This document shows, piece after piece, positions 1-64,000 of a DNA stretch of 64,000 bases. This DNA comes from a candidate division WS6 bacterium OLB21 (lineage in GTDB: Bacteria; Patescibacteriota; Dojkabacteria; B142; OLB20). The stretch's first letter is position 1. The number at the start of each line of letters is the position of its first letter. The translations under genes and the position numbers were made by a program. The stretch is from the NCBI GenBank assembly GCA_001567305.1, contig JYPD01000022.1, positions 1-64,000 of the forward strand, read 5' to 3'. The notes beneath the pieces are model-generated. The model was not told where the DNA came from, searched no databases, and saw nothing but the letters and a program-made list of their open reading frames with translations.

Positions 1-2
1 AC

Positions 3-53
3 ATTCTTGAGGGAAGAGATGCCACAGATACTTTAATCCATGAATTAGATTAA
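3..53 (+). CDS. C-terminal tail of an unidentified protein (5' end outside window)
   Basis: An open frame enters from the left edge and ends at the TAA at 51-53; the last residues read ILEGRDATDTLIHELD. Too little is present to name a family. It is convergent with the DUF2207 gene, whose stop codon lies only five bases away. It could be chance, but the tight convergent packing matches the rest of the window. Confidence 0.35.
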   Translation: MLEGRDATDTLIHELD

Positions 54-58
54 TAGGC

Positions 59-1997
59 CTACCAGCCGCCGCCTCCTCCGCCGCCTCCACCACCACCAGA
101 ACCACCACTGCCACCACTGACTGAGCCAGGTGCTGTTGCAGAAGAAGATATACTACTACTGATTGCCGAACTAAATGATCCCCCAGGGTTGAAGGATGTT
201 CCATAGTACCAGAGAGGTGAGTAAGTTCCGTTGGTAGCGTTTTTGGCGGCTTCTTTGATTACGGATTCAAATTGTGCCGCCCACTGAGCACTTATCCCCA
301 ATGCTATTGCGAAAGGAAGATATCTCTCGTATGTTTCTATCGTCTTTGGAAGAGTTTTGTGCATTATCCTCAATCTTTCTGTTTCTGTTGCTGTCAGAAA
401 CATTTTTAAAGCCTAGAATCTTGTCGTGCAGTTCCTTGCCAAGTTTACTTCTAACTTTAATTGCTTGCGTGTACCAGACTGTAATAAAGAATGTTAGCGC
501 AATTTGGATTACAGAGATAATTCCTAAATAGTAGAATGCAGCGATGAGAACAACCACTAGTATTAAAGTTGCAAATAGTGCTGCAATAGCAATGGCAATA
601 ATCTGCAAGAGCCGAAGACAGCTAAATTTGTTTAGGAGTAAACCTATCTTATTCTTTAGGTTGATCCATGTGTAGAAGGTGAAACTAGATCCGATTACTA
701 TGAAAATTGCAGAAAATAAGCCGATGTCATTTTTGCCGTTAAGATGATGCAAGAATACGGAAGTCGCAATTATTAGTATCGCAATGGCATAGGCAACATA
801 AACGAGCTTTTTATTCATGATGACTAGTCTCTCACCATCTGTAGTATCGAGAACATGTGTCATATCGCTTTTGGCAGTCAATACCTTCATATAGTCTTTA
901 TTCTTGAAAACAAATGAATCTTTTTTGGCAAGAAGGTTATCTGCGATAGCTTTTTCTTCTGTAGCTAGCTGATCATATTTTGCTTCATCAAGCTTTTTAA
1001 TCTTATAGGTGTCACCACTTTCTTCGATACGAATATAGCCTTTGACTGCCATGCTGATTAGTGCAACTGAGAAGTTTTCGTTATCAATCTGCATTCTCTC
1101 GATATAGCGCATTAATGACGGCGACATATCCTTTGGGGGAGAGAACTCGGGAATAATAACCTTACCCTTAGGATCAATACCGGCCATTAACCATGTGATT
1201 AGGGCATAGGCAACAAACACGAACGACAGAACTATTGATCCAAGAAGCAAAAAATTATCTGCCAGAAATCTTTCACTGGTTTCAATAATTGTTGGCTCAG
1301 TTACAAATCCTTTTGGAAATTCAAGAACTACGCTTAAACCTTCGTATAAACGCAATGGTCTTGTTGTTTCGAAGCTGGCAATTATGGGATCTTGAGAAAT
1401 TATTCTAACTTGATAGTCTTGGCCTTTTGCTCCTTCGATACCTGTGTACGCAAAGGCTTCTATGTCAGAAGCATTGATGCCTTGTGGTAATCTTATTTGG
1501 GCACTAACTTTATCTATGGGAAAGTTCCATCCATTACCTGTAATGTTATAAAAGAGTTCATCGTGATTATCAAAAAATCCAAGCTGATGATCTGTTAAAT
1601 AGGTGAGTTCATATTTATAGACTCCTGGTTGAAGAAAAACATTCTCATCACCAATATAAAGCCTAGTTCCGAAGTCGATTTGCTCAAAATGATAATTATC
1701 GTTGACTCCATTTCTTTTTACTTCTATGACATTGAAGGGAACTGAGCTATAAAATCCCAGTACATTTTTATAGCTAGTCGGATAGTCTCGAAAGATACCT
1801 CTCTTTATTTGGTTCCCGTAAGCCTGAACTGTGATCGTTTCTTTTACGACTAACTTACCATCTTCTCGTATGTCAATCTGAGAATTAAAATCGAGGATTC
1901 TTTCAGAGCCTGCTTGTGCCGAAACTATATTAGGGCTATGACTAAGAAAGAAAATGGATACTATTCCAAAAAACAAAAGGATCTTTAAGATTTTCAT
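59..1997 (-). CDS. DUF2207 membrane protein (frameshifted)
   Basis: The protein starts with a signal peptide (KILKILLFFGIVSIFFL) followed by the extracellular DUF2207 domain, then a membrane segment near residue 250, a cytoplasmic part, and paired transmembrane helices around residues 395-490. The C-terminal part (ERYLPFAIALGISAQW, then a Ser-rich stretch and a Gly run ending GGGW) is typical of DUF2207/YciQ-like proteins but lies in another frame. Removing one base from the five-base homopolymer at 403-407 joins the two frames. The function of the family is unknown; it is a cell-envelope protein. A sequencing indel is the likeliest explanation for the break. Confidence 0.8.
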
Positions 1998-2060
1998 AAA
2001 GAATACCCGGTAAAATAGTTGTTAATATAAATTAGCATAAAATGAGTTATAATCTTAGCT

Positions 2061-3144
2061 ATGATGCAAAATAACAAACAAGCAAGACTTTTCTTTTTTA
2101 TGTTGCTGCTGCTTGCGGCAGTGTCTGCGTATCTACTTCTTAGACCATTTATGCAGTTACTAATTCTAAGTTTTGTTATTGCGCTTATTTATCGACCAGT
2201 CTATTTGTTCATCAAAAAAACGATTACATGCAAAAGAATCAATCTCGGCCTATATAACTCTATTGTTGATTTTTCTGACAGCAGTTCTTCCAATTTTAGC
2301 AATATTCACTGTTGTTACAACTCAGTTCCTATCAATCGCTAACGATATCAGAAGCAGCGGGACAATAACTTCAGAGTCATTCTCTCTAGAAGTTATTGCA
2401 GATCAAATTAATTCTGTAGCTGCAAACTTTCCTCAACTTGAATATCAGGTTACAACACAGCAGCTAAGCTCAAGTCTTAAAGAACTTATAGAACCGGTTA
2501 GTGGAATTGCACTTAACAATGTGGTTAGTCTTGGCGGTAATGCACTCAACGCCTTTACTGGAATTATCATATTTTCAACCGTAGTAATAACAGTTTTACT
2601 CAACTACAATAGACTTATCCAAGTAATTCACCAGTTAAGTCCACTACCAAACGAAGTAGATAAGCGCTATCTCGATCGCCTTGGTTCAATGGGAACTTCA
2701 ATGGTAAAGGGGACTTTTCTAGTCGCTTTAGCACAAGGTTTAGCAACAGGAATCTTTCTTTGGATTGCTGGTATTAACTACATTGCTTTATGGGTTTTAA
2801 TTTCAATCATTCTTTCGGTGCTTCCACTTGGTGCCGGCTTTCTTGTCTTACCTCTAGGAATTGTTCAAATAATTAGCGGACAGGTTTGGCAGGGTATATT
2901 TTTGATCGTCACTTATCTTCTAATTACTGGAAACATCGACAATGTTATGCGACCACTACTTGTTCCAAAAGAAGCATCTCTTCATCCAGCTTTAACAGTT
3001 CTAGGTCTATTTGCTGGTCTTAAAGCTTTTGGATTCTTAGGAGTTATTCTTGGACCAATGCTCATGATCTTTATCTCCACAACCTTAGAGGTTTATGTTG
3101 AGTATTACAAAGAAAAGTCGGTAACACCCAAAATCACGCAATAA
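2061..3144 (+). CDS. AI-2E family transporter / permease (frameshifted)
   Basis: A polytopic membrane protein of about 360 residues. The hydrophobic N-terminus (LLLLAAVSAYLLLRPFMQ) and the C-terminal part with PLLVPKEASLHPALTVLG and GFLGVILGPML match the AI-2E exporter family (also called PerM/YdiK-like). Members include AI-2 exporters and Na+/H+ antiporters, so the substrate cannot be given. The frame breaks at the A7 run 2214-2220; with six A residues the sequence reads LFIKKRLHAKES without interruption. The 3' end overlaps the convergent GH15-like gene by 11 bases. Confidence 0.85.
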
Positions 3145-4190
3145 TCTTCTTGTTTATCTCGTAAAGGGCAATTATAAATAGTGATTCCGCCCAACCCAGA
3201 GGAGTGTTTTCGTTATAGTCATCTGAATTTGAAAAGTATAATTCAGGCATACCCTGAATAGTGTCCAGATTAATCAGCTTGTCGAGGAAGAATTTTGCTT
3301 TCTCTTGATCTCCAAGCTTTTGGTAGATTATTGATAACCATGCCAGTCCAAATGTCCATTCGGCTTCTTCGCTATAACCGTCTGGGTTTTTGTTGTAGTA
3401 ATAGTCGTTTTTTATATCTGATTACACCTCTTTCTCTAAGTAGGTGATACTCCAAATGCTCTAATATACGCGTACGCATTTCATCGTCTACCACATTATA
3501 TGGATAGATCAGCGACAACTGAGCAAGATCGACAAACTTTCCTTGAGACTCTCTAGGTAATAGCTCATTTAACGCTTCTTTTCCTCTTTCGATTAGATAA
3601 TCAGGTACTTCTAGGGATTTAATTCTTTTAACGCTTATTAACCCGGCTAAGACCGCTCCAACAGATGATGCATGCACCTCTTCGTTCTCTTCCCACATGC
3701 CGCTATCTTGATCGTGCCAGTACTCTATGCTTGCCAAATATTTTATTAGTTTATTCACAATGCGTATTTGTGATTCACCTTCTAGCAGTGAACCAGGCTT
3801 TTTTACTTCGAGTTCTCCAATCTGATATAAGATTGCTCCGATACTGTCATTTTGCTTGTTCCCCCATTCTTCCCAGAACTCCTCAAAGGTTTCTGGATGA
3901 AAACGGGCGTGAATGTATTCATGCCTGAATATTGGTTTGTGGTGAATTGCATGGTCAATTTTTGCTTCATGCTTAAGTAAGATTCTTAGAAGCGCATCGT
4001 AGGTTTTTTCAACTGTGGCATTGTCTCCAAGTACATGAAATGCCAGACACTCGTAAAAATTATCTCTCAACCATGATTTATCGTAACCGGTGCTAACTGA
4101 TTTACTACTGGCAGCAAATAGTCCAGAATCATATTGGAGATTCTTTAAAATCTTTAAATGCTGATCCAGAATAGTTGCGTAATCAATCAT
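3134..4190 (-). CDS. GH15-like (alpha/alpha)6-barrel glycoside hydrolase-related protein (frameshifted)
   Basis: About 350 residues related to glycoside hydrolase family 15 and phosphorylase kinase alpha-type proteins: YDSGLFAASS and GYDKSWLRDNFY near the N-terminus, a WEENEEVHASSVGAVLAG segment, and PLGWAESLFIIALYEI near the C-terminus. I place the start at the ATG at 4190 (MIDYATILDQH) because the upstream extension runs into the divergent gene. The C-terminal 90 codons are in another frame; one base less in the T6 run 3408-3413 restores the reading. No signal peptide is visible, so it is probably cytoplasmic and may act on a storage or envelope glycan. Substrate unknown. Confidence 0.7.
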
Positions 4191-4227
4191 ATTATTTTCT
4201 TTGATGTATAATCTCACCTGTAGTAAA

Positions 4228-4233
4228 TATAAT
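4228..4233 (+). promoter_or_regulatory. Candidate -10 element (TATAAT) for the lycopene cyclase-like gene
   Basis: A perfect TATAAT lies 16 bases before the GTG start at 4250, so the transcript would carry a very short leader. No convincing -35 at 17 bases is seen; a TTGATG at 4201 is too far. The intergenic space is shared with the divergent GH15-like gene. Confidence 0.35.
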
Positions 4234-4249
4234 AGCAAAGAATAAAGCT

Positions 4250-5284
4250 GTGAAAAGTAGATACGACTCAATAATTTGCGGTGCTGGTCTGTCGGGTTCA
4301 CTTTTGGCTCACTGCCTAAGAATGAAAGGAGAGAAGGTATTGATTTACGATGCGCAAAAATCAACAAGGCAACATATGACGGCGTGGTGGGCCAAAGATT
4401 CTGATGCAATACTTACATCAAATTGGAAATGGAAAAATTTCGGCTTAATAGATGAAAAGGGTAGATATTACAATAAAACCCTGTCGCAATATGTATACAA
4501 GGCAACATGGAACAATGATCTACTTGAGGAGTTAAAGAAGGGAAGTGATTTTGTGCAAAAGAATCTTTCAGACGATGATCTAATTCAACTATCACTTAGT
4601 AACACAGATGCGAAGTTGTTTGATGGTCGATATGTTCAACCCAAAGAAGATAAACATGAAATTAATCAGATTTTTTACGGACAGGTACTAGAGTATGACC
4701 ATGAACATGTATACCACGAACCGGTACTTTTTGACTTAAGGCCGGGGAAAGGAAAAGAACCCATTTTCGCTTATATACTTCCTCTCTCAAAAAACCGCTT
4801 ATTTGTTGAACTTGTATCCTTTATAAAAGCAGATGTTAAGTCATTGCATCAGAAGTATCTGCAACAAAACAACTTAACAAACGGAAAGGTGGTATTTGTT
4901 GAATCTGGGTTAACCCCTTTGTTCCAATACAATCGCAAGATTGATAATAAGATAACTGAGATCGGAATCAGAGGTGGCATACTTAGACCAAGTAACGGTT
5001 ACGGAATGCCTTATTTCCTTAAAGATGCTCAGTCGTTGGCAAACTCAAGCCATTATCAACGGGGAAATCTAGCAAAAATTTTAGATGCAATCTTCCTAAA
5101 GGCAATTAAGATAGAACCATCAGTTAATGTCGGGGTTCTGTCAGCGATGTCCGCAAAGTTTAGTGGTGATGAGATTTTTGCTTTTATGGACGAAAACTAT
5201 TCTCTGAAAAGATTACTTAAGTTGCTTCTTTGTCTTAGACCTTTAAAAGTATTAAGATTTGTCCTCTTCAACATCCGTAACTAG
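4250..5284 (+). CDS. Lycopene cyclase-like FAD-dependent protein
   Basis: 344 residues, starting at GTG. The N-terminal dinucleotide-binding motif GAGLSGSLLA is followed by features of the CrtY/CrtL lycopene cyclase family: LFDGRYVQ (the D-R-G region), FYGQVLEY, PVLFDLR, YILPLSKNRLFVE, and GIRGGILRPSNGYGMPYF, the counterpart of the G-R-G-F-H-P-T-T-G-Y block. The enzyme would cyclise the ends of lycopene at the membrane, but no phytoene synthase, desaturase or other carotenoid gene is in the window, so the real substrate is open. It overlaps the convergent DUF5667 gene by 33 bases. Confidence 0.7.
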   Translation: MKSRYDSIICGAGLSGSLLAHCLRMKGEKVLIYDAQKSTRQHMTAWWAKDSDAILTSNWKWKNFGLIDEKGRYYNKTLSQYVYKATWNNDLLEELKKGSDFVQKNLSDDDLIQLSLSNTDAKLFDGRYVQPKEDKHEINQIFYGQVLEYDHEHVYHEPVLFDLRPGKGKEPIFAYILPLSKNRLFVELVSFIKADVKSLHQKYLQQNNLTNGKVVFVESGLTPLFQYNRKIDNKITEIGIRGGILRPSNGYGMPYFLKDAQSLANSSHYQRGNLAKILDAIFLKAIKIEPSVNVGVLSAMSAKFSGDEIFAFMDENYSLKRLLKLLLCLRPLKVLRFVLFNIRN

Positions 5285-5830
5285 TTTTAGCAGATCATCT
5301 GAGTATCTTTTGGTTACTCGATACTTTGTAGTCACATCTCGAGCCTTTTCAACTATAGTATCTGTTTTTCGCTCTCTTCTCATAGCGTCGAAGAAGCGAA
5401 CATGAATATTGTACTGAGCATCAAAACTATTTACGAAGTTAAGATCGTTTTCGTTGGGTGCATAGAACTGATCTTTAGATGCTTTGAATGCATCTTCAAC
5501 ACGAGTAATTTGATCAGAAAGCAGATCAAGTGAGTATAAGATGTCAGCTTCTGAGTAGTTTTCTTCGTAATTGCTTCTAAGCTCTAAGAATCGTTCATTA
5601 AGTATATCTTGTTCAAAGCTACCTTTGGCAAGAGCGAATCTTGGAACTACCCTTTCTACTGATTCAAAGAACAAATCAAAATTAAATAAAATTGAACCAG
5701 GTTTTGCAGAATTTGTAACATTTCTAAGTGTTGTCAGAACAACAATAATAACAACTAATGCGATCACCACAGCTACAATAACCTTAACTTTTTTCTTGTC
5801 TAACTTGGGTTTGAGTTTGTTTATCTTCAT
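5252..5830 (-). CDS. DUF5667-type membrane-anchored protein
   Basis: 192 residues with a lysine-rich N-terminus and one transmembrane helix (residues about 17-36). Right after the helix comes KPGSILFNFDLFFESVERV, which resembles the P-G-S-x-L-Y-x-x-K start of the DUF5667 domain. The rest is predicted alpha-helical and extracytoplasmic. DUF5667 is often seen near ECF sigma factors, but there is none next to this gene. Function unknown. Confidence 0.55.
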   Translation of the reverse strand: MKINKLKPKLDKKKVKVIVAVVIALVVIIVVLTTLRNVTNSAKPGSILFNFDLFFESVERVVPRFALAKGSFEQDILNERFLELRSNYEENYSEADILYSLDLLSDQITRVEDAFKASKDQFYAPNENDLNFVNSFDAQYNIHVRFFDAMRRERKTDTIVEKARDVTTKYRVTKRYSDDLLKLVTDVEEDKS

Positions 5831-5862
5831 GAGAGTAAATGCAAAATGGTTATTATTTTTGA

Positions 5863-5868
5863 TATTAT
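5863..5868 (+). promoter_or_regulatory. Candidate -10 element (TATTAT) for ung-xth
   Basis: TATTAT, preceded by TTTTTGA, sits about 17 bases before the ATG at 5885 and supports that internal start over the upstream GTG at 5846, which lies 5' of this element. No clear -35 is seen. Confidence 0.35.
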
Positions 5869-5884
5869 GCTAGACTTACAAAAT

Positions 5885-6571
5885 ATGCAACAAAAAATGA
5901 ATGTTCGTCTGGAACAATCCTGGTTGGCACTGCTGAAGAACGAATTTGAAGCAGACTATTTTAAGTCGCTAGTTACATTTGTTCGAGAAGAATACTCAAG
6001 TCAAATTGTTGCTCCAAAGCCAAACCAAATATTTAGAGCTTTAGATTTATGCCCTGTAGATAATGTTAAAGTTGTAGTTATCGGTCAAGATCCGTATCAT
6101 ACGCTTAAAGGTTATAGGGCAAACGGACTTGCTTTCTCTGTTAATGTGCAAGATCAAATTCCACCCTCTCTTCGAAATATTTATACTGAACTAGAGAATG
6201 ATCTTGGACAAAAACTATCTAATTCTGGTGATTTAACAAGCTGGGCAGAACAAGGGGTTCTTTTACTTAATGCCACCTTAACTGTAAGGGCAGGGCAAGC
6301 TGGTTCCCATCAGAATAAAGGATGGGAACTTTTTACTGATGCCATTATTTCAAAATTATCAGAAGTAAAAGACCATCTAGTATTTATTCTGTGGGGATCT
6401 TACGCAAGGCGAAAATCCGGACTGATTGACAAAAATAAGCATAAAATAATCGAATCCGCACACCCGTCTCCTTTATCCGCGGCCAACGGATTCTTTGGAA
6501 GTAAGCCATTTAGTAAAACAAATAAATGGCTTGTAGAAAATAATTTAGAACCCATAAACTGGATAATATGA
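5885..6571 (+). CDS. ung: Uracil-DNA glycosylase, family 1
   Basis: Removes uracil from DNA as the first step of base-excision repair. The water-activating loop GQDPYH and the DNA-binding block HPSPLSAANGFFG are both intact, as is LLLNATLTVRAGQAGSHQ. Length (about 229 residues) is normal. The ATG at 5885 or the one at 5897 (MNVRLEQSW) fits the family N-terminus best. The stop overlaps the start of the exonuclease III gene by four bases (ATGA), so the glycosylase and the AP endonuclease that processes its product are translationally coupled. Confidence 0.95.
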   Translation: MQQKMNVRLEQSWLALLKNEFEADYFKSLVTFVREEYSSQIVAPKPNQIFRALDLCPVDNVKVVVIGQDPYHTLKGYRANGLAFSVNVQDQIPPSLRNIYTELENDLGQKLSNSGDLTSWAEQGVLLLNATLTVRAGQAGSHQNKGWELFTDAIISKLSEVKDHLVFILWGSYARRKSGLIDKNKHKIIESAHPSPLSAANGFFGSKPFSKTNKWLVENNLEPINWII

Positions 6572-7377
6572 AAACAACAAAAATTATTTCGTGGAATGTA
6601 AATGGTCTAAGATCAATACTTAATAAGGGGTTTAAAGATATTATTGCAGATCTTGATCCTGATATTATTTGTTTACAAGAAACAAGAACCTTACCCGAAC
6701 AAGTTATTCTTGATCTTACCGATTATGAAGAATTCTGGAACTCAGCTGAGAAAAAAGGCTATTCTGGAACTGCAATTTTTACTAAAAAGAAACCTCTAAA
6801 TGTAATTTACGATTTACCAGAAGATAACCAAGAATCTCTTCTTGACGGTAAAGGCGTTAATGTTAACAAAGAAGGAAGAGTTTTGACGCACGAGTACGAA
6901 AAATTCTATTTAGTGACTGTCTACACTCCTAATAGTAAAAGGGATTTATTTCGTCTTGATTTAAGATACGAAAGCTGGGATCCTAAATTTCTACAATTTC
7001 TAATGCAATTAGAAGAAGAAAAACCAGTAATTTTTTGTGGAGATCTTAATGTGGCTCACAATCCTATCGATCTTGCCAGACCTGAACAGAATAAAAACAC
7101 GCATGGTTTTACAGAAAAAGAAAGAGAAGGATTTGATAACCTAGTCAAAGCAGGATTTATTGATACTTTTAGATATCTGCATCCACAAACACAAAAATTT
7201 ACTTGGTGGACTAATTGGGCAAGAGCAAGAGAGAGGAATATTGGTTGGAGAATTGATTATTTTTGTGTCTCCAATATTTTAAAAGATAAGATTATCAAAG
7301 CAGAGATTTTAGATCATATACAGGGATCTGATCATTGCCCTGTATTAATAGAATTTAGCGAGTCCGATCTTTTCTAA
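6568..7377 (+). CDS. xth: Exodeoxyribonuclease III / AP endonuclease
   Basis: 269 residues of the endonuclease/exonuclease/phosphatase fold. The catalytic motifs are all visible: WNVNGLRS, LQETR, YTPNS, GDLNVAH, and GSDHCPV at the end. It cleaves the abasic sites left by the upstream uracil-DNA glycosylase. It closest resembles the ExoA/XthA type, with a WRIDYF block before the last motif. It is the second gene of a two-gene base-excision repair operon. Confidence 0.95.
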   Translation: MKTTKIISWNVNGLRSILNKGFKDIIADLDPDIICLQETRTLPEQVILDLTDYEEFWNSAEKKGYSGTAIFTKKKPLNVIYDLPEDNQESLLDGKGVNVNKEGRVLTHEYEKFYLVTVYTPNSKRDLFRLDLRYESWDPKFLQFLMQLEEEKPVIFCGDLNVAHNPIDLARPEQNKNTHGFTEKEREGFDNLVKAGFIDTFRYLHPQTQKFTWWTNWARARERNIGWRIDYFCVSNILKDKIIKAEILDHIQGSDHCPVLIEFSESDLF

Positions 7378-7423
7378 GAATGTTAAGTACAAACATAAAC
7401 TTTAAAAAAAGATAAATAAGTTA

Positions 7424-8303
7424 ATGCAGAATGCATACTTATTGCCAGTTTACACAGACAAGGAAGATTTTAAACTATTTACTGAAAAGAAAATTAAAAC
7501 GCATTCCTTCGAGATAAATTATGCAGAAGCTGGTCAAGGAGAAACTCTTTTACTTGTTCATGGAATGTCAAATAACTGGACAGGTTGGATTCCGTTGGCA
7601 AAGATCTTGAAAGACTACTTCAGAGTTGTATTAATCGATTTACCTGGTTACGGAAAATCGCAACGATTAGAAAAGTATTCAGTTGAAATTCAGGCGCAGG
7701 CACTAGAAGAGTTTATTTCTAAACTTGATTTAAAAGTAACAAGCATTGTTGGTCTGTCCATGGGAAGCATAGTCATTGCAGAATTTTTATCTAATTATGC
7801 AGATAAGGTCGACAGTGCAGTTCTTTGCGGACCAATGTTCCACCTACGCAATGCAGAATGGGCATCTTGGATCTCGAATAAAGGTCTTTGGGCGGTCGAT
7901 AAAACAAAAGGCGCCTCCACTGTATTAAAAACGCCTTATCACTAACACTCTAGCCTCATATGTAATTACCAAGTATGTTAACATGCACAGATTTGATCGA
8001 GAATTGGTTGATGCCTATGGACTCAGCGGTAGAAGATTAATGGATCCGAAAGCCTTTGTGCAAATGGGGATGAGCGTTACTACAAACATTGTAGAAGATG
8101 ATCTAAAAGACTGTTCTGTTCCGGTCCAGTTCATTTTTGGGAGTGAAGATAAGATTACATCACCTGCCAGCGCAAAAAAGAAAATGCAGAATGCAAAAGG
8201 AGATTTTAAATTTGCAGAGATTGCAAACGCAGGACATATAGTCACTCTCGAAAAACCAATGCAAGTAGCTGAAATTATTATCGAATTTCTTCGTAATATA
8301 TAA
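7424..8303 (+). CDS. Alpha/beta hydrolase (frameshifted)
   Basis: A single alpha/beta hydrolase of about 290 residues split into two frames. N-terminal part: oxyanion region LLLVHGMSNNW, then GLSMGS as the nucleophile elbow with Ser. C-terminal part: VQFIFGSEDKITS with the acidic residue and NAGHIVTLEKP with the catalytic His. Frame joining requires one base less in the A5 run 7927-7931. The substrate cannot be predicted; members include esterases, haloperoxidase-like and BchO-like proteins. No signal peptide. Confidence 0.8.
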
Positions 8304-8321
8304 ATCATTAAGTACTAAACA

Positions 8322-9746
8322 ATGGATAAGATAAAAACATTGCTTTCTAACAATAAGAAACTTGTCGGGGCATTTTCGTTTATTTTTATTAATTCTTCTC
8401 GTTATTGCTTTTTCAACCGGTAATAATCAAAGTAACAATAAAGAAGAAACTGATACTACACCAGAAAATGAACAACAAAGTTATGCTTTGTTTCTTAATG
8501 ACGGATCAACCGTTACAATCAGAGACTCAGAAACGGGTCGATTAAAGCAGGCAAGTGAAGAGTCCGGTTACAGCTTAAAAGATGTTATCAAGACTGCGCA
8601 AGGTGCATACGCACTTCTATTAATCCCCGGTGAATCCTATGTGCTACTTCTACCTGAATCTGAAGTATATGTTGACTCAGCAACGGCTGAACTATTTCAA
8701 GTTAATGTTAGCGCTGGATCTGTTTGGGTTAAAGCAACATCAGATTTGCAGATCAATTCAGATATTTCAGAAACAATCGGAAAAGGCCTTGCTGTAGTTA
8801 AACATAATGATTTAACAAGTTTAGAGGTACTGTCAGGAATATTCTTTGCAAAACCTGATATTTCTGATAGAGAAGTCGAACCCGAACGACTTGTTGCCGA
8901 CCAGGTGATCGAAATTGATGAAAAGAAACTCAACGACTATCTTGGAGGAGCATTATCAAAATATATTAAGAAAGCCGACCAAGCACTCCGTGAAAATGAC
9001 TTGAGCTATGCTTTCGGTTTTTGCATCGATGACTACCTGTCTTCAATCACACTAAACAGCACAGACATCAATAACCTTTCAGTCAAGGAGGGATTTAACG
9101 CATGTGTCAGCATTATTTCTGATAGTGAGGAAGCCGGATCAAAACAGTTGTTGGATTTTAACAGAGTGGTTGGTGAATTTATCTCTAGTAATGAACTAAG
9201 ATGTAGCTGGACTGCTCCTGAAGCTGAAGTTCAAGGCTATGCGTACTGGGTTGGAACTTCACCTAAGGCATTTGATGTTTTTGAAGAAGCATTTACAGAT
9301 AAAACAGAGGTCACAATCAAACTCACACCAACATCTGGACTTAGTTTTTTTTGCTCGGTAAGGGCAGTTTCTGCAGATGGTGTGGGCGAAGCAGTATCTG
9401 GCCCTATTGTTGCTAAGTCAGAAACAACCAATGTTATAAACAATCAGACTCCAGCACTTGGTAAAGAGTTTACTGGACAGGTTAATGGAATGATTAATAT
9501 TTCCGGGTATAAACGCTCGGATTTGACACTGCAGTATTCAATTCAGGCGCAGGACGGAAGGTATTTTGATTCTGATGCTTGGTCAACTACAAAACTTTTT
9601 AACGAGATTGATATTAAATCAGATTGGTCTTATAGTTTTACAATTGAAGAAGTTACCGACGAATTTGCTGGCTCAATCTTACGGATTGAACTACTTGATT
9701 CTGAAAAAAATTATTAGCAGATTTTCAACAATTGTTGCAATTGTAA
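8322..9746 (+). CDS. Membrane-anchored FecR-like protein with an Fn3-like domain (frameshifted)
   Basis: Starts at the ATG at 8322 (MDKIKTLLSNNKK), with an N-terminal membrane anchor (RLFLLILLVIAFSTG) reached after one base less near 8367-8383. A FecR-like beta domain follows (LNDGSTVTIRDSETG, EVYVDSATAELFQVNVSAGSV, then VLSGIFFAK). A fibronectin-type beta domain lies near residues 285-355 (LRCSWTAPEAEVQGYAYWVG). At the 3' end, one base more in the A7 run 9704-9710 gives a reading that ends at 9746 and resembles the end of the paralogue at 11439-12973. Extracytoplasmic, function unknown. Confidence 0.6.
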
Positions 9747-9792
9747 AAGGATTTTCTCTTGTCATTGCTAGTCAGCATGTTTACAATATCTT

Positions 9793-10572
9793 ATGGCAAA
9801 ATCAGAACAAGAGAATAAACAGAATCAACAGGAATCCAGCGAAGATTCTAAAAGAAAAGTTAAACAGTCAAACGAACGACTTCATCCATTAAAGTACAAC
9901 ATACTAAACAACCCCTTCTTTAAGTATTCTGAAGAAAAAAACACAATTCAAAGTTTAAAAAAGCTTCTGAATTTAGAGATAATGCTTACCTTAATCGCCA
10001 TTGCGATGATGGTTTTACTTGTGGGACTTATCGTCAGGCTTCCCTCGCTACCTTCGGGCGAAGCTGTCGCTGTTGTAACTCCTACTACAGATGTTATTGC
10101 TACACTCGAACCTACTCAGCAGGGAACAATAATTGTAGATGGAAAAGAAATCAAAGATAATCGTGACCTTGCAGATTCTGATAATGGTTCAGATCAGGGT
10201 TCTTCTGTTGAAACACAACTTTATGCAAATACAGACTTAGGATTTACGGTCAGGTATCCAGTAACTTGGAAACTTGAAGAGCCGGTAGTTGATGGTGTAA
10301 AAACCACCAAAATCTTTGATCCAGCTGCCAAGCAAGAGACATATATAACATTTACCAACCAAAGACCAGATGGTTCTGCCTTTGAATCCACTGGGACTGA
10401 GATAAAACGAGATCTTTTTACTGTAAGCAGTGTTTACCGTTCTACGGGTTATGTAAGATTTGGCAGAACAAACTGGGCTAGCATTACAGTAGACCCAAAT
10501 AAGTTCTATATAGTATTTGCAGGCGAAGTAGAAAAGGATATTATTCCTATTATGCTTACATTCAACTATTAA
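9793..10572 (+). CDS. Single-pass membrane protein with a PsbP-like domain
   Basis: 259 residues: a charged, Gln/Asn-rich cytoplasmic N-terminus of about 70 residues, one transmembrane helix (LTLIAIAMMVLLVGLIV), a Thr/Pro-rich linker, and a C-terminal beta-rich domain beginning DLGFTVRYPVTWKLEE. That opening resembles PsbP-like and DUF1795-type domains. Two other proteins with the same layout lie nearby (10580-11293 and 14669-15307). Probably an envelope protein; function unknown. Confidence 0.6.
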   Translation: MAKSEQENKQNQQESSEDSKRKVKQSNERLHPLKYNILNNPFFKYSEEKNTIQSLKKLLNLEIMLTLIAIAMMVLLVGLIVRLPSLPSGEAVAVVTPTTDVIATLEPTQQGTIIVDGKEIKDNRDLADSDNGSDQGSSVETQLYANTDLGFTVRYPVTWKLEEPVVDGVKTTKIFDPAAKQETYITFTNQRPDGSAFESTGTEIKRDLFTVSSVYRSTGYVRFGRTNWASITVDPNKFYIVFAGEVEKDIIPIMLTFNY

Positions 10573-10579
10573 ACTGTAG

Positions 10580-11293
10580 TTACTCGAAAGTAATTATTCC
10601 AAGAAGTGTGTTAAAAACATTTACATTACTGTTAAATGCTTCTGGAGCAGTTCTGTATTCTAAGACATATACTTTTCCTGAGTTCTCGATTACTCCAATC
10701 TTTGCTTTTCTTGTACCAAATATTACTGAATCTTCTGATCCTTCAACGATAATCCATGAGTTTGGTCCGGCATCAAGTGATTCTTCAGTAGCCGAGTCAA
10801 GAGATGACTTAGTCGATGATACAACACTGCTTAGTGAACCACTTCTTTGGGTGATGGTGACTAGGCCTGCTGTTTCGCTTTCGGTTGGAATAGGTTCTGG
10901 GGCAATTCCTAGTGTAGATGCATTTCTTCTAAAGAACCAAGTGGAGGGTCTGTAGAATTTATAGCCGATTCCTTCAATTTCAATTTCTTTCCAATTTGCA
11001 GGAACCTCGACTGTAACATCTGTTTCTGATGATGTTGGTGTAACAGTGGCTGTTGGTGTTGCAATGCTTGTAACAGTGACAGTTGGGGTTACCTCGGTTT
11101 CGGTATTTGTGTCCGAATTGTCGGCAGGATCGTTATCTGTTTGAGAATCTTGATTACCAGACTGCGAAATAAGGTATACGCTGGCCAGTGCTATGACGGC
11201 AACGAGTAATACCATAGGAAGTACTTTAGAAACACCTCCGGAGCTTTCTGCTGCTCGTATATTTCTAATAGAAGGGGAACTAGAATCTTGCAT
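10580..11293 (-). CDS. Single-pass membrane protein with a PsbP-like domain
   Basis: 237 residues: a short cytoplasmic N-terminus, a transmembrane helix (VLPMVLLVAVIALASVYLI), a long Asp/Thr/Pro-rich linker (residues about 47-90), and a C-terminal domain starting GIGYKFYRPSTWFF. The layout matches its convergent neighbour at 9793-10572, whose stop is eight bases away. The Thr-rich linker suggests an extended stalk outside the membrane. Function unknown. Confidence 0.6.
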   Translation of the reverse strand: MQDSSSPSIRNIRAAESSGGVSKVLPMVLLVAVIALASVYLISQSGNQDSQTDNDPADNSDTNTETEVTPTVTVTSIATPTATVTPTSSETDVTVEVPANWKEIEIEGIGYKFYRPSTWFFRRNASTLGIAPEPIPTESETAGLVTITQRSGSLSSVVSSTKSSLDSATEESLDAGPNSWIIVEGSEDSVIFGTRKAKIGVIENSGKVYVLEYRTAPEAFNSNVNVFNTLLGIITFE

Positions 11294-11438
11294 AGTTGAG
11301 ATACTAATAGATGATTAATCTAAATATAGGTTTTGATGATTATAAAGTCAATCTTTAGGGTAACATTCAGTTTTTCCTGTCGTATCTCAATGTACTATCT
11401 TTCCATAAAGGGGGGATTTGATAGTATGAAATACACGC
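11294..11438. other. Divergent intergenic region
   Basis: 145 bases between divergent membrane-protein genes. AT-rich, with a G6 run at 11411-11416. I see no convincing paired -35/-10 or hairpin. Confidence 0.4.
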
Positions 11439-12973
11439 ATGATTATGAATAAAACAGATAAAATCAATCAGGTTTCAATGCCTGTTTTGTACTTGCTAGT
11501 AATGGCAATCGTATCTGTAGTAATAATATCCACGGTTAATGCTCTTACTCCAAATCCTTCCGCCCCGAAATATGAAGAATCTGAAGATGCTAATACACTA
11601 GAACAAGATCCTGTTATATCAGATCAGGTTCACTTAAAAGTCCATAGTAGAGATTTAAATTCTCAAGTAATTAGAGAAAAAAAAGAGTCTACCGGTTTAC
11701 AACGGAATGAATCTTTATTCAGAAGATAAGATAATTCAAGCTTCTGAAGATGAGTTGTACCTGCTTTCAGAAAACGGCATCTTGTTAATGCTCGAAAATG
11801 GATCAGAATTAAGAATCACAGATTTGACTGAAGATAGCATAAATCTTCAAGACACAACAGGTAGATTCTGGATTCGTATCGAAAAGAATAGCGATTATCG
11901 AGTTATCCTTCAAAATATTGATTTCACAGCAAGAAATACTTTGTTAATGATCGAAGATAGCAAACTTAATGTTATTGAAGGGCAAGTTAATATCTCTGGA
12001 AAAGAAGTCGGCTCAGAAGAGTCAGTTGACATGATATCTTCGGGAGTAAATCAGTCGAGTATAATTAAAGATAAAAGATATTTATATCTTCTTTGTCTAG
12101 ACGAAACACTTGTTACGGAGAATGTATTGCAACAGCCGTTTACCCAAGCTTTAGAGAGTGTTTCCAAAATCTTAAATGAATCAACAAAATGCTCAGCTAT
12201 TCTTGGTGTAAGTACTTCAAATAACCAAAACCAAGCTCTCGAGACTTATCAATACATAAAACCTAAAGTAACAGTAAAACCATTGCCTACAATCATTCCT
12301 ACCAAACTAGAGAAAGCTGAATTACTATTTGCATACGATGATGATAAGGCGTTTTTGTAAATGGGATTTATCCGGAGAACTTAAAGAGACTCAACAGCTT
12401 TCGTTTTCACTATGGCAATATAACGAAGGAGTTAACGACACAACTTTAATTGATTGGACTGCAGTAGATTCAAAATCTAGAGAAGTTGAACTGATCTTGG
12501 CACCAGATCTAAGTTTCACTAACCAGCAACCATACTATTGCATAGTGCAGATCGTTTCAGCTGAATCACAGCAATCAGTTAAATCAGACGATACCTATTA
12601 CGATATTTCTAGAGGTCATATGACCATCACCGAGCCTAGTGGATACTTTAGAGGAGAAATTGAAGGAGACGGCAGAGTCTACGATATGGATATTAATAAT
12701 GTTAAGATTCAGTATTCAATAAAACTAACTCAGTCTGGAGTTCCAGGTTCAGGCAGATACTGCTTAGGGAATGACAATTGGGGAACAATGGAAACCTGGC
12801 TTGAAGCTCCGATTATTGTTAAAACAATCCACAACTTGTTTCTATTTAAAGATAATACTATCAGTTGCGTTTACGCCTCAAATTACGAGCAGGCATTGCT
12901 TCAGGTAAAAATGTACAACAAACTTACTGGAAAACTAATTTCTGAAACTGCTTTTCCTGTTGTTTTGAATTAA
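11439..12973 (+). CDS. Membrane-anchored FecR-like protein, paralogue of 8322-9746 (frameshifted)
   Basis: One protein of about 510 residues spread over three frames. An N-terminal membrane anchor (VLYLLVMAIVSVVIISTVNAL) is followed by a FecR-like domain (LYLLSENGILLMLENGSELR, then VIEGQVNISGKEV) and a C-terminal beta-rich region. The joins are one base less in the A8 run 11677-11684 and one base less in the T5 run 12352-12356; the second gives KAFCKWDLSGEL, which aligns with LRCSWTAPEAEV in the paralogue. The two proteins flank two PsbP-like proteins, suggesting a lineage-specific envelope module. Function unknown. Confidence 0.55.
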
Positions 12974-13030
12974 TATTTGTCTAATCTATCCTGCATATAC
13001 TACAATGTGCCACCAGGTATTAGTATTATT

Positions 13031-13312
13031 ATGAACAACGAAGATACACTCGCAGATTTATCAAAAGCAGTAATGAAACTCAGGGACTCTAAAGAAGTTG
13101 CATCTTTTCTCAAAGATATATTAACCAGATCCGAGTTAGAGATAGTACTCCTTAGATGGAGAGTCGCAGGTCTATTAGATCAAGGCTTGCCATATACGCA
13201 GATCGAGCGAGAAACCGGAGCCAGTTCAGCAACAATAGCTAAGGTCAGTGAATTCTTAAAATATGGCTACGATGGCTACAGAATTGCTATAGATAGAACA
13301 AAAAAACGCTAA
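13031..13312 (+). CDS. YerC/YecD-type TrpR-like DNA-binding protein
   Basis: 93 residues from the ATG at 13031; the upstream extension to 12977 is not needed. The helical core (LKDILTRSELEIVLLRWRVAGLLDQG) and the helix-turn-helix (YTQIERETGASSATIAKVSEFLKYG) match the YerC/YecD branch of the Trp repressor family. Its operator and effector are not known. It lies five bases before hisS and is probably co-transcribed with it. A candidate -10, TACAAT at 13001-13006, lies 25 bases before the start. Confidence 0.8.
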   Translation: MNNEDTLADLSKAVMKLRDSKEVASFLKDILTRSELEIVLLRWRVAGLLDQGLPYTQIERETGASSATIAKVSEFLKYGYDGYRIAIDRTKKR

Positions 13313-13317
13313 AACCT

Positions 13318-14613
13318 ATGAAAAACGCACAAACATTAAAAGGATTCAGAGACTTTATCGGCCAAGATTATAAACAACGAACAAACATTTTCAGACTATT
13401 TGAGGAGATATTTGGTAAGTATGGTTACGAAGGTATTCAAACTCCGGCACTAGAATATGCGCACATTCTTTTAGATAAATACGGAGAAGACGAAAAACTC
13501 GTCTACAAATTCGTTGACCATGGAGGTAGAGAAGTGGCAATGAGATATGACCTCACTGTTCCAACGGCAAGAGTTCTAGCGCAACATCGAGCCAAAATAC
13601 AGTTGCCTTGGAAGCGCTATCAACTTCAGCCTGTTTGGAGAGCAGATAACACACAAAAAGGAAGATTCAGAGAATTCTATCAGTTAGACATCGATGTTTT
13701 TGGCAGTAGTTCCTATCTAGTTGAAGTTGAGATGCTTCTTATTGGTTCGGAAGTATATTCAAGGCTAGGATTTGCAGATTATGCTGCCAGATTAAACTCC
13801 AGGCAGATTCTGAACGCAATTGTTGAGTACGCAGGCAGAAAAGATGATTTCAGCACAATTGTAACGATTATCGATAAATGGGATAAAAGAACAAAAGAAG
13901 AAACAAAGGCTGATCTATTAGATAAGCTAAGTAACAACGAGGAGGCTGTTGCCAAGATTATGCAATGTGTAGAACTTCAAGGAAGCAACTCTGAAAAAAT
14001 ATCGGCGCTTAAAGAAATACTCGGCAATATCATCGGTGCACAAGAGTCCTTAGCTGAAATCGAAAAGATAATTAGTTATTCCGAGAAACTCGGGAACAAT
14101 AAAGTTATTTTTGATCCTACTATTGCCCGTGGACTTAGCTACTATACAGGTCCTGTTTGGGAATGGGAGATTAATGAAGGTAATGTTGGATCAGTTGGTT
14201 CTGGTGGAAGATACGACAATCTTGTTGCCTCAATCGGTGGAGAAGACACTCCTGCCTGTGGTCAATCTTTTGGTATAGAAAGGATATTAGAGGTCATGTC
14301 AGATAGGGGTATGCTTTCCAGTCAAATTCAAAGCGATTTAGTCCTAATCACCTTTCTAGATAATGAGGCAGAGGTTGTTTCTCTGGAAGTAATGAAAGAA
14401 CTGCAGGCAATCGATATAAGAACTGTAGTCTATACTGGAACAGACAAACTGCCGAAACGCTTTAAATATGCCGAAGATATTGGCGCTAGCTGGGTTGTGC
14501 TAATCGGTAGCAACGAGATTCAAGCAAATACACTTACAATAAAGAATTTAGTGAGCAAAGAGCAGGTAGAAATTCAGCGTTCAGAATTAGCATCATATTT
14601 TGTTTCTAATTGA
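13318..14613 (+). CDS. hisS: Histidyl-tRNA synthetase
   Basis: 431 residues, a class II synthetase of normal length. Seen: the N-terminal KGFRDFIGQD, motif 2 region YQLQPVWRADNTQKGRFREF, His-specific region ARGLSYYTGPVWEWE, motif 3 region GGRYDNL then CGQSFGIERI, and a C-terminal anticodon-binding domain from about residue 340. The motif 2 sequence QPVWRADNTQ departs from the common GPVFRHERPQ, a variant expected in divergent HisRS lineages. It is the second gene after the YerC-like regulator. Confidence 0.95.
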   Translation: MKNAQTLKGFRDFIGQDYKQRTNIFRLFEEIFGKYGYEGIQTPALEYAHILLDKYGEDEKLVYKFVDHGGREVAMRYDLTVPTARVLAQHRAKIQLPWKRYQLQPVWRADNTQKGRFREFYQLDIDVFGSSSYLVEVEMLLIGSEVYSRLGFADYAARLNSRQILNAIVEYAGRKDDFSTIVTIIDKWDKRTKEETKADLLDKLSNNEEAVAKIMQCVELQGSNSEKISALKEILGNIIGAQESLAEIEKIISYSEKLGNNKVIFDPTIARGLSYYTGPVWEWEINEGNVGSVGSGGRYDNLVASIGGEDTPACGQSFGIERILEVMSDRGMLSSQIQSDLVLITFLDNEAEVVSLEVMKELQAIDIRTVVYTGTDKLPKRFKYAEDIGASWVVLIGSNEIQANTLTIKNLVSKEQVEIQRSELASYFVSN

Positions 14614-14632
14614 CTAAGCTTTTCGTTTAGTC
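14612..14632 (+). terminator. Weak intrinsic terminator after hisS
   Basis: GACTAA and TTAGTC form a six-pair stem that overlaps the hisS stop codon; it is followed by GATAATTTTATTT. Short and AU-rich, so termination is uncertain. Confidence 0.4.
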
Positions 14633-14668
14633 GATAATTTTATTTAATTTAATTAATTTTGAATAATT

Positions 14669-15307
14669 ATGAGTAAAAAAGTAGTTTTACTAGTAGTTGG
14701 TCTGTTACTCTTTTGTTGTCTTGTAAGTTGCTGTTTGATCTTCTCCTTACCGCTTCTATCTCCAGATCTTGCCAAACAGCTCAACATTGAAACAACATTC
14801 GATTCAAATTTTGATCTAAGCGAATTCGGACTGGGTACAAACACGAACACAAACACAACCACTCCGAGTAATGAGGAGCAAAAGTTCACTCATGCAACCT
14901 TGGGTTTTTCGATTATTGTTCCAAAAACATGGCAATTTGAAGAAGATTCAACTTCAGCTGTATTTTATTCGCCAGAAGAAGATGCGTTCATTACTTTTGA
15001 GGCCTTCAGCGATGGTGAAACAACAGGCAGGGTTGATGTTAACCAAACATTCTGCGATGAATTTGGCGAGGGCTTTAGATCGGGTCTTCCAGCTGAAACA
15101 GAAGGAATTGGCTACTTTGATTTTAAATCCTTCAATCTAAACGGTAATGCAGGATGCAGAGCAGAGGGCGAAATCTTCGGACAAAGTCAGAAGTATTATG
15201 TATTCTACAATAACTCTAATTCAAAATATTACTCAATCTTTTACACGATTAGTTCGGAAGCTGATAAAGCAGCTGTATCAAAATATATGGATACCTTGTC
15301 ATTCTAG
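14669..15307 (+). CDS. Membrane-anchored PsbP-like protein
   Basis: 212 residues. One N-terminal hydrophobic segment containing several Cys (LLLFCCLVSCCLIF) acts as membrane anchor; one Cys could be lipidated but no clean lipobox is seen. A Thr/Asn-rich linker leads into a C-terminal domain that starts ATLGFSIIVPKTWQFEED, the third copy of this layout in the window. It ends just before a strong terminator. Function unknown. Confidence 0.6.
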   Translation: MSKKVVLLVVGLLLFCCLVSCCLIFSLPLLSPDLAKQLNIETTFDSNFDLSEFGLGTNTNTNTTTPSNEEQKFTHATLGFSIIVPKTWQFEEDSTSAVFYSPEEDAFITFEAFSDGETTGRVDVNQTFCDEFGEGFRSGLPAETEGIGYFDFKSFNLNGNAGCRAEGEIFGQSQKYYVFYNNSNSKYYSIFYTISSEADKAAVSKYMDTLSF

Positions 15308-15329
15308 TTATCAGGGTTAGTACTTTTTG

Positions 15330-15356
15330 AAGCCCCGCCTTGAAAAGGCGGGGCTT
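15330..15356 (+). terminator. Intrinsic terminator between convergent genes
   Basis: A perfect 12-pair GC-rich stem: AAGCCCCGCCTT at 15330-15341 and AAGGCGGGGCTT at 15345-15356 with a three-base loop. It separates the PsbP-like gene from the end of mnmA and could stop transcription from both sides; the downstream T-tract is modest. Confidence 0.8.
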
Positions 15357-15360
15357 CTTG

Positions 15361-16435
15361 TTACTTTATTATGCCGCTTCCGAGACAGGTTTGTTGATCA
15401 TAAAAGACAATGCTTTGACCTGATGCAATGCCTCTTTGAGGAGAATCGAAACGAAAAATGCTCGTTATTTATAAATGTTCCCGATGCTGCCTTTTGTCTG
15501 TATCTAATAACAGCTTGAATATGACTTTCGGGTGTTATTGTCTCAGAGATATAATTTATATTTTCGAAATACACATCCTTGGCAAACAAAGCTGGATGAT
15601 CTTTACCCATAGCCACTAGAAGTTCGTTGTTTGGCACATCTTTATAAGCTACAAAGTAGGGTACTTTTGCTCCACCAATTTTTAAGCCCTCTCTTTGCCC
15701 GATAGTATAAAAGAACACCCCATCGTGCTCTCCGAGTATCTTTCCCGTATCAAAATCTTTTATCACGCCTTTTTGTTGTTTAATTTCTTTCCTAAGGAAC
15801 TCTTTTACATTGATTTCACCAATAAAGCAGATTCCTTGGCTATCTGGTTTATTGGCAACGAGCAATTTATTATCATTGGCAATTTGTCGGATTTCTGGCT
15901 TAGTATATGATCCTATAGGAAAAAGGCTCTTAGATAACTGTTCTTGGGTAAGCTGGCATAGAAAGTAGCTTTGGTCTTTATTTTCGTCTACCCCTTTTTG
16001 AAGTTGATATAGGTTTTCCTGTTTTGTTACTCTCGCATAGTGTCCAGTTGCAATAAGATCTGCTCCCATGCTTATTGCTTTATCCAGAAATAATGAGAAC
16101 TTGATCTCTTTATTACAGACAATATCCGGATTTGGAGTTCTTCCGGCTCTAATCTCGCTAAAGAAGTAATTTACAACCTTATCACGATATTCTTTTTCGA
16201 AATTAAAGGACATGAAAGGAATATCTAGTTGCCCACAAACTGCCTCAACATCTTTCTGATCTGTCTCCCAAGGGCAATCTGCCTGAAGACCATAGTCATC
16301 ACCTGACCAGTTCTTCATAAATACCCCAGTAATGTTAAACCCTTGTTGTTTAAGGAGCAGTGCGGCAACAGAACTGTCGACACCACCGGACATGGCTACG
16401 AATACTTTTGTTTTACTGTTATCTTGATTTTGCAT
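15361..16435 (-). CDS. mnmA: tRNA-specific 2-thiouridylase MnmA (frameshifted near 3' end)
   Basis: Puts the 2-thio group on U34 of Lys, Glu and Gln tRNAs. The N-terminal PP-loop (VAMSGGVDSSVAALLL), catalytic Cys regions DCPWETDQKD and SQGICFIG, TGHYAR, KDQSYFL and FYTIGQREGL are all present. The last 30 residues are shifted; one base less in the A5 run 15454-15458 gives FRFDSPQRGIASGQSIVFYD and a normal ending at 15361. Total length of about 357 residues is normal. Confidence 0.92.
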
Positions 16436-16455
16436 TAGGCAATTATATCATGCCT

Positions 16456-17538
16456 TTAGAAGAGTCTAGTGTCGGGATAATGATCTGCCCATGTGTACCA
16501 GAAAGATGTAAATATTTGCACATCTACGGTTGGTTCTGAATCAACTACTAGTGAGTAATAGCCCTCTTCTGCCTTAATGGTAAACAATTTCCCTCCGATT
16601 TTAATTGTTCTATTGCCGTCTTGTTCGATTATTGATGCAGGAACAGCATAGGCATTACCCGACACAATAAACCCGATAACAATATCTTTGTTGTTTATAT
16701 CTTTTCTGCTATTGCCGACTGGACCGATGATGTCTGGAGCCTGGGCAAAGCCTTCGTAACGATCTCTCGAGTAGATGGCACTTCTACCGGTATCAAATGA
16801 GATAAAATCTGCATCAGGAAAAATTGTTTTCGCCGCCGAATAGGTTCCCTGCCAATAATTTACTGATTTCAGTTCTGCTCCGGTTAGCTTTCCTACCATG
16901 GCTTTACCGCTAAACACCGACCAGAGAGAATCTGTTTTGTTGTCAAAAATAAGATCTGTGTTTTTATATAACAGTCCGCTACCAGCAAAGTCGAGTATTT
17001 CGTTTTTATAGACCCTCTCAAAAACATGAAACGATTGAGAGAAACCACTAAAAATGACTGCAATCGGAGTCCCTTGCAGAGTGTCGTTTATAACGACATG
17101 TCTATTTAGAATTCTTTGTGGATATATTCTAACCTTGTCATTAATTTTAACCGCTATAACTTCGTCTTTATCTGTCATGCAAAGATCTGCATCTGAGAAA
17201 CTCATGTATTTTGTATCGATAACGGGTTGTATTTCATTAAGAAACCCTGGTTGTTGATATGTTTCATTCTCAATATCAATTCTGCTTATTTCGAATAATG
17301 TATTTAGGTCCGTTTTATCGATTGGGCGAACTTGTTCTTTGTTTGTTAGGGTGCAATTGAAAGAGGATTGTTCTGCGAGTATTGATTCTTGCGGACTTGT
17401 TGGCCTACCGCCCACAGCTTGCAAAAGGATTGCTCCCATAGTAAACAGAGCAAGCAAAGTCCAGGCTCTGTTTGTTATCCCTAAAGCGCGCATTATTCTA
17501 CTTTGTTTCTTTTCTTTCAAGGCGTTATTATCTAACAT
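16456..17538 (-). CDS. DUF3179 domain protein, membrane-anchored
   Basis: 360 residues with an N-terminal transmembrane helix (WTLLALFTMGAILLQA). The body shows DUF3179 landmarks: RIYPQRILNRHVVINDTL, GTPIAVIFSGFSQSFHVF, DFAGSGLLYKNTDLIFD, and DSLWSVFSGKAMVGKLTG. Many members have a C-P-L-C pair after the T-P-I-A-V motif; here the place is occupied by SGFS, so a metal or disulphide function of that pair is lost. Probably extracytoplasmic. Function of the family unknown. Confidence 0.8.
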   Translation of the reverse strand: MLDNNALKEKKQSRIMRALGITNRAWTLLALFTMGAILLQAVGGRPTSPQESILAEQSSFNCTLTNKEQVRPIDKTDLNTLFEISRIDIENETYQQPGFLNEIQPVIDTKYMSFSDADLCMTDKDEVIAVKINDKVRIYPQRILNRHVVINDTLQGTPIAVIFSGFSQSFHVFERVYKNEILDFAGSGLLYKNTDLIFDNKTDSLWSVFSGKAMVGKLTGAELKSVNYWQGTYSAAKTIFPDADFISFDTGRSAIYSRDRYEGFAQAPDIIGPVGNSRKDINNKDIVIGFIVSGNAYAVPASIIEQDGNRTIKIGGKLFTIKAEEGYYSLVVDSEPTVDVQIFTSFWYTWADHYPDTRLF

Positions 17539-17571
17539 AAATATAATATCACTTGGCTTTGTAACACTACA

Positions 17572-18002
17572 ATGAAAAGAATTAACCTGCTTTTGTTTGG
17601 GAAAATAAAATCTTCAGAATATATTAACCTGTTTAACTACTATTTAAAGCTATCGTCAAAATATTATTCTGTTAGCACAATTACAAAAAAAAAGATCCGA
17701 ACAGGCCAATTCAACTGCAAGATATTCCGACTTATTCAAGCAGCGTTTACCTATTGACCGAGCAAGGTAAGCTCTATGACACCTTTCAATTTTCAAATTT
17801 AGTCAACAATCAAGATTCAGGTAATGAATTGACCTTTATTATTGCATCGGCTTTTGGTTTTGATAGATTAGTTCTGGAGAGTAGATATCAATTACTATCA
17901 TTGTCGCCAATGACTTTTAACCACGAAATGGCGGCGGTGGTTCTAGTCGAGCAACTGTTTCGTGTCGGGAATTATGCAAACGGAGGTAGCTATCATAAGT
18001 AG
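17572..18002 (+). CDS. rlmH: 23S rRNA (pseudouridine1915-N3)-methyltransferase RlmH (frameshifted)
   Basis: About 143 residues after joining two frames. The C-terminal SPOUT half is clear: LLTEQGKLYDTFQFSN, ELTFIIASAFGFD, LSLSPMTFNHEMAAVVLVEQLFRV, ending GGSYHK, close to the family end P-Y-H-R/K. The N-terminal part, INLLLFGKIKSSEYINL, fits the first strand and helix. The break is at the A9 run 17685-17693, where one base more or two less joins the frames. It modifies the helix 69 loop of the large ribosomal subunit. Confidence 0.85.
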
Positions 18003-18004
18003 GG

Positions 18005-18195
18005 CTTGCAAGATTCTTTGGCTTGAGTTAATATTCTCTTAAGAGAGTAGCTCTATCGGTGCAAGGCTACAAAAATAATAGGTGACATAATTAAATATCT
18101 TATCCGAGTGTCTGTTGGCAAAGCTAACAGGAACAAAGGTGGTACCGCGCTCTTAGCGTCCTTCATATTATATGAATGGCGCTTTTTTTATTTTT
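18005..18195 (+). promoter_or_regulatory. T-box riboswitch, predicted Asp specifier, upstream of aspS
   Basis: The conserved T-box core AAAGGTGGTACCGCG lies at 18135-18149 and is followed by GCGTCC, which can close the antiterminator. Upstream, AGAGAGTAG and GGTGCAAGGC resemble the Stem I apical motifs. A GAC at 18084-18086 followed by A sits where a specifier codon would be expected and matches aspartate. The element lies in the 206-base gap between rlmH and aspS. Uncharged tRNA-Asp would be expected to stabilise the antiterminator and allow aspS expression. Core recognition is firm; the specifier assignment is inference. Confidence 0.85.
18155..18189 (+). terminator. Regulated terminator of the T-box element
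   Basis: Arms 18155-18167 and 18171-18183 pair over 13 positions with one mismatch and one wobble around a TTA loop, followed by a T7 run. The 5' arm shares the GCGTCC needed for the antiterminator, so the two folds exclude each other. Confidence 0.85.
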
Positions 18196-18208
18196 TAGAA
18201 GTATCGTT

Positions 18209-19996
18209 ATGGAAAGAATCCTTGCTATTAATCTGAAGGAGAGAATTGGTGAAAAAGTAAGTGTCAGAGGATGGCTGCAAAATTCGCGAATAATGGGTAA
18301 GCTTGCCTTTTTGGTTATCAGAGACAGAACTGGCCTTGCTCAGATCGTAATTGAGAATCAAGATACAATTAAAATGATCAGTCCGCTGCAACCTGGCTCT
18401 GTAATATATGTGTCTGGGGTTGTCAGCGAGAACGAAAAGTCTGGATTAGGAGTAGAGATTATTAATCCAGAGATTTCTATTGTCTCAAAAGTTACAGAAT
18501 CCATGCCGTTAGAGGTGAATAAGGAGGATTTAAACGCACATATTGATACGATTCTTGACTATCGACCTCTTAGTCTCAGAAACCTAAAAATACAAGCTGT
18601 GTTCAAAATACAGGCAACTCTGGTGAGGGCGTATAGAGAGTATTTAACAAATCTTGGATTTACAGAATTCTTTGGTCCAAATATTATCGGAGCATCTTCC
18701 GAGGGTGGAGCAGAGTTATTTAAGGTTGACTATTTTGGATCAGATGCCATGCTTTCGCAGAGTGCTCAGCTATATAAACAGATAGCCGTAGGCGCTTATG
18801 AGAGAGTTTTTGCGCTTATGAAATGTTACAGAGCGGAGAAGTCAAACACCAGAAGACACTTAACAGAAGCAACACAATTTGAATTTGAAATGGGTTTTAT
18901 TGATAACTTCTCGGAGGTAATGGATATGCTTGAAGGAGTTGTTAAGTTTATGATCAGTGAAATTGCGACCAATAACGATCAAGAGTTAAAGTTGCTTGGC
19001 GTTAGCCTTGCCCTTGCTCCACAAGATATCGCATTCCCAAGAGTAACTTTTAAAGATGCTTTACAAATATTTTTTGAAAGAACGGGAATAGACGAGAGAG
19101 GCGAGATAGATCTTTCACCACAGGCAGAAAAGGAGTTGTGTGCATATGCCCGTGAGCAGTTCGGAACGGATTTTATCTTTGTAACTCATTTTCTCAGAAA
19201 GAAAACGGCCTTCTATGCTAAACCGAATGAAGATAATCCAGAAGTGACAAATTATTTCGATCTGCTCTGCAGGGAAATCGAGATTGTAAGCGGTGGTCAA
19301 AGAATTAACGATCATGATGAACTTGTTGAGTCATTAAAGCTAAAAGGTCTTAACCCAGACAGTTTCCAAGATTACTTGTCCATATTTAAATTCGGTATGC
19401 CTCCACATGGAGGTTTTGGTATGGGTATGGAAAGATTCACAATGATGGCTCTAGGTCTAGATAATATCCGAATGGCGACTCTGTTCCCTTCAGACACAAG
19501 AAGAATTGCTAGCGTTAAGAGGCAAGAAAAAATTTATATAGGTGCAGAACTGGGAAGGAATATATTAAAAAGGCTTGATGCCTACAATACTACTTATCGT
19601 GTGGTTGAACATGAGCCTGTTACTACTTCTGAAGAGGCGGCAAAGGTTAGAGGAACAAGTATTGAAGATGGTATTAAGGCCCTAATATTAAGGAATAAGA
19701 AAAGTGGTGAAAATATAATGGTTTGTATCCCCGCCAACGATAAGGTCGATTTTAATCAATTAGCAGTATTTACCGGTGCTAAATTCGAATTTGAAAGCAA
19801 AGAGGTTATTGCAAGTAAATACGCACTTGAAGCAGGCGGTATCCCACCATTTGGTAATCTGATGGGTTTAAGGGTCATTTTCTCAGATAAGATTAAGCAA
19901 CTCGAAACGATTGCTTTTAATAACGGATCGTTGAGCTCTTCGGTCATTATGTCAGCAAAGGATCTGATAGATACGGTAGATCCTGAATTCTTCTAA
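18209..19996 (+). CDS. aspS: Aspartyl-tRNA synthetase (archaeal type) fused to a YbaK-type deacylase domain
   Basis: 595 residues. I use the ATG at 18209 because the upstream ATG at 18176 lies inside the T-box terminator arm. Residues about 1-105 form the OB-fold anticodon domain; the class II core follows, with TEFFGPNIIGASSEGGAELF, FRAEK-like CYRAEKSNTRRHL, and motif 3 MPPHGGFGMGMERF, as in the short archaeal AspRS without a GAD insertion. Residues about 448-590 form a complete YbaK/ProX-like editing domain: VVEHEPVTTSEEAA, DGIKALIL with the conserved Lys, and EAGGIPPFGNLMGLRVIFSD. The domain probably deacylates a mischarged tRNA. The fusion partner is unusual for AspRS. Confidence 0.93.
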   Translation: MERILAINLKERIGEKVSVRGWLQNSRIMGKLAFLVIRDRTGLAQIVIENQDTIKMISPLQPGSVIYVSGVVSENEKSGLGVEIINPEISIVSKVTESMPLEVNKEDLNAHIDTILDYRPLSLRNLKIQAVFKIQATLVRAYREYLTNLGFTEFFGPNIIGASSEGGAELFKVDYFGSDAMLSQSAQLYKQIAVGAYERVFALMKCYRAEKSNTRRHLTEATQFEFEMGFIDNFSEVMDMLEGVVKFMISEIATNNDQELKLLGVSLALAPQDIAFPRVTFKDALQIFFERTGIDERGEIDLSPQAEKELCAYAREQFGTDFIFVTHFLRKKTAFYAKPNEDNPEVTNYFDLLCREIEIVSGGQRINDHDELVESLKLKGLNPDSFQDYLSIFKFGMPPHGGFGMGMERFTMMALGLDNIRMATLFPSDTRRIASVKRQEKIYIGAELGRNILKRLDAYNTTYRVVEHEPVTTSEEAAKVRGTSIEDGIKALILRNKKSGENIMVCIPANDKVDFNQLAVFTGAKFEFESKEVIASKYALEAGGIPPFGNLMGLRVIFSDKIKQLETIAFNNGSLSSSVIMSAKDLIDTVDPEFF

Positions 19997-20016
19997 TTCG
20001 AACTTCTGGTTAGTTT

Positions 20017-20044
20017 AAGGAGAGCGTAGGCTCTCCTTTTTTTT
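20017..20044 (+). terminator. Intrinsic terminator after aspS
   Basis: AAGGAGAGC (20017-20025) and GCTCTCCTT (20030-20038) form a nine-pair stem with a GTAG loop, followed by an unbroken T-run. Confidence 0.92.
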
Positions 20045-20093
20045 GCATATTTTTGTTGGTTTTTTTTCCTATATACTTGCAGTCGTATCGTAT

Positions 20094-20130
20094 GTGGGGT
20101 ATAGTGGTTATAGGTGGTGAGCATAGGTGA
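20094..20130 (+). promoter_or_regulatory. Predicted MraZ operator: GTGG repeats with 10-base spacing
   Basis: GTGG occurs at 20094, 20104 and 20114, exactly ten bases apart, and a further AGGTGA follows at 20125. Helically phased G-rich direct repeats upstream of mraZ are the known form of MraZ binding sites. They lie immediately upstream of the predicted promoter, so MraZ would probably autoregulate the division cluster. Confidence 0.7.
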
Positions 20131-20133
20131 AAC

Positions 20134-20162
20134 TTGACAATTAATGCACTATTAAGTATTTT
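20134..20162 (+). promoter_or_regulatory. Promoter of the mraZ division/cell-wall cluster
   Basis: A perfect -35 TTGACA (20134-20139) and a -10-like TATTTT (20157-20162) are separated by 17 bases. The transcript would carry a leader of about 80 bases, which includes the inverted repeat ATCCGAAA-G-TTTCGGAT at 20177-20193. Confidence 0.7.
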
Positions 20163-20176
20163 AACCCTAATGCTCC

Positions 20177-20193
20177 ATCCGAAAGTTTCGGAT
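20177..20193 (+). repeat. Inverted repeat in the mraZ 5' leader
   Basis: ATCCGAAA and TTTCGGAT are perfect inverted copies around one base. In RNA the middle pairs would open to form a loop. There is no T-tract, so it is not a terminator; a role in leader stability or translation is possible. Confidence 0.45.
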
Positions 20194-20249
20194 AATGCCC
20201 CAAAAACTACGAGTAAAACTCAACAATTTTACCTAGTTCACCACCAAAA

Positions 20250-20691
20250 ATGATAATAGGAGAATATGAAGGCAAGTTGACAGATAAAAATCGACTTGCT
20301 GTACCGGCAAAAATCAGATCAGAATTCAAATCCGAGCTGATTGTTTGCAGAGGGTACGAAGGTTGTTTACTGCTCTTTGACGGTAAAAGATGGAAAGATT
20401 TAATCAAAGTATTAAGTCAAAAACCACTTTTACAAATGAATATTAGAGATACAAAAAGATTCTTAGTTGGAGGAGCTCATGAACTAGATCTAGATCAACA
20501 AGGTAGATTTGTTGTTCCTCAACAGCTTAAGTCTTATGCATCATTGAATAACGAAGTTGTCTTTGTAGCAATTCTAGATTGGGTTGAAATTTGGGACAAA
20601 AAACAACTGGGATCGAAAGTTAGCTGAGCTTACCGAATCAGCAGGAGATATTGCCGATAGATTAGTACAAGAATATGAAAACAAAACATAA
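20250..20691 (+). CDS. mraZ: Transcriptional regulator MraZ (frameshifted)
   Basis: AbrB-like double swapped-hairpin DNA-binding protein heading the division cluster. First half: IGEYEGKLTDKNRLAVPAKIR; second half: GGAHELDLDQQGRFVVPQQLK. Both D-x-x-x-R repeats that bind DNA are present. The last 20 or so residues (WDRKLAELTESAGDI) are in another frame; one base less in the A6 run 20598-20603 restores a normal length of about 147 residues. The end overlaps the start of rsmH by 17 bases. Confidence 0.93.
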
Positions 20692-21631
20692 ACCGGTTCT
20701 ACTAAAAGAATTAATAAACAGTCTAAATGTGAAGCCTCGGGGCTTCTATCTTGACGCTACTCTTGGTGGAGGAGGACATTCAATGGCAATAATTAACAGA
20801 TTGGAAGAGAACGGATTGCTTATATGTATTGACCAAGACGAAAACGCTATTCGCGAATTTGCAAAAGTATTAATTAGCAAGGGCTTTATTGAAGAAGAAA
20901 ACACATTCACGAAAAGCGATTTGAAGGTTCTTTTGCATAGATCCAATTTTGCAAATCTTAAACAAGTCTTAGCTAGCACAGGATCTGTTGAATTTGATGG
21001 AATTATTGCAGACCTTGGGATGTCAACTGATCAACTTCATTCTGGAAAGGGATTTAGTTTTCGCAAAAACGAAAAATTAGACATGCGAATGTCTACTGAA
21101 AACCAAGTAACTGCTGCAAATCTACTAAATGTACTTTACAAGAAGGAGCTTCAAGAATTGTTTGAAAAGTACGGAGATCTTAGTTATGCAAACAGGTTAG
21201 CTAACGAAATTATCAATTATAGAAGATCAAAACCTTTCGAAACAGTTGATGATTTGCGCTTTGTAATTAATAAAGTCGTTCCAATGCATACCAGAACATC
21301 TAACTTTCGATTGCCTGAAGCTAGAGTGTTTCAATCTTTAAGAATTGCAGTTAATTCAGAGATGCAAGTATTAGAATCATTCTTACCAGATGCCTTTGGT
21401 CTACTTAAGAATGAAGGGGTAATGGGGATCATTACATTTCATTCCGGAGAAGATCGAATAGTAAAAAACTTTATCAAAGATCTGAGGTCAAGAAATTTAA
21501 CAAATATTGAAAAAATTATTAAACCAACTAGTAAAGAAGTCGAGGCTAATCCTCAAAGTCGAAGTGCAAAACTTCGAATTATTAAAAAATTAATTACTGC
21601 CCAAAATGAAAGAAAAAATACAAAACCTTAG
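20675..21631 (+). CDS. rsmH: 16S rRNA (cytosine1402-N4)-methyltransferase
   Basis: 318 residues. SAM-binding motif DATLGGGGHSMAI, then IADLGMSTDQLHSGKGFSF, LDMRM, and the C-terminal FHSGEDRIVKNF (normally F-H-S-L-E-D-R). It methylates the ribosomal P-site residue C1402. Position directly after mraZ and before ftsL is the standard cluster order. Confidence 0.95.
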   Translation: MKTKHKPVLLKELINSLNVKPRGFYLDATLGGGGHSMAIINRLEENGLLICIDQDENAIREFAKVLISKGFIEEENTFTKSDLKVLLHRSNFANLKQVLASTGSVEFDGIIADLGMSTDQLHSGKGFSFRKNEKLDMRMSTENQVTAANLLNVLYKKELQELFEKYGDLSYANRLANEIINYRRSKPFETVDDLRFVINKVVPMHTRTSNFRLPEARVFQSLRIAVNSEMQVLESFLPDAFGLLKNEGVMGIITFHSGEDRIVKNFIKDLRSRNLTNIEKIIKPTSKEVEANPQSRSAKLRIIKKLITAQNERKNTKP

Positions 21632-21917
21632 TAAATCTGGAAGCTTAGCTACCAGATTAATATTCACACTCGTAGCCCTGTTTATAATTATTCAGCTCTA
21701 TGTTCTATCTTCTGTGGGAACACAGGGAGAAAAAGTGAAGTACCTTAGAGATATGCAAGCTCAAGTAAAAATCGAAAACGAGATACTTAGAGCCAGTATT
21801 GCTAACCTACAATCATCACAAGAAATAAGCAAAACTGCCAGCGAGCATTTGCGCATGCAACCTGCACAAGTAGTGTATATTGATTTAGGTCAATATAATA
21901 TTTCTGCTCAGAGGTAA
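21606..21917 (+). CDS. ftsL: FtsL-like division protein
   Basis: 103 residues with one transmembrane helix (LIFTLVALFIIIQLYVL) and a following coiled coil (QAQVKIENEILRASIANL). The size, topology and place between rsmH and the division transpeptidase identify it as FtsL or a DivIC-like protein; sequence conservation in this family is low. Overlaps rsmH by 26 bases and abuts the transpeptidase gene by one base. Confidence 0.75.
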   Translation: MKEKIQNLSKSGSLATRLIFTLVALFIIIQLYVLSSVGTQGEKVKYLRDMQAQVKIENEILRASIANLQSSQEISKTASEHLRMQPAQVVYIDLGQYNISAQR

Positions 21918-23746
21918 TGAATTTCGGAAAAGTTCATAATACAAAGCTAAAACTAATAAGTTTGGTATTTTTTCTTACGGCTATTGGAGTAGTTATACTC
22001 GGTGTTAAATGGCAATTCCTAGATAATGATCAATTTGTTGCTATTGCTAACGAACGCTTCAAAGATATAAGAATTCCAGCTCTTCGAGGAAACATTTTAG
22101 CTTCTGATGGTACAACTCTTGCCTTCAGCGAGCCACGTTTTGATGTTTATGTTTGGTTACCAGAGCTGACTCGTGCAGAACAAAGAGGATATCAAACTCA
22201 TGAGGAGTTCTTATCTATTCTTGCAGAAGCCTTAAAAGCTGATCCCGAAGAAATTGATAAAAATCTTAAAAGTGGTCCCTGGTGGATCAAAATTGCTTCT
22301 CAAATTGATGTTGAAACAAAAAATTACCTAGAGTATGTCAAGGTAACAAGTAGTAATAGACCTTTACAAGGTCTTCAGTTTGAATATGTTAATAAAAGAG
22401 TATATCCAGAAGGTCGACTAGCTAGCCAGATTATCGGTTTCATGGGTTCAAATGCTTTAGGCGATTTTGTCGGAACTGGAGGACTTGAACAATTCTGGGA
22501 AGGGAGTCTTAAGCCACAAGAAGGATTCGATTCAGGCGAATTCGATAGCTTTGGAAATCCAATAACGATTGGAAGAAATTCACCGCTAGAACCAAAACCA
22601 GGAATGACCATACAGACAACCATTAATAAAAATTTACAATCGATACTTGAGAAGAATCTTAAAATTGGCCTGAATGAATACCAGGCCGAATCTGCAACCG
22701 GTATTATCCTAGATCCAAAAACAGGTGCCATCTTAGCAATGGCAAATATGCCTGACTATAATCCAAATGAATACTTTCTAGAGACCAACGCTTCGGTATT
22801 TGGTAATTTAGCAATATCTGTACCTTACGAAATAGGCTCTGTTGGAAAAGGTTTTAACAATTGCAGCCGCACTTGATTTGGAGACTCTAGAGCCTTACTC
22901 TAAATTGCTACCCGATGGACATCAGGGATGCGAGATTATCTCTCCAAGTCCACCAGCAGATGCGTCTTGCGATAAGATTACTGACAAGTTCGATTGTATC
23001 TGTACCTATAATAGGCAGCCAATTAACAGATTGATCACACCTGCATCTGCATTAATTGATTCAGACAATATTGGATTTCGCCATATTGCTCTCACAATGA
23101 GTTACGATGAACTTAGAACTTATCTTTTTAAATTCGGGATTGGTAGTTCAACAAAAGTAGAACTGTCTGGAGAATCCACCGGTTTACTTAAAGAGTCAGA
23201 ATACTGGAATTATGCTGATCAGGCAGTATATTCTTACGGACATGGATACCAAGCCACACCTCTACAAACGATCTCGGCAATTGCAACGGTTGCCAACGAA
23301 GGAATGAGAATGCAACCATATCTTGTGCAAAAGGTTACCGATTCTGAAGGAAGAACAACAAAATTTTTAATCCTCGTGTTGTCGATCAAGTGATTAAACC
23401 TGTCACAGCTCAAGCTGTCAGTGATATCATGCATCAGGTATACCTAGGCAATATTCCTGAAAGGCAATACAAAGATCTGGCTGATTATTACATTGGTTTA
23501 AAATCTGGAACAGCGCTTATCCCAAACAAAGATAGAGCAGGTTATTCAAGTAAAATTAACGCTACATATATCGGTTACGATGCATCACCTTCGCGAACCT
23601 TTGTACTGCTTATCAAGCTTGAAGATCCAAAAGTTGGAGACTTATCATTTTACAATGCTAGAATTGTTTGGCTAAACACATTTATGGATATTAAAGACTA
23701 TCTGGGTGTAAAAAAAATACGCCAGATAGTTGCAATATTCAGCTAG
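21917..23746 (+). CDS. ftsI: Division-specific penicillin-binding protein 2/3 (FtsI; two frameshifts)
   Basis: Class B transpeptidase of about 610 residues. An N-terminal transmembrane helix (LISLVFFLTAIGVVILG) precedes a dimerisation domain (RGNILASDGTTLAFSEPRFD). The active-site motifs are spread over three frames: S-V-G-K in EIGSVGKVLTIAAALD, S-D-N in LIDSDNIGFRHIA, and K-S-G in LKSGTALIP. Frames join with one base less in the A4 run 22846-22849 and one base more (or two less) in the T5 run 23364-23368. Cross-links septal peptidoglycan with FtsW and FtsL partners. Confidence 0.92.
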
Positions 23747-23789
23747 ATATTGCGTTTGAAGATATGTTATCTACTTAATAATTCATCAT

Positions 23790-25070
23790 ATGTCGTCATA
23801 TATCATTACAGGTGGTAAACCACTTAAAGGAAGAATTAAACCGGGTGGCAACAAGAATGCTGCCTTGCCAATTATCGCAGCAAGTCTGCTCACAAATCAA
23901 AAGGTAACTTTGCATAATGTACCTAATATTTCTGATGTTGCAGTTCAGTTGAAGATTCTAAAGAAACTGGGTGCAGAAGTTAAAAGAAACATTGTGAACA
24001 ATACGGTAGAAATTGAAGCAAAAAATATCACTTCGCATAAACTCAGCAAAGACGATGTTATGAAAACAAGGGGTTCTATTCTCTTTCTTGGCGCTCTTGC
24101 TGGGCGATCTAAAGAAGTAGAGATGTGGTCTCCTGGTGGATGTAATCTTGGTAAAAGACCTGTAGACAGTTATTTGGTAGCTTTAGAAAAACTACATGCA
24201 CAAATTGAAATCGAAGATACCTGTTTTAAAGTAAATGCCAAAAACATGAAAGGTTCCAGAGTTTGGTTAAGTGAAAAAGCCGTTACCGGAACAGAAAATG
24301 TAATTATGGCAGCTGTCTTAACAGATGGAAACACAGAAATTATCAATGCAGCAAGTGAACCTCATGTTCAAGATTTATGCAACTTTCTTAATAAGATGGG
24401 TGCAAAAATTTCAGGAATCGGGAGCGATCATCTGTACATAGAAGGAGTAAATTCCTTAAACGGAACAGAGCATACTATTATGACTGACTTTATGGAGGTG
24501 GGTACATTCATAGCCGCGGCAGCTGTTACTGGTGGTGAAATTACAATCGAAAATGCGATACCCGAACACATGACACAAATAATCGATGAGTTTGCAAAGT
24601 TAGGCGTATCAGTTGAGATAAAAGGTAATGATATTATTGCCAAGCAAGGCGACATGAAAATCAGATCTTATCTAGATGGTTCAATGAACAAAATTGAATG
24701 TCTACCCTGGCCGGCTTTTCCCGCAGACTTGTTACAGTTCATGATCGTTGTTGCTACACAATCACAAGGTCGAATTCTGATTCATGACAAACTATATGAA
24801 GGCAGACTATTCTATACTTCAGAACTAGTAAAGATGGGTGCAGATATTTTCATGGCAGATCCACATAGAATAGTTGTTAATGGAAAAACTGCACTTAAAG
24901 GCAAAGTACTTACTTCACCTGATATTCGTGCAGGCATGTCTCTACTTATTGCTGCTCTTGCTGCAAAAGGTGAAAGTGTTATCGAAAGAGGTGAAATCAT
25001 AGAACGAGGTTACGAAAACATTCAAGAAAAATTTTTGGCACTGGGTGCCACAATTAAGAGAATCGAATAA
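23790..25070 (+). CDS. murA: UDP-N-acetylglucosamine 1-carboxyvinyltransferase
   Basis: 426 residues, the first committed enzyme of peptidoglycan synthesis. Seen: GGNKNAALPIIAASLL at the N-terminus, the active-site Cys in SPGGCNLGKRPVDSYL (the Cys form is sensitive to fosfomycin), and AGMSLLIAALAAKGES. Intact and of normal length. Follows ftsI after a short gap. Confidence 0.95.
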   Translation: MSSYIITGGKPLKGRIKPGGNKNAALPIIAASLLTNQKVTLHNVPNISDVAVQLKILKKLGAEVKRNIVNNTVEIEAKNITSHKLSKDDVMKTRGSILFLGALAGRSKEVEMWSPGGCNLGKRPVDSYLVALEKLHAQIEIEDTCFKVNAKNMKGSRVWLSEKAVTGTENVIMAAVLTDGNTEIINAASEPHVQDLCNFLNKMGAKISGIGSDHLYIEGVNSLNGTEHTIMTDFMEVGTFIAAAAVTGGEITIENAIPEHMTQIIDEFAKLGVSVEIKGNDIIAKQGDMKIRSYLDGSMNKIECLPWPAFPADLLQFMIVVATQSQGRILIHDKLYEGRLFYTSELVKMGADIFMADPHRIVVNGKTALKGKVLTSPDIRAGMSLLIAALAAKGESVIERGEIIERGYENIQEKFLALGATIKRIE

Positions 25071-25072
25071 AT

Positions 25073-25873
25073 ATGAATCCATTTCGCAAGATATTAAGAC
25101 TTATACTGGGTTTTCTATCTTCGTATGCAATAAAAAAGCATAAAATCGAAGTTATTGTTGTTGCTGGTTGGTATGGTTCCGATATTGCTCGAGAGCTTTC
25201 CTACACAATCTTAAACGATAACCTTAGAGTCAGAAGGAATACTCAAGAGATTTGGTGGGATTTTTCTATTCCTCTCGCAATCCTTGGTTATAAAGACAAA
25301 CGAAGATCTACATATATGTGGTTATTACTTATTTTTAGAGCTTTCGTATATTTAATTATAAGTAAACCCAATCCGCATATACTTCTTCTTAATGCTAACT
25401 GTACATTCGAGCATACAGCAAAATATTGGGCCTCTATTGTAAAACCAGATACATTAGTCATACTCAATAATAAAAAGGACTCAGTAATCGTTAAGGAACT
25501 ACTTAGATCAATGATTAAGAATAAAAAAGGAAAGTTGGTATATAATTTAAGCGCAATTGATTCGGTTACATTACAAGAACTAAGAAATAATCTCGATTTA
25601 CATACATTCTCGCTAGAAGCTGGCTCTAGTAAAGACATAATTGTCACAAGCAATAAGCAATACCATATAATCTTGTATGGCAAAAAGAAATATACAATTC
25701 CTAAATCAGAACTGCATGGTATAACACCAGAGGTATTAGCTGCTTCTTTGGCTCTTGCAAAATCGTATGGAGTAGATCTAGCAGAAGCATCATTTAGTTT
25801 GCTTAAATTTGAACTTCCGGCATCAATTATTGCTAAAATAAGGACTAATTTAGAAGTTAATAAAGTTCAATAG
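25073..25873 (+). CDS. Degenerate MurF-like Mur ligase lacking the P-loop
   Basis: 266 residues. The segment VVAGWYGSDIARELSYTIL aligns by eye with the Mur ligase P-loop (G-S-x-G-K-T-S/T) of MurF proteins, but the Lys-Thr/Ser pair is replaced by Ser-Asp. Next come RVRRNTQEIWWDFSIPLAILG, in the place of R-x-x-x-N-x-N-x-x-x-G-x-P-L-T, and ILLLNANC in the place of the E-M-G motif. The ATP site therefore seems lost. The C-terminus looks like a shortened central domain (ITPEVLAASLALAKSYG). It lies between murA and murE, so a structural or regulatory role in wall synthesis is possible. Confidence 0.55.
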   Translation: MNPFRKILRLILGFLSSYAIKKHKIEVIVVAGWYGSDIARELSYTILNDNLRVRRNTQEIWWDFSIPLAILGYKDKRRSTYMWLLLIFRAFVYLIISKPNPHILLLNANCTFEHTAKYWASIVKPDTLVILNNKKDSVIVKELLRSMIKNKKGKLVYNLSAIDSVTLQELRNNLDLHTFSLEAGSSKDIIVTSNKQYHIILYGKKKYTIPKSELHGITPEVLAASLALAKSYGVDLAEASFSLLKFELPASIIAKIRTNLEVNKVQ

Positions 25874-26436
25874 AAGAGCTTAACGATGCCGAACAAATTA
25901 CGCTGTTTTCCAAAGAAAAGCTTGGCAAGCGAGATTTCTCGAAACTTTATAAGATATATCAGCGCAAGGTATACGAATTTATCCTTAAAAGAGTAAGTCA
26001 CCCACAAACAGCCGAAGATTTAACTGCAGATGTATTCGAGAAAATTCTGAAAAATATCAACGATTTTCAGTGGCAAGGAATAACTGTATCAGCATGGATC
26101 TTCAGAATTGCCAGAAATCATGTTATAGACTATTATCGAAAAAACAGTAAACGCAAAACTGACTCTTCTATTGAAGAAATCGGTCATCTATTAGCTTCGC
26201 ACTCTCCCACAGTCGATAGCGAAATCCAATCAGACGAGGCAGAAATTGGGCTTTATAATTCAATCAGAGAATTAAAAGAAGATGATCAATATTTAGTTTA
26301 TTACAAGTTCTTTGAAGAGTTGTCAAACAAGCAGATATCTGATATTACAGGGTTATCAGAAACAAATATCGGTACCAGACTTCATAGAATCAGAAAGAAG
26401 CTAAAATCATATTTAAGTAAACGGAATATATCATGA
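25864..26436 (+). CDS. ECF-type sigma-70 factor (start unclear)
   Basis: An open frame of up to 190 codons. Region 2: YKIYQRKVYEFILKRV, then TAEDLTADVFEKIL and AWIFRIARNHVIDYYRK. Region 4: a helix-turn-helix LSNKQISDITGLSETNIGTRLHRIRKKL. This is a clear ECF sigma factor. No ATG, GTG or TTG lies upstream of region 2 in this frame after the TAA at 25861, so the start may be a rare codon or be hidden by an indel. The stop overlaps the MurE start (ATGA). No anti-sigma factor is seen next to it. Confidence 0.85.
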   Translation, partial: SSIEELNDAEQITLFSKEKLGKRDFSKLYKIYQRKVYEFILKRVSHPQTAEDLTADVFEKILKNINDFQWQGITVSAWIFRIARNHVIDYYRKNSKRKTDSSIEEIGHLLASHSPTVDSEIQSDEAEIGLYNSIRELKEDDQYLVYYKFFEELSNKQISDITGLSETNIGTRLHRIRKKLKSYLSKRNIS

Positions 26437-27791
26437 CACAAGATCATATAATCCAAAAACTCAAGAATAGATATCACCTTTTACAATCATTGATTGCAAA
26501 CTTAAAACACGGTTTTCCGGCAAGGGAACTTAAGGTCATTGCTGTTACAGGGACAGATGGCAAAACCACCACAACATCAATGATTTATCATGTTCTGAAA
26601 GAAGCAGGACTAAAAGTTGGCTACATTTCAACAATCGAAGCAAAAATTGCCGATGAAACACTCGATACTGGGCTTCATGTTACTACTCCAGATCCCTGGG
26701 ATGTTCCGTACTATCTCGACAAAATGAGACGCAAAGGCATAACACATGTGGTGCTTGAATCAACCAGTTCCGGTTTACAGCAAAATCGATTATTTGGAAT
26801 AAAATTTGATGCCGCGACAATTACAAATATCAAAACAGATCATCTTGATTACCATGGAACATGGGAAAATTATGCAGCAGCAAAGTACTTAGTTGCCAAA
26901 AAACTTAAAGAAAAAGGATTATTAGTCCTGAACGGCGACGATAAAAAGTCAGCAGAATGGCTTAAAGAAAAACTCATCGAAGATAAACTTGCAGATAAAA
27001 TTCAAATTCAATGGTTCAGAAAAGATATGTTAAGTTCTCTTCAAGAGAAGGTAGATGGAATGTCATTTACCTTTAAGTCAGTTGCTTATCAGTTGCCTGT
27101 TATCGGCAGCTACAATCAAGAAAATGCTCTTGCGGCAATTTCAATATGTTCCAGATATGTTTCTGAAGACAAGATAGTTAATGCACTCAAAACTCTTCCG
27201 GTTCCAAAAGGAAGAATGGAAGTCATTCAAAAAGAACCTTATACAATAATAATTGATTTTGCTCATACAGGTCATGCCTTAGATCAAGCCCTAAAAGCAG
27301 TAAGTAATATCAAGCCTTCAAACTCGAATCTAATTACTGTATTTGGATGTGCCGGTCGTAGAGATAGGTCCAGACGAAGCATGGGCGAAATCGCTGCAAG
27401 ATATTCAAATTCTATTGTTATTACTGCAGAGGATCCTCGTGACGAGTCTTTAGCAGATATAAATAGCGAGATAATCAAATATGCACAAAAGCATAGCGCT
27501 TTACTAGTGACTCGATTCAAGGACTCAGAAGATTACCAACAAAGAAAAGGCAAATATATTCAAGATCAAAAAAATAATAAATCGAAGATTTTAATGTACG
27601 CATTTGATCAAGAAGCTGTAAACAGTCGATTTGATGCCATCGATTTTGCCTGCAGTATAGCAAGAAAAGGGGATATAGTTTTTATTACCGGAAAAGCACA
27701 TGAACAAAGTCTTGCTTTCGGAAACACTGAATATCCTTGGAGCGACCATGAAGCGGTTGCAAGGGTTATTGCCAATCATGAAAGCAAGTAA
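26433..27791 (+). CDS. murE: UDP-N-acetylmuramyl-tripeptide synthetase (MurE-type)
   Basis: 452 residues. P-loop VTGTDGKTTTTSMIYHV, then TTPDPWDV, HVVLESTSSGL, DHLDYHGTWENYAAAK with the carbamylated Lys, and GCAGRRDRSRRSMGEIAA. The residue-3 specificity motif reads AEDPRDES; D-N-P-R is typical of diaminopimelate enzymes, so the added amino acid is uncertain. An N-terminal UDP-binding domain is much reduced compared with normal MurE (about 490 residues). Start coupled to the sigma factor; the end overlaps miaA by 14 bases. Confidence 0.85.
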   Translation: MTQDHIIQKLKNRYHLLQSLIANLKHGFPARELKVIAVTGTDGKTTTTSMIYHVLKEAGLKVGYISTIEAKIADETLDTGLHVTTPDPWDVPYYLDKMRRKGITHVVLESTSSGLQQNRLFGIKFDAATITNIKTDHLDYHGTWENYAAAKYLVAKKLKEKGLLVLNGDDKKSAEWLKEKLIEDKLADKIQIQWFRKDMLSSLQEKVDGMSFTFKSVAYQLPVIGSYNQENALAAISICSRYVSEDKIVNALKTLPVPKGRMEVIQKEPYTIIIDFAHTGHALDQALKAVSNIKPSNSNLITVFGCAGRRDRSRRSMGEIAARYSNSIVITAEDPRDESLADINSEIIKYAQKHSALLVTRFKDSEDYQQRKGKYIQDQKNNKSKILMYAFDQEAVNSRFDAIDFACSIARKGDIVFITGKAHEQSLAFGNTEYPWSDHEAVARVIANHESK

Positions 27792-28734
27792 GCAATCAAT
27801 ACTCGCTGTAGTAGGTCCAACTGCATCAGGAAAGTCAGACTTCGCTTTAGAGTTAGCCGAAAAACTTCACGGAGAGATTATTAACCTAGACTCAAGACAA
27901 GTCTATAAGTATCTAGACATAGGCACCAACAAAGACCCCCTTTCAGACTCTGAAGAGTATATTGAAAAGAATGGTCACAAAATCTATTGTAAGTTGATTA
28001 TGAACAAGCAGAAAGCTTGGTTATTTGATATCGTTACTCCAGATCAGAGTTTTACCTTATCAGATTACCTCGAGCTGGCACAAATTGTGATTGACGACTG
28101 CCTGCGCCGGAATGTTACACCAATCTTAGTAGGAGGGACTGGACTATATCTTGATGGGTTAATCAAAGGGTATAACTTAACAACAAAACCCGATATTCAA
28201 TTAAGGCAGAAGTTAAACTCTTTATCAGTAGAAAAACTCTTTGAAATCTATAAGGAAAAGCATTTAGAAGATGCCCTTTCACTCAATAACAGCGATAAAA
28301 AAAACAAGGTAAGGCTTATTAGACTTATCGAGAAGGACGGTAAAGTCGAAAGTAACTCAGATTCAAAATATAATATTGTTATTTTATATCCGAAATTCAT
28401 AAGGTCGGAATTATTTAATAAGATAGATGAGCGTTCGCGAAAAATGTATGAACAAGGTCTTATTACAGAGGTTACAAAGGCTATTGAAATGGGCTACAAA
28501 CTGTCAAAACCGTTAATGGGTAATACCTATGCCGAGGCAATCAGATGTATAAAAAAAGAAATATCGATGGATGATGCAATTAGAATAACTGCTGCAAAAC
28601 ATAGACAGTATGCAACAAGGCAAATTACTTGGTTTGAAGGGGAGGGAAGAGGATACAAATTAAATAAGTTAACTTTCTCGCCAGAATCAATCACAGAAGC
28701 AATAGGTATTTGGGAAAAAGAAAAGAATCAGTAG
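27778..28734 (+). CDS. miaA: tRNA dimethylallyltransferase
   Basis: 318 residues from the ATG at 27778, chosen because it precedes the P-loop VVGPTASGKSDFALELA by the usual distance. Other motifs: NLDSRQVYKYLDIGT, VGGTGLYLDGLIKG, and AAKHRQYATRQITWF. It adds the dimethylallyl group to A37 of tRNAs reading U-starting codons. It ends the wall cluster and overlaps murE, an operon layout that looks purely positional. Confidence 0.95.
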   Translation: MKASKQSILAVVGPTASGKSDFALELAEKLHGEIINLDSRQVYKYLDIGTNKDPLSDSEEYIEKNGHKIYCKLIMNKQKAWLFDIVTPDQSFTLSDYLELAQIVIDDCLRRNVTPILVGGTGLYLDGLIKGYNLTTKPDIQLRQKLNSLSVEKLFEIYKEKHLEDALSLNNSDKKNKVRLIRLIEKDGKVESNSDSKYNIVILYPKFIRSELFNKIDERSRKMYEQGLITEVTKAIEMGYKLSKPLMGNTYAEAIRCIKKEISMDDAIRITAAKHRQYATRQITWFEGEGRGYKLNKLTFSPESITEAIGIWEKEKNQ

Positions 28735-28773
28735 GCTTGAGCTCATTTTTTACCTGAAGTAAAATAGAAGCAA

Positions 28774-29692
28774 ATGAAATCATTCTCTAAATTCGCCTTC
28801 ATTGCTCTGTTTATAAGCGCAGGGGCAGTAGCTTTAGCGCTTGCATATTTCGTCTTTAATTTCCTCTCAAGCTTAAACAACAAGCCAGAGACGAATTTTA
28901 TTAATAGTTTCCAAATTGAATCCTCAAGTTGTCTAGAAAATGAAGCATTCGACGCAGACTATAGAATTTGTTTACCTGTTTGCGATGATGGTTGCCCAAG
29001 CATTCAGAATAATATTGGTGATATGATAAGAATAGCCAATGACAATAAAGCAGAATTTTCAACAGATGGAAATGTCGCCAACAAAAGAAAAAATTTCTTC
29101 ATATGTGATAGACAGCAATAATTTTGATCTTAGGTCACAAAGGTTGTATACAACACTAGAAAAGAAGAAAACTTCAATCGAACAGGTTGCGTCGCAAAGA
29201 AATGCTTGGAAAAGGCTAAGCGAAATAATGTTACCAGATCAAAGAAAGAGTATTGAAGAGTTGTATTTTTATCAAGAGAAGACAGACCAGACTGCCTTAT
29301 TATTTGACAAGATTGATAAAGACAAGAACCAATTATGGCTGAATCATAATTTCTTAATTGATTTTGAAAACCGGATAGTCGAAGAAAATCTTGATGTAAC
29401 AGTGATTAGCTTTACTGGATTATACTTAATGAATTACGATTATTATACGATTTTCTCTGAGATGTATCCCTATTCAACTGAAATTAAACCAGTAGAGTTT
29501 AAAGGGACATTTGTTTCAAGCAAAGCCAGAAACTCTGTACAAGCAGATTTCATAGATTCATTTACAAATTTTGTTTTGAGGAATAAGCCTTTAGGTGGAT
29601 CAATTGCAGACGAGAAGGTTAGATTTTTCTATGATTATCCAGAATTAATTAATTTACGAGACTACTTAAGAGGAAGGCTTTTCAATAAATGA
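28774..29692 (+). CDS. Unrecognised single-pass membrane protein (frameshifted)
   Basis: About 305 residues after joining two frames by removing one base from the A6 run 29088-29093. An N-terminal transmembrane helix (FIALFISAGAVALALAYFVF) is followed by a Cys-containing stretch (CLENEAFDADYRICLPVCDDGC) with four Cys residues that could form disulphides, then a soluble helical/beta domain with NHNFLIDFENRIVEENLDV and EVKFFYDYPEL-like FFYDYPELI. I do not recognise the family. The stop overlaps the start of the next gene (ATGA), so the two are likely co-translated. Confidence 0.6.
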
Positions 29693-30187
29693 TTGTTTTT
29701 ATTACCGGGTTTCTCAGCTAAAAATAAAATATGGGCAGAACAGTTGCAGAATGATTTACAAGAAATGGGATTGAAGATCCAAGTTCAAAATTGGCGTCAT
29801 TGGGATGACAATTCTGAATCATTTAAAATAGAAGCAGAAACCGAGGCTTTTCTCGGTGCAGTTAATGATGAAGAGGTTATTGTTCTTGCAAAATCAATCG
29901 GTACCAGATTGATTATCGAGTTACTTAGAAAGCATCCAGACAAGTTTAATGCCAAGCAGGTTATTCTTATGGGAATACCAGAAAAGCATGAGCACTATAT
30001 CGAGGTTTTAAAATCAAAGAGTAATCTCTTTCAAATAATTCAGAATTATCAAGATCCATATCTTTCTTACGCTGATCTTGTCGAATGGCTCAAATCAAAC
30101 AATATTGATATAGATGTGATTAAAGGAGATAGAAATGACCACGATTATCCTTACCCCGAATTGCTATATGAGCTCTGCAAAAAGTAG
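29689..30187 (+). CDS. RBBP9/YdeN-like alpha/beta hydrolase (frameshifted at start)
   Basis: About 165 residues. Starting from the ATG at 29689 and with one base less in the T5 run 29696-29700 it begins MIVLLPGFSAKNKIW. The nucleophile elbow is LAKSIGT with Ser, and a His occurs in RNDHDYPYPEL near the end. The short single-domain build fits the RBBP9/YdeN serine hydrolases. Substrate unknown. Confidence 0.65.
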
Positions 30188-30231
30188 GTGTAACCAAATT
30201 AGTCTAATATATTATTTATTAAGTAATTTAT

Positions 30232-31005
30232 ATGCCCCCATTTCTTCGTGAGTACATAAAGAGCCTAGTCACCTTTGTAAGTAAGTCGACTTATGTTTTT
30301 GTTCTTGTCTTACTTGTTGTCGTCTTTGCTTCAATGCAACTTAATACCTTGTATCAAGTTGAACAAGCCGGATTCTATCGTGTCACGGCGATGGCAAAAC
30401 GAGAAGTCACTCCTGACATCATTAATGTGACAATCGGTAGCAAGGTTGAAGGAGACAACATAGTTGCTATTCAAGAGAAAGCAAATCAAAGTGTTAACAA
30501 AACAGTAGAGGCCATTAAGGCTCTTGGTATTAAAGAGGAGAATATAAAAACACTAAATTACAATGTCAATCCAGTTTACGACTACGAAAAAGGAACAATT
30601 AGAACCTATTCTGTTGATGTTTCTGTAAATGTGAAGATCGAAGATGTAAAATCCGAAGATAACTTAGCAGGGGATGTTTTAAGGGTTGCTGCTGAAAACA
30701 ATCTTAACGAGGTGCGTTCACTCTATTACGAGGTAAGCAATAGAGAAGAAATACTTGCAGAACTCAAACTAGAAGCAATTGCTAACGCCAAAGCAAAGAA
30801 AGATCAAGAAGCAAAGGCCTCTGGAATCAGACTTGGAGAGCTCAAGAATGTTGAGGATGGTTATGCAAACTCACCATATCCATTTGAATACAGAGGAATA
30901 GATGCTGTTGCCTCTGTTTCTGAACAAGATTCGACTAAAGCTGTTGTCTCACCTGGCGAAACCGAACTTACATTTAGTGTAACTCTGGTCTACCAGATAC
31001 TATAA
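30232..31005 (+). CDS. SIMPL domain (DUF541) protein
   Basis: 257 residues with an N-terminal membrane segment (YVFVLVLLVVVFASMQL) and an extracytoplasmic SIMPL domain: VTAMAKREVTPDIINVTIG, IKALGIKEENIKTLNYNVNP, then LEAIANAKAKKDQEAKASG. Family members form oligomers at the envelope and are linked to stress and interleukin signalling in animals; the bacterial role is poorly defined. A strong hairpin follows. Confidence 0.88.
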   Translation: MPPFLREYIKSLVTFVSKSTYVFVLVLLVVVFASMQLNTLYQVEQAGFYRVTAMAKREVTPDIINVTIGSKVEGDNIVAIQEKANQSVNKTVEAIKALGIKEENIKTLNYNVNPVYDYEKGTIRTYSVDVSVNVKIEDVKSEDNLAGDVLRVAAENNLNEVRSLYYEVSNREEILAELKLEAIANAKAKKDQEAKASGIRLGELKNVEDGYANSPYPFEYRGIDAVASVSEQDSTKAVVSPGETELTFSVTLVYQIL

Positions 31006-31022
31006 ACATAGATGACACAGTT

Positions 31023-31050
31023 AGCATGAGCCGCTATCGCGGCTCATGCT
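31023..31050. terminator. Hairpin between convergent genes
   Basis: A perfect 12-pair stem, AGCATGAGCCGC (31023-31034) with GCGGCTCATGCT (31039-31050), loop TATC. The right half lies inside the 3' coding end of the minus-strand nuclease gene. T-tracts are weak on both sides (CTTTAAT on plus), so it may act as a bidirectional terminator or 3' protective hairpin. Confidence 0.7.
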
Positions 31051-32413
31051 CTTTAATATCGAGATGCTTCATTTTCTTTAGAGCCATTTGCAATATTCTA
31101 TATATGTCAAAATCGAATCTTTTTTCGTATTCTGCCGTATTTGTTACAACATGAGCATTAATCTGTTTAGAACCGATTAGGCACCAATCATCAAAGGAAT
31201 ACTTACAGGTGATCTCTTCTCGTTTCTCTGTGATGGTGATAGCTCCCTGCCAAGGCCAATTCTGCAATTTATATTGGGCAAAAACATTTTCAATAATATG
31301 ATTATGATCTGCAGCACTAATGTTTTGATTACATGCTCCATTACACTTGCCAAGTTTAAATGCAAAACAGCTACCTTTGCTTTTCTCAAGTCCCAAATAT
31401 TTATGACAAAGCATGTGCTCTTCAGCTTTCGTTCTTAGAAAGCGAAGAAGTTCGTTTTTTGAATAAAAAATCGCATATACAGAGTTTAAGTTATGGAAAT
31501 CTAGTCTGCGACTTCTTTAATTAACATCTGAATATACCCCATAGAATCGTATGACCTTTCTAGTATGTAGAAGCTTTCTTTTTTTCTGAGTAATTTATTA
31601 TAAACCGGGCGAAAGTTTTTTTATGGCTAGGACTTCGTCAATTAATGCACTAAATTCACCAGCAGTCGGTAGTACTTCAATTTTATGCATAGCTTTAAGG
31701 ATTCTATCATCTCCATTATGAAGGTGACTATTAATTCTTGATCTTAGGTTGATACTCTTGCCTACATAAACAGGGTAATTGTTTTCATCTCGAAAGATGT
31801 AAATCCCGGGGCTTTGAGGGTATTTAAGATTTGAGTTAATATCACGACTCATAGAGTCAATTAGTGTTAAGACATATTCTTTTGTAAAGTCTTTGTACGC
31901 CTGATCCAGAAAACTCTTTATAACAAGGGCATCATCAAGGGCACGGTGACGATTCTCAACTTGTATGTTTAAACGACTCACTATGCTATCAAGTCCATGC
32001 TTTCTATAATTCGGGTAGAGTTTTCTCGACAGACGCACACTGCAAGCGTATGTTAACCTTCGCTGAACTTTTGATCTTGTAAGTTCTTGATTTAGAAAAG
32101 AGATATCGAAAAGAGCGTTGTGTGCAATTAGTAAGTTATCTCCAATAAAATCAGATACCTGATTGGCAATTTCAGAGAAAGTATTGGAGTTTTGAACATC
32201 AACTTCATTTATGCCCGTAAGTCCGCTGATGAACTCTGGAATTCTTTGTTCTGGATTTAATAAGGTTGAGAATTGGTCTTCGATCTTATTGTCAATTATC
32301 TTGACCATTGCAATTTCAATTATGCGGTCTTTGTCTGCATTGACGCCGGTTGTTTCGATATCAAGAAGAATAATTGGTCTTTTCAAATTGTCTGATATTA
32401 TATGATTATGCAA
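31034..32413 (-). CDS. DnaQ-like exonuclease / GIY-YIG (UvrC N-terminal-like) nuclease fusion (two frameshifts)
   Basis: About 460 residues. N-terminal DEDD exonuclease: LLDIETTGVNADKDRIIEIA, LLIAHNALFDISFL, and HRALDDALV. A GIY-YIG domain follows: SPGIYIFRDENNYPVYVGKS and then, after one base less in the T7 run 31616-31622, IKNFRPVYNKLLRKK. The C-terminal third has LCHKYLGLEKS and CFAFKLGKCNGAC, as in UvrC and Cho. A second break near 31513 needs one base more. The whole matches the epsilon-Cho type of repair nuclease. Start is TTG; no ATG precedes the first motif. Confidence 0.85.
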
Positions 32414-33602
32414 AAGAAAAAAGTCGTTTAAACTACCTGTTATTTTGATGTTTATCGTATTTGCGATAATTGGACTTCTGTTGTTTCTATCTCAGAATTA
32501 TAACTCAAATGCTAACAATGAAAGCCTATTAGTTGAAAATTCTCAAAGTGAAGACAAAAACACTAGAGACGAGCCAAAAAGAAACGAAAGGATCTCAATA
32601 GGCGGATGGATACCTCAATGGGCTTCTAAGAGTGGACTTGAGACACTTAGAAGACATGACTTCTGGACCGGAGTTTCACCTGTTTGGTACGAGCTTAACG
32701 ACGATGCAACCCTTGCACCAATGCTTCCAGAGAATTATAAGGAATTGCTAGCGTATGCAAATTCACAAAATATCGAAGTTATCCCCAGCATAGCAAATTT
32801 TGATCATGTGCTATTCAGCAAAGTTGTCGAGAACGAACAAAAGCTACAAACACATATAGAAATGATAATAAAAGAGGTCGACTATTATGATTTTGCAGGA
32901 ATAGATCTTGATTACGAAGCAATTGCGCTCAAAGATAAAGAATCGTATTTCAAAATACTCGAATCTCTCTCCAGGCAGCTGAAAGCTAAGAATAAAAAGC
33001 TTAGTGTTACAGTCCTTTCCAAATGGGGAGACGATGTCAAGTATGGCTACTACCCAGAAACAAGAGAAGTTCAAGATTGGACCAGAATAGCACAATATGC
33101 TGACGAGGTTAGAGTCATGGCTTATGATTTTACATCACAGACGGCAACATATCCTGGCCCAATAGCACCAATGGACTGGTTTATTGAAGTGCTTGATTAT
33201 GCGCTTACAAAGGTTCCAAAAGAAAAGCTAGTAATGGCAGTTCATACTTATGCCTACGAATGGTACGCAACAAGTTCGGCTGATAGTGAATCTTTATTGG
33301 CATTTGAACCAAATGGACTTGCTAACACATATTCCGGCAATAGGAATTCAAGGGCTTACACTTATGAAACGATTTCCGTTATACATCAAAAATATCCAGA
33401 TGGAAACCTTGTAGATTTTCAGAGTGAAATGATTTACAGGTATCAGGCACCAAAATCTTCGGGTGGCATCGAGAACCGCGTCGTAGTATATATTGATCAG
33501 GAGGGTATTTCAGAAAGAGCAGAGCTTGCAAAAAATCACGGGATAAAAGGAATCTATTTTTGGAGACTTGGAAATGATAGCGACCTATACTCACATCTAT
33601 AG
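32408..33602 (+). CDS. GH18 family glycoside hydrolase, YaaH/spore-germination type (frameshifted at start)
   Basis: About 397 residues. From the ATG at 32408, one base less in the A6 run 32417-32422 gives MQKKKSFKLPVILMFIVFA, a natural signal anchor. The catalytic motif D-x-x-D-x-D-x-E appears as DFAGIDLDYEAI near residue 165; other GH18 parts are VMAYDF and KGIYFWRLGNDS. Secreted or membrane-anchored; likely cleaves peptidoglycan or another N-acetylglucosamine polymer. The start overlaps the divergent nuclease start by six bases. Confidence 0.85.
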
Positions 33603-33640
33603 TCCTGCTACTATAGATAAGTATATATGAAAACTGAATT

Positions 33641-34372
33641 ATGCAATTAGTATTCTTTGGTTCTTTCGTCTTAGGTTTCTTAACTCGTACTATTGTTTTG
33701 TCCGAAAATATTAGTAAAGCAAAGTATAAATTTGACTCTAAAAATCTTGTTCTCGACCTAATATTTGCAACAATGCTAAGCCTAATTTCATATGGATTAA
33801 TCGAAAGGATTGCGCAGTCCGAATATTTAGGTGGTTTCTTAGCATATCTGATCTTCGTTATAGTATTCATCGTGCTTTATCTGCTGTATTTTCTGGCTGT
33901 TTCTGATTTGGTCTTCATGAGTGTTCCTGTACTTCCGTTATTTGTACTACTTGCTGTTCTCTTAACTGTTAATGTCGTATTACTAATCTTTCTAGGCACA
34001 GGTGGTCTAAACCTTTGGGGAAATAACGTTATCTATCCGGTATCAAATATTGTTGCCGGTCTAATTCTGGCGTTTCTAGTATGGCTGATTGTAAAAGCAA
34101 CACACGAAAAAGGAATGGGGAGCGGAGACATTTATCTGGCAGGTGCAATGGGGCTGTTACTTGGTCTATCAATGAGTTTTGTTGCCTTCTACATTACTAT
34201 ACTAACTGCTACAGGTGTCGGTTTAGGTTTTGCACTCTATAAGAAGAAGCTGAGAGGCGTTCCTATTCCATTTGTTCCATTTATTGTTGTTGGAATAATC
34301 ACTACCTTCCTTTTGTGGTCAGACTTATTGCCATTTGTGCAACAAAGTTTGAATCTAACTTTTTTAAGATAG
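33641..34372 (+). CDS. pilD: Prepilin peptidase (A24 aspartic protease), methylase domain missing
   Basis: 243 residues with about seven membrane helices. The two catalytic aspartates are visible: AVSDLVFMSVP and KGMGSGDIYLAGAMG, the G-x-G-x-x-D motif. It lacks the Cys-rich N-terminal methyltransferase domain of typical PilD, so pilins may stay unmethylated. It processes the prepilins encoded just downstream on the other strand. The 3' ends of the convergent genes overlap by nine bases. Confidence 0.88.
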   Translation: MQLVFFGSFVLGFLTRTIVLSENISKAKYKFDSKNLVLDLIFATMLSLISYGLIERIAQSEYLGGFLAYLIFVIVFIVLYLLYFLAVSDLVFMSVPVLPLFVLLAVLLTVNVVLLIFLGTGGLNLWGNNVIYPVSNIVAGLILAFLVWLIVKATHEKGMGSGDIYLAGAMGLLLGLSMSFVAFYITILTATGVGLGFALYKKKLRGVPIPFVPFIVVGIITTFLLWSDLLPFVQQSLNLTFLR

Positions 34373-34762
34373 AAAAATTAGTCGACTAGAGTAGGGGGGA
34401 TTTGTAGAAATATCTACAGTTGATGTTTTTGTAATTGTTACATCTTCAAATACAGATGTAACCGATATTTGTCTTAAATTTCCACTTAAGTTGCTAATAC
34501 TTGCCGAACAATTACCATCAGGATAGCTGTCCGGGAAAGGAAGAATTACTGAACCAGTGAAGAATGGATCAATCCTTAATCTGTATAGAGCCTCCTCTAA
34601 GCAAGACCTTGATCTTAGCCCAGTGTAAAGAATCTGATTATAAGATCTTGTGGCCTTGGCAAGATCAGCAGATGTAATCAGTAGAGTGATTCCGCCGACA
34701 AGTAATATTGCGGTTACAATAATCAAGGTTGATAGTGCAATTAAGCCTTTTTTTCTCTGCAT
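34364..34762 (-). CDS. PilX-like minor pilus assembly protein
   Basis: 132 residues. The N-terminal KKGLIALSTLIIVTAILLVG is a pilin-like hydrophobic helix preceded by Lys-Lys-Gly, with no Glu at position 5, as in PilX/GspK-like minor pseudopilins. It is the last gene of the pilus run on the minus strand. Confidence 0.65.
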   Translation of the reverse strand: MQRKKGLIALSTLIIVTAILLVGGITLLITSADLAKATRSYNQILYTGLRSRSCLEEALYRLRIDPFFTGSVILPFPDSYPDGNCSASISNLSGNLRQISVTSVFEDVTITKTSTVDISTNPPYSSRLIFLS

Positions 34763-34766
34763 TATT

Positions 34767-35261
34767 TTAGTAGTTTAGAATAAAAGCTGTAGTATAAGTT
34801 CTACTAACCTCGGGCATTTCTTCTGAACTTAAGGTTATGGTTACTCTCGCTCCTGTAAGTGATCCGTCAAGGTATTCAACTCTATCAAATCTTAACTGGT
34901 TAATGTCAATATTTGCCATGGTTAAATAGTTCTGAACACCATTTCTGTTGAATTGAACCCTTCCACTATTCAGTCTGTATTCATAATACTCTCCATTATC
35001 TGTAAGCCTTAAAACGCCATTGTCGTTAGCAAATTGCGATAGTGAAGCATTAATAGAAGTGGCCTCGGCAAAATTATCTTGAAAATGATTGGTAAGAAAA
35101 AGCACATTGCGATCAATTTCGTTTCTAAGTGAACTTCTGCTGTTTGCTTCAGAGATTGAGAACATAAACTGTACGACTATTAAGAAAAGTACCCCAAATA
35201 CTGCGAGGTAGATGATAGCCTCCACTAATGTTACTGCTTTTAATTTGATATTAAGGTTCAT
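34767..35261 (-). CDS. Type IV pseudopilin
   Basis: About 165 residues from the ATG at 35261. The prepilin signature is KLKAVTLVEAIIYLAVFGVL: the cleavage would fall before VTLVE, with the conserved Glu at position 5. A long helix is followed by a beta-rich C-terminal domain (YYEYRLNSGRVQFNR). Probably a GspJ/GspI-like minor pilin. Confidence 0.8.
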   Translation of the reverse strand: MNLNIKLKAVTLVEAIIYLAVFGVLFLIVVQFMFSISEANSRSSLRNEIDRNVLFLTNHFQDNFAEATSINASLSQFANDNGVLRLTDNGEYYEYRLNSGRVQFNRNGVQNYLTMANIDINQLRFDRVEYLDGSLTGARVTITLSSEEMPEVSRTYTTAFILNY

Positions 35262-37203
35262 AATTGATACGCACACTTTCTAGTATCGGCGTAAAGATTC
35301 TATCTGAAGTAAGAATGGCCTTATATTGAACATATCTTTTATTTTGAATTATCTGAGGCAGATACTCACCGTTATAGTTTGTAAAGAATGTCGAATTGGT
35401 GCCATCTGGACCTACAAAGGCGACTGAAGAGAGGTTACTGCTTGTCCCTGATCTGACCTGAAAAACAATATCGGTATTTTCGTTAAGCGTTTCACTCCAA
35501 TTCAATGAGTAATAATAGGTCGAACTTGAGCCGGTATCAAAAACATTAGAAAACATATTCACCATAGCTGACATATTGACTACCCTGACCGCCTCCACCA
35601 CCTCCACCGAATTCTCCGCCCAAGATAACCATTAGCTCGGCACTACTGTTGTTTGTTAACACATATGACCAGATATAGCCATTAGCATCGATAACTCCTT
35701 CAACACCAAGCAGCCCTTGGTTGTATTGCATTCCTCCACAACGAATAATATTGTTCTCGTCAGAGATATCTAATACTTGATATTCTTCGCCATTCTGACC
35801 AACTAGAACTGCCCTTTGATCCTCTTCAATCACAGTTAGATCTCTGATAGTTGTCCCATTTGAGTTATAACTTCTAATTACCGGTCTAGAACCGTTCTTT
35901 GAGGAGGTATTAATAATGAAGAATTCGTCTTGGCTACTTGAATGGCTAGTGCAAGGTATGCTCTGTTGCCATCAGCGCTTACATAGACAGCATTTGCGCC
36001 TTGACCATTTACATCTGCAAAGCCTACGATTTGAGGGTTTGAGGGGTTGCTGACATCGATGATTTGCATTTCGATGCTAGAACCAGTTATTGCTACATAG
36101 GCATAATTACCTCTAACTACAATATCAGAGCCTGTTCTTGCTAAGGTAACGCTACCTAGTTGTGATCTTGAACCAGTTTTTGATGATAAATCAAATGTTC
36201 GAAAAACCTGACCTTGTGTCATATAACCTACATTGCCTTGCGCCCATACCGCAATACCATCGGTTGAACCAGAAGCATTGAAATAACCTACTAATTGATA
36301 ATTTTGTGTACTAACATCGAATATACCAACTTCATTTCCATTATCATCTGATGTGACATAGACATAGTTGCCTTCACTATCTACAAAAACATCATTTACT
36401 TTGCTTAGAGCTGAACTTGTAGCAAGTTGTGTAATTATTGGCGGATTGTCGCTTGAAATAGCAACGCTATCAAGCCCTGGTCCGGAAGCATTGCCCCCTG
36501 TCGTCATAAATGCTTTATTTGGAATTGCTGAGATAGCGGTTGGATTACCTTGTCTAATCAAGTTGTAGCTGGTAGCAGTTATTGTAGGTAGACACCAATC
36601 TGGTTCAATTTCGTCGTCAAGATCAAGTTCAATTGCGCCTCCACCGGTACTGGCAACTATGGTATCTGTTGTTGTCCCGTCGTTAAAGTCAGCGGTTGTT
36701 GTTTCTGTCCAGATTGGCGTGTTCCAATTTGTCAAATACATTACATTTTTACTTTCAACTGTTTGCGAAAAAACATCTTGCCAGGTGATTGTAAAGTTAA
36801 TAATTCGACCGTTAATATCTTCTTGATGATTGTAGCCGTATGCAACATAGCCGTCTGTGTCTCTGAACAGCCTGTCTATTGTAAAACTTATTTCATAATC
36901 ACCGTTTGCTTTCTTTCCACTATTTATTTGATAGGTTTCATTTGTATAAGCAAGGTGTAGGTCTCCGTTTTCAGTATTATCTACTATTGATTTCCACAGA
37001 CTTTGCTTGTTAATTAGTAACGCCTGCATTTCTTCTTGCATAATTGCCGCCGCGTTGGCTTGTGTTCTGTTGGTGTCTGCAAAGACTTCTGCGTCGATTG
37101 AGAAAATATAGACGCTCGTAAAGATAAGTGCTGCTAGACCAACAACAATAACGATCTCAAGAATAGAGAATGCTTTTAATTTAGTCTGAAACATAGTAGT
37201 CAA
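35251..37203 (-). CDS. Prepilin-like protein with LVIVD-type beta-propeller repeats (two frameshifts)
   Basis: About 650 residues. The N-terminus LKAFSILEIVIVVGLAALI is a prepilin signal with Glu at position 5. Residues from about 215 onwards contain repeats of the LVIVD type, such as EVGIFDVSTQNYQLVGYF and EMQIIDVSNPSNPQIVGFA, spaced 40-45 residues, predicting a beta-propeller. A Gly-rich hinge (EFGGGGGGGQ) leads to a last beta domain with YYYSLNWSETLNENTDIVF. Frames join with one base more near 35938 and one less in the CCC at 35583-35585. Probably a pilus-tip adhesin. Confidence 0.75.
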
Positions 37204-37636
37204 TCATCCCTTCAGAATTAATTTCGAGACGATAGATTTGATCACCGTCCGTAAGTGAAACACTGCCGTAAGCAACTGGTCTGTAGTTGCCTTCTAGAAA
37301 AACAATCTGATCAGTACCTCCGACTAGGTCTGTTTGTTGCAGTGATAGTCTTGTTGGGTAAACAAGATCAACGGTATCAGTTGCAGCTATTAAGCTTGTT
37401 CCGGTGAAAAGGATTGCTTTCTCTTGTTCAAAAGCGATTCCGTGAGCACTCGAGTTTTTGCCAGAATACGAAGCAATCTGTTGATCAAATAATCTAGAAG
37501 ATATGTCTTTAAGGTAGTTATTGGCATTTGTTTTTGTTATACCGCTAACTGTAATTGGAATAAGAATTAGTGCAATTGCCATAAGAATTGCTAATACTAT
37601 TACAATTTCAATCGTAGTATAGGCCTTTGTTCTCAT
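37181..37636 (-). CDS. Type IV pseudopilin
   Basis: 151 residues. Prepilin signature KAYTTIEIVIVLAILMAIA with Glu at position 5, then a soluble domain. Overlaps the gspF-like gene by four bases and the propeller pilin by about 20, so the pilus genes are read as one coupled message. Confidence 0.85.
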   Translation of the reverse strand: MRTKAYTTIEIVIVLAILMAIALILIPITVSGITKTNANNYLKDISSRLFDQQIASYSGKNSSAHGIAFEQEKAILFTGTSLIAATDTVDLVYPTRLSLQQTDLVGGTDQIVFLEGNYRPVAYGSVSLTDGDQIYRLEINSEGMIDYYVSD

Positions 37637-38708
37637 CTTGCTCTGATCGTTCCAGTAAGTTGATAAATCGGACCAATCACCATAATCGCCAATCCTCCTA
37701 TCATTACTCCGATAAAGACCAACATTATTGGTTCAAGAAGGGTTGTAAGATTGTTACTCATCTCTTGAACTTCTTCTGCATAGAAATCATAGAGGTAAGA
37801 TAGGTTTTCCTCAAGAGATCCTGTGTTTTCTCCGACTTCAATCATCTTTTGTGTATGTTGGAGGAAAAAGTTTTGGGTACTGACTTAGAGAGTCAGCAAG
37901 GTTGTGTCCACTCTTAATGCTTTCGTAAACATCCCTTAGAGCTTTCTCGTAGACATAGTTCCCAACTGTTTCTGATGATATCTTTAGAGCTGCTTGTATT
38001 GGCATACCACTTTCGAGAAGGATTCCCAGAGTTCTAGAGAACTGAGTAAGAATATTGTTCTTGTTGAGTCTTTGCATTACGGGGAACTTTAGAGCCAGGT
38101 TGTCTTTAAAACGAATCCCGGGAGGTGTTTTAAGAATTCTGCTCATAATCAATGCAAACAGAACTATTGCTACAATAATTCCTACGCCGTTGTCCCGAAC
38201 AAAACCAGCGATAGCAAGAACCGCAATAGTAAATTCACTTGTATTTTCGAATGCAGAGAAGAGTGATTCCAGCTTAGGCAGAATAAAGAAGATTACACCC
38301 AACATCTCTGCTAGAGTTATGAAAAGAACGATCATCGGGTATACAAGTGCGCCTTTGACTTTTCTTTGCAATTCATAATTCTTCTTAAGGTAATCTGCTA
38401 GAAATAGAAGATTTTTCTCCAGTGTTGCTCCTTGTTCCCCAATGCTGATAATCGATATGATAATTTCAGAAAAGATATCTTTATGCTTGCGCATTGCATC
38501 AGCTAAGTTAAGGCCGGATCTGACATCGAGTAGGATTTCGTTATATGCATCTTTAAGCTTTTCGTCTGGTGTCTGTTCGGCCATTACTTTAAGAGCATCT
38601 TCAATAGCCAAACCAGTTTTCAACATGATTGAAAGATGTCGCAATATCTAAAGGAGAGACATTGTGCATCAAATAGAATTTTTTATCTTTTGTTAGTTGT
38701 ATTACCAT
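37633..38708 (-). CDS. pilC: Type IV pilus / type II secretion inner membrane platform protein (PilC/GspF; two frameshifts)
   Basis: About 355 residues with the two T2SSF domains: MLKTGLAIEDALKVM with VRSGLNLADAM, and GILLESGMPIQAALKISS with IKSGHNLADSL. Three membrane segments are visible. One base less in the T4 run 37847-37850 joins the C-terminal MIEVGENTGSLEENL. At the N-terminus, MVIQLTKDKKFYLMHNVSP from the ATG at 38708 is joined after an indel near 38645. The start overlaps the gspE stop by one base (TAATG). Confidence 0.9.
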
Positions 38709-40041
38709 TATTCTTTAAGTGCTGTTACTCTGATAAGTTCTGAAATACTTGTTACCCCGGCTACTAATTTTTTAACGCCATCTTCGACAATTAGAATTAG
38801 CCCGTTTTTTCGTGCTTGTTTATAAAGTTCGTCACTACTTGTTCCTTCAGATATTAGTATACGAATCGATTCATCAATTTCAAAAACTTCATAGAGTCCA
38901 AGTCTACCTTTAAAACCTGAACCATCGCAGACAGTGCAACCAACTTCGTGGAATATTTTTTCTCCGCCTTTAAGCTGAGCGGCGATATCGGGTCTTATCT
39001 TTTTTAAGCTCTTCCATGTCTTCTTTGGTGAGCGTAAATTGTTTTTTACATTCATCGCAGAGTTTTCTGGCAAGTCTTTGTGCAACAACAAGGTTTACGG
39101 TGGAGGCAACTAGGAATCCTTCTATTCCCATGTCCATAAGTCTTGGTATAGCAGTGACAGCGTCGTTGGTGTGCAAAGTAGATAAAACAAGATGACCTGT
39201 AAGAGCTGCATTTGTAGCAATTCTGGCAGTTTCTGCATCCCGAATTTCTCCAACCATGATTATGTCGGGATCTTGTCTAAGAATCGATCTAAGACCTGTA
39301 GCAAATGTCAGGTTTGCTTTTGTGTTAATTTGAATATGGTTTACGCCAGGAAGGTCATATTCCACAGGGTCCTCTACTGTTGTAATATTAACTTCGCTGG
39401 AATTAAGGATTTTTAAGATAGAGTAGAGAGTGGTTGTTTTTCCTGAACCAGTTGGACCCACCGCAAGAATCATTCCGTAGGGTTTGCTGTATGCTTTTTG
39501 AACGACTTCTAACTCGTTGTCTTTAAGACCAAGATCTTCGAGCTTAAATGAACGACCTTCGGAGGTTAGAAGCCTCATTACAACTTTTTCTCCTCTAGTA
39601 ATTGGTAGGATAGATACACGAGTATCTAGTTTTTTACCATCAAAGATGAAACGAATTCTGCCGTCTTGAGGAGCAAAATGTTCGTCGGTTCGTAGTTTTG
39701 CAGATACTTTTATTTTAAAGATTAGTGCCTGTTCCAGGTTCTTATCGATAGTTAGCATTTCTCGCATAATTCCATCGACTCTATATCTGACAAGTAGCTG
39801 GTCTTCTTGGGGTTCAAGGTGAACATCTGATGCCTTACTTTTGAGGGCGTTAAAAACTATACTATCTAGCAGTTCGATAATGTTGATTGGACCGCTACCA
39901 GAACGAGCGCCGATATGTTCTAACTCTCGTTTTGCAACGGTTTTACCTTTAATGGCGGCTTCGTTAGGAGCCGACTCTTTTTTTTTGTTGTGGGGCAGTC
40001 CCGGCAGAACTATTTGGGACAGCATTTTTCTCTTCTGCCAT
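38708..40041 (-). CDS. pilB: Type IV pilus assembly ATPase (PilB/GspE; two frameshifts)
   Basis: About 444 residues. Walker A AVGPTGSGKTTTLYSIL, Asp box VEDPVEYDLPGVNHIQIN, Walker B ILRQDPDIIMVGEIRDAETA, His box TGHLVLSTLHTNDA, and a C-terminal zinc-type knuckle (CDECKK with CTVCDGSGFKGR). I use the ATG at 40041 (MAEEKNAVPNSS), joined by one base less in the T9 run 39978-39986; the alternative upstream frame has no good start. A second break is in the T6 run 39000-39005. The N-terminal GSPII domain is largely missing. Powers pilus extension. Confidence 0.92.
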
Positions 40042-40095
40042 ATTTGATCAAATATATCTATATTTAATCCTAATTCGAAAGCTTTTGCAATGAAA

Positions 40096-40120
40096 AAGGG
40101 GCGCACTATGTGCGCCCCTT
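40096..40120 (-). terminator. Intrinsic terminator after the major pilin gene
   Basis: An 11-pair GC-rich stem, AAGGGGCGCAC (40096-40106) with GTGCGCCCCTT (40110-40120), loop TAT; on the minus strand it is followed by a run of five T. It should separate abundant pilin transcript from the pilus machinery genes. Confidence 0.88.
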
Positions 40121-40135
40121 CAAAGCTATATCAAA

Positions 40136-40579
40136 CTATCTTGATACAACAATAGTTGCGCTTTCTGCGCCAGGAGCAGAAACTGTTACACGACCTGAAG
40201 CTTCTTGACAGATCTCGTAACCTGTATCTGCAGCTGTTCCACCTTGTGGATCTTCTGGAATGCTAACTAAGAATGTTGGCACTAAGTTTGCAGAAAGATC
40301 TACGCAAGCTGTTGATGTACCTACGCAAACTGTATCTGTGGTACAACCAGGAATTGTTCCAAGATCACCTAAGGCATTGCCCTGTTGTGCTGTGTATTGA
40401 GTTACAGCATTAAGGATTTGGGTAACATCGGATGACCTTTGAGTATTTCTGGCATCCTGGAAGTTCTGCTGCGGATTGATGGCGATAATTGTGATTGCAG
40501 CAAGGATCGCAATAAGAGCGACTACAACAAGAATTTCAATAAGTGTGAAACCCTTGAGGTTTTTTTGGCTATTTCTCAT
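40136..40579 (-). CDS. pilA: Major type IV pilin
   Basis: 147 residues. Textbook prepilin leader NLKGFTLIEILVVVALIAIL with cleavage after Gly and Glu at position 5, then the CPR-typical NPQQNFQDARNTQRSSDV. Several Cys residues (near CTTDTVC and CVD) can form the disulphide loop. It has its own terminator and a long upstream region, fitting a strongly expressed single gene. Confidence 0.95.
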   Translation of the reverse strand: MRNSQKNLKGFTLIEILVVVALIAILAAITIIAINPQQNFQDARNTQRSSDVTQILNAVTQYTAQQGNALGDLGTIPGCTTDTVCVGTSTACVDLSANLVPTFLVSIPEDPQGGTAADTGYEICQEASGRVTVSAPGAESATIVVSR

Positions 40580-40857
40580 AGCTATTTTTAAAAATAAATA
40601 AAATTATTTTGATTATTTAAGATTGCAAGTCAAAAATAATCTGGACCAGCAAGTATTTATGCTGTACCTGTTTTAAAATTATCGGCAAACGCCGAATTTG
40701 AACTCAGAAGCTTACTGAGCCCAAATACGAAGTTCGAACGACTTGAAAAAATAAATCTATATGATTTCTTACAATTTGTTTTTGACAAATTCATTTTGGC
40801 AGTTTTCTTCAATCTAAACATTTACTAAATCAAGTGTAGAAAAAGGGGATAGTCATG
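40580..40857 (-). promoter_or_regulatory. Intergenic region with candidate pilin promoter
   Basis: 278 bases without a gene. On the minus strand TTGACT (40628-40633) is followed after 19 bases by AATAAT, giving a leader of about 20 bases. The rest is AT-rich; GGCAAACGCCG near 40683 and AAGCTTACTGAGC near 40710 are too short to call structured elements. Confidence 0.35.
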
Positions 40858-41376
40858 TCAAGAGATATCTTCGAATATTTGTTTGTAGGTTTTTTGATAC
40901 CATGGGTTGAAAAGCACTAGCATAATCGTTTCAATTGATTTAAATTCATACTCTGAGATTACTTTTCTGGCAGTTTGCGCGGATACTTCTATGGGTACAC
41001 GGAACACTCCAGTTGAAATGCTTGGAAAAGCAATTGATTTACACTTGAGATTTTCTGCAATCAGAAGGCTATTATTGTAACAATCAGCAAGAAGAGAAAT
41101 ATCATCTTGTTCATAAATAGGCCCAACAGTATGAATAATATATTTTGCATCAAGTTCATAAGCTTTGGTTGCAACCGCTTGACCAGTTGGCAAGCCATCT
41201 TTGTAATTGCTATTTCTAAGTGAGAGACATTCTTCATATAACTTGGGGCCGGCGTACCGATGAATTGCTCCATCAACGCCTCCTCCACCAAGCAAGCTTG
41301 AATTGGCAGCATTAACAATGGCGTCTGCGGTGATTTCTGTAATATCGCCTTGTAGTATTTGTATTTTAGGCGTCAT
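40858..41376 (-). CDS. Macro domain protein (ADP-ribose hydrolase type)
   Basis: 172 residues, a single macro domain. ADP-ribose-binding motifs: ILQGDITEITADAIVNAANS, GGGGVDGAIHRYAG, and PSISTGVFRVP. Residues match the MacroD-type O-acetyl-ADP-ribose deacetylases, which also remove mono-ADP-ribose from proteins. It stands alone next to a tRNA gene; no ADP-ribosyltransferase is seen nearby. Confidence 0.92.
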   Translation of the reverse strand: MTPKIQILQGDITEITADAIVNAANSSLLGGGGVDGAIHRYAGPKLYEECLSLRNSNYKDGLPTGQAVATKAYELDAKYIIHTVGPIYEQDDISLLADCYNNSLLIAENLKCKSIAFPSISTGVFRVPIEVSAQTARKVISEYEFKSIETIMLVLFNPWYQKTYKQIFEDIS

Positions 41377-41392
41377 ATCTTAGCAATTTATA

Positions 41393-41473
41393 TGCCGAGG
41401 AGAGGAGTCGAACCTCCACATCCGAAGATACTGGTTCCTAAGACCAGCGCGTCTGCCATTCCGCCACCTCGGC
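41393..41473 (-). tRNA. tRNA-Leu (anticodon TAG)
   Basis: On the minus strand the acceptor GCCGAGG pairs with CCTCGGC, followed by discriminator A; no CCA is encoded. D-arm GGCGGAATGGCAGACGC, anticodon stem CTGGT/ACCAG with loop CTTAGGA (anticodon TAG), a long variable arm around ATCTTCGGAT, and T-arm GGTTCGACTCC. The long variable arm and A73 support leucine. Confidence 0.95.
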
Positions 41474-41586
41474 TTTTTCGCAAAACAATTGTAGCATAAA
41501 TACCGATAATTGGAAGCAGATTATAACCAAAGCTGGAATATGACTATCTTGCATGATATTATTGCTTTGCATAACTTTGATACTTT

Positions 41587-44184
41587 ATGTCAAGTTCTAC
41601 ACCAATGATGGCTCAGTATAATGAGCTGAAGCAAAGGCATTCTGATTGTCTGCTTTTGTTTCGCATGGGTGATTTTTACGAAGGTTTCAACGAAGATGCC
41701 AGAATATTGTCAAAAGTGTTAGGAATCACTCTTACGGGAAGGGGGAAGGATGAAAATCGTACACCTATGGCAGGTATTCCATATCATGCGTTAAAGCAAT
41801 ATCTACCAAAGCTCATTGAAGCTGGGCATAGGGTAGCCATAGCTGAACAGGCTTCTGAACCAAAGCCGGGGCAAATTGTCGACAGAAAAGTAGTCAGAAT
41901 AGTAACAGCAGGGACAATAATTGAAGATGAAATTCTAAGTTCCTCAGTTAATAACTACCTTGTAGCGTTGTCTAAAAACAAGCTGAAAAACAAATATTAT
42001 GTTGGAATATCAATACTTGATTTAAGCACTGGTTTCTTTACCTGCTCAGAATTGGTATCGAACCAAGAAGTCTTGCCTAGAGTTCTGATTGAAGAGTTGT
42101 TTCGTGTCGGCCCCGCAGAAATTGTCATTGCCAAGCAAGATGAACATTTCTTTTCCACGATTAAACAGACATTTAAAGTATATTTGCAAGAAGATCATCT
42201 TGGTGTATCGCAGCCCGAAGCAGAAAGAGTACTAATTGAATTTTTCAATACAAATTCTTTAAAAGGCTTTGGAATCGAAGATCAAAAAGCGGCGATACAT
42301 GCCAGTGCTATGATCTTGAAATATTTAGAATATACTCAAAAGCAAATCCCAGAACACATTACAAGCTTATCCTCATTTGTAATGGGACAATACATGCACC
42401 TTGATCAAGCAACTATTAGAAATCTGGAAATTTTATATCCATTACGAGCCGATGGTAAAGATAAGAATACTCTTTTTGGTTGTATAAATAAGTGTAAAAC
42501 TAACATGGGCCAAAGACTTCTTAGGTATTGGTTGTTAAGACCACTTATCGATGAAGCAGAAATTAATGAGAGACAAGACTGTGTTCAATTCTTTTATGAT
42601 GATAGCGTACTTTTAGCAAAGGTTGTCGACTTAATATCCAATATCCCCGATCTTGATCGAGTGGTTGGAAGAATCGGAAGTAAATCAGCAAATGCAAGAG
42701 ATCTAATCTTTCTTAAGAATGGCCTGATCAATTCAATACAGGCCATAGAACTAATCAGAAAACACACGAAAAAGCCAAAGCTGTTAGATAAAGAATTTAG
42801 TCAATTTAACAGTCTCAAAGACGATGTTATCAGTTTGATTGAAGCTTCCATAGATGAGGATCCCCCGATGACAATTACAGAAGGAAATATAATTAAGAAA
42901 GGATATTCAAGCGATCTTGATGAACTCAAGAATTTTGAACAAGATGGAAAAAACTATGTTCGCAATTTACAGGCTAGAGAAATTGAAAGAACAGGAATCG
43001 CTTCATTAAAAGTAAGATTTAACAAAGTTTTTGGATACTATATTGAAGTCAGTAAAAGTAATATTGCAAAGGTACCTGAAGATTATATTCGTAAACAGAC
43101 TTTGATCGGTGCAGAGAGATATATTACTGAAGAACTTAAGGAGTGGGAGGAAAAAATACTAAATGCCGAATCAAAATCAGCAGAACTGGAATACTCCATA
43201 TTTGAAAAGATTAGGAGTCAAATTGTAGAAAAAGTTGCAATCATCAAAGAGTTATCTTCTGTCATAGCTTCTATAGATGTTTTCAGCAACTTTGCTAGTC
43301 TTGCAATTTCGAGAAAGTATAACCGTCCGTTAGTAAGTAATAATGGAAGCGAAACAATTATTATCAAAGGAAGGCATCCGGTAGTTGAAGAATCATTATC
43401 AGTTGATTACATATCAAACGATACAAAGTTTGTGCAGGGTAAGGAAGATGTCCTTATTCTTACGGGTCCAAATATGTCAGGAAAGTCAACTTATATCAGA
43501 CAGGTAGCTATTATATTTCTTATGTCTCAGATCGGATCTTTTGTGCCAGCTGATTCTGCAGTGCTACCGATAGTAGATCGTGTTTTCACAAGAGTTGGCG
43601 CCTCCGACAACCTTGCCACCGGTGAATCAACATTCATGGTAGAAATGAACGAAACTGCTAACATCCTAAATAATGCTACGCAAAAGTCCTTGATTATCTT
43701 GGACGAAGTTGGCAGAGGAACAAGTACTTACGACGGAGTAGCAATCGCCTGGTCTATAGTAGAATTCATTGCTACTAAGCTTGGTGCCAGAACCTTGTTT
43801 GCTACTCACTATCACGAACTAATTCAGCTAGAAGCATCTTTCGAAAATGTTATTAATTACAATGTTTATGTAAAGGAATACGAAGGCAAGATTTTATTTA
43901 TGAGAGAAATTCGAAGGGGAGGCACAGATAAAAGTTATGGAATTCATGTAGCAAAGCTTGCAGGCGTTCCACCTGTTGTAATCAATAGAGCCAATGCTAT
44001 CCTTAAGAGACTTGAAATAAGATCTCAAAGCAAGACAGGCAATACTCCGGAACAATTAACATTTGGGAGTAATGAAGTTATGATATCTGATCCGGATTCG
44101 CTGCTAGATGGAATTGATATAAACTCAATTACTCCAATTCAAGCATTGAATCTATTAAAAGAACTTAAAGATAAGCGTCGGTGA
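41587..44184 (+). CDS. mutS: DNA mismatch repair protein MutS
   Basis: 865 residues, complete. N-terminal mismatch-recognition F-x-E in MGDFYEGFNEDA, connector and lever domains, clamp, then the ATPase with P-loop LTGPNMSGKSTYIRQVA (residues about 627-643), STFMVEMNETA, Walker B LIILDEVGRGTSTYDG and ATHYHEL. A possible -10, TATTAT at 41557-41562, lies 24 bases before the ATG. No mutL is in the window. The stop overlaps the GTG of mfd by four bases. Confidence 0.97.
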   Translation: MSSSTPMMAQYNELKQRHSDCLLLFRMGDFYEGFNEDARILSKVLGITLTGRGKDENRTPMAGIPYHALKQYLPKLIEAGHRVAIAEQASEPKPGQIVDRKVVRIVTAGTIIEDEILSSSVNNYLVALSKNKLKNKYYVGISILDLSTGFFTCSELVSNQEVLPRVLIEELFRVGPAEIVIAKQDEHFFSTIKQTFKVYLQEDHLGVSQPEAERVLIEFFNTNSLKGFGIEDQKAAIHASAMILKYLEYTQKQIPEHITSLSSFVMGQYMHLDQATIRNLEILYPLRADGKDKNTLFGCINKCKTNMGQRLLRYWLLRPLIDEAEINERQDCVQFFYDDSVLLAKVVDLISNIPDLDRVVGRIGSKSANARDLIFLKNGLINSIQAIELIRKHTKKPKLLDKEFSQFNSLKDDVISLIEASIDEDPPMTITEGNIIKKGYSSDLDELKNFEQDGKNYVRNLQAREIERTGIASLKVRFNKVFGYYIEVSKSNIAKVPEDYIRKQTLIGAERYITEELKEWEEKILNAESKSAELEYSIFEKIRSQIVEKVAIIKELSSVIASIDVFSNFASLAISRKYNRPLVSNNGSETIIIKGRHPVVEESLSVDYISNDTKFVQGKEDVLILTGPNMSGKSTYIRQVAIIFLMSQIGSFVPADSAVLPIVDRVFTRVGASDNLATGESTFMVEMNETANILNNATQKSLIILDEVGRGTSTYDGVAIAWSIVEFIATKLGARTLFATHYHELIQLEASFENVINYNVYVKEYEGKILFMREIRRGGTDKSYGIHVAKLAGVPPVVINRANAILKRLEIRSQSKTGNTPEQLTFGSNEVMISDPDSLLDGIDINSITPIQALNLLKELKDKRR

Positions 44185-46748
44185 ATTATTACATCCCTTT
44201 CCAAAAACACGAAGCCTACCAGAAATTACTTGAAAGAATAAAAAGTATAGATTTTGAACGGATATCCATGCCAATAATCGAGATCAGTGGTATGCCTTTA
44301 GCTCTTCACGATGATTTAATTGGAAATCTGAACAGGGATATAAGACAATCGAATTTCTATGCTGAGAGAGACTCATTAGAGATTCGAAAATACTTTGATT
44401 CTATTCAAAGATTTAATTGTCTAGATACCGAATATTCAGAAATGCTTCAATACTGCATTAATCATAATTTAGAGCATTCAAAAAGAGTGAATCAACCCGG
44501 TGAATATGCTAGAGTTGCAGATATGCTACAAATCTGGCCTCCAGGGTATGAACATCCTCTTAGAATCAGTTATTTTGATGCAAGTCCTGAATCTGCCTAT
44601 TTTTTTGATGAGATTTACGGAAAGCAACTCTCTGCCGTGGATGAATTCTTACTGGGAGACCTCAAATTAATTGAATCTCAAGCTTTGATGTCATCATTAC
44701 ATATTGCTTCAGATTATCAGAATGTAGCGAGTAGTCTGCTACTTTTTGGAGGTGACAGTTTAGATAGTTATAATTCAAAAAGCCAGATACAGTTTGACTT
44801 CAATTATCCTTCTTTGTATTTTCACAGATTTGATTTACTAGAAAAGGATTTAGCCAAGTATGAAAAAGAAGGTTACAAAATACAAATTCTTACAAAACAT
44901 GCTGATCAACTTCCAGAAGGTCTAGGACATTATGTTTCAAATGCAGATAACGAGCTTGATGCCGGTTATATCTCAGAAAGAATTAAGTCTCTAACACTAA
45001 CCGACAGAGAACTATTCGGAACAATCTTTATCAGCAAAAGAACCAAACAAATCTCTAATACCCAGGCCAGAAAGCTACTAGCAGAGCTTGAAGGAGAAAT
45101 TGAGATTGGAAATTTTGTTGTGCATGAGGATCATGGAATAGGAATCTATAAAGGCATCAAGCAAGAGGAATTTAAACAAAGAATACCACTTGGTTTCAAC
45201 GAGTTTAAAGTTACAACAATTTACGAAGACTATTTACTAATTGCCTATGCTGAAGGCGATGAACTTTATGTTCCACTGAGTCAAATAGATAAGATAACGA
45301 AATATATTGGACCTGATGAGCAGACTCCAAGAGTAACAAGACTAGGTAAAACAGATTGGCATACAATAACTAAGAAGGTAAAAGCATCTTTGATCATTCT
45401 TGCCAGAGAGTTGGTCCAACATTATGCTCTTCGAAGTATAACCAAGACAGAAGCGGTTTCAACTGATGCTAGCAAGGGGTTTATTCAGTTTATGGAGGAT
45501 TTCCCATATCAGGAGACAGATGATCAGAAAAGAACTGAGAAAGAGATATATAAAGATTTAGAAAGCGGCAAGCCAATGAATCGACTTTTAGTAGGGGATG
45601 TCGGGTTTGGAAAAACAGAAATGGCGATGAGAGCTGCATATAAGATTGCCGAGTCTGGTAAACAAGTAGTCGTTTTGTGTCCAACAACAGTACTTGCAGC
45701 TCAACATCAAAAAGTTTTCACTGAAAGGTTCTCTGGAACCGGCTTTAAGATTGCCTCCCTATCAAGGTTCTCGGCTAAGAATTCTCAAGAGATCATTGAC
45801 AATGTGGAGCAAGGAAAAATCGACATTCTCGTTGGAACACATCGACTACTTACCGGTAGAGTAAAGTTTAAAAACCTCGGTTTATTAATCATTGATGAAG
45901 AGCAAAAGTTTGGAGTGAAGCAAAAAGAGAAGCTTAAGCAGATGCAAATTGGAGTTCATGTTCTTTCGATGAGTGCTACGCCAATTCCTAGAACATTAAG
46001 CATGGCCTTATCCAGCATTCAAGACATTTCGCTTATCCAAACTCCACCAGAAGGACGAAAGGGAGTTAATACATTTGTTGCTAAACTTGATTATCAAAAG
46101 ATATCTGAGGCAATCAATAACGAAATCAACAGAGGAGGACAAGTCTACTATCTTTACAATCGAGTTCGCACGATAAATTCTATTTTAGCTAAACTTTCAA
46201 AATTAATGCCCAAGGTTCGATTTGCAATAGCTCATGGGCAGATGACAAGCACTTCGTTAGAGAAAACTATTAATGATTTCTATAATTACAGGTACGATGT
46301 ACTTATCTGTACTACAATCATTGAAAACGGTATTGATATGCAAAATGTGAATACAATAATCATTGAGCAAGCTCAAAATTTTGGACTGGGTCAGCTCTAT
46401 CAGCTTAGAGGTCGTGTAGGAAGAGGAGATAAACAAGCATATGCGTATTTGTTTTACGAAGGAGAGGATATAAACAAGAAAGATAAGGTAGAAGATGAAG
46501 AAATCCTTGGAGAGAAATTACTCAAGCAAAAACGCCAACATCAAAAATATAAAGAGCGGTTGAAATCTATTGTTGATTTTCAAAATCTAGGCTCAGGTTT
46601 TAACTTAGCCAGCAGAGATCTAGAGATTCGGGGAGCCGGAAATCTCCTAGGTAAAGAGCAGCATGGAAATATTTCTCAGATTGGTTATGGTCTTTACATG
46701 CAACTGCTTGCTCAAGAAATAGAAAAGTTGAAGAATAATGAAGTATAA
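44181..46748 (+). CDS. mfd: Transcription-repair coupling factor, short form
   Basis: 855 residues from GTG. The RNA polymerase-binding domain is clear (GNFVVHEDHGIGIYKGI), as are the helicase motifs LLVGDVGFGKTEMAMRAA (residue about 470), DEEQKFG (about 571), SMSATPIPRTL and QLRGRVGRGD. It is about 300 residues shorter than E. coli Mfd: the UvrB-like N-terminus is trimmed and the C-terminal D7 autoinhibitory domain is absent, as the protein stops soon after GNLLGKEQHGNISQIGYGLY. Coupled to mutS and to the arginyltransferase-like gene. Confidence 0.95.
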   Translation: MNYYIPFQKHEAYQKLLERIKSIDFERISMPIIEISGMPLALHDDLIGNLNRDIRQSNFYAERDSLEIRKYFDSIQRFNCLDTEYSEMLQYCINHNLEHSKRVNQPGEYARVADMLQIWPPGYEHPLRISYFDASPESAYFFDEIYGKQLSAVDEFLLGDLKLIESQALMSSLHIASDYQNVASSLLLFGGDSLDSYNSKSQIQFDFNYPSLYFHRFDLLEKDLAKYEKEGYKIQILTKHADQLPEGLGHYVSNADNELDAGYISERIKSLTLTDRELFGTIFISKRTKQISNTQARKLLAELEGEIEIGNFVVHEDHGIGIYKGIKQEEFKQRIPLGFNEFKVTTIYEDYLLIAYAEGDELYVPLSQIDKITKYIGPDEQTPRVTRLGKTDWHTITKKVKASLIILARELVQHYALRSITKTEAVSTDASKGFIQFMEDFPYQETDDQKRTEKEIYKDLESGKPMNRLLVGDVGFGKTEMAMRAAYKIAESGKQVVVLCPTTVLAAQHQKVFTERFSGTGFKIASLSRFSAKNSQEIIDNVEQGKIDILVGTHRLLTGRVKFKNLGLLIIDEEQKFGVKQKEKLKQMQIGVHVLSMSATPIPRTLSMALSSIQDISLIQTPPEGRKGVNTFVAKLDYQKISEAINNEINRGGQVYYLYNRVRTINSILAKLSKLMPKVRFAIAHGQMTSTSLEKTINDFYNYRYDVLICTTIIENGIDMQNVNTIIIEQAQNFGLGQLYQLRGRVGRGDKQAYAYLFYEGEDINKKDKVEDEEILGEKLLKQKRQHQKYKERLKSIVDFQNLGSGFNLASRDLEIRGAGNLLGKEQHGNISQIGYGLYMQLLAQEIEKLKNNEV

Positions 46749-47429
46749 TGAATCGCATGAATAGTTATATTAACTGGAACGAAGTTCAGATTGATCCTAC
46801 AAGTGACGCAGAGATTAATGCGTTATATGATCAAGGATATGTTTTTGTGCGTATTGGAAAAAAACATACTTCAGCAAACTAGATCGGTTAGGATTAAACT
46901 TGCCGATTTCACTTTAAGTAGCGAAAACAGAAGAGTCTTAAGAAAAGTTGAAAACCTATCATTAGAACTAATTAAGCTACCAATATCACCCGATAATTAC
47001 GACTGGCATATTCATAAACTGGGAAAAGACTTCTATAATAATAAATTCGGTCCGGGTATCTTTACAGCCTCGAGAATTAAAACGATACTAACCACCCAAG
47101 AACTTAATTTTAACTTTCTTCTGAAATACTCGATAATAGATCAAAACTGTGGTTATGCAATTGCCTACTCTAATAGTAGTATCATGCACTACGCCTATCC
47201 ATTTTATGATTTTGAGGCATATCCAAGTAACTTAGGTATGGCGATGATGATTCAGGCAATACTATATGCTCAAAACGAAGGACGAGAGTATATCTATCTA
47301 GGCTCTGTAAGAAAAGCTTCAGATATCTACAAGCTTCAATTCAAGGGAGTAGAGTATTATCAAAAAGATCAATGGAGTAACGACATTGCTACACTCAAGC
47401 AAGAAGTGTTTGAAACCCCGAGTATCTAG
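46748..47429 (+). CDS. Arginyl-tRNA--protein transferase-like (ATE/Bpt) GNAT-fold protein (frameshifted)
   Basis: About 227 residues. From the ATG at 46748, overlapping the mfd stop by one base, to LYDQGYVFVRIGKN; one base less in the A7 run 46858-46864 joins ILQQTRSVRIKLADFTLSSENRRVL. The core resembles the ATE/Bpt C-terminal domain (TRSVRI, SSENRRVLRK, HYAYPFYDFEAYP, YIYLGSVRKASDIYKLQF). Usual members transfer Arg or Leu from tRNA to protein N-termini as a degradation tag. The N-terminal Cys cluster of true Ate1/Bpt is missing. Substrate uncertain. Confidence 0.65.
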
Positions 47430-47464
47430 TTTGAATTCAGAAATAATTAACCAGCGCAAAGTAT

Positions 47465-47505
47465 AGTTCATTAATTAATTTATTATTTTTAATTTAATGA
47501 ACTTA
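47465..47505 (+). repeat. Inverted repeat spanning the ssb start codon
   Basis: AGTTCATTAA at 47465-47474 is repeated inverted as TTAATGAACT at about 47494-47503, and that arm contains the ssb ATG. AT-rich, so stability is modest, but it would hide the start codon in RNA. Confidence 0.5.
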
Positions 47506-47814
47506 CAGCAACTATTCCTTCTTGGTAGATCAACCCGAGATGCAGAGGTTCTAGAGAGTAAAGAAGGTAAGTCATATGCAAAGTTCTCGTTAGCAGTCAA
47601 TGAATTCAGACAAACAGGTGCAGAACGAGAAACTTATACTCAGTATTACAATGTATTGGTATTTGGCAAACGATCGGGCCGTGCAGAAGCTATTAAAAAA
47701 GGCGATTTGGTAATGGTAGATGGAAGACCAGATGTTGATGCGTATCTAAGCAACGATGGTGAGCCTAAAGCAAGCTTAATAGTATTTGCAGATAGATTTA
47801 GAATAATGAAGTAA
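47497..47814 (+). CDS. ssb: Single-stranded DNA-binding protein
   Basis: 105 residues, one OB fold: NLQQLFLLGRSTRDAEV, YAKFSLAVNEF, TQYYNVLVFGKRSGRAE, KKGDLVMVDGRPDVDAY. The acidic C-terminal tail that recruits repair proteins in most bacterial SSBs is absent; the protein ends FADRFRIMK. It could therefore be an accessory SSB or a lineage-reduced form. Confidence 0.88.
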   Translation: MNLQQLFLLGRSTRDAEVLESKEGKSYAKFSLAVNEFRQTGAERETYTQYYNVLVFGKRSGRAEAIKKGDLVMVDGRPDVDAYLSNDGEPKASLIVFADRFRIMK

Positions 47815-47821
47815 AAAAATA

Positions 47822-47846
47822 AGGCGCCCCTCTTTCGAGGGCGCCT
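47822..47846 (-). terminator. Intrinsic terminator of the surface protein gene
   Basis: AGGCGCCC (47822-47829) pairs with GGGCGCCT (47839-47846), extended inside by CTC/GAG with one bulged C. On the minus strand it is followed by TTATTTTTTT. It lies between convergent ssb and the surface protein gene. Confidence 0.85.
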
Positions 47847-47864
47847 ATCAATACCATTTAGACT

Positions 47865-50800
47865 TTATCTATTATGTCTACCGCCAAATCCTGTCACTGG
47901 AGCACCCAAATCACTAATACCATATCCTACAGGGTCAACAATGATTCCGTTCAATTCGTCATCTAAGTCAAGGCTACTGCCATCAGTAATACTGTATGTA
48001 ACAACATTAACAGGTTGACCATCTATTGTAGCTTGGCTAAAAGTTGCTTCAGATATTGTGGTAAAGCTATTATTATTTGTATTGTGCTTTCTCAGAACAA
48101 AATCGCTTCCAAGTTCCCCATAATGGTAAATCTTAATCTCCGCTGTGAATCCTGGAGTTCCACAGTCAATCGTAAAGTTCAAGAGCCCTGCTGGGTAACT
48201 ATAACCGGAGTCACTTACTGATAATGATGCTTCAGCTTGTGCAGTAACTGAGCTGATAGTGCATGTATTAGGTGCTTCCAACACACTATAAGCTGAAGAC
48301 ACTTCATTATAGAAGGAAGAAACATGTTCCTGTTCAGAATCTGGAGTGCCGTCATTATTTGCATCGCCACTATTTGGACCGTCATCTTCAACTTGATCTA
48401 AAATGCCATCGTTATCTGAATCTTGTGGTATTGCCCAAATAAAGAATGGATAACTATCGTTATATGCAGCATTTATTGCCCAGATATCTTCAAAGTCCCA
48501 ACTATTTGCGCCAAGTTCTGTCGTAAAGGTGGCTAGAGCTTTCATTTCTGTAGTGTTTTTTGCAACAGCATCACTTTCACAGTCAGTGTTGCCGCAGGCA
48601 TCGGTTACATCTGCTGTTTGAATATCCCAGAAAGAGAACTCAATAACCTCATCTTCGTAACCACCAAAATATCCAGCGAAACCACCGAAGTCACTATCTC
48701 CGGTAACATTTCCAGTAGCGTATGATCGGGATACTGTTCCATCATCATCATTAAAACCGACTAAACCTCTGGCATGACTGTAAGAAGAGTCTTCGGCATA
48801 TACATTACCAGTTGCAAACGAGAGATCTACTAGTTTTTCGTTATAACCAACAAGACCTCCAACTATTTCTTCTCCGTAAACATCTGCTGACGATGAAGAA
48901 TTCAACACTGTACTACTATTATTACTGAAACTGCCTTGAATGAATCTTGTATTCCATTCTCGTAAATATGAAACATTAACTGGTGTGAATGGATATGTTT
49001 CAGGTGAGGTATAAGGATACTTTGACATACCTTTGAATGGCAATGGTTCAACAGTTTGTCCGTACGAACCGCTTTTCGCATGTTTATAAATTATCCAATT
49101 ATAGAATATAAAACTTCGTTCTTTTCCATCTTCTACTGGGTTATACTCGAACTCCATGTCAATTACATCTCCCTGGTGCATGATCACAAATTGATCGTTT
49201 GTACTTGAAAGAAGTTGGGCTACATCTCCATATTTTGTAAACCATCCGAATTGAGGCGCGTATGGCTCAAGTGGTTGGTCTGACACATTGTTGTAATTAT
49301 GATCCCAGTAGTATTCTCTGTTAACTTCAGAATAGCCACGGAAGCCAAGATTTGCAGTTTCTGGATGCAGTTCAGTCATCTCGTAGGTTACAGGTGCAGA
49401 AGTATCTACTGCAAAGTAATTAATTCTAGTTCGATCGTAACCTATGCGAACTTCGTAATTATCGCTTACAAATTTACCTGTAAGATCTATAGCTAGTAAT
49501 CGTGGGGAACCGCCAAGCGAAGATATTTGGGATGATGTATAGGCATTTACCCATTCTCCAACAGAATTCTTAACTTGAACTAGTCTTAAGCTATCTGCAT
49601 CTAGTGTGTAATCTATTGCACCTCTAAGGATCAACATTATTCTCGAAGCACCAGACAAGTCACCGAAATCTAGGTTCCAATAGTTAATGTTACTGTCATG
49701 TTTATAGCTCCATTTATCATCATCACTTGCGAGATCATCTAAACAGTTATTTCCATATTTGTCTGTACAGGCTTGTAGGGGATGAGATGGATTATCAGCA
49801 ACAGAGAAGAAGTTCCCCTCGTTGTTTCTAATAGGTGTAGTTACAATGTTGTAGCCCGGTTCATGATCAAAAGTAATAAGTTTAGCCTCATCGTAAAATG
49901 GAATCTCGTTATATTCCTGCGCCATTTTAAGTGAATATTTTCTATCCTTCGGTTGAAGTTTAGATGAGTCAACTTGAACATAATCATCTCCTACAACATT
50001 CCTAGGCATTCCTCTGCCGACATCATGCATGTATGTATAATCGCTTCCATCCCATGTGTATAGAAGTACACTTGATGAGCCTGTACCTAGTGGTTCAGCG
50101 TGTTCTCCAACTAGTCCTCCAATATTATAATATCCTCTAATTTCTCCTGAAGAATGGACATTGTTCATTGTGCCACCAAGATATCCAACTGCGGCACCAA
50201 CAGAATCGTCTCCAACGATATTTACATTATCCAAAGTGAAATTTTGTAATTCTCCACCGTCTCCTAATACGCCGAACAATCCAATATAATCTGCACCGGG
50301 TCTATTTATGGTGAGGTCCGAAATTGTATAGCCGTTTCCAAAAAACTTACCAAAAAATTGATCACTATTATTTCCGATGGGCTCAAATCCTGCGCCTGCA
50401 TTCCACTCAAATGTTTCTGAACAATCAATGTCATTCAAAAGATAGACATTATCTTCGAGGTGTCCGTCTGAGATCGCTTGTAATTCTTCGCAGTCAGTTA
50501 CATTGTATGTAGCAGGTGTATTCTTTACAGCAATTATTGTATAAGAACCTCCTATGGTTACAGGATCGCCATTATCATCATCTGCTGCATAGATCGCTAT
50601 ATATTTACCCTCTGCAGGATTCGGGATTGTATAGCTACCGTTTGTGACCAAAGTCCCCAAGTCCCATTCGCCTGGATCATCTGTAGGTAGGTCCGGAGTA
50701 GAACAGTCATAGATTGAACAATCAGATACGAATATCTTGTAATGATCCCAATTCATATCCGTTACCGAGTCCGTTGCGTATAGTTTCAGTGAAAGTGTAT

Positions 50801-51500
50801 TCCCTGTATATATTTGCAGGTTGGACTGGGTTCCACCAGGTGTGTTTAAATACTTGTTCCAGATAATTCAACATCTATTTTGTTATAAGGATTTGATGAG
50901 CCGGCAAACAAAAGATATTGTCCATCACATGAAGTCCAGATAGCTTCGATTGGATTAGAATCAGCATAAGTGTCTGTATAACATAATGACCAGCCATCTA
51001 GATCATCAAAATCCACATTAAGTTGAGGACCTGAAGGATAGTAAGCAGGTAGAGTATTTGCATGATAAATATAGCGAGAGTGATCGGTGCTGTAGTTTAA
51101 ACCGTCCTCTTCGCCAAGCCTATATCCACTATCAAGATATAAATCAGAACCAAATGTATATACATGCCAAGATAATCTGTATTCAGAATTTGTATTATTT
51201 ACATCTGCTGAATAAAGTAATACTGTGTCCCCAGCTTGAGCAAAACCAATCGATCCATAAGTTGGTTTTATAGTACTATTCAGATCCGTTATGGTTTTTT
51301 GTATTGTTATCTGTAGTTGTCTGCAAAATTACACTTCTTTCTCCTGCAGCTAGAAGCTTGATAACATTTTCGGGTTCAGGTGGTGGTGCAGCCTCTGCGA
51401 CTTCTGGTGTAACAAAACTGAAAGGTATCTGTGCGAGTAGGAGACTTGTTGTTACTAATATGGATAAATAAAAATTAACTCTCTTGAAGAGAATCTTCAT
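47865..51500 (-). CDS. Large secreted surface protein with GLUG repeats and choice-of-anchor U domain (two frameshifts)
   Basis: About 1210 residues. A signal peptide (FYLSILVTTSLLLAQIPF, cleavage near AEA-A) starts at 51500. Beta-rich domains follow, then GLUG-type repeats (GGLVGYNEKLVDLSFATG, RSYATGNVTGDSDFGGFAG), calcium-type repeats (DSDNDGILDQVEDD, DANNDGTPDSEQE), and a C-terminal choice-of-anchor U domain (SDFVLRKHNTNNNSF, LNGIIVDPVGYG). Frames join with one base less in the T6 run 51295-51300 and one more near 50854. No LPXTG or C-terminal membrane helix is seen. Likely an adhesin on the cell surface. Confidence 0.8.
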
Positions 51501-51510
51501 AAATGTAGTA

Positions 51511-51558
51511 TTAACAAATTATTCTGAAACTAAATACAATTTACAAAATATTTGTTAA
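51511..51558 (-). repeat. Inverted repeat upstream of the surface protein gene
   Basis: TTAACAAAT (51511-51519) and ATTTGTTAA (51550-51558) are perfect nine-base inverted copies in the 5' region of the gene. Could be a leader stem or an operator; AT-rich, so weak as RNA. Confidence 0.45.
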
Positions 51559-51591
51559 GAAATATACAAGAAAATTAATTTTTACTTCCAA

Positions 51592-53160
51592 TTAAATTAT
51601 TGATCTGAGTCTACTAATATATTTCTCTTTATCTTTTGCCACGGCATCTTTTAATAGCCAGCCTGCTTTTGGTCCGTGGTTTTTTCCGATTAATGAAATG
51701 TATATTGCTGCAAATGCTTCTTTTGTCTGTATGCCTGTTGATTTTGCGAGTTCAAAAATGGCTTGTTGAAGCTCTTCGCCTTCAGCAAAGTCTTTCGTGC
51801 TTAACATATCTGCTAGTAGACCTAAGAATCCAAGCTGGCTTTCAGAAAGTACATTTACTTGAATTGGCGTTTCTTCTGCTAAGTTAAACTTTTCGGTATC
51901 AGCAGCAAATCTCTCTAACCATAATTTTGCATAAACAACTCTTTCTTCTAATAATTCTATTTCTAGTGCACTTAAGCTAGATCCTTTTTCATTTGAGAAA
52001 TAATCCCGCAAATTGACTGATGGCATTTGGACAAGTGTAGCAACTGTCCTAAATCTTGGTAAAAAAGTAGGTTCAATTTTGTCTTTGTTTATTTGTGCAG
52101 CTTGAAAATATCTGCCTTGATCAGTTTCGGTTCCTGTTTCAAAGAAAACTTTGGCACAGCGGTCATATTCATCAAACAAATCCGGAATTGTGTTACTGAT
52201 ATTTGGGTCAAAGTTAATTGCTCGCTGATAAGGTGTTCTAACATGTAAGAATCGACCAATCTGAGGTGGAAGGATTTTTACAAACTCTGCAGCAGATGTG
52301 GCATTACCTTTTGACGAAGACATTTTTGCTCCACCGATCAAAAGAAACTCGTGTAAAAATCCGAAAGGAGGATCAGTTTTAAATACATCTTTAATTACTT
52401 CGGCGGCAATGTATCTTGATCCGCCCTTGCTGAAATGGTCTTTGCCGGCGCCTTCGATTGAAATATTCATAGCTGCCCAATGTGCAGGCCAGTCTACTTT
52501 CCACATCAACTTACCTGTTCCGCCAAAAGGAGAAATTCTTCCTTTATGCCCACAGCCCTTTGTCCATTCAACTAAGTTTTCTTCGCAGCTGTATGTAACA
52601 AGTTCACCGTCCCAATCTGTGACAAGGCTTGTTCCTACCTTCCCGCACTGAGGACATATAACTTGGAACGGATACCAGCCTTCTGGTTTCGTTTGTCCTG
52701 CAACTTTCTTGTAAATATTTCTTATTACTTCGACCTCATCGAGTGCCATGCGAATATATTTATCTATTTGTCCTTGTTTATAAAGATCAGAAGATTTGTG
52801 TATCTCTGGTTTAAACCCAAGTGTGTTAAAAGCAGAAATATATTCGTTCGCATAAAACATAGCAAAATTTTCTGCTTTACCATCAGGGGAAGGAATTGAG
52901 TTAAGAGGTTTTCCCATGTGCTGCTCGTACACAGTCTTATCTAGGTATACCGGAAGACCGTCCATAGGATCCATATCATTGATCACATATGTAAAATCAA
53001 CATTATAACCGGCATCTTTTAATGCTTCGTAGATCAGACCATGTGTAGCAATAGCTCTAAGCGATCCGGCATGTGCATGTCCGGATGGGGTTTTCATATC
53101 ATCGACTCGGTAATTATTTGATTTGTCGAAGTTCTCTAACAGTTTGTCAGCCCAGTACAT
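51592..53160 (-). CDS. lysK: Lysyl-tRNA synthetase, class I (archaeal type)
   Basis: 522 residues. Class I signatures: the HIGH counterpart PSGHAHAGSLR (residues about 25-35) and the KMSKS counterpart GAKMSSSKGN (about 284-293), with a zinc-type pair (CPQCGK and CEEN...CGHKG). This is the archaeal-type LysRS, unrelated to the usual bacterial class II enzyme. It is the third gene behind the M20 peptidase and ATP-grasp genes and shares their attenuated promoter; no separate promoter is evident in the 44-base gap upstream. Confidence 0.95.
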   Translation of the reverse strand: MYWADKLLENFDKSNNYRVDDMKTPSGHAHAGSLRAIATHGLIYEALKDAGYNVDFTYVINDMDPMDGLPVYLDKTVYEQHMGKPLNSIPSPDGKAENFAMFYANEYISAFNTLGFKPEIHKSSDLYKQGQIDKYIRMALDEVEVIRNIYKKVAGQTKPEGWYPFQVICPQCGKVGTSLVTDWDGELVTYSCEENLVEWTKGCGHKGRISPFGGTGKLMWKVDWPAHWAAMNISIEGAGKDHFSKGGSRYIAAEVIKDVFKTDPPFGFLHEFLLIGGAKMSSSKGNATSAAEFVKILPPQIGRFLHVRTPYQRAINFDPNISNTIPDLFDEYDRCAKVFFETGTETDQGRYFQAAQINKDKIEPTFLPRFRTVATLVQMPSVNLRDYFSNEKGSSLSALEIELLEERVVYAKLWLERFAADTEKFNLAEETPIQVNVLSESQLGFLGLLADMLSTKDFAEGEELQQAIFELAKSTGIQTKEAFAAIYISLIGKNHGPKAGWLLKDAVAKDKEKYISRLRSII

Positions 53161-53204
53161 TGTTGAATTATTAAGATTTTAAATAATAACATTTATTAAC
53201 TATT

Positions 53205-54656
53205 TCAGAAATGCAGGTTGCTTATATCCGAACTGCCATATTGTAAGGCTTTATTCCATCCAGAAATTACCTCTGATCTTGAACAATTTACAAACACCAA
53301 ATCGTATCCTTCTGGACTTGTGGCGTTCGGAAGCGGAATTATCCCTTTTCCTGTTCTTTTATCAAAAAGTATCCCATCATTATTAAGTGATGTTAATAAT
53401 TTGGAAATATCTGCGTGTTTATACTTACCAAGATAGCCTACATTTGTGATGCTACTTACTTCGAATCCTGACCTCATTAACCAAGATGCGACAGATAATG
53501 TAAATGCTGCAGCAGAAATTCTAAAGTTACCGTCATAGATCAAAAGTGGAATAATTTCGTCGTCAATAATTTCGTTCATACCATCAAAAAAAACACTACC
53601 TGCGTATCCTTGGTCTGCAAAGATCCTGCCAAGGTTAACTAACCGATCTCTTCCAATTTGATCAAGAATTTCAGCTTCTTCCGAAACATCAAGATGACTC
53701 CCAACATAATATTGATCAGAGTAAAGTTGTGATGTTAGTGCAATAATACCAACTTCTCCTGATGGAATGATACTAAGACCAACTCCAAAGCTCTTTACGA
53801 CATCTTCGGATTTGGGGGTTTCTACAAACCTTTGAATTAGTACAGGAATGTTTTCTTCCTCTCTGTTTGGATTTTGAAGCTTCTCTGCATTTTGTTGCCT
53901 CAGTTCAAGTAATGATTCTAGGTAGGATTCCTCTGTCAAAATCACATTCACTTCACTTCCGGCATCAACTGCTGATTTTATGACCACTTTTCTCCAATCA
54001 ACATTGTATTGTGTGCAAAATTCTTCCCATGAATCTGGAAGATCGTTTATCCTTGCTAGTCGTGTCTCAACATGTCTAGGAATTACTGCTATATGATTCT
54101 GCACACTTTCGTAGTAGACATCTTTTCTATTTAGTCTTCTTGTAAGTTCAGCAGATTGAGTAGTGAGATCAGGATCAATACTTAGTCTGGGATATGCCTG
54201 TTTTAACAGATGCAGGTTTTCTGCCATGTATACGGGAAGTTGATTGTTAGCTAGAGGAAACAAGGAATTAAGAATTCTTAATTGCTGATACGGTGTGTAT
54301 AGCCTTTTTGTTTCATTTAGACATAACATGCCATTGCCATCCGTCACGGCATAAATCGGTCTTATCTCAGGTATCTCTAATCCCAGAAATGAAGCAAGCT
54401 CAGTTACGCGACGATTAGTATCTGAAATTCTGAGTTGAAGTTCGTAAATTTCTTCGACAGAACCTTCGTTAAGGATTGGTCTTAAGCCAATCATGCTTTG
54501 TGGTAATGCATTGCCTGTTGCATAATTTCGATTAAAACGCATATCATCGTTGCCACTTTCTAGATACAACCCGGAGTTGATATCGACCACCAAAGGTTTT
54601 ACACGCTCTCTGTATGCTGTTCCGGGAACTCTTTGTTGAAGTAAATCAGGATTCAT
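53205..54656 (-). CDS. ATP-grasp-type ligase, unknown substrate
   Basis: 483 residues, intact. An N-terminal domain of about 180 residues (pre-ATP-grasp-like) precedes an ATP-grasp core: WRKVVIKSAVDAGSEVNVIL (nucleotide-binding Lys), IPVLIQRFVET (hinge), GLSIIPSGEVGIIALTSQ, GYAGSVFFDGM and PLLIYDGNFRISAAAF, where Asp/Asn/Arg take the place of the usual E-x-N-P-R metal site. ATP-grasp enzymes join a carboxylate to an amine or thiol. The 11-base overlap with the M20 peptidase gene suggests a make-and-break pair for a peptide or N-acyl bond. No substrate can be named. Confidence 0.65.
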   Translation of the reverse strand: MNPDLLQQRVPGTAYRERVKPLVVDINSGLYLESGNDDMRFNRNYATGNALPQSMIGLRPILNEGSVEEIYELQLRISDTNRRVTELASFLGLEIPEIRPIYAVTDGNGMLCLNETKRLYTPYQQLRILNSLFPLANNQLPVYMAENLHLLKQAYPRLSIDPDLTTQSAELTRRLNRKDVYYESVQNHIAVIPRHVETRLARINDLPDSWEEFCTQYNVDWRKVVIKSAVDAGSEVNVILTEESYLESLLELRQQNAEKLQNPNREEENIPVLIQRFVETPKSEDVVKSFGVGLSIIPSGEVGIIALTSQLYSDQYYVGSHLDVSEEAEILDQIGRDRLVNLGRIFADQGYAGSVFFDGMNEIIDDEIIPLLIYDGNFRISAAAFTLSVASWLMRSGFEVSSITNVGYLGKYKHADISKLLTSLNNDGILFDKRTGKGIIPLPNATSPEGYDLVFVNCSRSEVISGWNKALQYGSSDISNLHF

Positions 54657-55725
54657 TTGTAGCCAATCTAACCATTAATCTATGCATTTCTTCAAGTTCA
54701 GTAATCTTGATGCGTTCTTCAACTGTATGCGAAAATTCTGTGCCATCTGCGAGATTCATACAAAACAGACCTTTATCATTGAAGATATTTGCATCTGAAA
54801 CTCCCCAAGGGTTGCTTTCATGAGCCTCGAGACCAATAGAAGTAATAAGCAGTCGAGTTCTTTCTACAAAATCTTTGGCTTCACTTTTAGTTAGGACATA
54901 TGCTCCATTCTCCCTTACCCAAGAAAGCTTATAATCTGCAGTTAATGCTTTGGTAGCTTTTGAGACTACATTTTCAAAGTTGATTTTATGTTTGTTTAAA
55001 GCCTCTTCGTTAAAGCTTCTGATTTCACCTGAGCATTGAATCCTTCCAAGCACAGTATTTCTAACGGAACCGCCCGTAATTAGTCCAATATTAATTACCG
55101 TCTGCTCGTTTATTCTACCCATCGGAAAATCTTGAATAATTCTAGAAAGAATAGTAAGTGCGTTTATTCCTTCCTCAGGCCTAGACGCGTGTGCATCTTT
55201 ACCCAATATCTCCAATTCAAATCTTTCGTAGGCAGGAGATGACATAACCATAGTGCCAACTGCCTGTGATGAATCAAAACAATATCCTTCTTTGGCCATT
55301 ATTAGTGACTCATCAAGAGCAAGCGCACCGTAATTTCCGGTTTCCTCTGACCTCGTAAAGATAATCTCTAGAGGTCGATTTTGAATACTTCCTTCGGTAA
55401 TTACATAAACCGTTTCGATAATCGCCGCAATTGCAGCTTTATTATCTGCTCCAAGTATTGTTTCACCTTTAGATACAAGGTACCCATCTTTAATAACTGC
55501 CATAATGTTTCTTCCCGGTTCTACCGTATCCATGTGAGCAGAAAAGAATAATGGAACGCCTGTACCCTCTATCGATGCTATGATGTTCCCGTAATCATCG
55601 ACTCGATAAGAAATGCCCACTTTCGAGATTAGCTTTTGTAAATACTGACTAATCTCATCTTCCTCACCACTTACAGAATCTATGCGAACAATGTCTTGAA
55701 AAGTTTGTATTAAGCGTTTATTCAT
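54646..55725 (-). CDS. M20 family metallopeptidase (peptidase T-like)
   Basis: 359 residues, intact. Metal ligands: FFSAHMDTVEPG (H-x-D), LGADNKAAIA, FTRSEETGNYG with the catalytic Glu-Glu, CFDSSQ, and a late His in GTEFSHTVEE. A dimerisation domain lies in the middle (GKDAHASRPEEGINAL). Resembles the PepT/M20B peptidases that trim tripeptides or dipeptides. First gene of the attenuated operon with the ATP-grasp and LysRS genes. Confidence 0.88.
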   Translation of the reverse strand: MNKRLIQTFQDIVRIDSVSGEEDEISQYLQKLISKVGISYRVDDYGNIIASIEGTGVPLFFSAHMDTVEPGRNIMAVIKDGYLVSKGETILGADNKAAIAAIIETVYVITEGSIQNRPLEIIFTRSEETGNYGALALDESLIMAKEGYCFDSSQAVGTMVMSSPAYERFELEILGKDAHASRPEEGINALTILSRIIQDFPMGRINEQTVINIGLITGGSVRNTVLGRIQCSGEIRSFNEEALNKHKINFENVVSKATKALTADYKLSWVRENGAYVLTKSEAKDFVERTRLLITSIGLEAHESNPWGVSDANIFNDKGLFCMNLADGTEFSHTVEERIKITELEEMHRLMVRLATNES

Positions 55726-55737
55726 ATTACTAAAAAT

Positions 55738-55788
55738 AAAAAAACTCCCTATTATGGGAGCAAAAAAAACAATACGGAAGTCGCCCCC
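55738..55788 (-). terminator. Attenuator: terminator hairpin with competing antiterminator
   Basis: Read on the minus strand, CTCCC-ATAATA-GGGAG (55760-55745) followed by T7 forms a terminator 20 bases before the M20 start. The upstream GGGGGCGA (55788-55781) can pair with TTGCTCCC (55763-55756) over eight positions with two G-T wobbles and would remove the terminator 5' arm. GGGGGC begins at the first base after the leader peptide stop codon, so a ribosome at that stop would cover it. This is the geometry of transcription attenuation by leader translation. Confidence 0.65.
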
Positions 55789-55836
55789 TTAGATAGAGAG
55801 TTTCTTAGCCTTATTGTTAAAGTAATTTAGATTCAT
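55789..55836 (-). CDS. Leader peptide of the M20/ATP-grasp/lysyl-tRNA synthetase operon
   Basis: A 15-codon frame, MNLNYFNNKAKKLSI then TAA. It begins about three bases after the predicted transcription start and ends directly against the GGGGGC antiterminator segment. Three Lys codons (AAG, AAG, AAA) sit five to eight codons before the stop, where a stalled ribosome would leave the GGGGGC free. Lys would fit the downstream LysRS, but four Asn codons are also present and the genome is AT-rich, so the sensed amino acid is inference. Confidence 0.55.
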   Translation of the reverse strand: MNLNYFNNKAKKLSI

Positions 55837-55845
55837 GACTTGAGG

Positions 55846-55874
55846 ATTATTGCTGATTTATAATAAATTGTCAA
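55846..55874 (-). promoter_or_regulatory. Promoter of the leader peptide / M20 operon
   Basis: Minus strand: perfect -35 TTGACA (55874-55869), 17-base spacer, -10 AATAAT (55851-55846). The predicted start near 55839 leaves almost no untranslated sequence before the leader peptide ATG. Confidence 0.65.
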
Positions 55875-55878
55875 CAGT

Positions 55879-55907
55879 TTGGCAGAGTAGATAACTTTAA
55901 GTATAAT
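55879..55907 (+). promoter_or_regulatory. Promoter of the formyltransferase operon, probably leaderless
   Basis: TTGGCA (55879-55884), 17 bases, perfect TATAAT (55902-55907). The ATG at 55915 lies eight bases beyond the -10, at the expected transcription start. Confidence 0.7.
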
Positions 55908-55914
55908 TTGCCCC

Positions 55915-56682
55915 ATGAAAGCAGTCATTTTAAGTCAAAACGATCCATTCTATACAAAATTCTTTTTTAAGGAATATATTAAAAGATATAGCGAGTCACC
56001 ATTTGAGTTACAAGCTGTATATCTGCTCGACCCCATGAAGGATTCATTGTTTGGACTACTTAAACGAACACTATCTTTCTATGGACCATTTGATTTCCTT
56101 AGAATGGGTATCAAATATGTTTTCGCAAAAATCCAAGAAAAAATTGGAGTAGGGGATTCACCGTTAACTCAACTTCAGAGACTTGGCATAACAGTTGAAA
56201 AAGTTAAAAATGTTAACGACAAAGCATTTGTTGATGTTATTCGATCGTATAAGACTGATTTTTTAATCTCAGTTTCCTGCCCACAGATATTTTCGAGAGA
56301 CCTCTTAAGTACAGCAAAGATAGCACCAATCAATATCCATTCAGGGAAAATCCCTTTGTACAGAGGTTTCTTTCCAAACTTCTGGCAAATGCTTAATGGA
56401 GAAAAATTTGCAACCGTGACTATCCATAAAATGGAGCCAAAAGTTGATAAGGGAAATATCATTCTAGAAATGCCTATTGAGATAAAACCGAACATGACGC
56501 TACAAGAACTAATCAAACAAACCAAAGAAGTTGCAGTAGAAGGAGTATTTGAAGTCGTCAAAAGATATAAGCAGAAGAAAATTATATTGTTCGAAAATGA
56601 AGATTTAAAAGATACTTATTATGGCTTTCCTTCCAGAAAAGATGTCCTTTTGTTCAAACAGAAAGGTTTAAAAATACTATGA
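55915..56682 (+). CDS. Formyltransferase family protein
   Basis: 255 residues. The active-site block NIHSGKIPLYRGFFPNFW carries the Asn, His and following R-G of formyltetrahydrofolate-dependent transferases, and DFLISVSCPQIF precedes it as usual. It resembles sugar-modifying formyltransferases (ArnA N-terminal and related) more than methionyl-tRNA formyltransferase, as the C-terminal tRNA-binding domain is missing. It is coupled by ATGA overlap to the polysaccharide deacetylase, which supports a role in surface sugar modification. Confidence 0.8.
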   Translation: MKAVILSQNDPFYTKFFFKEYIKRYSESPFELQAVYLLDPMKDSLFGLLKRTLSFYGPFDFLRMGIKYVFAKIQEKIGVGDSPLTQLQRLGITVEKVKNVNDKAFVDVIRSYKTDFLISVSCPQIFSRDLLSTAKIAPINIHSGKIPLYRGFFPNFWQMLNGEKFATVTIHKMEPKVDKGNIILEMPIEIKPNMTLQELIKQTKEVAVEGVFEVVKRYKQKKIILFENEDLKDTYYGFPSRKDVLLFKQKGLKIL

Positions 56683-57546
56683 GCAAAAGTATTATCCTTA
56701 CCTTTGATGTTGAAGAATGGTTTCATACAACCTTTATGTATGAATATCTTACTAGTAGAGACATAGCTCAAAGTAGAATTTATGAGAGCTTGCAGACTTG
56801 CCTAGATCTTCTGAATGAACACGACATTGCTGCTACTTTTTTTTGTTCTAGCAGAACTTGCCGAAAAGAATCCGAAAATAATAAACATGATTACAGATGC
56901 CAATCTTCGGCACGAGATTGCATCACATTCATATAGCCACGATTTGCTCTATGAGAAAAAGGATTCACAGATTAAAAAGAATATTTATAATTCAAAAAAG
57001 ATATTAGAGGATTTAAGCGGTAAGTCTGTAAAAGGATTTCGTGCGCCATATTTTTCGATTAATGACCATGCTATCGAGTGTTTAGTTAATGCAGGATATA
57101 AATACGATTCCAGCCTTCATGATTTTAGATTGAACGGCCAATATGGAACTTTAACTCTGCCAATGAAGGCAACGGATTCACCAGGAATATTTACCTATAA
57201 AACTCTCACCGAAGTTACAATTCCGGTTAAAAGGTATTTTAATCTTTTAACGCTGCCATTCGGAGGCGGAGGATATTATAGATTGTATCCACTTGTTCTG
57301 CAGGAGTATTGGATAAGATCATTCTTAAAAACAAGCGACTATTTTATGATGTATCTTCATCCTTGGGAATTTGATTCAAATCAGCCTTACATCACAAAGG
57401 CTCCTTTCCTTAAAAGATTTCGTCATTATGTCGGCATTAAAAGTCATAAACAAAAAACTGACAGTCTTATTCGCAATCTTAAATCATCAAACTTTAAGTT
57501 CAAAACGCTCTCAGAGTATTTATCAAACAAGAAATTGACAAAATAG
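56679..57546 (+). CDS. Polysaccharide deacetylase with DUF3473 (frameshifted)
   Basis: About 289 residues. NodB motif 1 LTFDVEEWFH, then IAATFFVLAELAEK once one base is removed from the T8 run 56837-56844, motif 2 HEIASHSYSHDLL, motif 3 KGFRAPYFSI, and a DUF3473 tail with LPFGGGGYYRLYP and MMYLHPWEFD. DUF3473 members act in exopolysaccharide and capsule pathways. Metal-dependent removal of N-acetyl groups is expected. No signal peptide, so it probably works on a lipid-linked or nucleotide-linked sugar inside the cell. Confidence 0.88.
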
Positions 57547-57556
57547 TATAACTAAT

Positions 57557-57562
57557 TATAAT
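57557..57562 (+). promoter_or_regulatory. -10 element for the Cys leader peptide / PIG-L gene
   Basis: A perfect TATAAT whose expected start point (about 57569) coincides with the A of the leader peptide ATG. The -35 region lies in the end of the deacetylase gene and is not clear. Confidence 0.55.
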
Positions 57563-57568
57563 TTGAGC

Positions 57569-57610
57569 ATGAATTATTTAAATAGGTCACAAAGTTGTTG
57601 TTGTAAATAG
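57569..57610 (+). CDS. Leader peptide with three consecutive Cys codons
   Basis: A 13-codon frame MNYLNRSQSCCCK followed by TAG, starting at the predicted transcription start point. Codons 10-12 are TGT TGT TGT. Cys is rare in this AT-rich coding sequence, so a triple run in a tiny frame is unlikely by chance. The frame ends 36 bases before the PIG-L start and its codons lie in the 5' arms of two nested inverted repeats. Best read as a cysteine-sensing leader peptide controlling the PIG-L gene; expression is not shown by sequence. Confidence 0.6.
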   Translation: MNYLNRSQSCCCK

Positions 57611-57642
57611 ATTTATTTCTATTTTACGACTCTACCTATTTA
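57579..57642 (+). repeat. Nested inverted repeats in the PIG-L leader
   Basis: Outer stem: TAAATAGGT (57579-57587) with ACCTATTTA (57634-57642), nine perfect pairs ending four bases before the PIG-L ATG. Inner stem: GTAAATAGA (57603-57611) with TCTATTTTAC (57618-57627), one bulge. The leader peptide covers the 5' arm of the outer stem and most of that of the inner stem. Confidence 0.65.
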
Positions 57643-57646
57643 TTTA

Positions 57647-58363
57647 ATGAAAACTCAATATCTTCCAGACTTCAAATTTCCAAAAACTGTAAAATCAATA
57701 CTCGTTTTCGTTGCTCATCCGGACGATGAAAGCGCCTTTACCTCAGGTTTAATTAATAAAGCAATACGAGAAAAATTAGATGTAAGAGTGATTGTCATGA
57801 GCAAAGGTGAAAACAGTACAAATAGATATAGACTAGATCCAAATATGGATCTAGCTTCGACTCGTGAATATGAGCTAATTAATGCATTGCAAAAGCTGGG
57901 AGTTAGTAACTATTCAATTGAAAATCTTCCCGATGGTGGACTTTCAAATTATACAGAAGAAATGCTGAAAATAATCGATTTCGAGAGAAATCAGAAAGCA
58001 ACACAACTTTTTGTTACTCTCGAACCTTCAGGGATCTATGGGCATCCTGATCATATCGCTCTGACTCAAACCGTAACGCAATACACAGATATATATAATC
58101 TACCCTTAATTTTTGCAACTATAAAACAGCAAATTATGCCAGCTCAAGATATGCTATCCATGGGTATTGATCCTGAATTAATCTCTCCTCTAGAACCATC
58201 ACATAAAATTTCTTTAAACTTGGAAGCTCGCATAAGAAAATATTTAGCACTAAGAGCTCATCGCAGCCAATTTGAACATTCTTTGAAATGGACTTATGAT
58301 TGGTACAAGAAAGGACTATTTTCTGAAGAATACTATACATTAAACTACGATTATGAAATCTGA
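57647..58363 (+). CDS. PIG-L family N-acetylglucosaminyl deacetylase
   Basis: 238 residues. Zinc motif VFVAHPDDESAFTSG and the later His pair GHPDHIAL identify the PIG-L/LmbE fold. Relatives include MshB and BshB, which deacetylate GlcNAc conjugates in mycothiol and bacillithiol synthesis, as well as GlcNAc-PI and antibiotic enzymes. The Cys-rich leader peptide in front makes a thiol-linked role attractive, but no bshA, bshC or mshC is in the window. Overlaps the next small gene by 11 bases. Confidence 0.88.
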   Translation: MKTQYLPDFKFPKTVKSILVFVAHPDDESAFTSGLINKAIREKLDVRVIVMSKGENSTNRYRLDPNMDLASTREYELINALQKLGVSNYSIENLPDGGLSNYTEEMLKIIDFERNQKATQLFVTLEPSGIYGHPDHIALTQTVTQYTDIYNLPLIFATIKQQIMPAQDMLSMGIDPELISPLEPSHKISLNLEARIRKYLALRAHRSQFEHSLKWTYDWYKKGLFSEEYYTLNYDYEI

Positions 58364-58656
58364 CAAGAAAAACTGGTGAACATCCACTAATCAATTATCT
58401 AAAGAAGCATCAAGAAAAAACTATCGCCGGTAACAAAGAATACTATGAGATTCTATATTATCGAGATGGTCAATTTTATAACACTGGTGGGTCAACATAT
58501 CCTTTAGAAGAAGAGTTCAATAATGAAATTTCTGAAGAAGCTGTGACAGATAAACTCATAAGCTATTATTTAGATAAATGTGATACATTCGCTCTAAAGA
58601 AACCTTCTACTACTCGAGAATGGGAAATCTTTCTTGAAGAGAACTGGCATATATAG
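58353..58656 (+). CDS. Small unrecognised protein coupled to the PIG-L gene (frameshifted)
   Basis: About 100 residues from the ATG at 58353. One base less in the A5 run 58368-58372 gives MKSDKKTGEHPLINYLKKHQ, then EYYEILYYRDGQFYNTGGST and a C-terminus TREWEIFLEENWHI. No family recognised; soluble, acidic. The overlap with the PIG-L gene suggests a shared role. It ends one base before the convergent glycosyltransferase. Confidence 0.55.
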
Positions 58657-59601
58657 CTATTTTGTGCTTTCAACTCTTATCCAACTAGTTACGAGCTTTT
58701 TAGGTGCAAAGAATTTCAAGCTATAGATGCGTATCCATAGTAGCAGTCGCATAGGGTAGAGAAGTAAAGACCAAAAGAATTCCTTGAGATTGCTTGCATA
58801 TCTAAGAGGGAATAGAAACATTTTCAAATCATCGATTAATGTCCTTGCCCGTTTACTATTATCAACCAAGCCCATCTGCTTAAGTTGTATATAACCACCC
58901 GTAGATCTAATTTTCTGCTTAAAATAGTCTGTCAAATGTTTAGGGTAGCTAACATAAGCAGCAGCTTCTGGATTATAGCCTAGAACTCCGCCATCCTTCG
59001 TAATCATTAATGAAATGTAGGCATCATCAACTAATACTTCTGTAGGAATCGTAAAATTCAGAAGTTCAGTTCTAACTGCCATAATATAACCAGATAACGG
59101 GAAATATTTTTGATTAGAATTTCCATTCATTTGTGCTATGCGACTGACATGAAGTGCCTCTGTAAATAAGTGACTAATATAGCCGAAATAATTGTTTTTT
59201 GTGTCTATACTTATTTGCCTGCCTGAAACACCAACTAGGTGTGGATATCTTTCAAACTCATCTATAAGTATCTTTACAGAATTCTTTTTGAACGAAATAT
59301 CTCCATCCGTAAGAATAGTAATTGCTCCTTTAACTTCTTTTAAACATAGATTTAGTGCGGTTGGTTTTCCGTTGTTATCATCTTGAATAAATACACAGTC
59401 TTGATGTTTAAACTTTGTTACAGCAGTTTTTGCTGCTGATAATGTTGGCCTATCAGGGGCTGCAATAATTAGCTGAATTTCTCCAAAGAAGCCGGAGTAT
59501 GTTCTATCTAGTATTGAGGCAATTGTATTACCGATTGTTTTTGGCTCGTTGTAGGATGTAATTACAACCGAGATTCGCTTAGTCTGATTCTGTTTGTGCA
59601 T
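58657..59601 (-). CDS. Glycosyltransferase family 2 protein
   Basis: About 314 residues from the ATG at 59601 (MHKQNQTKR), chosen over the upstream start at 59676 because it directly precedes RISVVITSYNEPKTIGNTI. GT-A motifs: ILTDGDISFKK (D-x-D), VDDAYISLMI and a late YPKHLTDYFKQKIRSTGGY block like the Q-x-x-R-W region. One or two C-terminal hydrophobic segments. Processive or polymer-type GT2 is possible. Overlaps the HIT gene by 23 bases. Confidence 0.85.
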   Translation of the reverse strand: MHKQNQTKRISVVITSYNEPKTIGNTIASILDRTYSGFFGEIQLIIAAPDRPTLSAAKTAVTKFKHQDCVFIQDDNNGKPTALNLCLKEVKGAITILTDGDISFKKNSVKILIDEFERYPHLVGVSGRQISIDTKNNYFGYISHLFTEALHVSRIAQMNGNSNQKYFPLSGYIMAVRTELLNFTIPTEVLVDDAYISLMITKDGGVLGYNPEAAAYVSYPKHLTDYFKQKIRSTGGYIQLKQMGLVDNSKRARTLIDDLKMFLFPLRYASNLKEFFWSLLLYPMRLLLWIRIYSLKFFAPKKLVTSWIRVESTK

Positions 59602-59981
59602 CAATTTCTTCTTGTAAAAGTTTTGCAATTTGCTCTCGAGATTGTTCAATCGGAGGTTGTTCATATCTGGGTACAATATGAAGATGGTAATGCATAATTA
59701 CCTGTTTAGCTAAAGCCCCATTATTCTGAATTATATTGATTCCTTCTGCATGCATTGATTTCTTAATCGCAAGGGCAACTTTTTTTTGCAAGAGGAAGAA
59801 TCAATTCTGCTTGACTATCTTCAAGTTCAAAAATATTTTCTTTGTGATTTTTAGTTAGAATTAGGCAATGTCCAACTTCCTCTGGGTATGCGTCAAGAAT
59901 GCAAAGTAAGTTGTCAGATTCAAAAACAATATTTGCTTTTACCTCTTTACTAACTATTTTGCAAAATATGCAATCTTTCAT
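59579..59981 (-). CDS. HIT family hydrolase (frameshifted)
   Basis: About 134 residues. N-terminal MKDCIFCKIVSKEVKANIVFE with the usual Cys pair, then LTKNHKENIFEL, and the histidine triad HYHLHIVPRY (H-x-H-x-H). One base less in the T8 run 59780-59787 joins the halves. It would hydrolyse nucleoside phosphoramidates or diadenosine polyphosphates. Confidence 0.9.
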
Positions 59982-59991
59982 GATTGTAGCT

Positions 59992-60345
59992 TTAAAATAA
60001 ATCTAGTTGTGACTTTTTGGCTGTTAATACCTTCTTGTCTTTCTTTCCAAAAGTTATCTTACAAATTTGAGATAACTTCCACATAAATACCTTACCCTTG
60101 TTTTTTGTGTTCGGATAATCAGAAGCAAATGAGGCTGCAGCTTCAAGTTTAGCTCTGGGTAATTGCTTTGCTAGTTTAATGTATAGAGCTTTGTGTTTAA
60201 GATCGTTTAATTGATGTGCAAGTCGCAAACCAAAGTCTTGAAACTCTTCTGAGACATATTTATTTGCCTCACTATAACGATCTATGAAATCATTGTTTAA
60301 AAGTATGTCTTTTGCTGATTTAGGCTCTTTTCGTTTAGGAAGCAT
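59992..60345 (-). CDS. Small helical protein of unknown function
   Basis: 117 residues, very basic at the C-terminus. No membrane segment or known motif; predicted helices around LRLAHQLNDLKHKALYIKLA and AKLEAAASFASDYPNTKNKG. CPR genomes contain similar short proteins next to mur genes, but I cannot name the family. Overlaps the MurC/Mpl-like gene by 11 bases. Confidence 0.6.
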   Translation of the reverse strand: MLPKRKEPKSAKDILLNNDFIDRYSEANKYVSEEFQDFGLRLAHQLNDLKHKALYIKLAKQLPRAKLEAAASFASDYPNTKNKGKVFMWKLSQICKITFGKKDKKVLTAKKSQLDLF

Positions 60346-61771
60346 TATTCAAATTATTCTTAACTTGAACTATCATATTTCTAAATCCATGGCTACCCAT
60401 AAAAGCAATTACCGTATGATTCTTGTTATTAGATTTGTATTCGCTTATGAATTTTAGTAGCGTTTCGTCATCGGGTATAACTTGGATATCGTTGCCGTAG
60501 TTTTTAAGTTGCCTTGCTAAGTCGTCTTCGTCGATGTGCTTAAGATCACTTGCAGGAAGTTTTGTAAACCTCGGAAAAATAACCTTATCGGCTAGTATGA
60601 AGGCATCTTTATATGTAGAGATTGCTTCAGTTGTCCTACTTCCGGTATTTGGTTCATAGATAACAAGAATTTTTGAGCTTGGATATTCTTGTTTGATTGC
60701 AGATAAAGAGCCAATTACTTTTGCAGGTGAACTGGCAAAATCATCTATTAATACACATTTTGCATCTTCATAAACTTTTTCTAATCTTCTTTTTATACCC
60801 TTAAAGTCTTCGAGACCTTGTTGAATATATTCTTTTCTAACTCCAAGCGTTGAGCATAGGGCTGTTGCAGCAAGTATGTTTTCGAGATTGAATTCGCCTA
60901 GTACAGTAGTTTGAAATGGAATTATTTCTGTAGTATCCGTTTGCTTAACAAGTGTCATGAGTGGTTTAGATTCTTTAAGAAGATACCAGTCAGGTTTAAT
61001 AAGTGATTTTGACAAGTTACTTGAATAGTACACCTTCTTGTTAGATGATTCTTTAGCTAGCTTTACACAGTTCTTGTCGTTAGCGTTAATAACAAGTATG
61101 CCATGTTCTGGTAACTGACGAATAAGGCTTGCAAATACTTCTAAGTATTCATTTTCAGACTTGTAAATGTCTGTATGGTCCCATTTACAGGAAGTGAGAA
61201 GCAAGTGTGTTGGCTGATATTTGCTGAATTTTGGATTTCTATCTTGAAGCGAAATAATGTATTCGTCACCTTCTACTATGGAGTACTTTGTTTTGTCAGT
61301 TTTTGATTTAATAGGCAAAATGCTGTTTGAACTGATGCCGCCAAACATCCAACTAATATTTTGATTGGCGGCAAGAAAAATGTTTACTAGCAAAGATGTT
61401 GTGGTTGTTTTACCGTAGGTTCCAGCCACTACGATTGAATTATCTTTATTAATGACATGTTCGGCAATTATGTCCGTGTAGTTAACAATCTGAATGTTGA
61501 GCTTCTTTGCTTCAATAACTTCTGGATTTGAATCACCTTTTAAACCTTGCATTAGAACAAATGTTGGGTGATTACCATTAGCATCCGTAAGCCTGTCTGC
61601 CTTATAGTTAGGTTTAAAATCAATTTTATGAGTTTTTAGAAAATCACTAATTGGAGGATAGAAACCTTTGTCGGATCCTGTAACTTTCCAACCTAAGTTT
61701 TTATACATCAATGCCACTGCGGATGTTGTAACACCTGCTATACCAATGATATGAATCCACTTATTCTGCAT
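60335..61771 (-). CDS. Mur ligase of the MurC/Mpl type
   Basis: 478 residues. N-terminal nucleotide domain starting WIHIIGIAGVTTSAVALMY (normally G-x-G-G-x-G-M/T), ending at KVTGSDKG. P-loop VVAGTYGKTTTTSLLV, then YSIVEGDEYIIS, TSCKWDHTDIY, GEFNLENILAATAL, KGIKRRLEKVYE and DDFASSPAKVIGSLSAIKQ. The overall pattern (E-x-D-E-Y, R-R-L-E) fits Mpl, which recycles muropeptides, or a MurC. As the only gene of this kind in the window it could serve as MurC. Confidence 0.82.
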   Translation of the reverse strand: MQNKWIHIIGIAGVTTSAVALMYKNLGWKVTGSDKGFYPPISDFLKTHKIDFKPNYKADRLTDANGNHPTFVLMQGLKGDSNPEVIEAKKLNIQIVNYTDIIAEHVINKDNSIVVAGTYGKTTTTSLLVNIFLAANQNISWMFGGISSNSILPIKSKTDKTKYSIVEGDEYIISLQDRNPKFSKYQPTHLLLTSCKWDHTDIYKSENEYLEVFASLIRQLPEHGILVINANDKNCVKLAKESSNKKVYYSSNLSKSLIKPDWYLLKESKPLMTLVKQTDTTEIIPFQTTVLGEFNLENILAATALCSTLGVRKEYIQQGLEDFKGIKRRLEKVYEDAKCVLIDDFASSPAKVIGSLSAIKQEYPSSKILVIYEPNTGSRTTEAISTYKDAFILADKVIFPRFTKLPASDLKHIDEDDLARQLKNYGNDIQVIPDDETLLKFISEYKSNNKNHTVIAFMGSHGFRNMIVQVKNNLNNAS

Positions 61772-62009
61772 AACCTAATACTAGCACAAACTTGACCGCT
61801 CTCAACTTAGAAATAAAATAATTAAGGTTTTTTTGTAGGACAAAATTCATCATTTCTCTTAAAGTAATAGTCAGTAAAGAAAAACGAGAGAAAATAATAT
61901 ATACCATTTAAATATCACTGCAGCTTGACAGTCACAATCGCTAGTTGTTATGTTTATTACGCACCACAATAAATTGTGGTCATATTAAATAAACATTACC
62001 TTGCACTTA
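61772..62009 (+). promoter_or_regulatory. nrdR-nrdJ promoter with two NrdR boxes
   Basis: A perfect palindrome ACCACAATAAATTGTGGT (61963-61980) matches the NrdR box pattern. A second, imperfect site CACAATCGCTAGTTGTT lies at about 61933-61949, roughly 30 bases centre to centre, the usual tandem spacing. They overlap and follow a promoter with TTGACA (61925-61930) and TATGTT (61949-61954). NrdR should repress here when dATP is high. The segment 61772-61920 shows nothing else beyond AT-rich DNA. Confidence 0.78.
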
Positions 62010-62477
62010 ATGTTGTGTCCTTATTGCCATTCAAACAATTCCAAGGTCGTTGATAAAAGAGATAACAAAGAAACAGGCGTAACCAGAAGAAGAAGAGAGT
62101 GTTTGCAATGCAAAAAAAAGATTTACTACATACGAAAGAGTTGAAACAATAAGTCTTCATGTAGTAAAAAAAGTGGTAAGTTTAGAAGAATTTGATCGAG
62201 AGAAGCTCAAAAAAGGCATAAGTAAAAGCTGTAAAGAAAAGACAAATCCCCGAAGCAGAGATTGATGATCTCATAGACGACATCGAACTCAAACTGCTCA
62301 ATAGACAAACTAAAGAGATTCGTTCCACAGAGATCGGAAAAATGGTACTTACAAGACTTAAAAAGTTAGATACTATCGGATATTTGCTGTTTGCATCTGT
62401 ATACAGAGATTTTTAATAGTATCAAAGACTTTGAAGATGCGATTGCAGAATTAAAAGCTCCAAATAATATAGATTAA
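62010..62477 (+). CDS. nrdR: Transcriptional repressor NrdR (four frameshifts)
   Basis: About 154 residues when four one-base insertions are removed (A8 62112-62119, TTT 62181-62183, AAAA 62224-62227, T5 62410-62414). The zinc finger is MLCPYCHSN with [13 protein letters not shown], then TTYERVE and the ATP-cone [16 protein letters not shown], ending [20 protein letters not shown]. Each join recreates family-conserved residues, so the gene is very likely intact in the organism. It precedes and should regulate the class II reductase gene. Confidence 0.88.
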
Positions 62478-62492
62478 TATTCAAGCAAAACC

Positions 62493-64000
62493 ATGACTAA
62501 AAAAAGATTCTCCAAACAAGTCAACCTCACAGATAATGCTAATCTAATTGCAGAAAAAAGATATCTTAAGCTCGAAGCGGACGGATCTGTTAAAGAATCT
62601 GTCAACGAAATGTTTACCAGAGTAGCTAGATTTATTGCAAGCGGAGATCTTGACCTCTCTGATAAATCAGAGAGCTATAAGAAACCTTCTCAAAGCGAAC
62701 TAGAAGAAATCGAAGACAGCTTCTATGAAATACAAGCTAATCTAGAATTTCTCTCTGGAATGTCGTTACTAGACAGGGGTAAACAAGATTTAGTTGCGGC
62801 GTGTTATGTATTACCAATAAAAGACAGCATAGAGTCCATATATGGAACACTTGCCAATGCAGTTGTTTTGCACAGAAGAGGAGCTGGTATTGGCTATGAT
62901 TTTTCAGAAATAAGACCAGAAGGAGACATTGTGAATACAACGGGTAGAGAAGCCAGCGGTCCGATCTCTTTCATGAAGTTATACGACTATTCCTCTGAAG
63001 TTATAATGAACAGAGGCGCCGTTAGGCATGCTGGTCATATGGGAATTTTGCGCATAGATCACCCAGATGTCAGAAAATTCCTGTCGGCCAAACAAGATAA
63101 TACTCAACTAACAAACTTCAATATATCTATTGCAATCACAGACGAGTTTATTGATGCTTTGGAGAAGAACACTGAATACGAGCTTAAACATGAAGGTAAA
63201 GTGTATGGAAAAATCCTTGCTAAAGAAATGCTTACAGAAATCGCAGAAAGTATTCATAAAAGCGGAGAACCTGGCTTTATCTTTGTAGACGAGATTAATA
63301 GACACAATCCAACATTGCATGTCGGGTTAATGACATCAACTAACCAATGTGGCGAACAACCATTGCTTCCTTACGAAGCGTGTAATCTTGGTTCGGTGGT
63401 ACTCAATAAATTTGTTATCAAAGGAACAGATAACAAGAAAACACATGATCGAATTGATTGGGATAGATTGGAATATGTTGTTAAAACTGCTGTGCATTTT
63501 CTGGATAACACGATCACAGTGTCCAGGCATCTTCTTCCAGAGATTGAAAAATTGGTTAAACATGGGAACAGAAAAATTGGAGTCGGTGTCATGGGTTGGG
63601 CAGATATGCTTTACGAGCTCAATATCCCCTATAACTCTCAAGAAGCTCTCGACCTAGCTGAACAAATAATGGGCTTTATTAAAGAAAAGGGACATGAAAA
63701 ATCACAAGAACTTGGCAAACTCAAAGGTGACTTTGGTAACTTCAAAGGCTCAAAATGGCACAAAGAAGGATACACGAACATGCGCAACGCGACAGTTACA
63801 ACCATTGCTCCCACAGGCACTACCAGCTTGCTAGCCAACTGTAATGGAGGTATAGAACCATTTTTTGCACTTGCTTATATTCGCAAGAATATGGAAACAA
63901 TGGGTGACACAGAAATGATTTATGTAAACGAACTACTTGAACAAAAACTTAAAGACGAATGGCTTTACGATAAAGAGCTCATGCGAAATATTGCCGAGAA
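62493..64000 (+). CDS. nrdJ: Adenosylcobalamin-dependent (class II) ribonucleotide reductase, 3' end outside window
   Basis: An open frame from the ATG at 62493 to the window end (502 codons seen). Motifs: LVAACYVLPIKDSIESIYG, HRRGAGIGYDFSEIRP, MGILRIDHPDV, the radical-site block NQCGEQPLLPYEACNLGSV with Cys at residue about 286, and GNRKIGVGVMGWADML, then TIAPTGTTSLLANCNGGIEP. This matches NrdJ. There is no N-terminal ATP-cone, so allosteric control may rest on NrdR. Requires cobalamin, which reduced CPR cells usually have to import. Confidence 0.93.
   Translation, partial: MTKKRFSKQVNLTDNANLIAEKRYLKLEADGSVKESVNEMFTRVARFIASGDLDLSDKSESYKKPSQSELEEIEDSFYEIQANLEFLSGMSLLDRGKQDLVAACYVLPIKDSIESIYGTLANAVVLHRRGAGIGYDFSEIRPEGDIVNTTGREASGPISFMKLYDYSSEVIMNRGAVRHAGHMGILRIDHPDVRKFLSAKQDNTQLTNFNISIAITDEFIDALEKNTEYELKHEGKVYGKILAKEMLTEIAESIHKSGEPGFIFVDEINRHNPTLHVGLMTSTNQCGEQPLLPYEACNLGSVVLNKFVIKGTDNKKTHDRIDWDRLEYVVKTAVHFLDNTITVSRHLLPEIEKLVKHGNRKIGVGVMGWADMLYELNIPYNSQEALDLAEQIMGFIKEKGHEKSQELGKLKGDFGNFKGSKWHKEGYTNMRNATVTTIAPTGTTSLLANCNGGIEPFFALAYIRKNMETMGDTEMIYVNELLEQKLKDEWLYDKELMRNIAE

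Follow-up and report, generated by a model that had tools for sequence, protein, structure and literature searches.

Predicted leader-peptide attenuation of the only lysyl-tRNA synthetase gene, of class I or class II, in three genera of Dojkabacteria

A short element on the minus strand of a Dojkabacteria (WS6) contig is very probably a ribosome-mediated transcription attenuator, which would sense the charging of tRNA(Lys) and control the only lysyl-tRNA synthetase (LysRS) of the cell. The stretch of DNA under study, here called the window, comprises 64,000 nucleotides from candidate division WS6 bacterium OLB21 (genome G000), and the element is found in it between a formyltransferase gene and an M20 peptidase gene, with all the parts that an earlier reading of the letters by themselves had described (Table 1). 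These are a promoter, a leader of 15 codons, a G-run touching the leader stop codon and a CTCCC/GGGAG terminator with T7 (a count that includes the last T of the stem), all on the minus strand and ahead of the operon. The promoter, TTGACA-17-AATAAT, matches the consensus at 11 of 12 positions. Both the CTCCC/GGGAG stem with its T run and the order of promoter, short leader ORF, intrinsic terminator and structural genes are shared with two relatives, OLB20 and G003, and since in each of the three genomes the gene upstream is transcribed divergently, the terminator is to be regarded as an element of the 5'-UTR and not as that of an upstream gene.

Table 1. Positions of the leader element and of the neighbouring genes in the window, and of T-box leaders in other Dojkabacteria (locus:positions)
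Feature	Position	Strand	Remark
Divergent formyltransferase gene	55915-56682	+	upstream neighbour of leader element
-35 TTGACA	55869..55874	-	same TTGACA in OLB20; TTGTTA in G003
-10 AATAAT	55846..55851	-	17-nt spacer from -35; ATG 9 nt downstream
Leader ORF MNLNYFNNKAKKLSI, 15 codons + TAA	55789..55836	-	ATG at 55836
Lys-Ala-Lys codons AAG GCT AAG, proposed stall site	55804..55812	-	kept in 3/3 members; ribosome-position folding
Segment 1 AAACTCTCTAT, last leader codons	55793..55803	-	partner is segment 2 or segment 4
Segment 2 GGGGGCGA, 5' half of antiterminator	55781..55788	-	abuts leader stop codon
Segment 3 TTGCTCCC	55756..55763	-	antiterminator 3' half and terminator 5' arm
Segment 4 ATAGGGAGTTT, terminator 3' arm	55742..55752	-	alternative partner is segment 1
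Intrinsic terminator GCTCCC-ATAATA-GGGAGT (55761-55744) + T7 (55744-55738)	55738..55761	-	
M20 peptidase (PepT-like), first operon gene	54646..55725	-	ATG at 55725
483-aa protein, no assigned family, middle operon gene	53205..54656	-	"ATP-grasp" of the sequence-only reading
Class I lysyl-tRNA synthetase, third operon gene	51592..53160	-	only LysRS found in the window genome (G000)
T-box leaders upstream of class II LysRS	L068:5292-5545, L042:1188-1404, L045:1198-1409		Rfam

Among the genomes compared, candidate division WS6 bacterium OLB20, of the same family, is the nearest relative in which the operon occurs; its M20 and middle proteins are 52% and 38% identical to those of the window. A scan of 86 genomes of the class places the element in three genera of this one family (the window genome, OLB20 and G003), and each of the three members heads an operon with the only LysRS detected in its genome. 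In OLB20 the element reads TTGACA-17-GATAAT-6-GTG, with the leader MDITGLFNNKAKCSFS, GAGGCGGGC at the stop codon and the terminator TGCTCCC-GCAA-GGGAG-T6; that of G003 reads TTGTTA-17-TAAAAT-6-ATG, with the leader MVTTFTKKAKSKKLF, GAAGGGGG after the stop codon and the terminator TCTCCC-TCTT-GGGAGA-TTTTT, and it directly precedes a class I LysRS gene, the M20 and middle genes being absent there. When the 86 genomes were screened for a terminator with KAK codons at the right distance, four matched, three of these heading LysRS operons, and the fourth was rejected as an unrelated chance match. Among 380 genomes of the phylum, the pattern of motif plus terminator matched in 26 further genomes, mostly in coding sequence or by chance, and tblastn found no LysRS encoded at any of the fetched pattern loci (18 phylum matches and G039). 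The coding form of FNNKAK occurs once in the window genome and once in OLB20 among 39 genomes, on both occasions at this locus, so that no further regulon emerged from that set. The other three genomes of the family lack the element and have a class II LysRS, and the terminators upstream of LysRS at 36 loci of the class are, besides that of G003, mainly of the T-box type.

The leader peptides of all three members share the motif F-x-x-K-A-K. Aligned without gaps from the stop codon, the window and OLB20 leaders have six consecutive residues in common, F-N-N-K-A-K (shuffle P about 5e-6), and G003 carries F-T-K-K-A-K; in a shuffled G003 leader F-x-x-K-A-K arises with a chance of 0.015 and KAK alone with one of 0.11. 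Across the F, K, A and K codons of the three members the third position varies in four out of four, and none of the eight first and second positions does, a count that was read directly from the sequences and is somewhat inflated by the picking of the aligned motif. A hairpin kept in relatives that had lost the leader frame, which had been named beforehand as evidence against attenuation, was looked for and the opposite was found, as two other genera keep the hairpin together with an F-x-x-K-A-K leader. The sequence-only reading had left the signal as either lysine or asparagine. The Lys codons are kept in three of three leaders, each with a LysRS downstream, and sensing of asparagine was rejected because N-N is replaced by T-K in G003; lysine is thus the likely signal. 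The conserved motif also includes residues other than lysine (F and A, and N-N in two of the three members), and this would favour nascent-peptide arrest, in which F-N-N-K-A-K is an arrest sequence that answers a small molecule or free lysine and not starvation for a codon. We regard such an arrest as unlikely, given the divergent motif of G003 and a peptide of only 8-11 residues at the stall site, which is short for engagement with the exit tunnel, and given that the Lys codons directly explain the linkage to LysRS.

The competition between two folds proposed for the window can be followed in the computed energies. The free window RNA folds as one long antiterminator at -26.4 kcal/mol, against -22.1 kcal/mol for the best fold that contains the terminator; the 99-nt form folds at -26.7 kcal/mol with z = -3.5, more stably than chance would give. 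The pairing of GGGGGCGA with TTGCTCCC on which this proposal was founded is present and yet incomplete, as CTCTCT, the closing codons of the leader, forms further pairs with the 3' arm of the terminator. The antiterminator as default of the free RNA is not conserved: the free RNAs of OLB20 and G003 prefer the terminator, and in them segments 1 and 2 form a hairpin whose loop contains the stop codon. As to covariation of the segments, which concerns three sequences only, OLB20 pairs GCGGG with CCCGC in a shifted register.

We then analyzed the folding as a function of ribosome position: the ribosome was set on one codon after another, with that codon in its A site, the RNA that it covers was removed, and the probability of the terminator was computed. 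With the ribosome at the stop codon this probability is 0.98-1.00 in all three members for 9 protected nucleotides, and at least 0.71 when 5-14 nt are protected; when the A site holds the first Lys codon of KAK, again for 9 protected nucleotides, it amounts to 0.00 in the window genome, 0.12 in OLB20 and 0.03 in G003. The stalls that give a low terminator probability span exactly K10-A11-K12 in OLB20 and T6 to S11 in G003, and in both RNAs stalls farther upstream bring the terminator back. In the window genome every stall at or before K9 results in antitermination and the terminator becomes possible once the ribosome has reached K11 or K12; lysine specificity is thus weaker there, as any stall upstream of K9 also antiterminates. 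For OLB20 and G003 the two folds are separated at the first Lys by a minimum-energy margin of about 1 kcal/mol, which is within the error of the model. By computation, then, antiterminator and terminator are mutually exclusive and are chosen by the position of the ribosome in three of three members.

Shuffling the stretch from KAK to the terminator reproduces the switch, defined as termination at the stop codon together with a mean antiterminator probability at KAK that equals or exceeds the observed one, in 18 of 400 cases for the window, 8 of 400 for OLB20 and 0 of 400 for G003. The figure of 18/400 for the window alone, and the fact that AT-rich sequence is full of short ORFs in which Lys codons are frequent, would suit a constitutive weak terminator next to a spurious short ORF, with no regulation at all. 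We consider this most improbable, since three genera show the element only at LysRS, with FxxKAK kept and with a folding that is tuned to codon position. The original reading as leader-peptide attenuation is supported in that the Lys codons occupy positions at which ribosome stalling shifts the fold towards antitermination and, though it is built on three members and AT-rich leaders often contain lysine, we hold it to be correct with high probability.

An RNA that answers a protein or a ligand, such as LysRS itself or a T-box-like contact with tRNA, with the ORF being incidental, has in its favour that the window antiterminator forms without a ribosome and that LysRS stands under T-boxes in three other Dojkabacteria (G008, G054 and G059). 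Neither the T-box covariance model (RF00230) nor the core GGTGGTACC found a match in the window, G003 or OLB20, and no Rfam model reached its threshold for the present element, the best being the PyrG leader with E = 0.68. In addition, the RNA has only about 100 nt and lacks a T-box core, its leader frame is kept through synonymous substitutions, and the terminator is the default in OLB20 and G003, all of which makes such a protein- or ligand-binding RNA very unlikely. The three T-boxes match RF00230 with E of 2.5e-5, 1.6e-11 and 3.3e-15, in no case reaching the gathering score, and each lies upstream of a LysRS that is the only one found in its genome. In a survey of 891 genomes, T-box-controlled LysRS was found in 4 species, always beside a second LysRS, for a reason that was left open; the cases include the class I lysK of Bacillus cereus, and a single T-box type occurred with LysRS genes of either class (PMC2916919). 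The single LysRS of each of the three T-box Dojkabacteria is thus at variance with the published rule of a second copy.

With respect to the mechanism and ALTERNATIVES, the anatomy fits classical attenuation. The start codon of the leader follows the -10 hexamer by 9 nt in the window and by 6 nt in both OLB20 and G003, and the transcript is therefore expected to begin on the start codon or no more than about 3 nt away from it, so that the leader ORF is predicted from its sequence to be leaderless or nearly so. Of 50 window ORFs of at least 120 aa only one is preceded by an SD-like motif, and at related loci the same holds for 6 of 114 first-gene ORFs, a scarcity which indicates that initiation with no ribosome site upstream is normal here. 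The ribosome would then initiate at the leader start without a Shine-Dalgarno sequence. When Lys-tRNA is plentiful, it would reach the stop codon and cover segments 1 and 2, leaving segments 3 and 4 to form the terminator, and transcription would end before the operon. When Lys-tRNA is scarce, the ribosome would stall at KAK and leave segment 2 free to pair with segment 3, while segment 1, where exposed, would pair with segment 4; with the terminator blocked in this way, LysRS and its companion genes would be transcribed. Given that the free RNA of the window genome defaults to the antiterminator, poor initiation would raise expression in this genome, unlike in OLB20 and G003.

The operon behind the element varies in composition. 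The window LysRS belongs to class I (TIGR00467 at 327.9 bits, cut-off 147.55; PF01921, 287.5 bits), and no match for a class II LysRS was found in the window genome. Across the class, 6 of the 86 genomes have a class I LysRS and 75 a class II enzyme; the window genome and G003 have class I only, and in OLB20 the third position of the same operon is taken by a class II gene, the only type in that genome. The same element and operon position therefore go with two unrelated enzymes for one reaction. Of the claim that a class I LysRS is regulated, the LysRS part stands, as a LysRS operon is headed in three of three cases, but class I is not a constant of the system: what is constant is the LysRS function. 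The class II gene of OLB20 (L022:7517-9511), the sole copy, has its reading frame broken twice in the assembly; as the gene is the only LysRS of the genome, the breaks are probably sequencing error, with assembly error or decay as the other options. Seven genomes of the class have M20, and in five of them it is linked to LysRS, a linkage which may fit a role in lysine supply. Three other Dojkabacteria (G024, G034 and G045; loci L061, L062 and L078) combine M20 with a class II LysRS without the leader element. The middle gene is present in only 2 of the 86 genomes, and a scan of contigs with it as query gave OLB20 as the only match. Its earlier label of ATP-grasp found no support: neither Pfam nor NCBIfam assigns a family, the hint of PGM1_C has an E of 0.12 and concerns one of the two members only, a PDB profile search gave no usable match, and the AF2 model has a pLDDT of 45.

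Ribosome-mediated amino-acid attenuators are known from the trp, his and pheST type, pheST being that of E. coli. The lysine leader resembles them in having a short ORF with cognate codons, alternative antiterminator and terminator structures and synthetase or amino-acid genes downstream, and it differs in its lysine codons and LysRS, in the predicted leaderless ORF within an SD-poor lineage, in a segment 1 that also pairs with the 3' arm of the terminator, and in preceding non-homologous synthetases. Leader-peptide attenuators before synthetase genes are also represented by trpS and leuS in Streptomyces (PMC1262725). With T-box control of LysRS it would have in common the sensing of tRNA-Lys charging and antitermination of a LysRS gene, and the element, as the one T-box type, goes with class I or class II genes; it lacks the T-box structure and core, its sensor would be the translating ribosome, and the LysRS that it would control is the sole one, whereas T-box LysRS genes have been reported only beside a second copy. 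Known short upstream ORFs with a codon run near the stop share such a run with the lysine leader but have no obvious terminators, unlike the clear intrinsic terminator seen here; they come closer to a second leader of the window, before a PIG-L gene. The novelty claimed for attenuation of LysRS by a leader peptide agrees with the open-access literature, in which we found no report of leader-peptide control of LysRS; nor did the open-access literature searched contain a description of leader-peptide attenuators in the candidate phyla radiation. The type of mechanism is known, and its leaderless, class-swapping version with lysine and LysRS appears to be new.

The second leaderless leader candidate lies at 57535-57647 on the plus strand of the window (TTGACA-16-TATAAT-6-ATG, MNYLNRSQSCCCK, with three Cys codons), shortly before a gene for a PIG-L deacetylase (57647-58363). 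OLB20 has MNAVSIHTTCCS at the matching place before PIG-L, and in both genomes an AAATAG/CTATTT hairpin is found at or just after the stop codon; the conservation of this second leader also speaks for the attenuator reading of the first. Possibly this is a cysteine-sensing control of a gene of a thiol pathway. Whether leaderless leader peptides are a general form of amino-acid control in the SD-poor Dojkabacteria, with Lys leaders before LysRS of either class and Cys-run leaders before PIG-L, is in our judgement an evenly balanced matter.

Lysine-sensing control of LysRS is rare, and here the sole LysRS is apparently under a leader peptide. A regulator that is kept while the enzyme swaps between two unrelated protein classes suggests that the conserved unit is the regulation and not the enzyme, and with this element attenuation on a leaderless ORF can be put to the test within the candidate phyla radiation. 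If the general form of control holds, Cys-run leaders would control a PIG-L deacetylase of presumed thiol metabolism, and, with 5' UTRs lacking, the first ribosome on the transcript would itself be the sensor in SD-poor Dojkabacteria.
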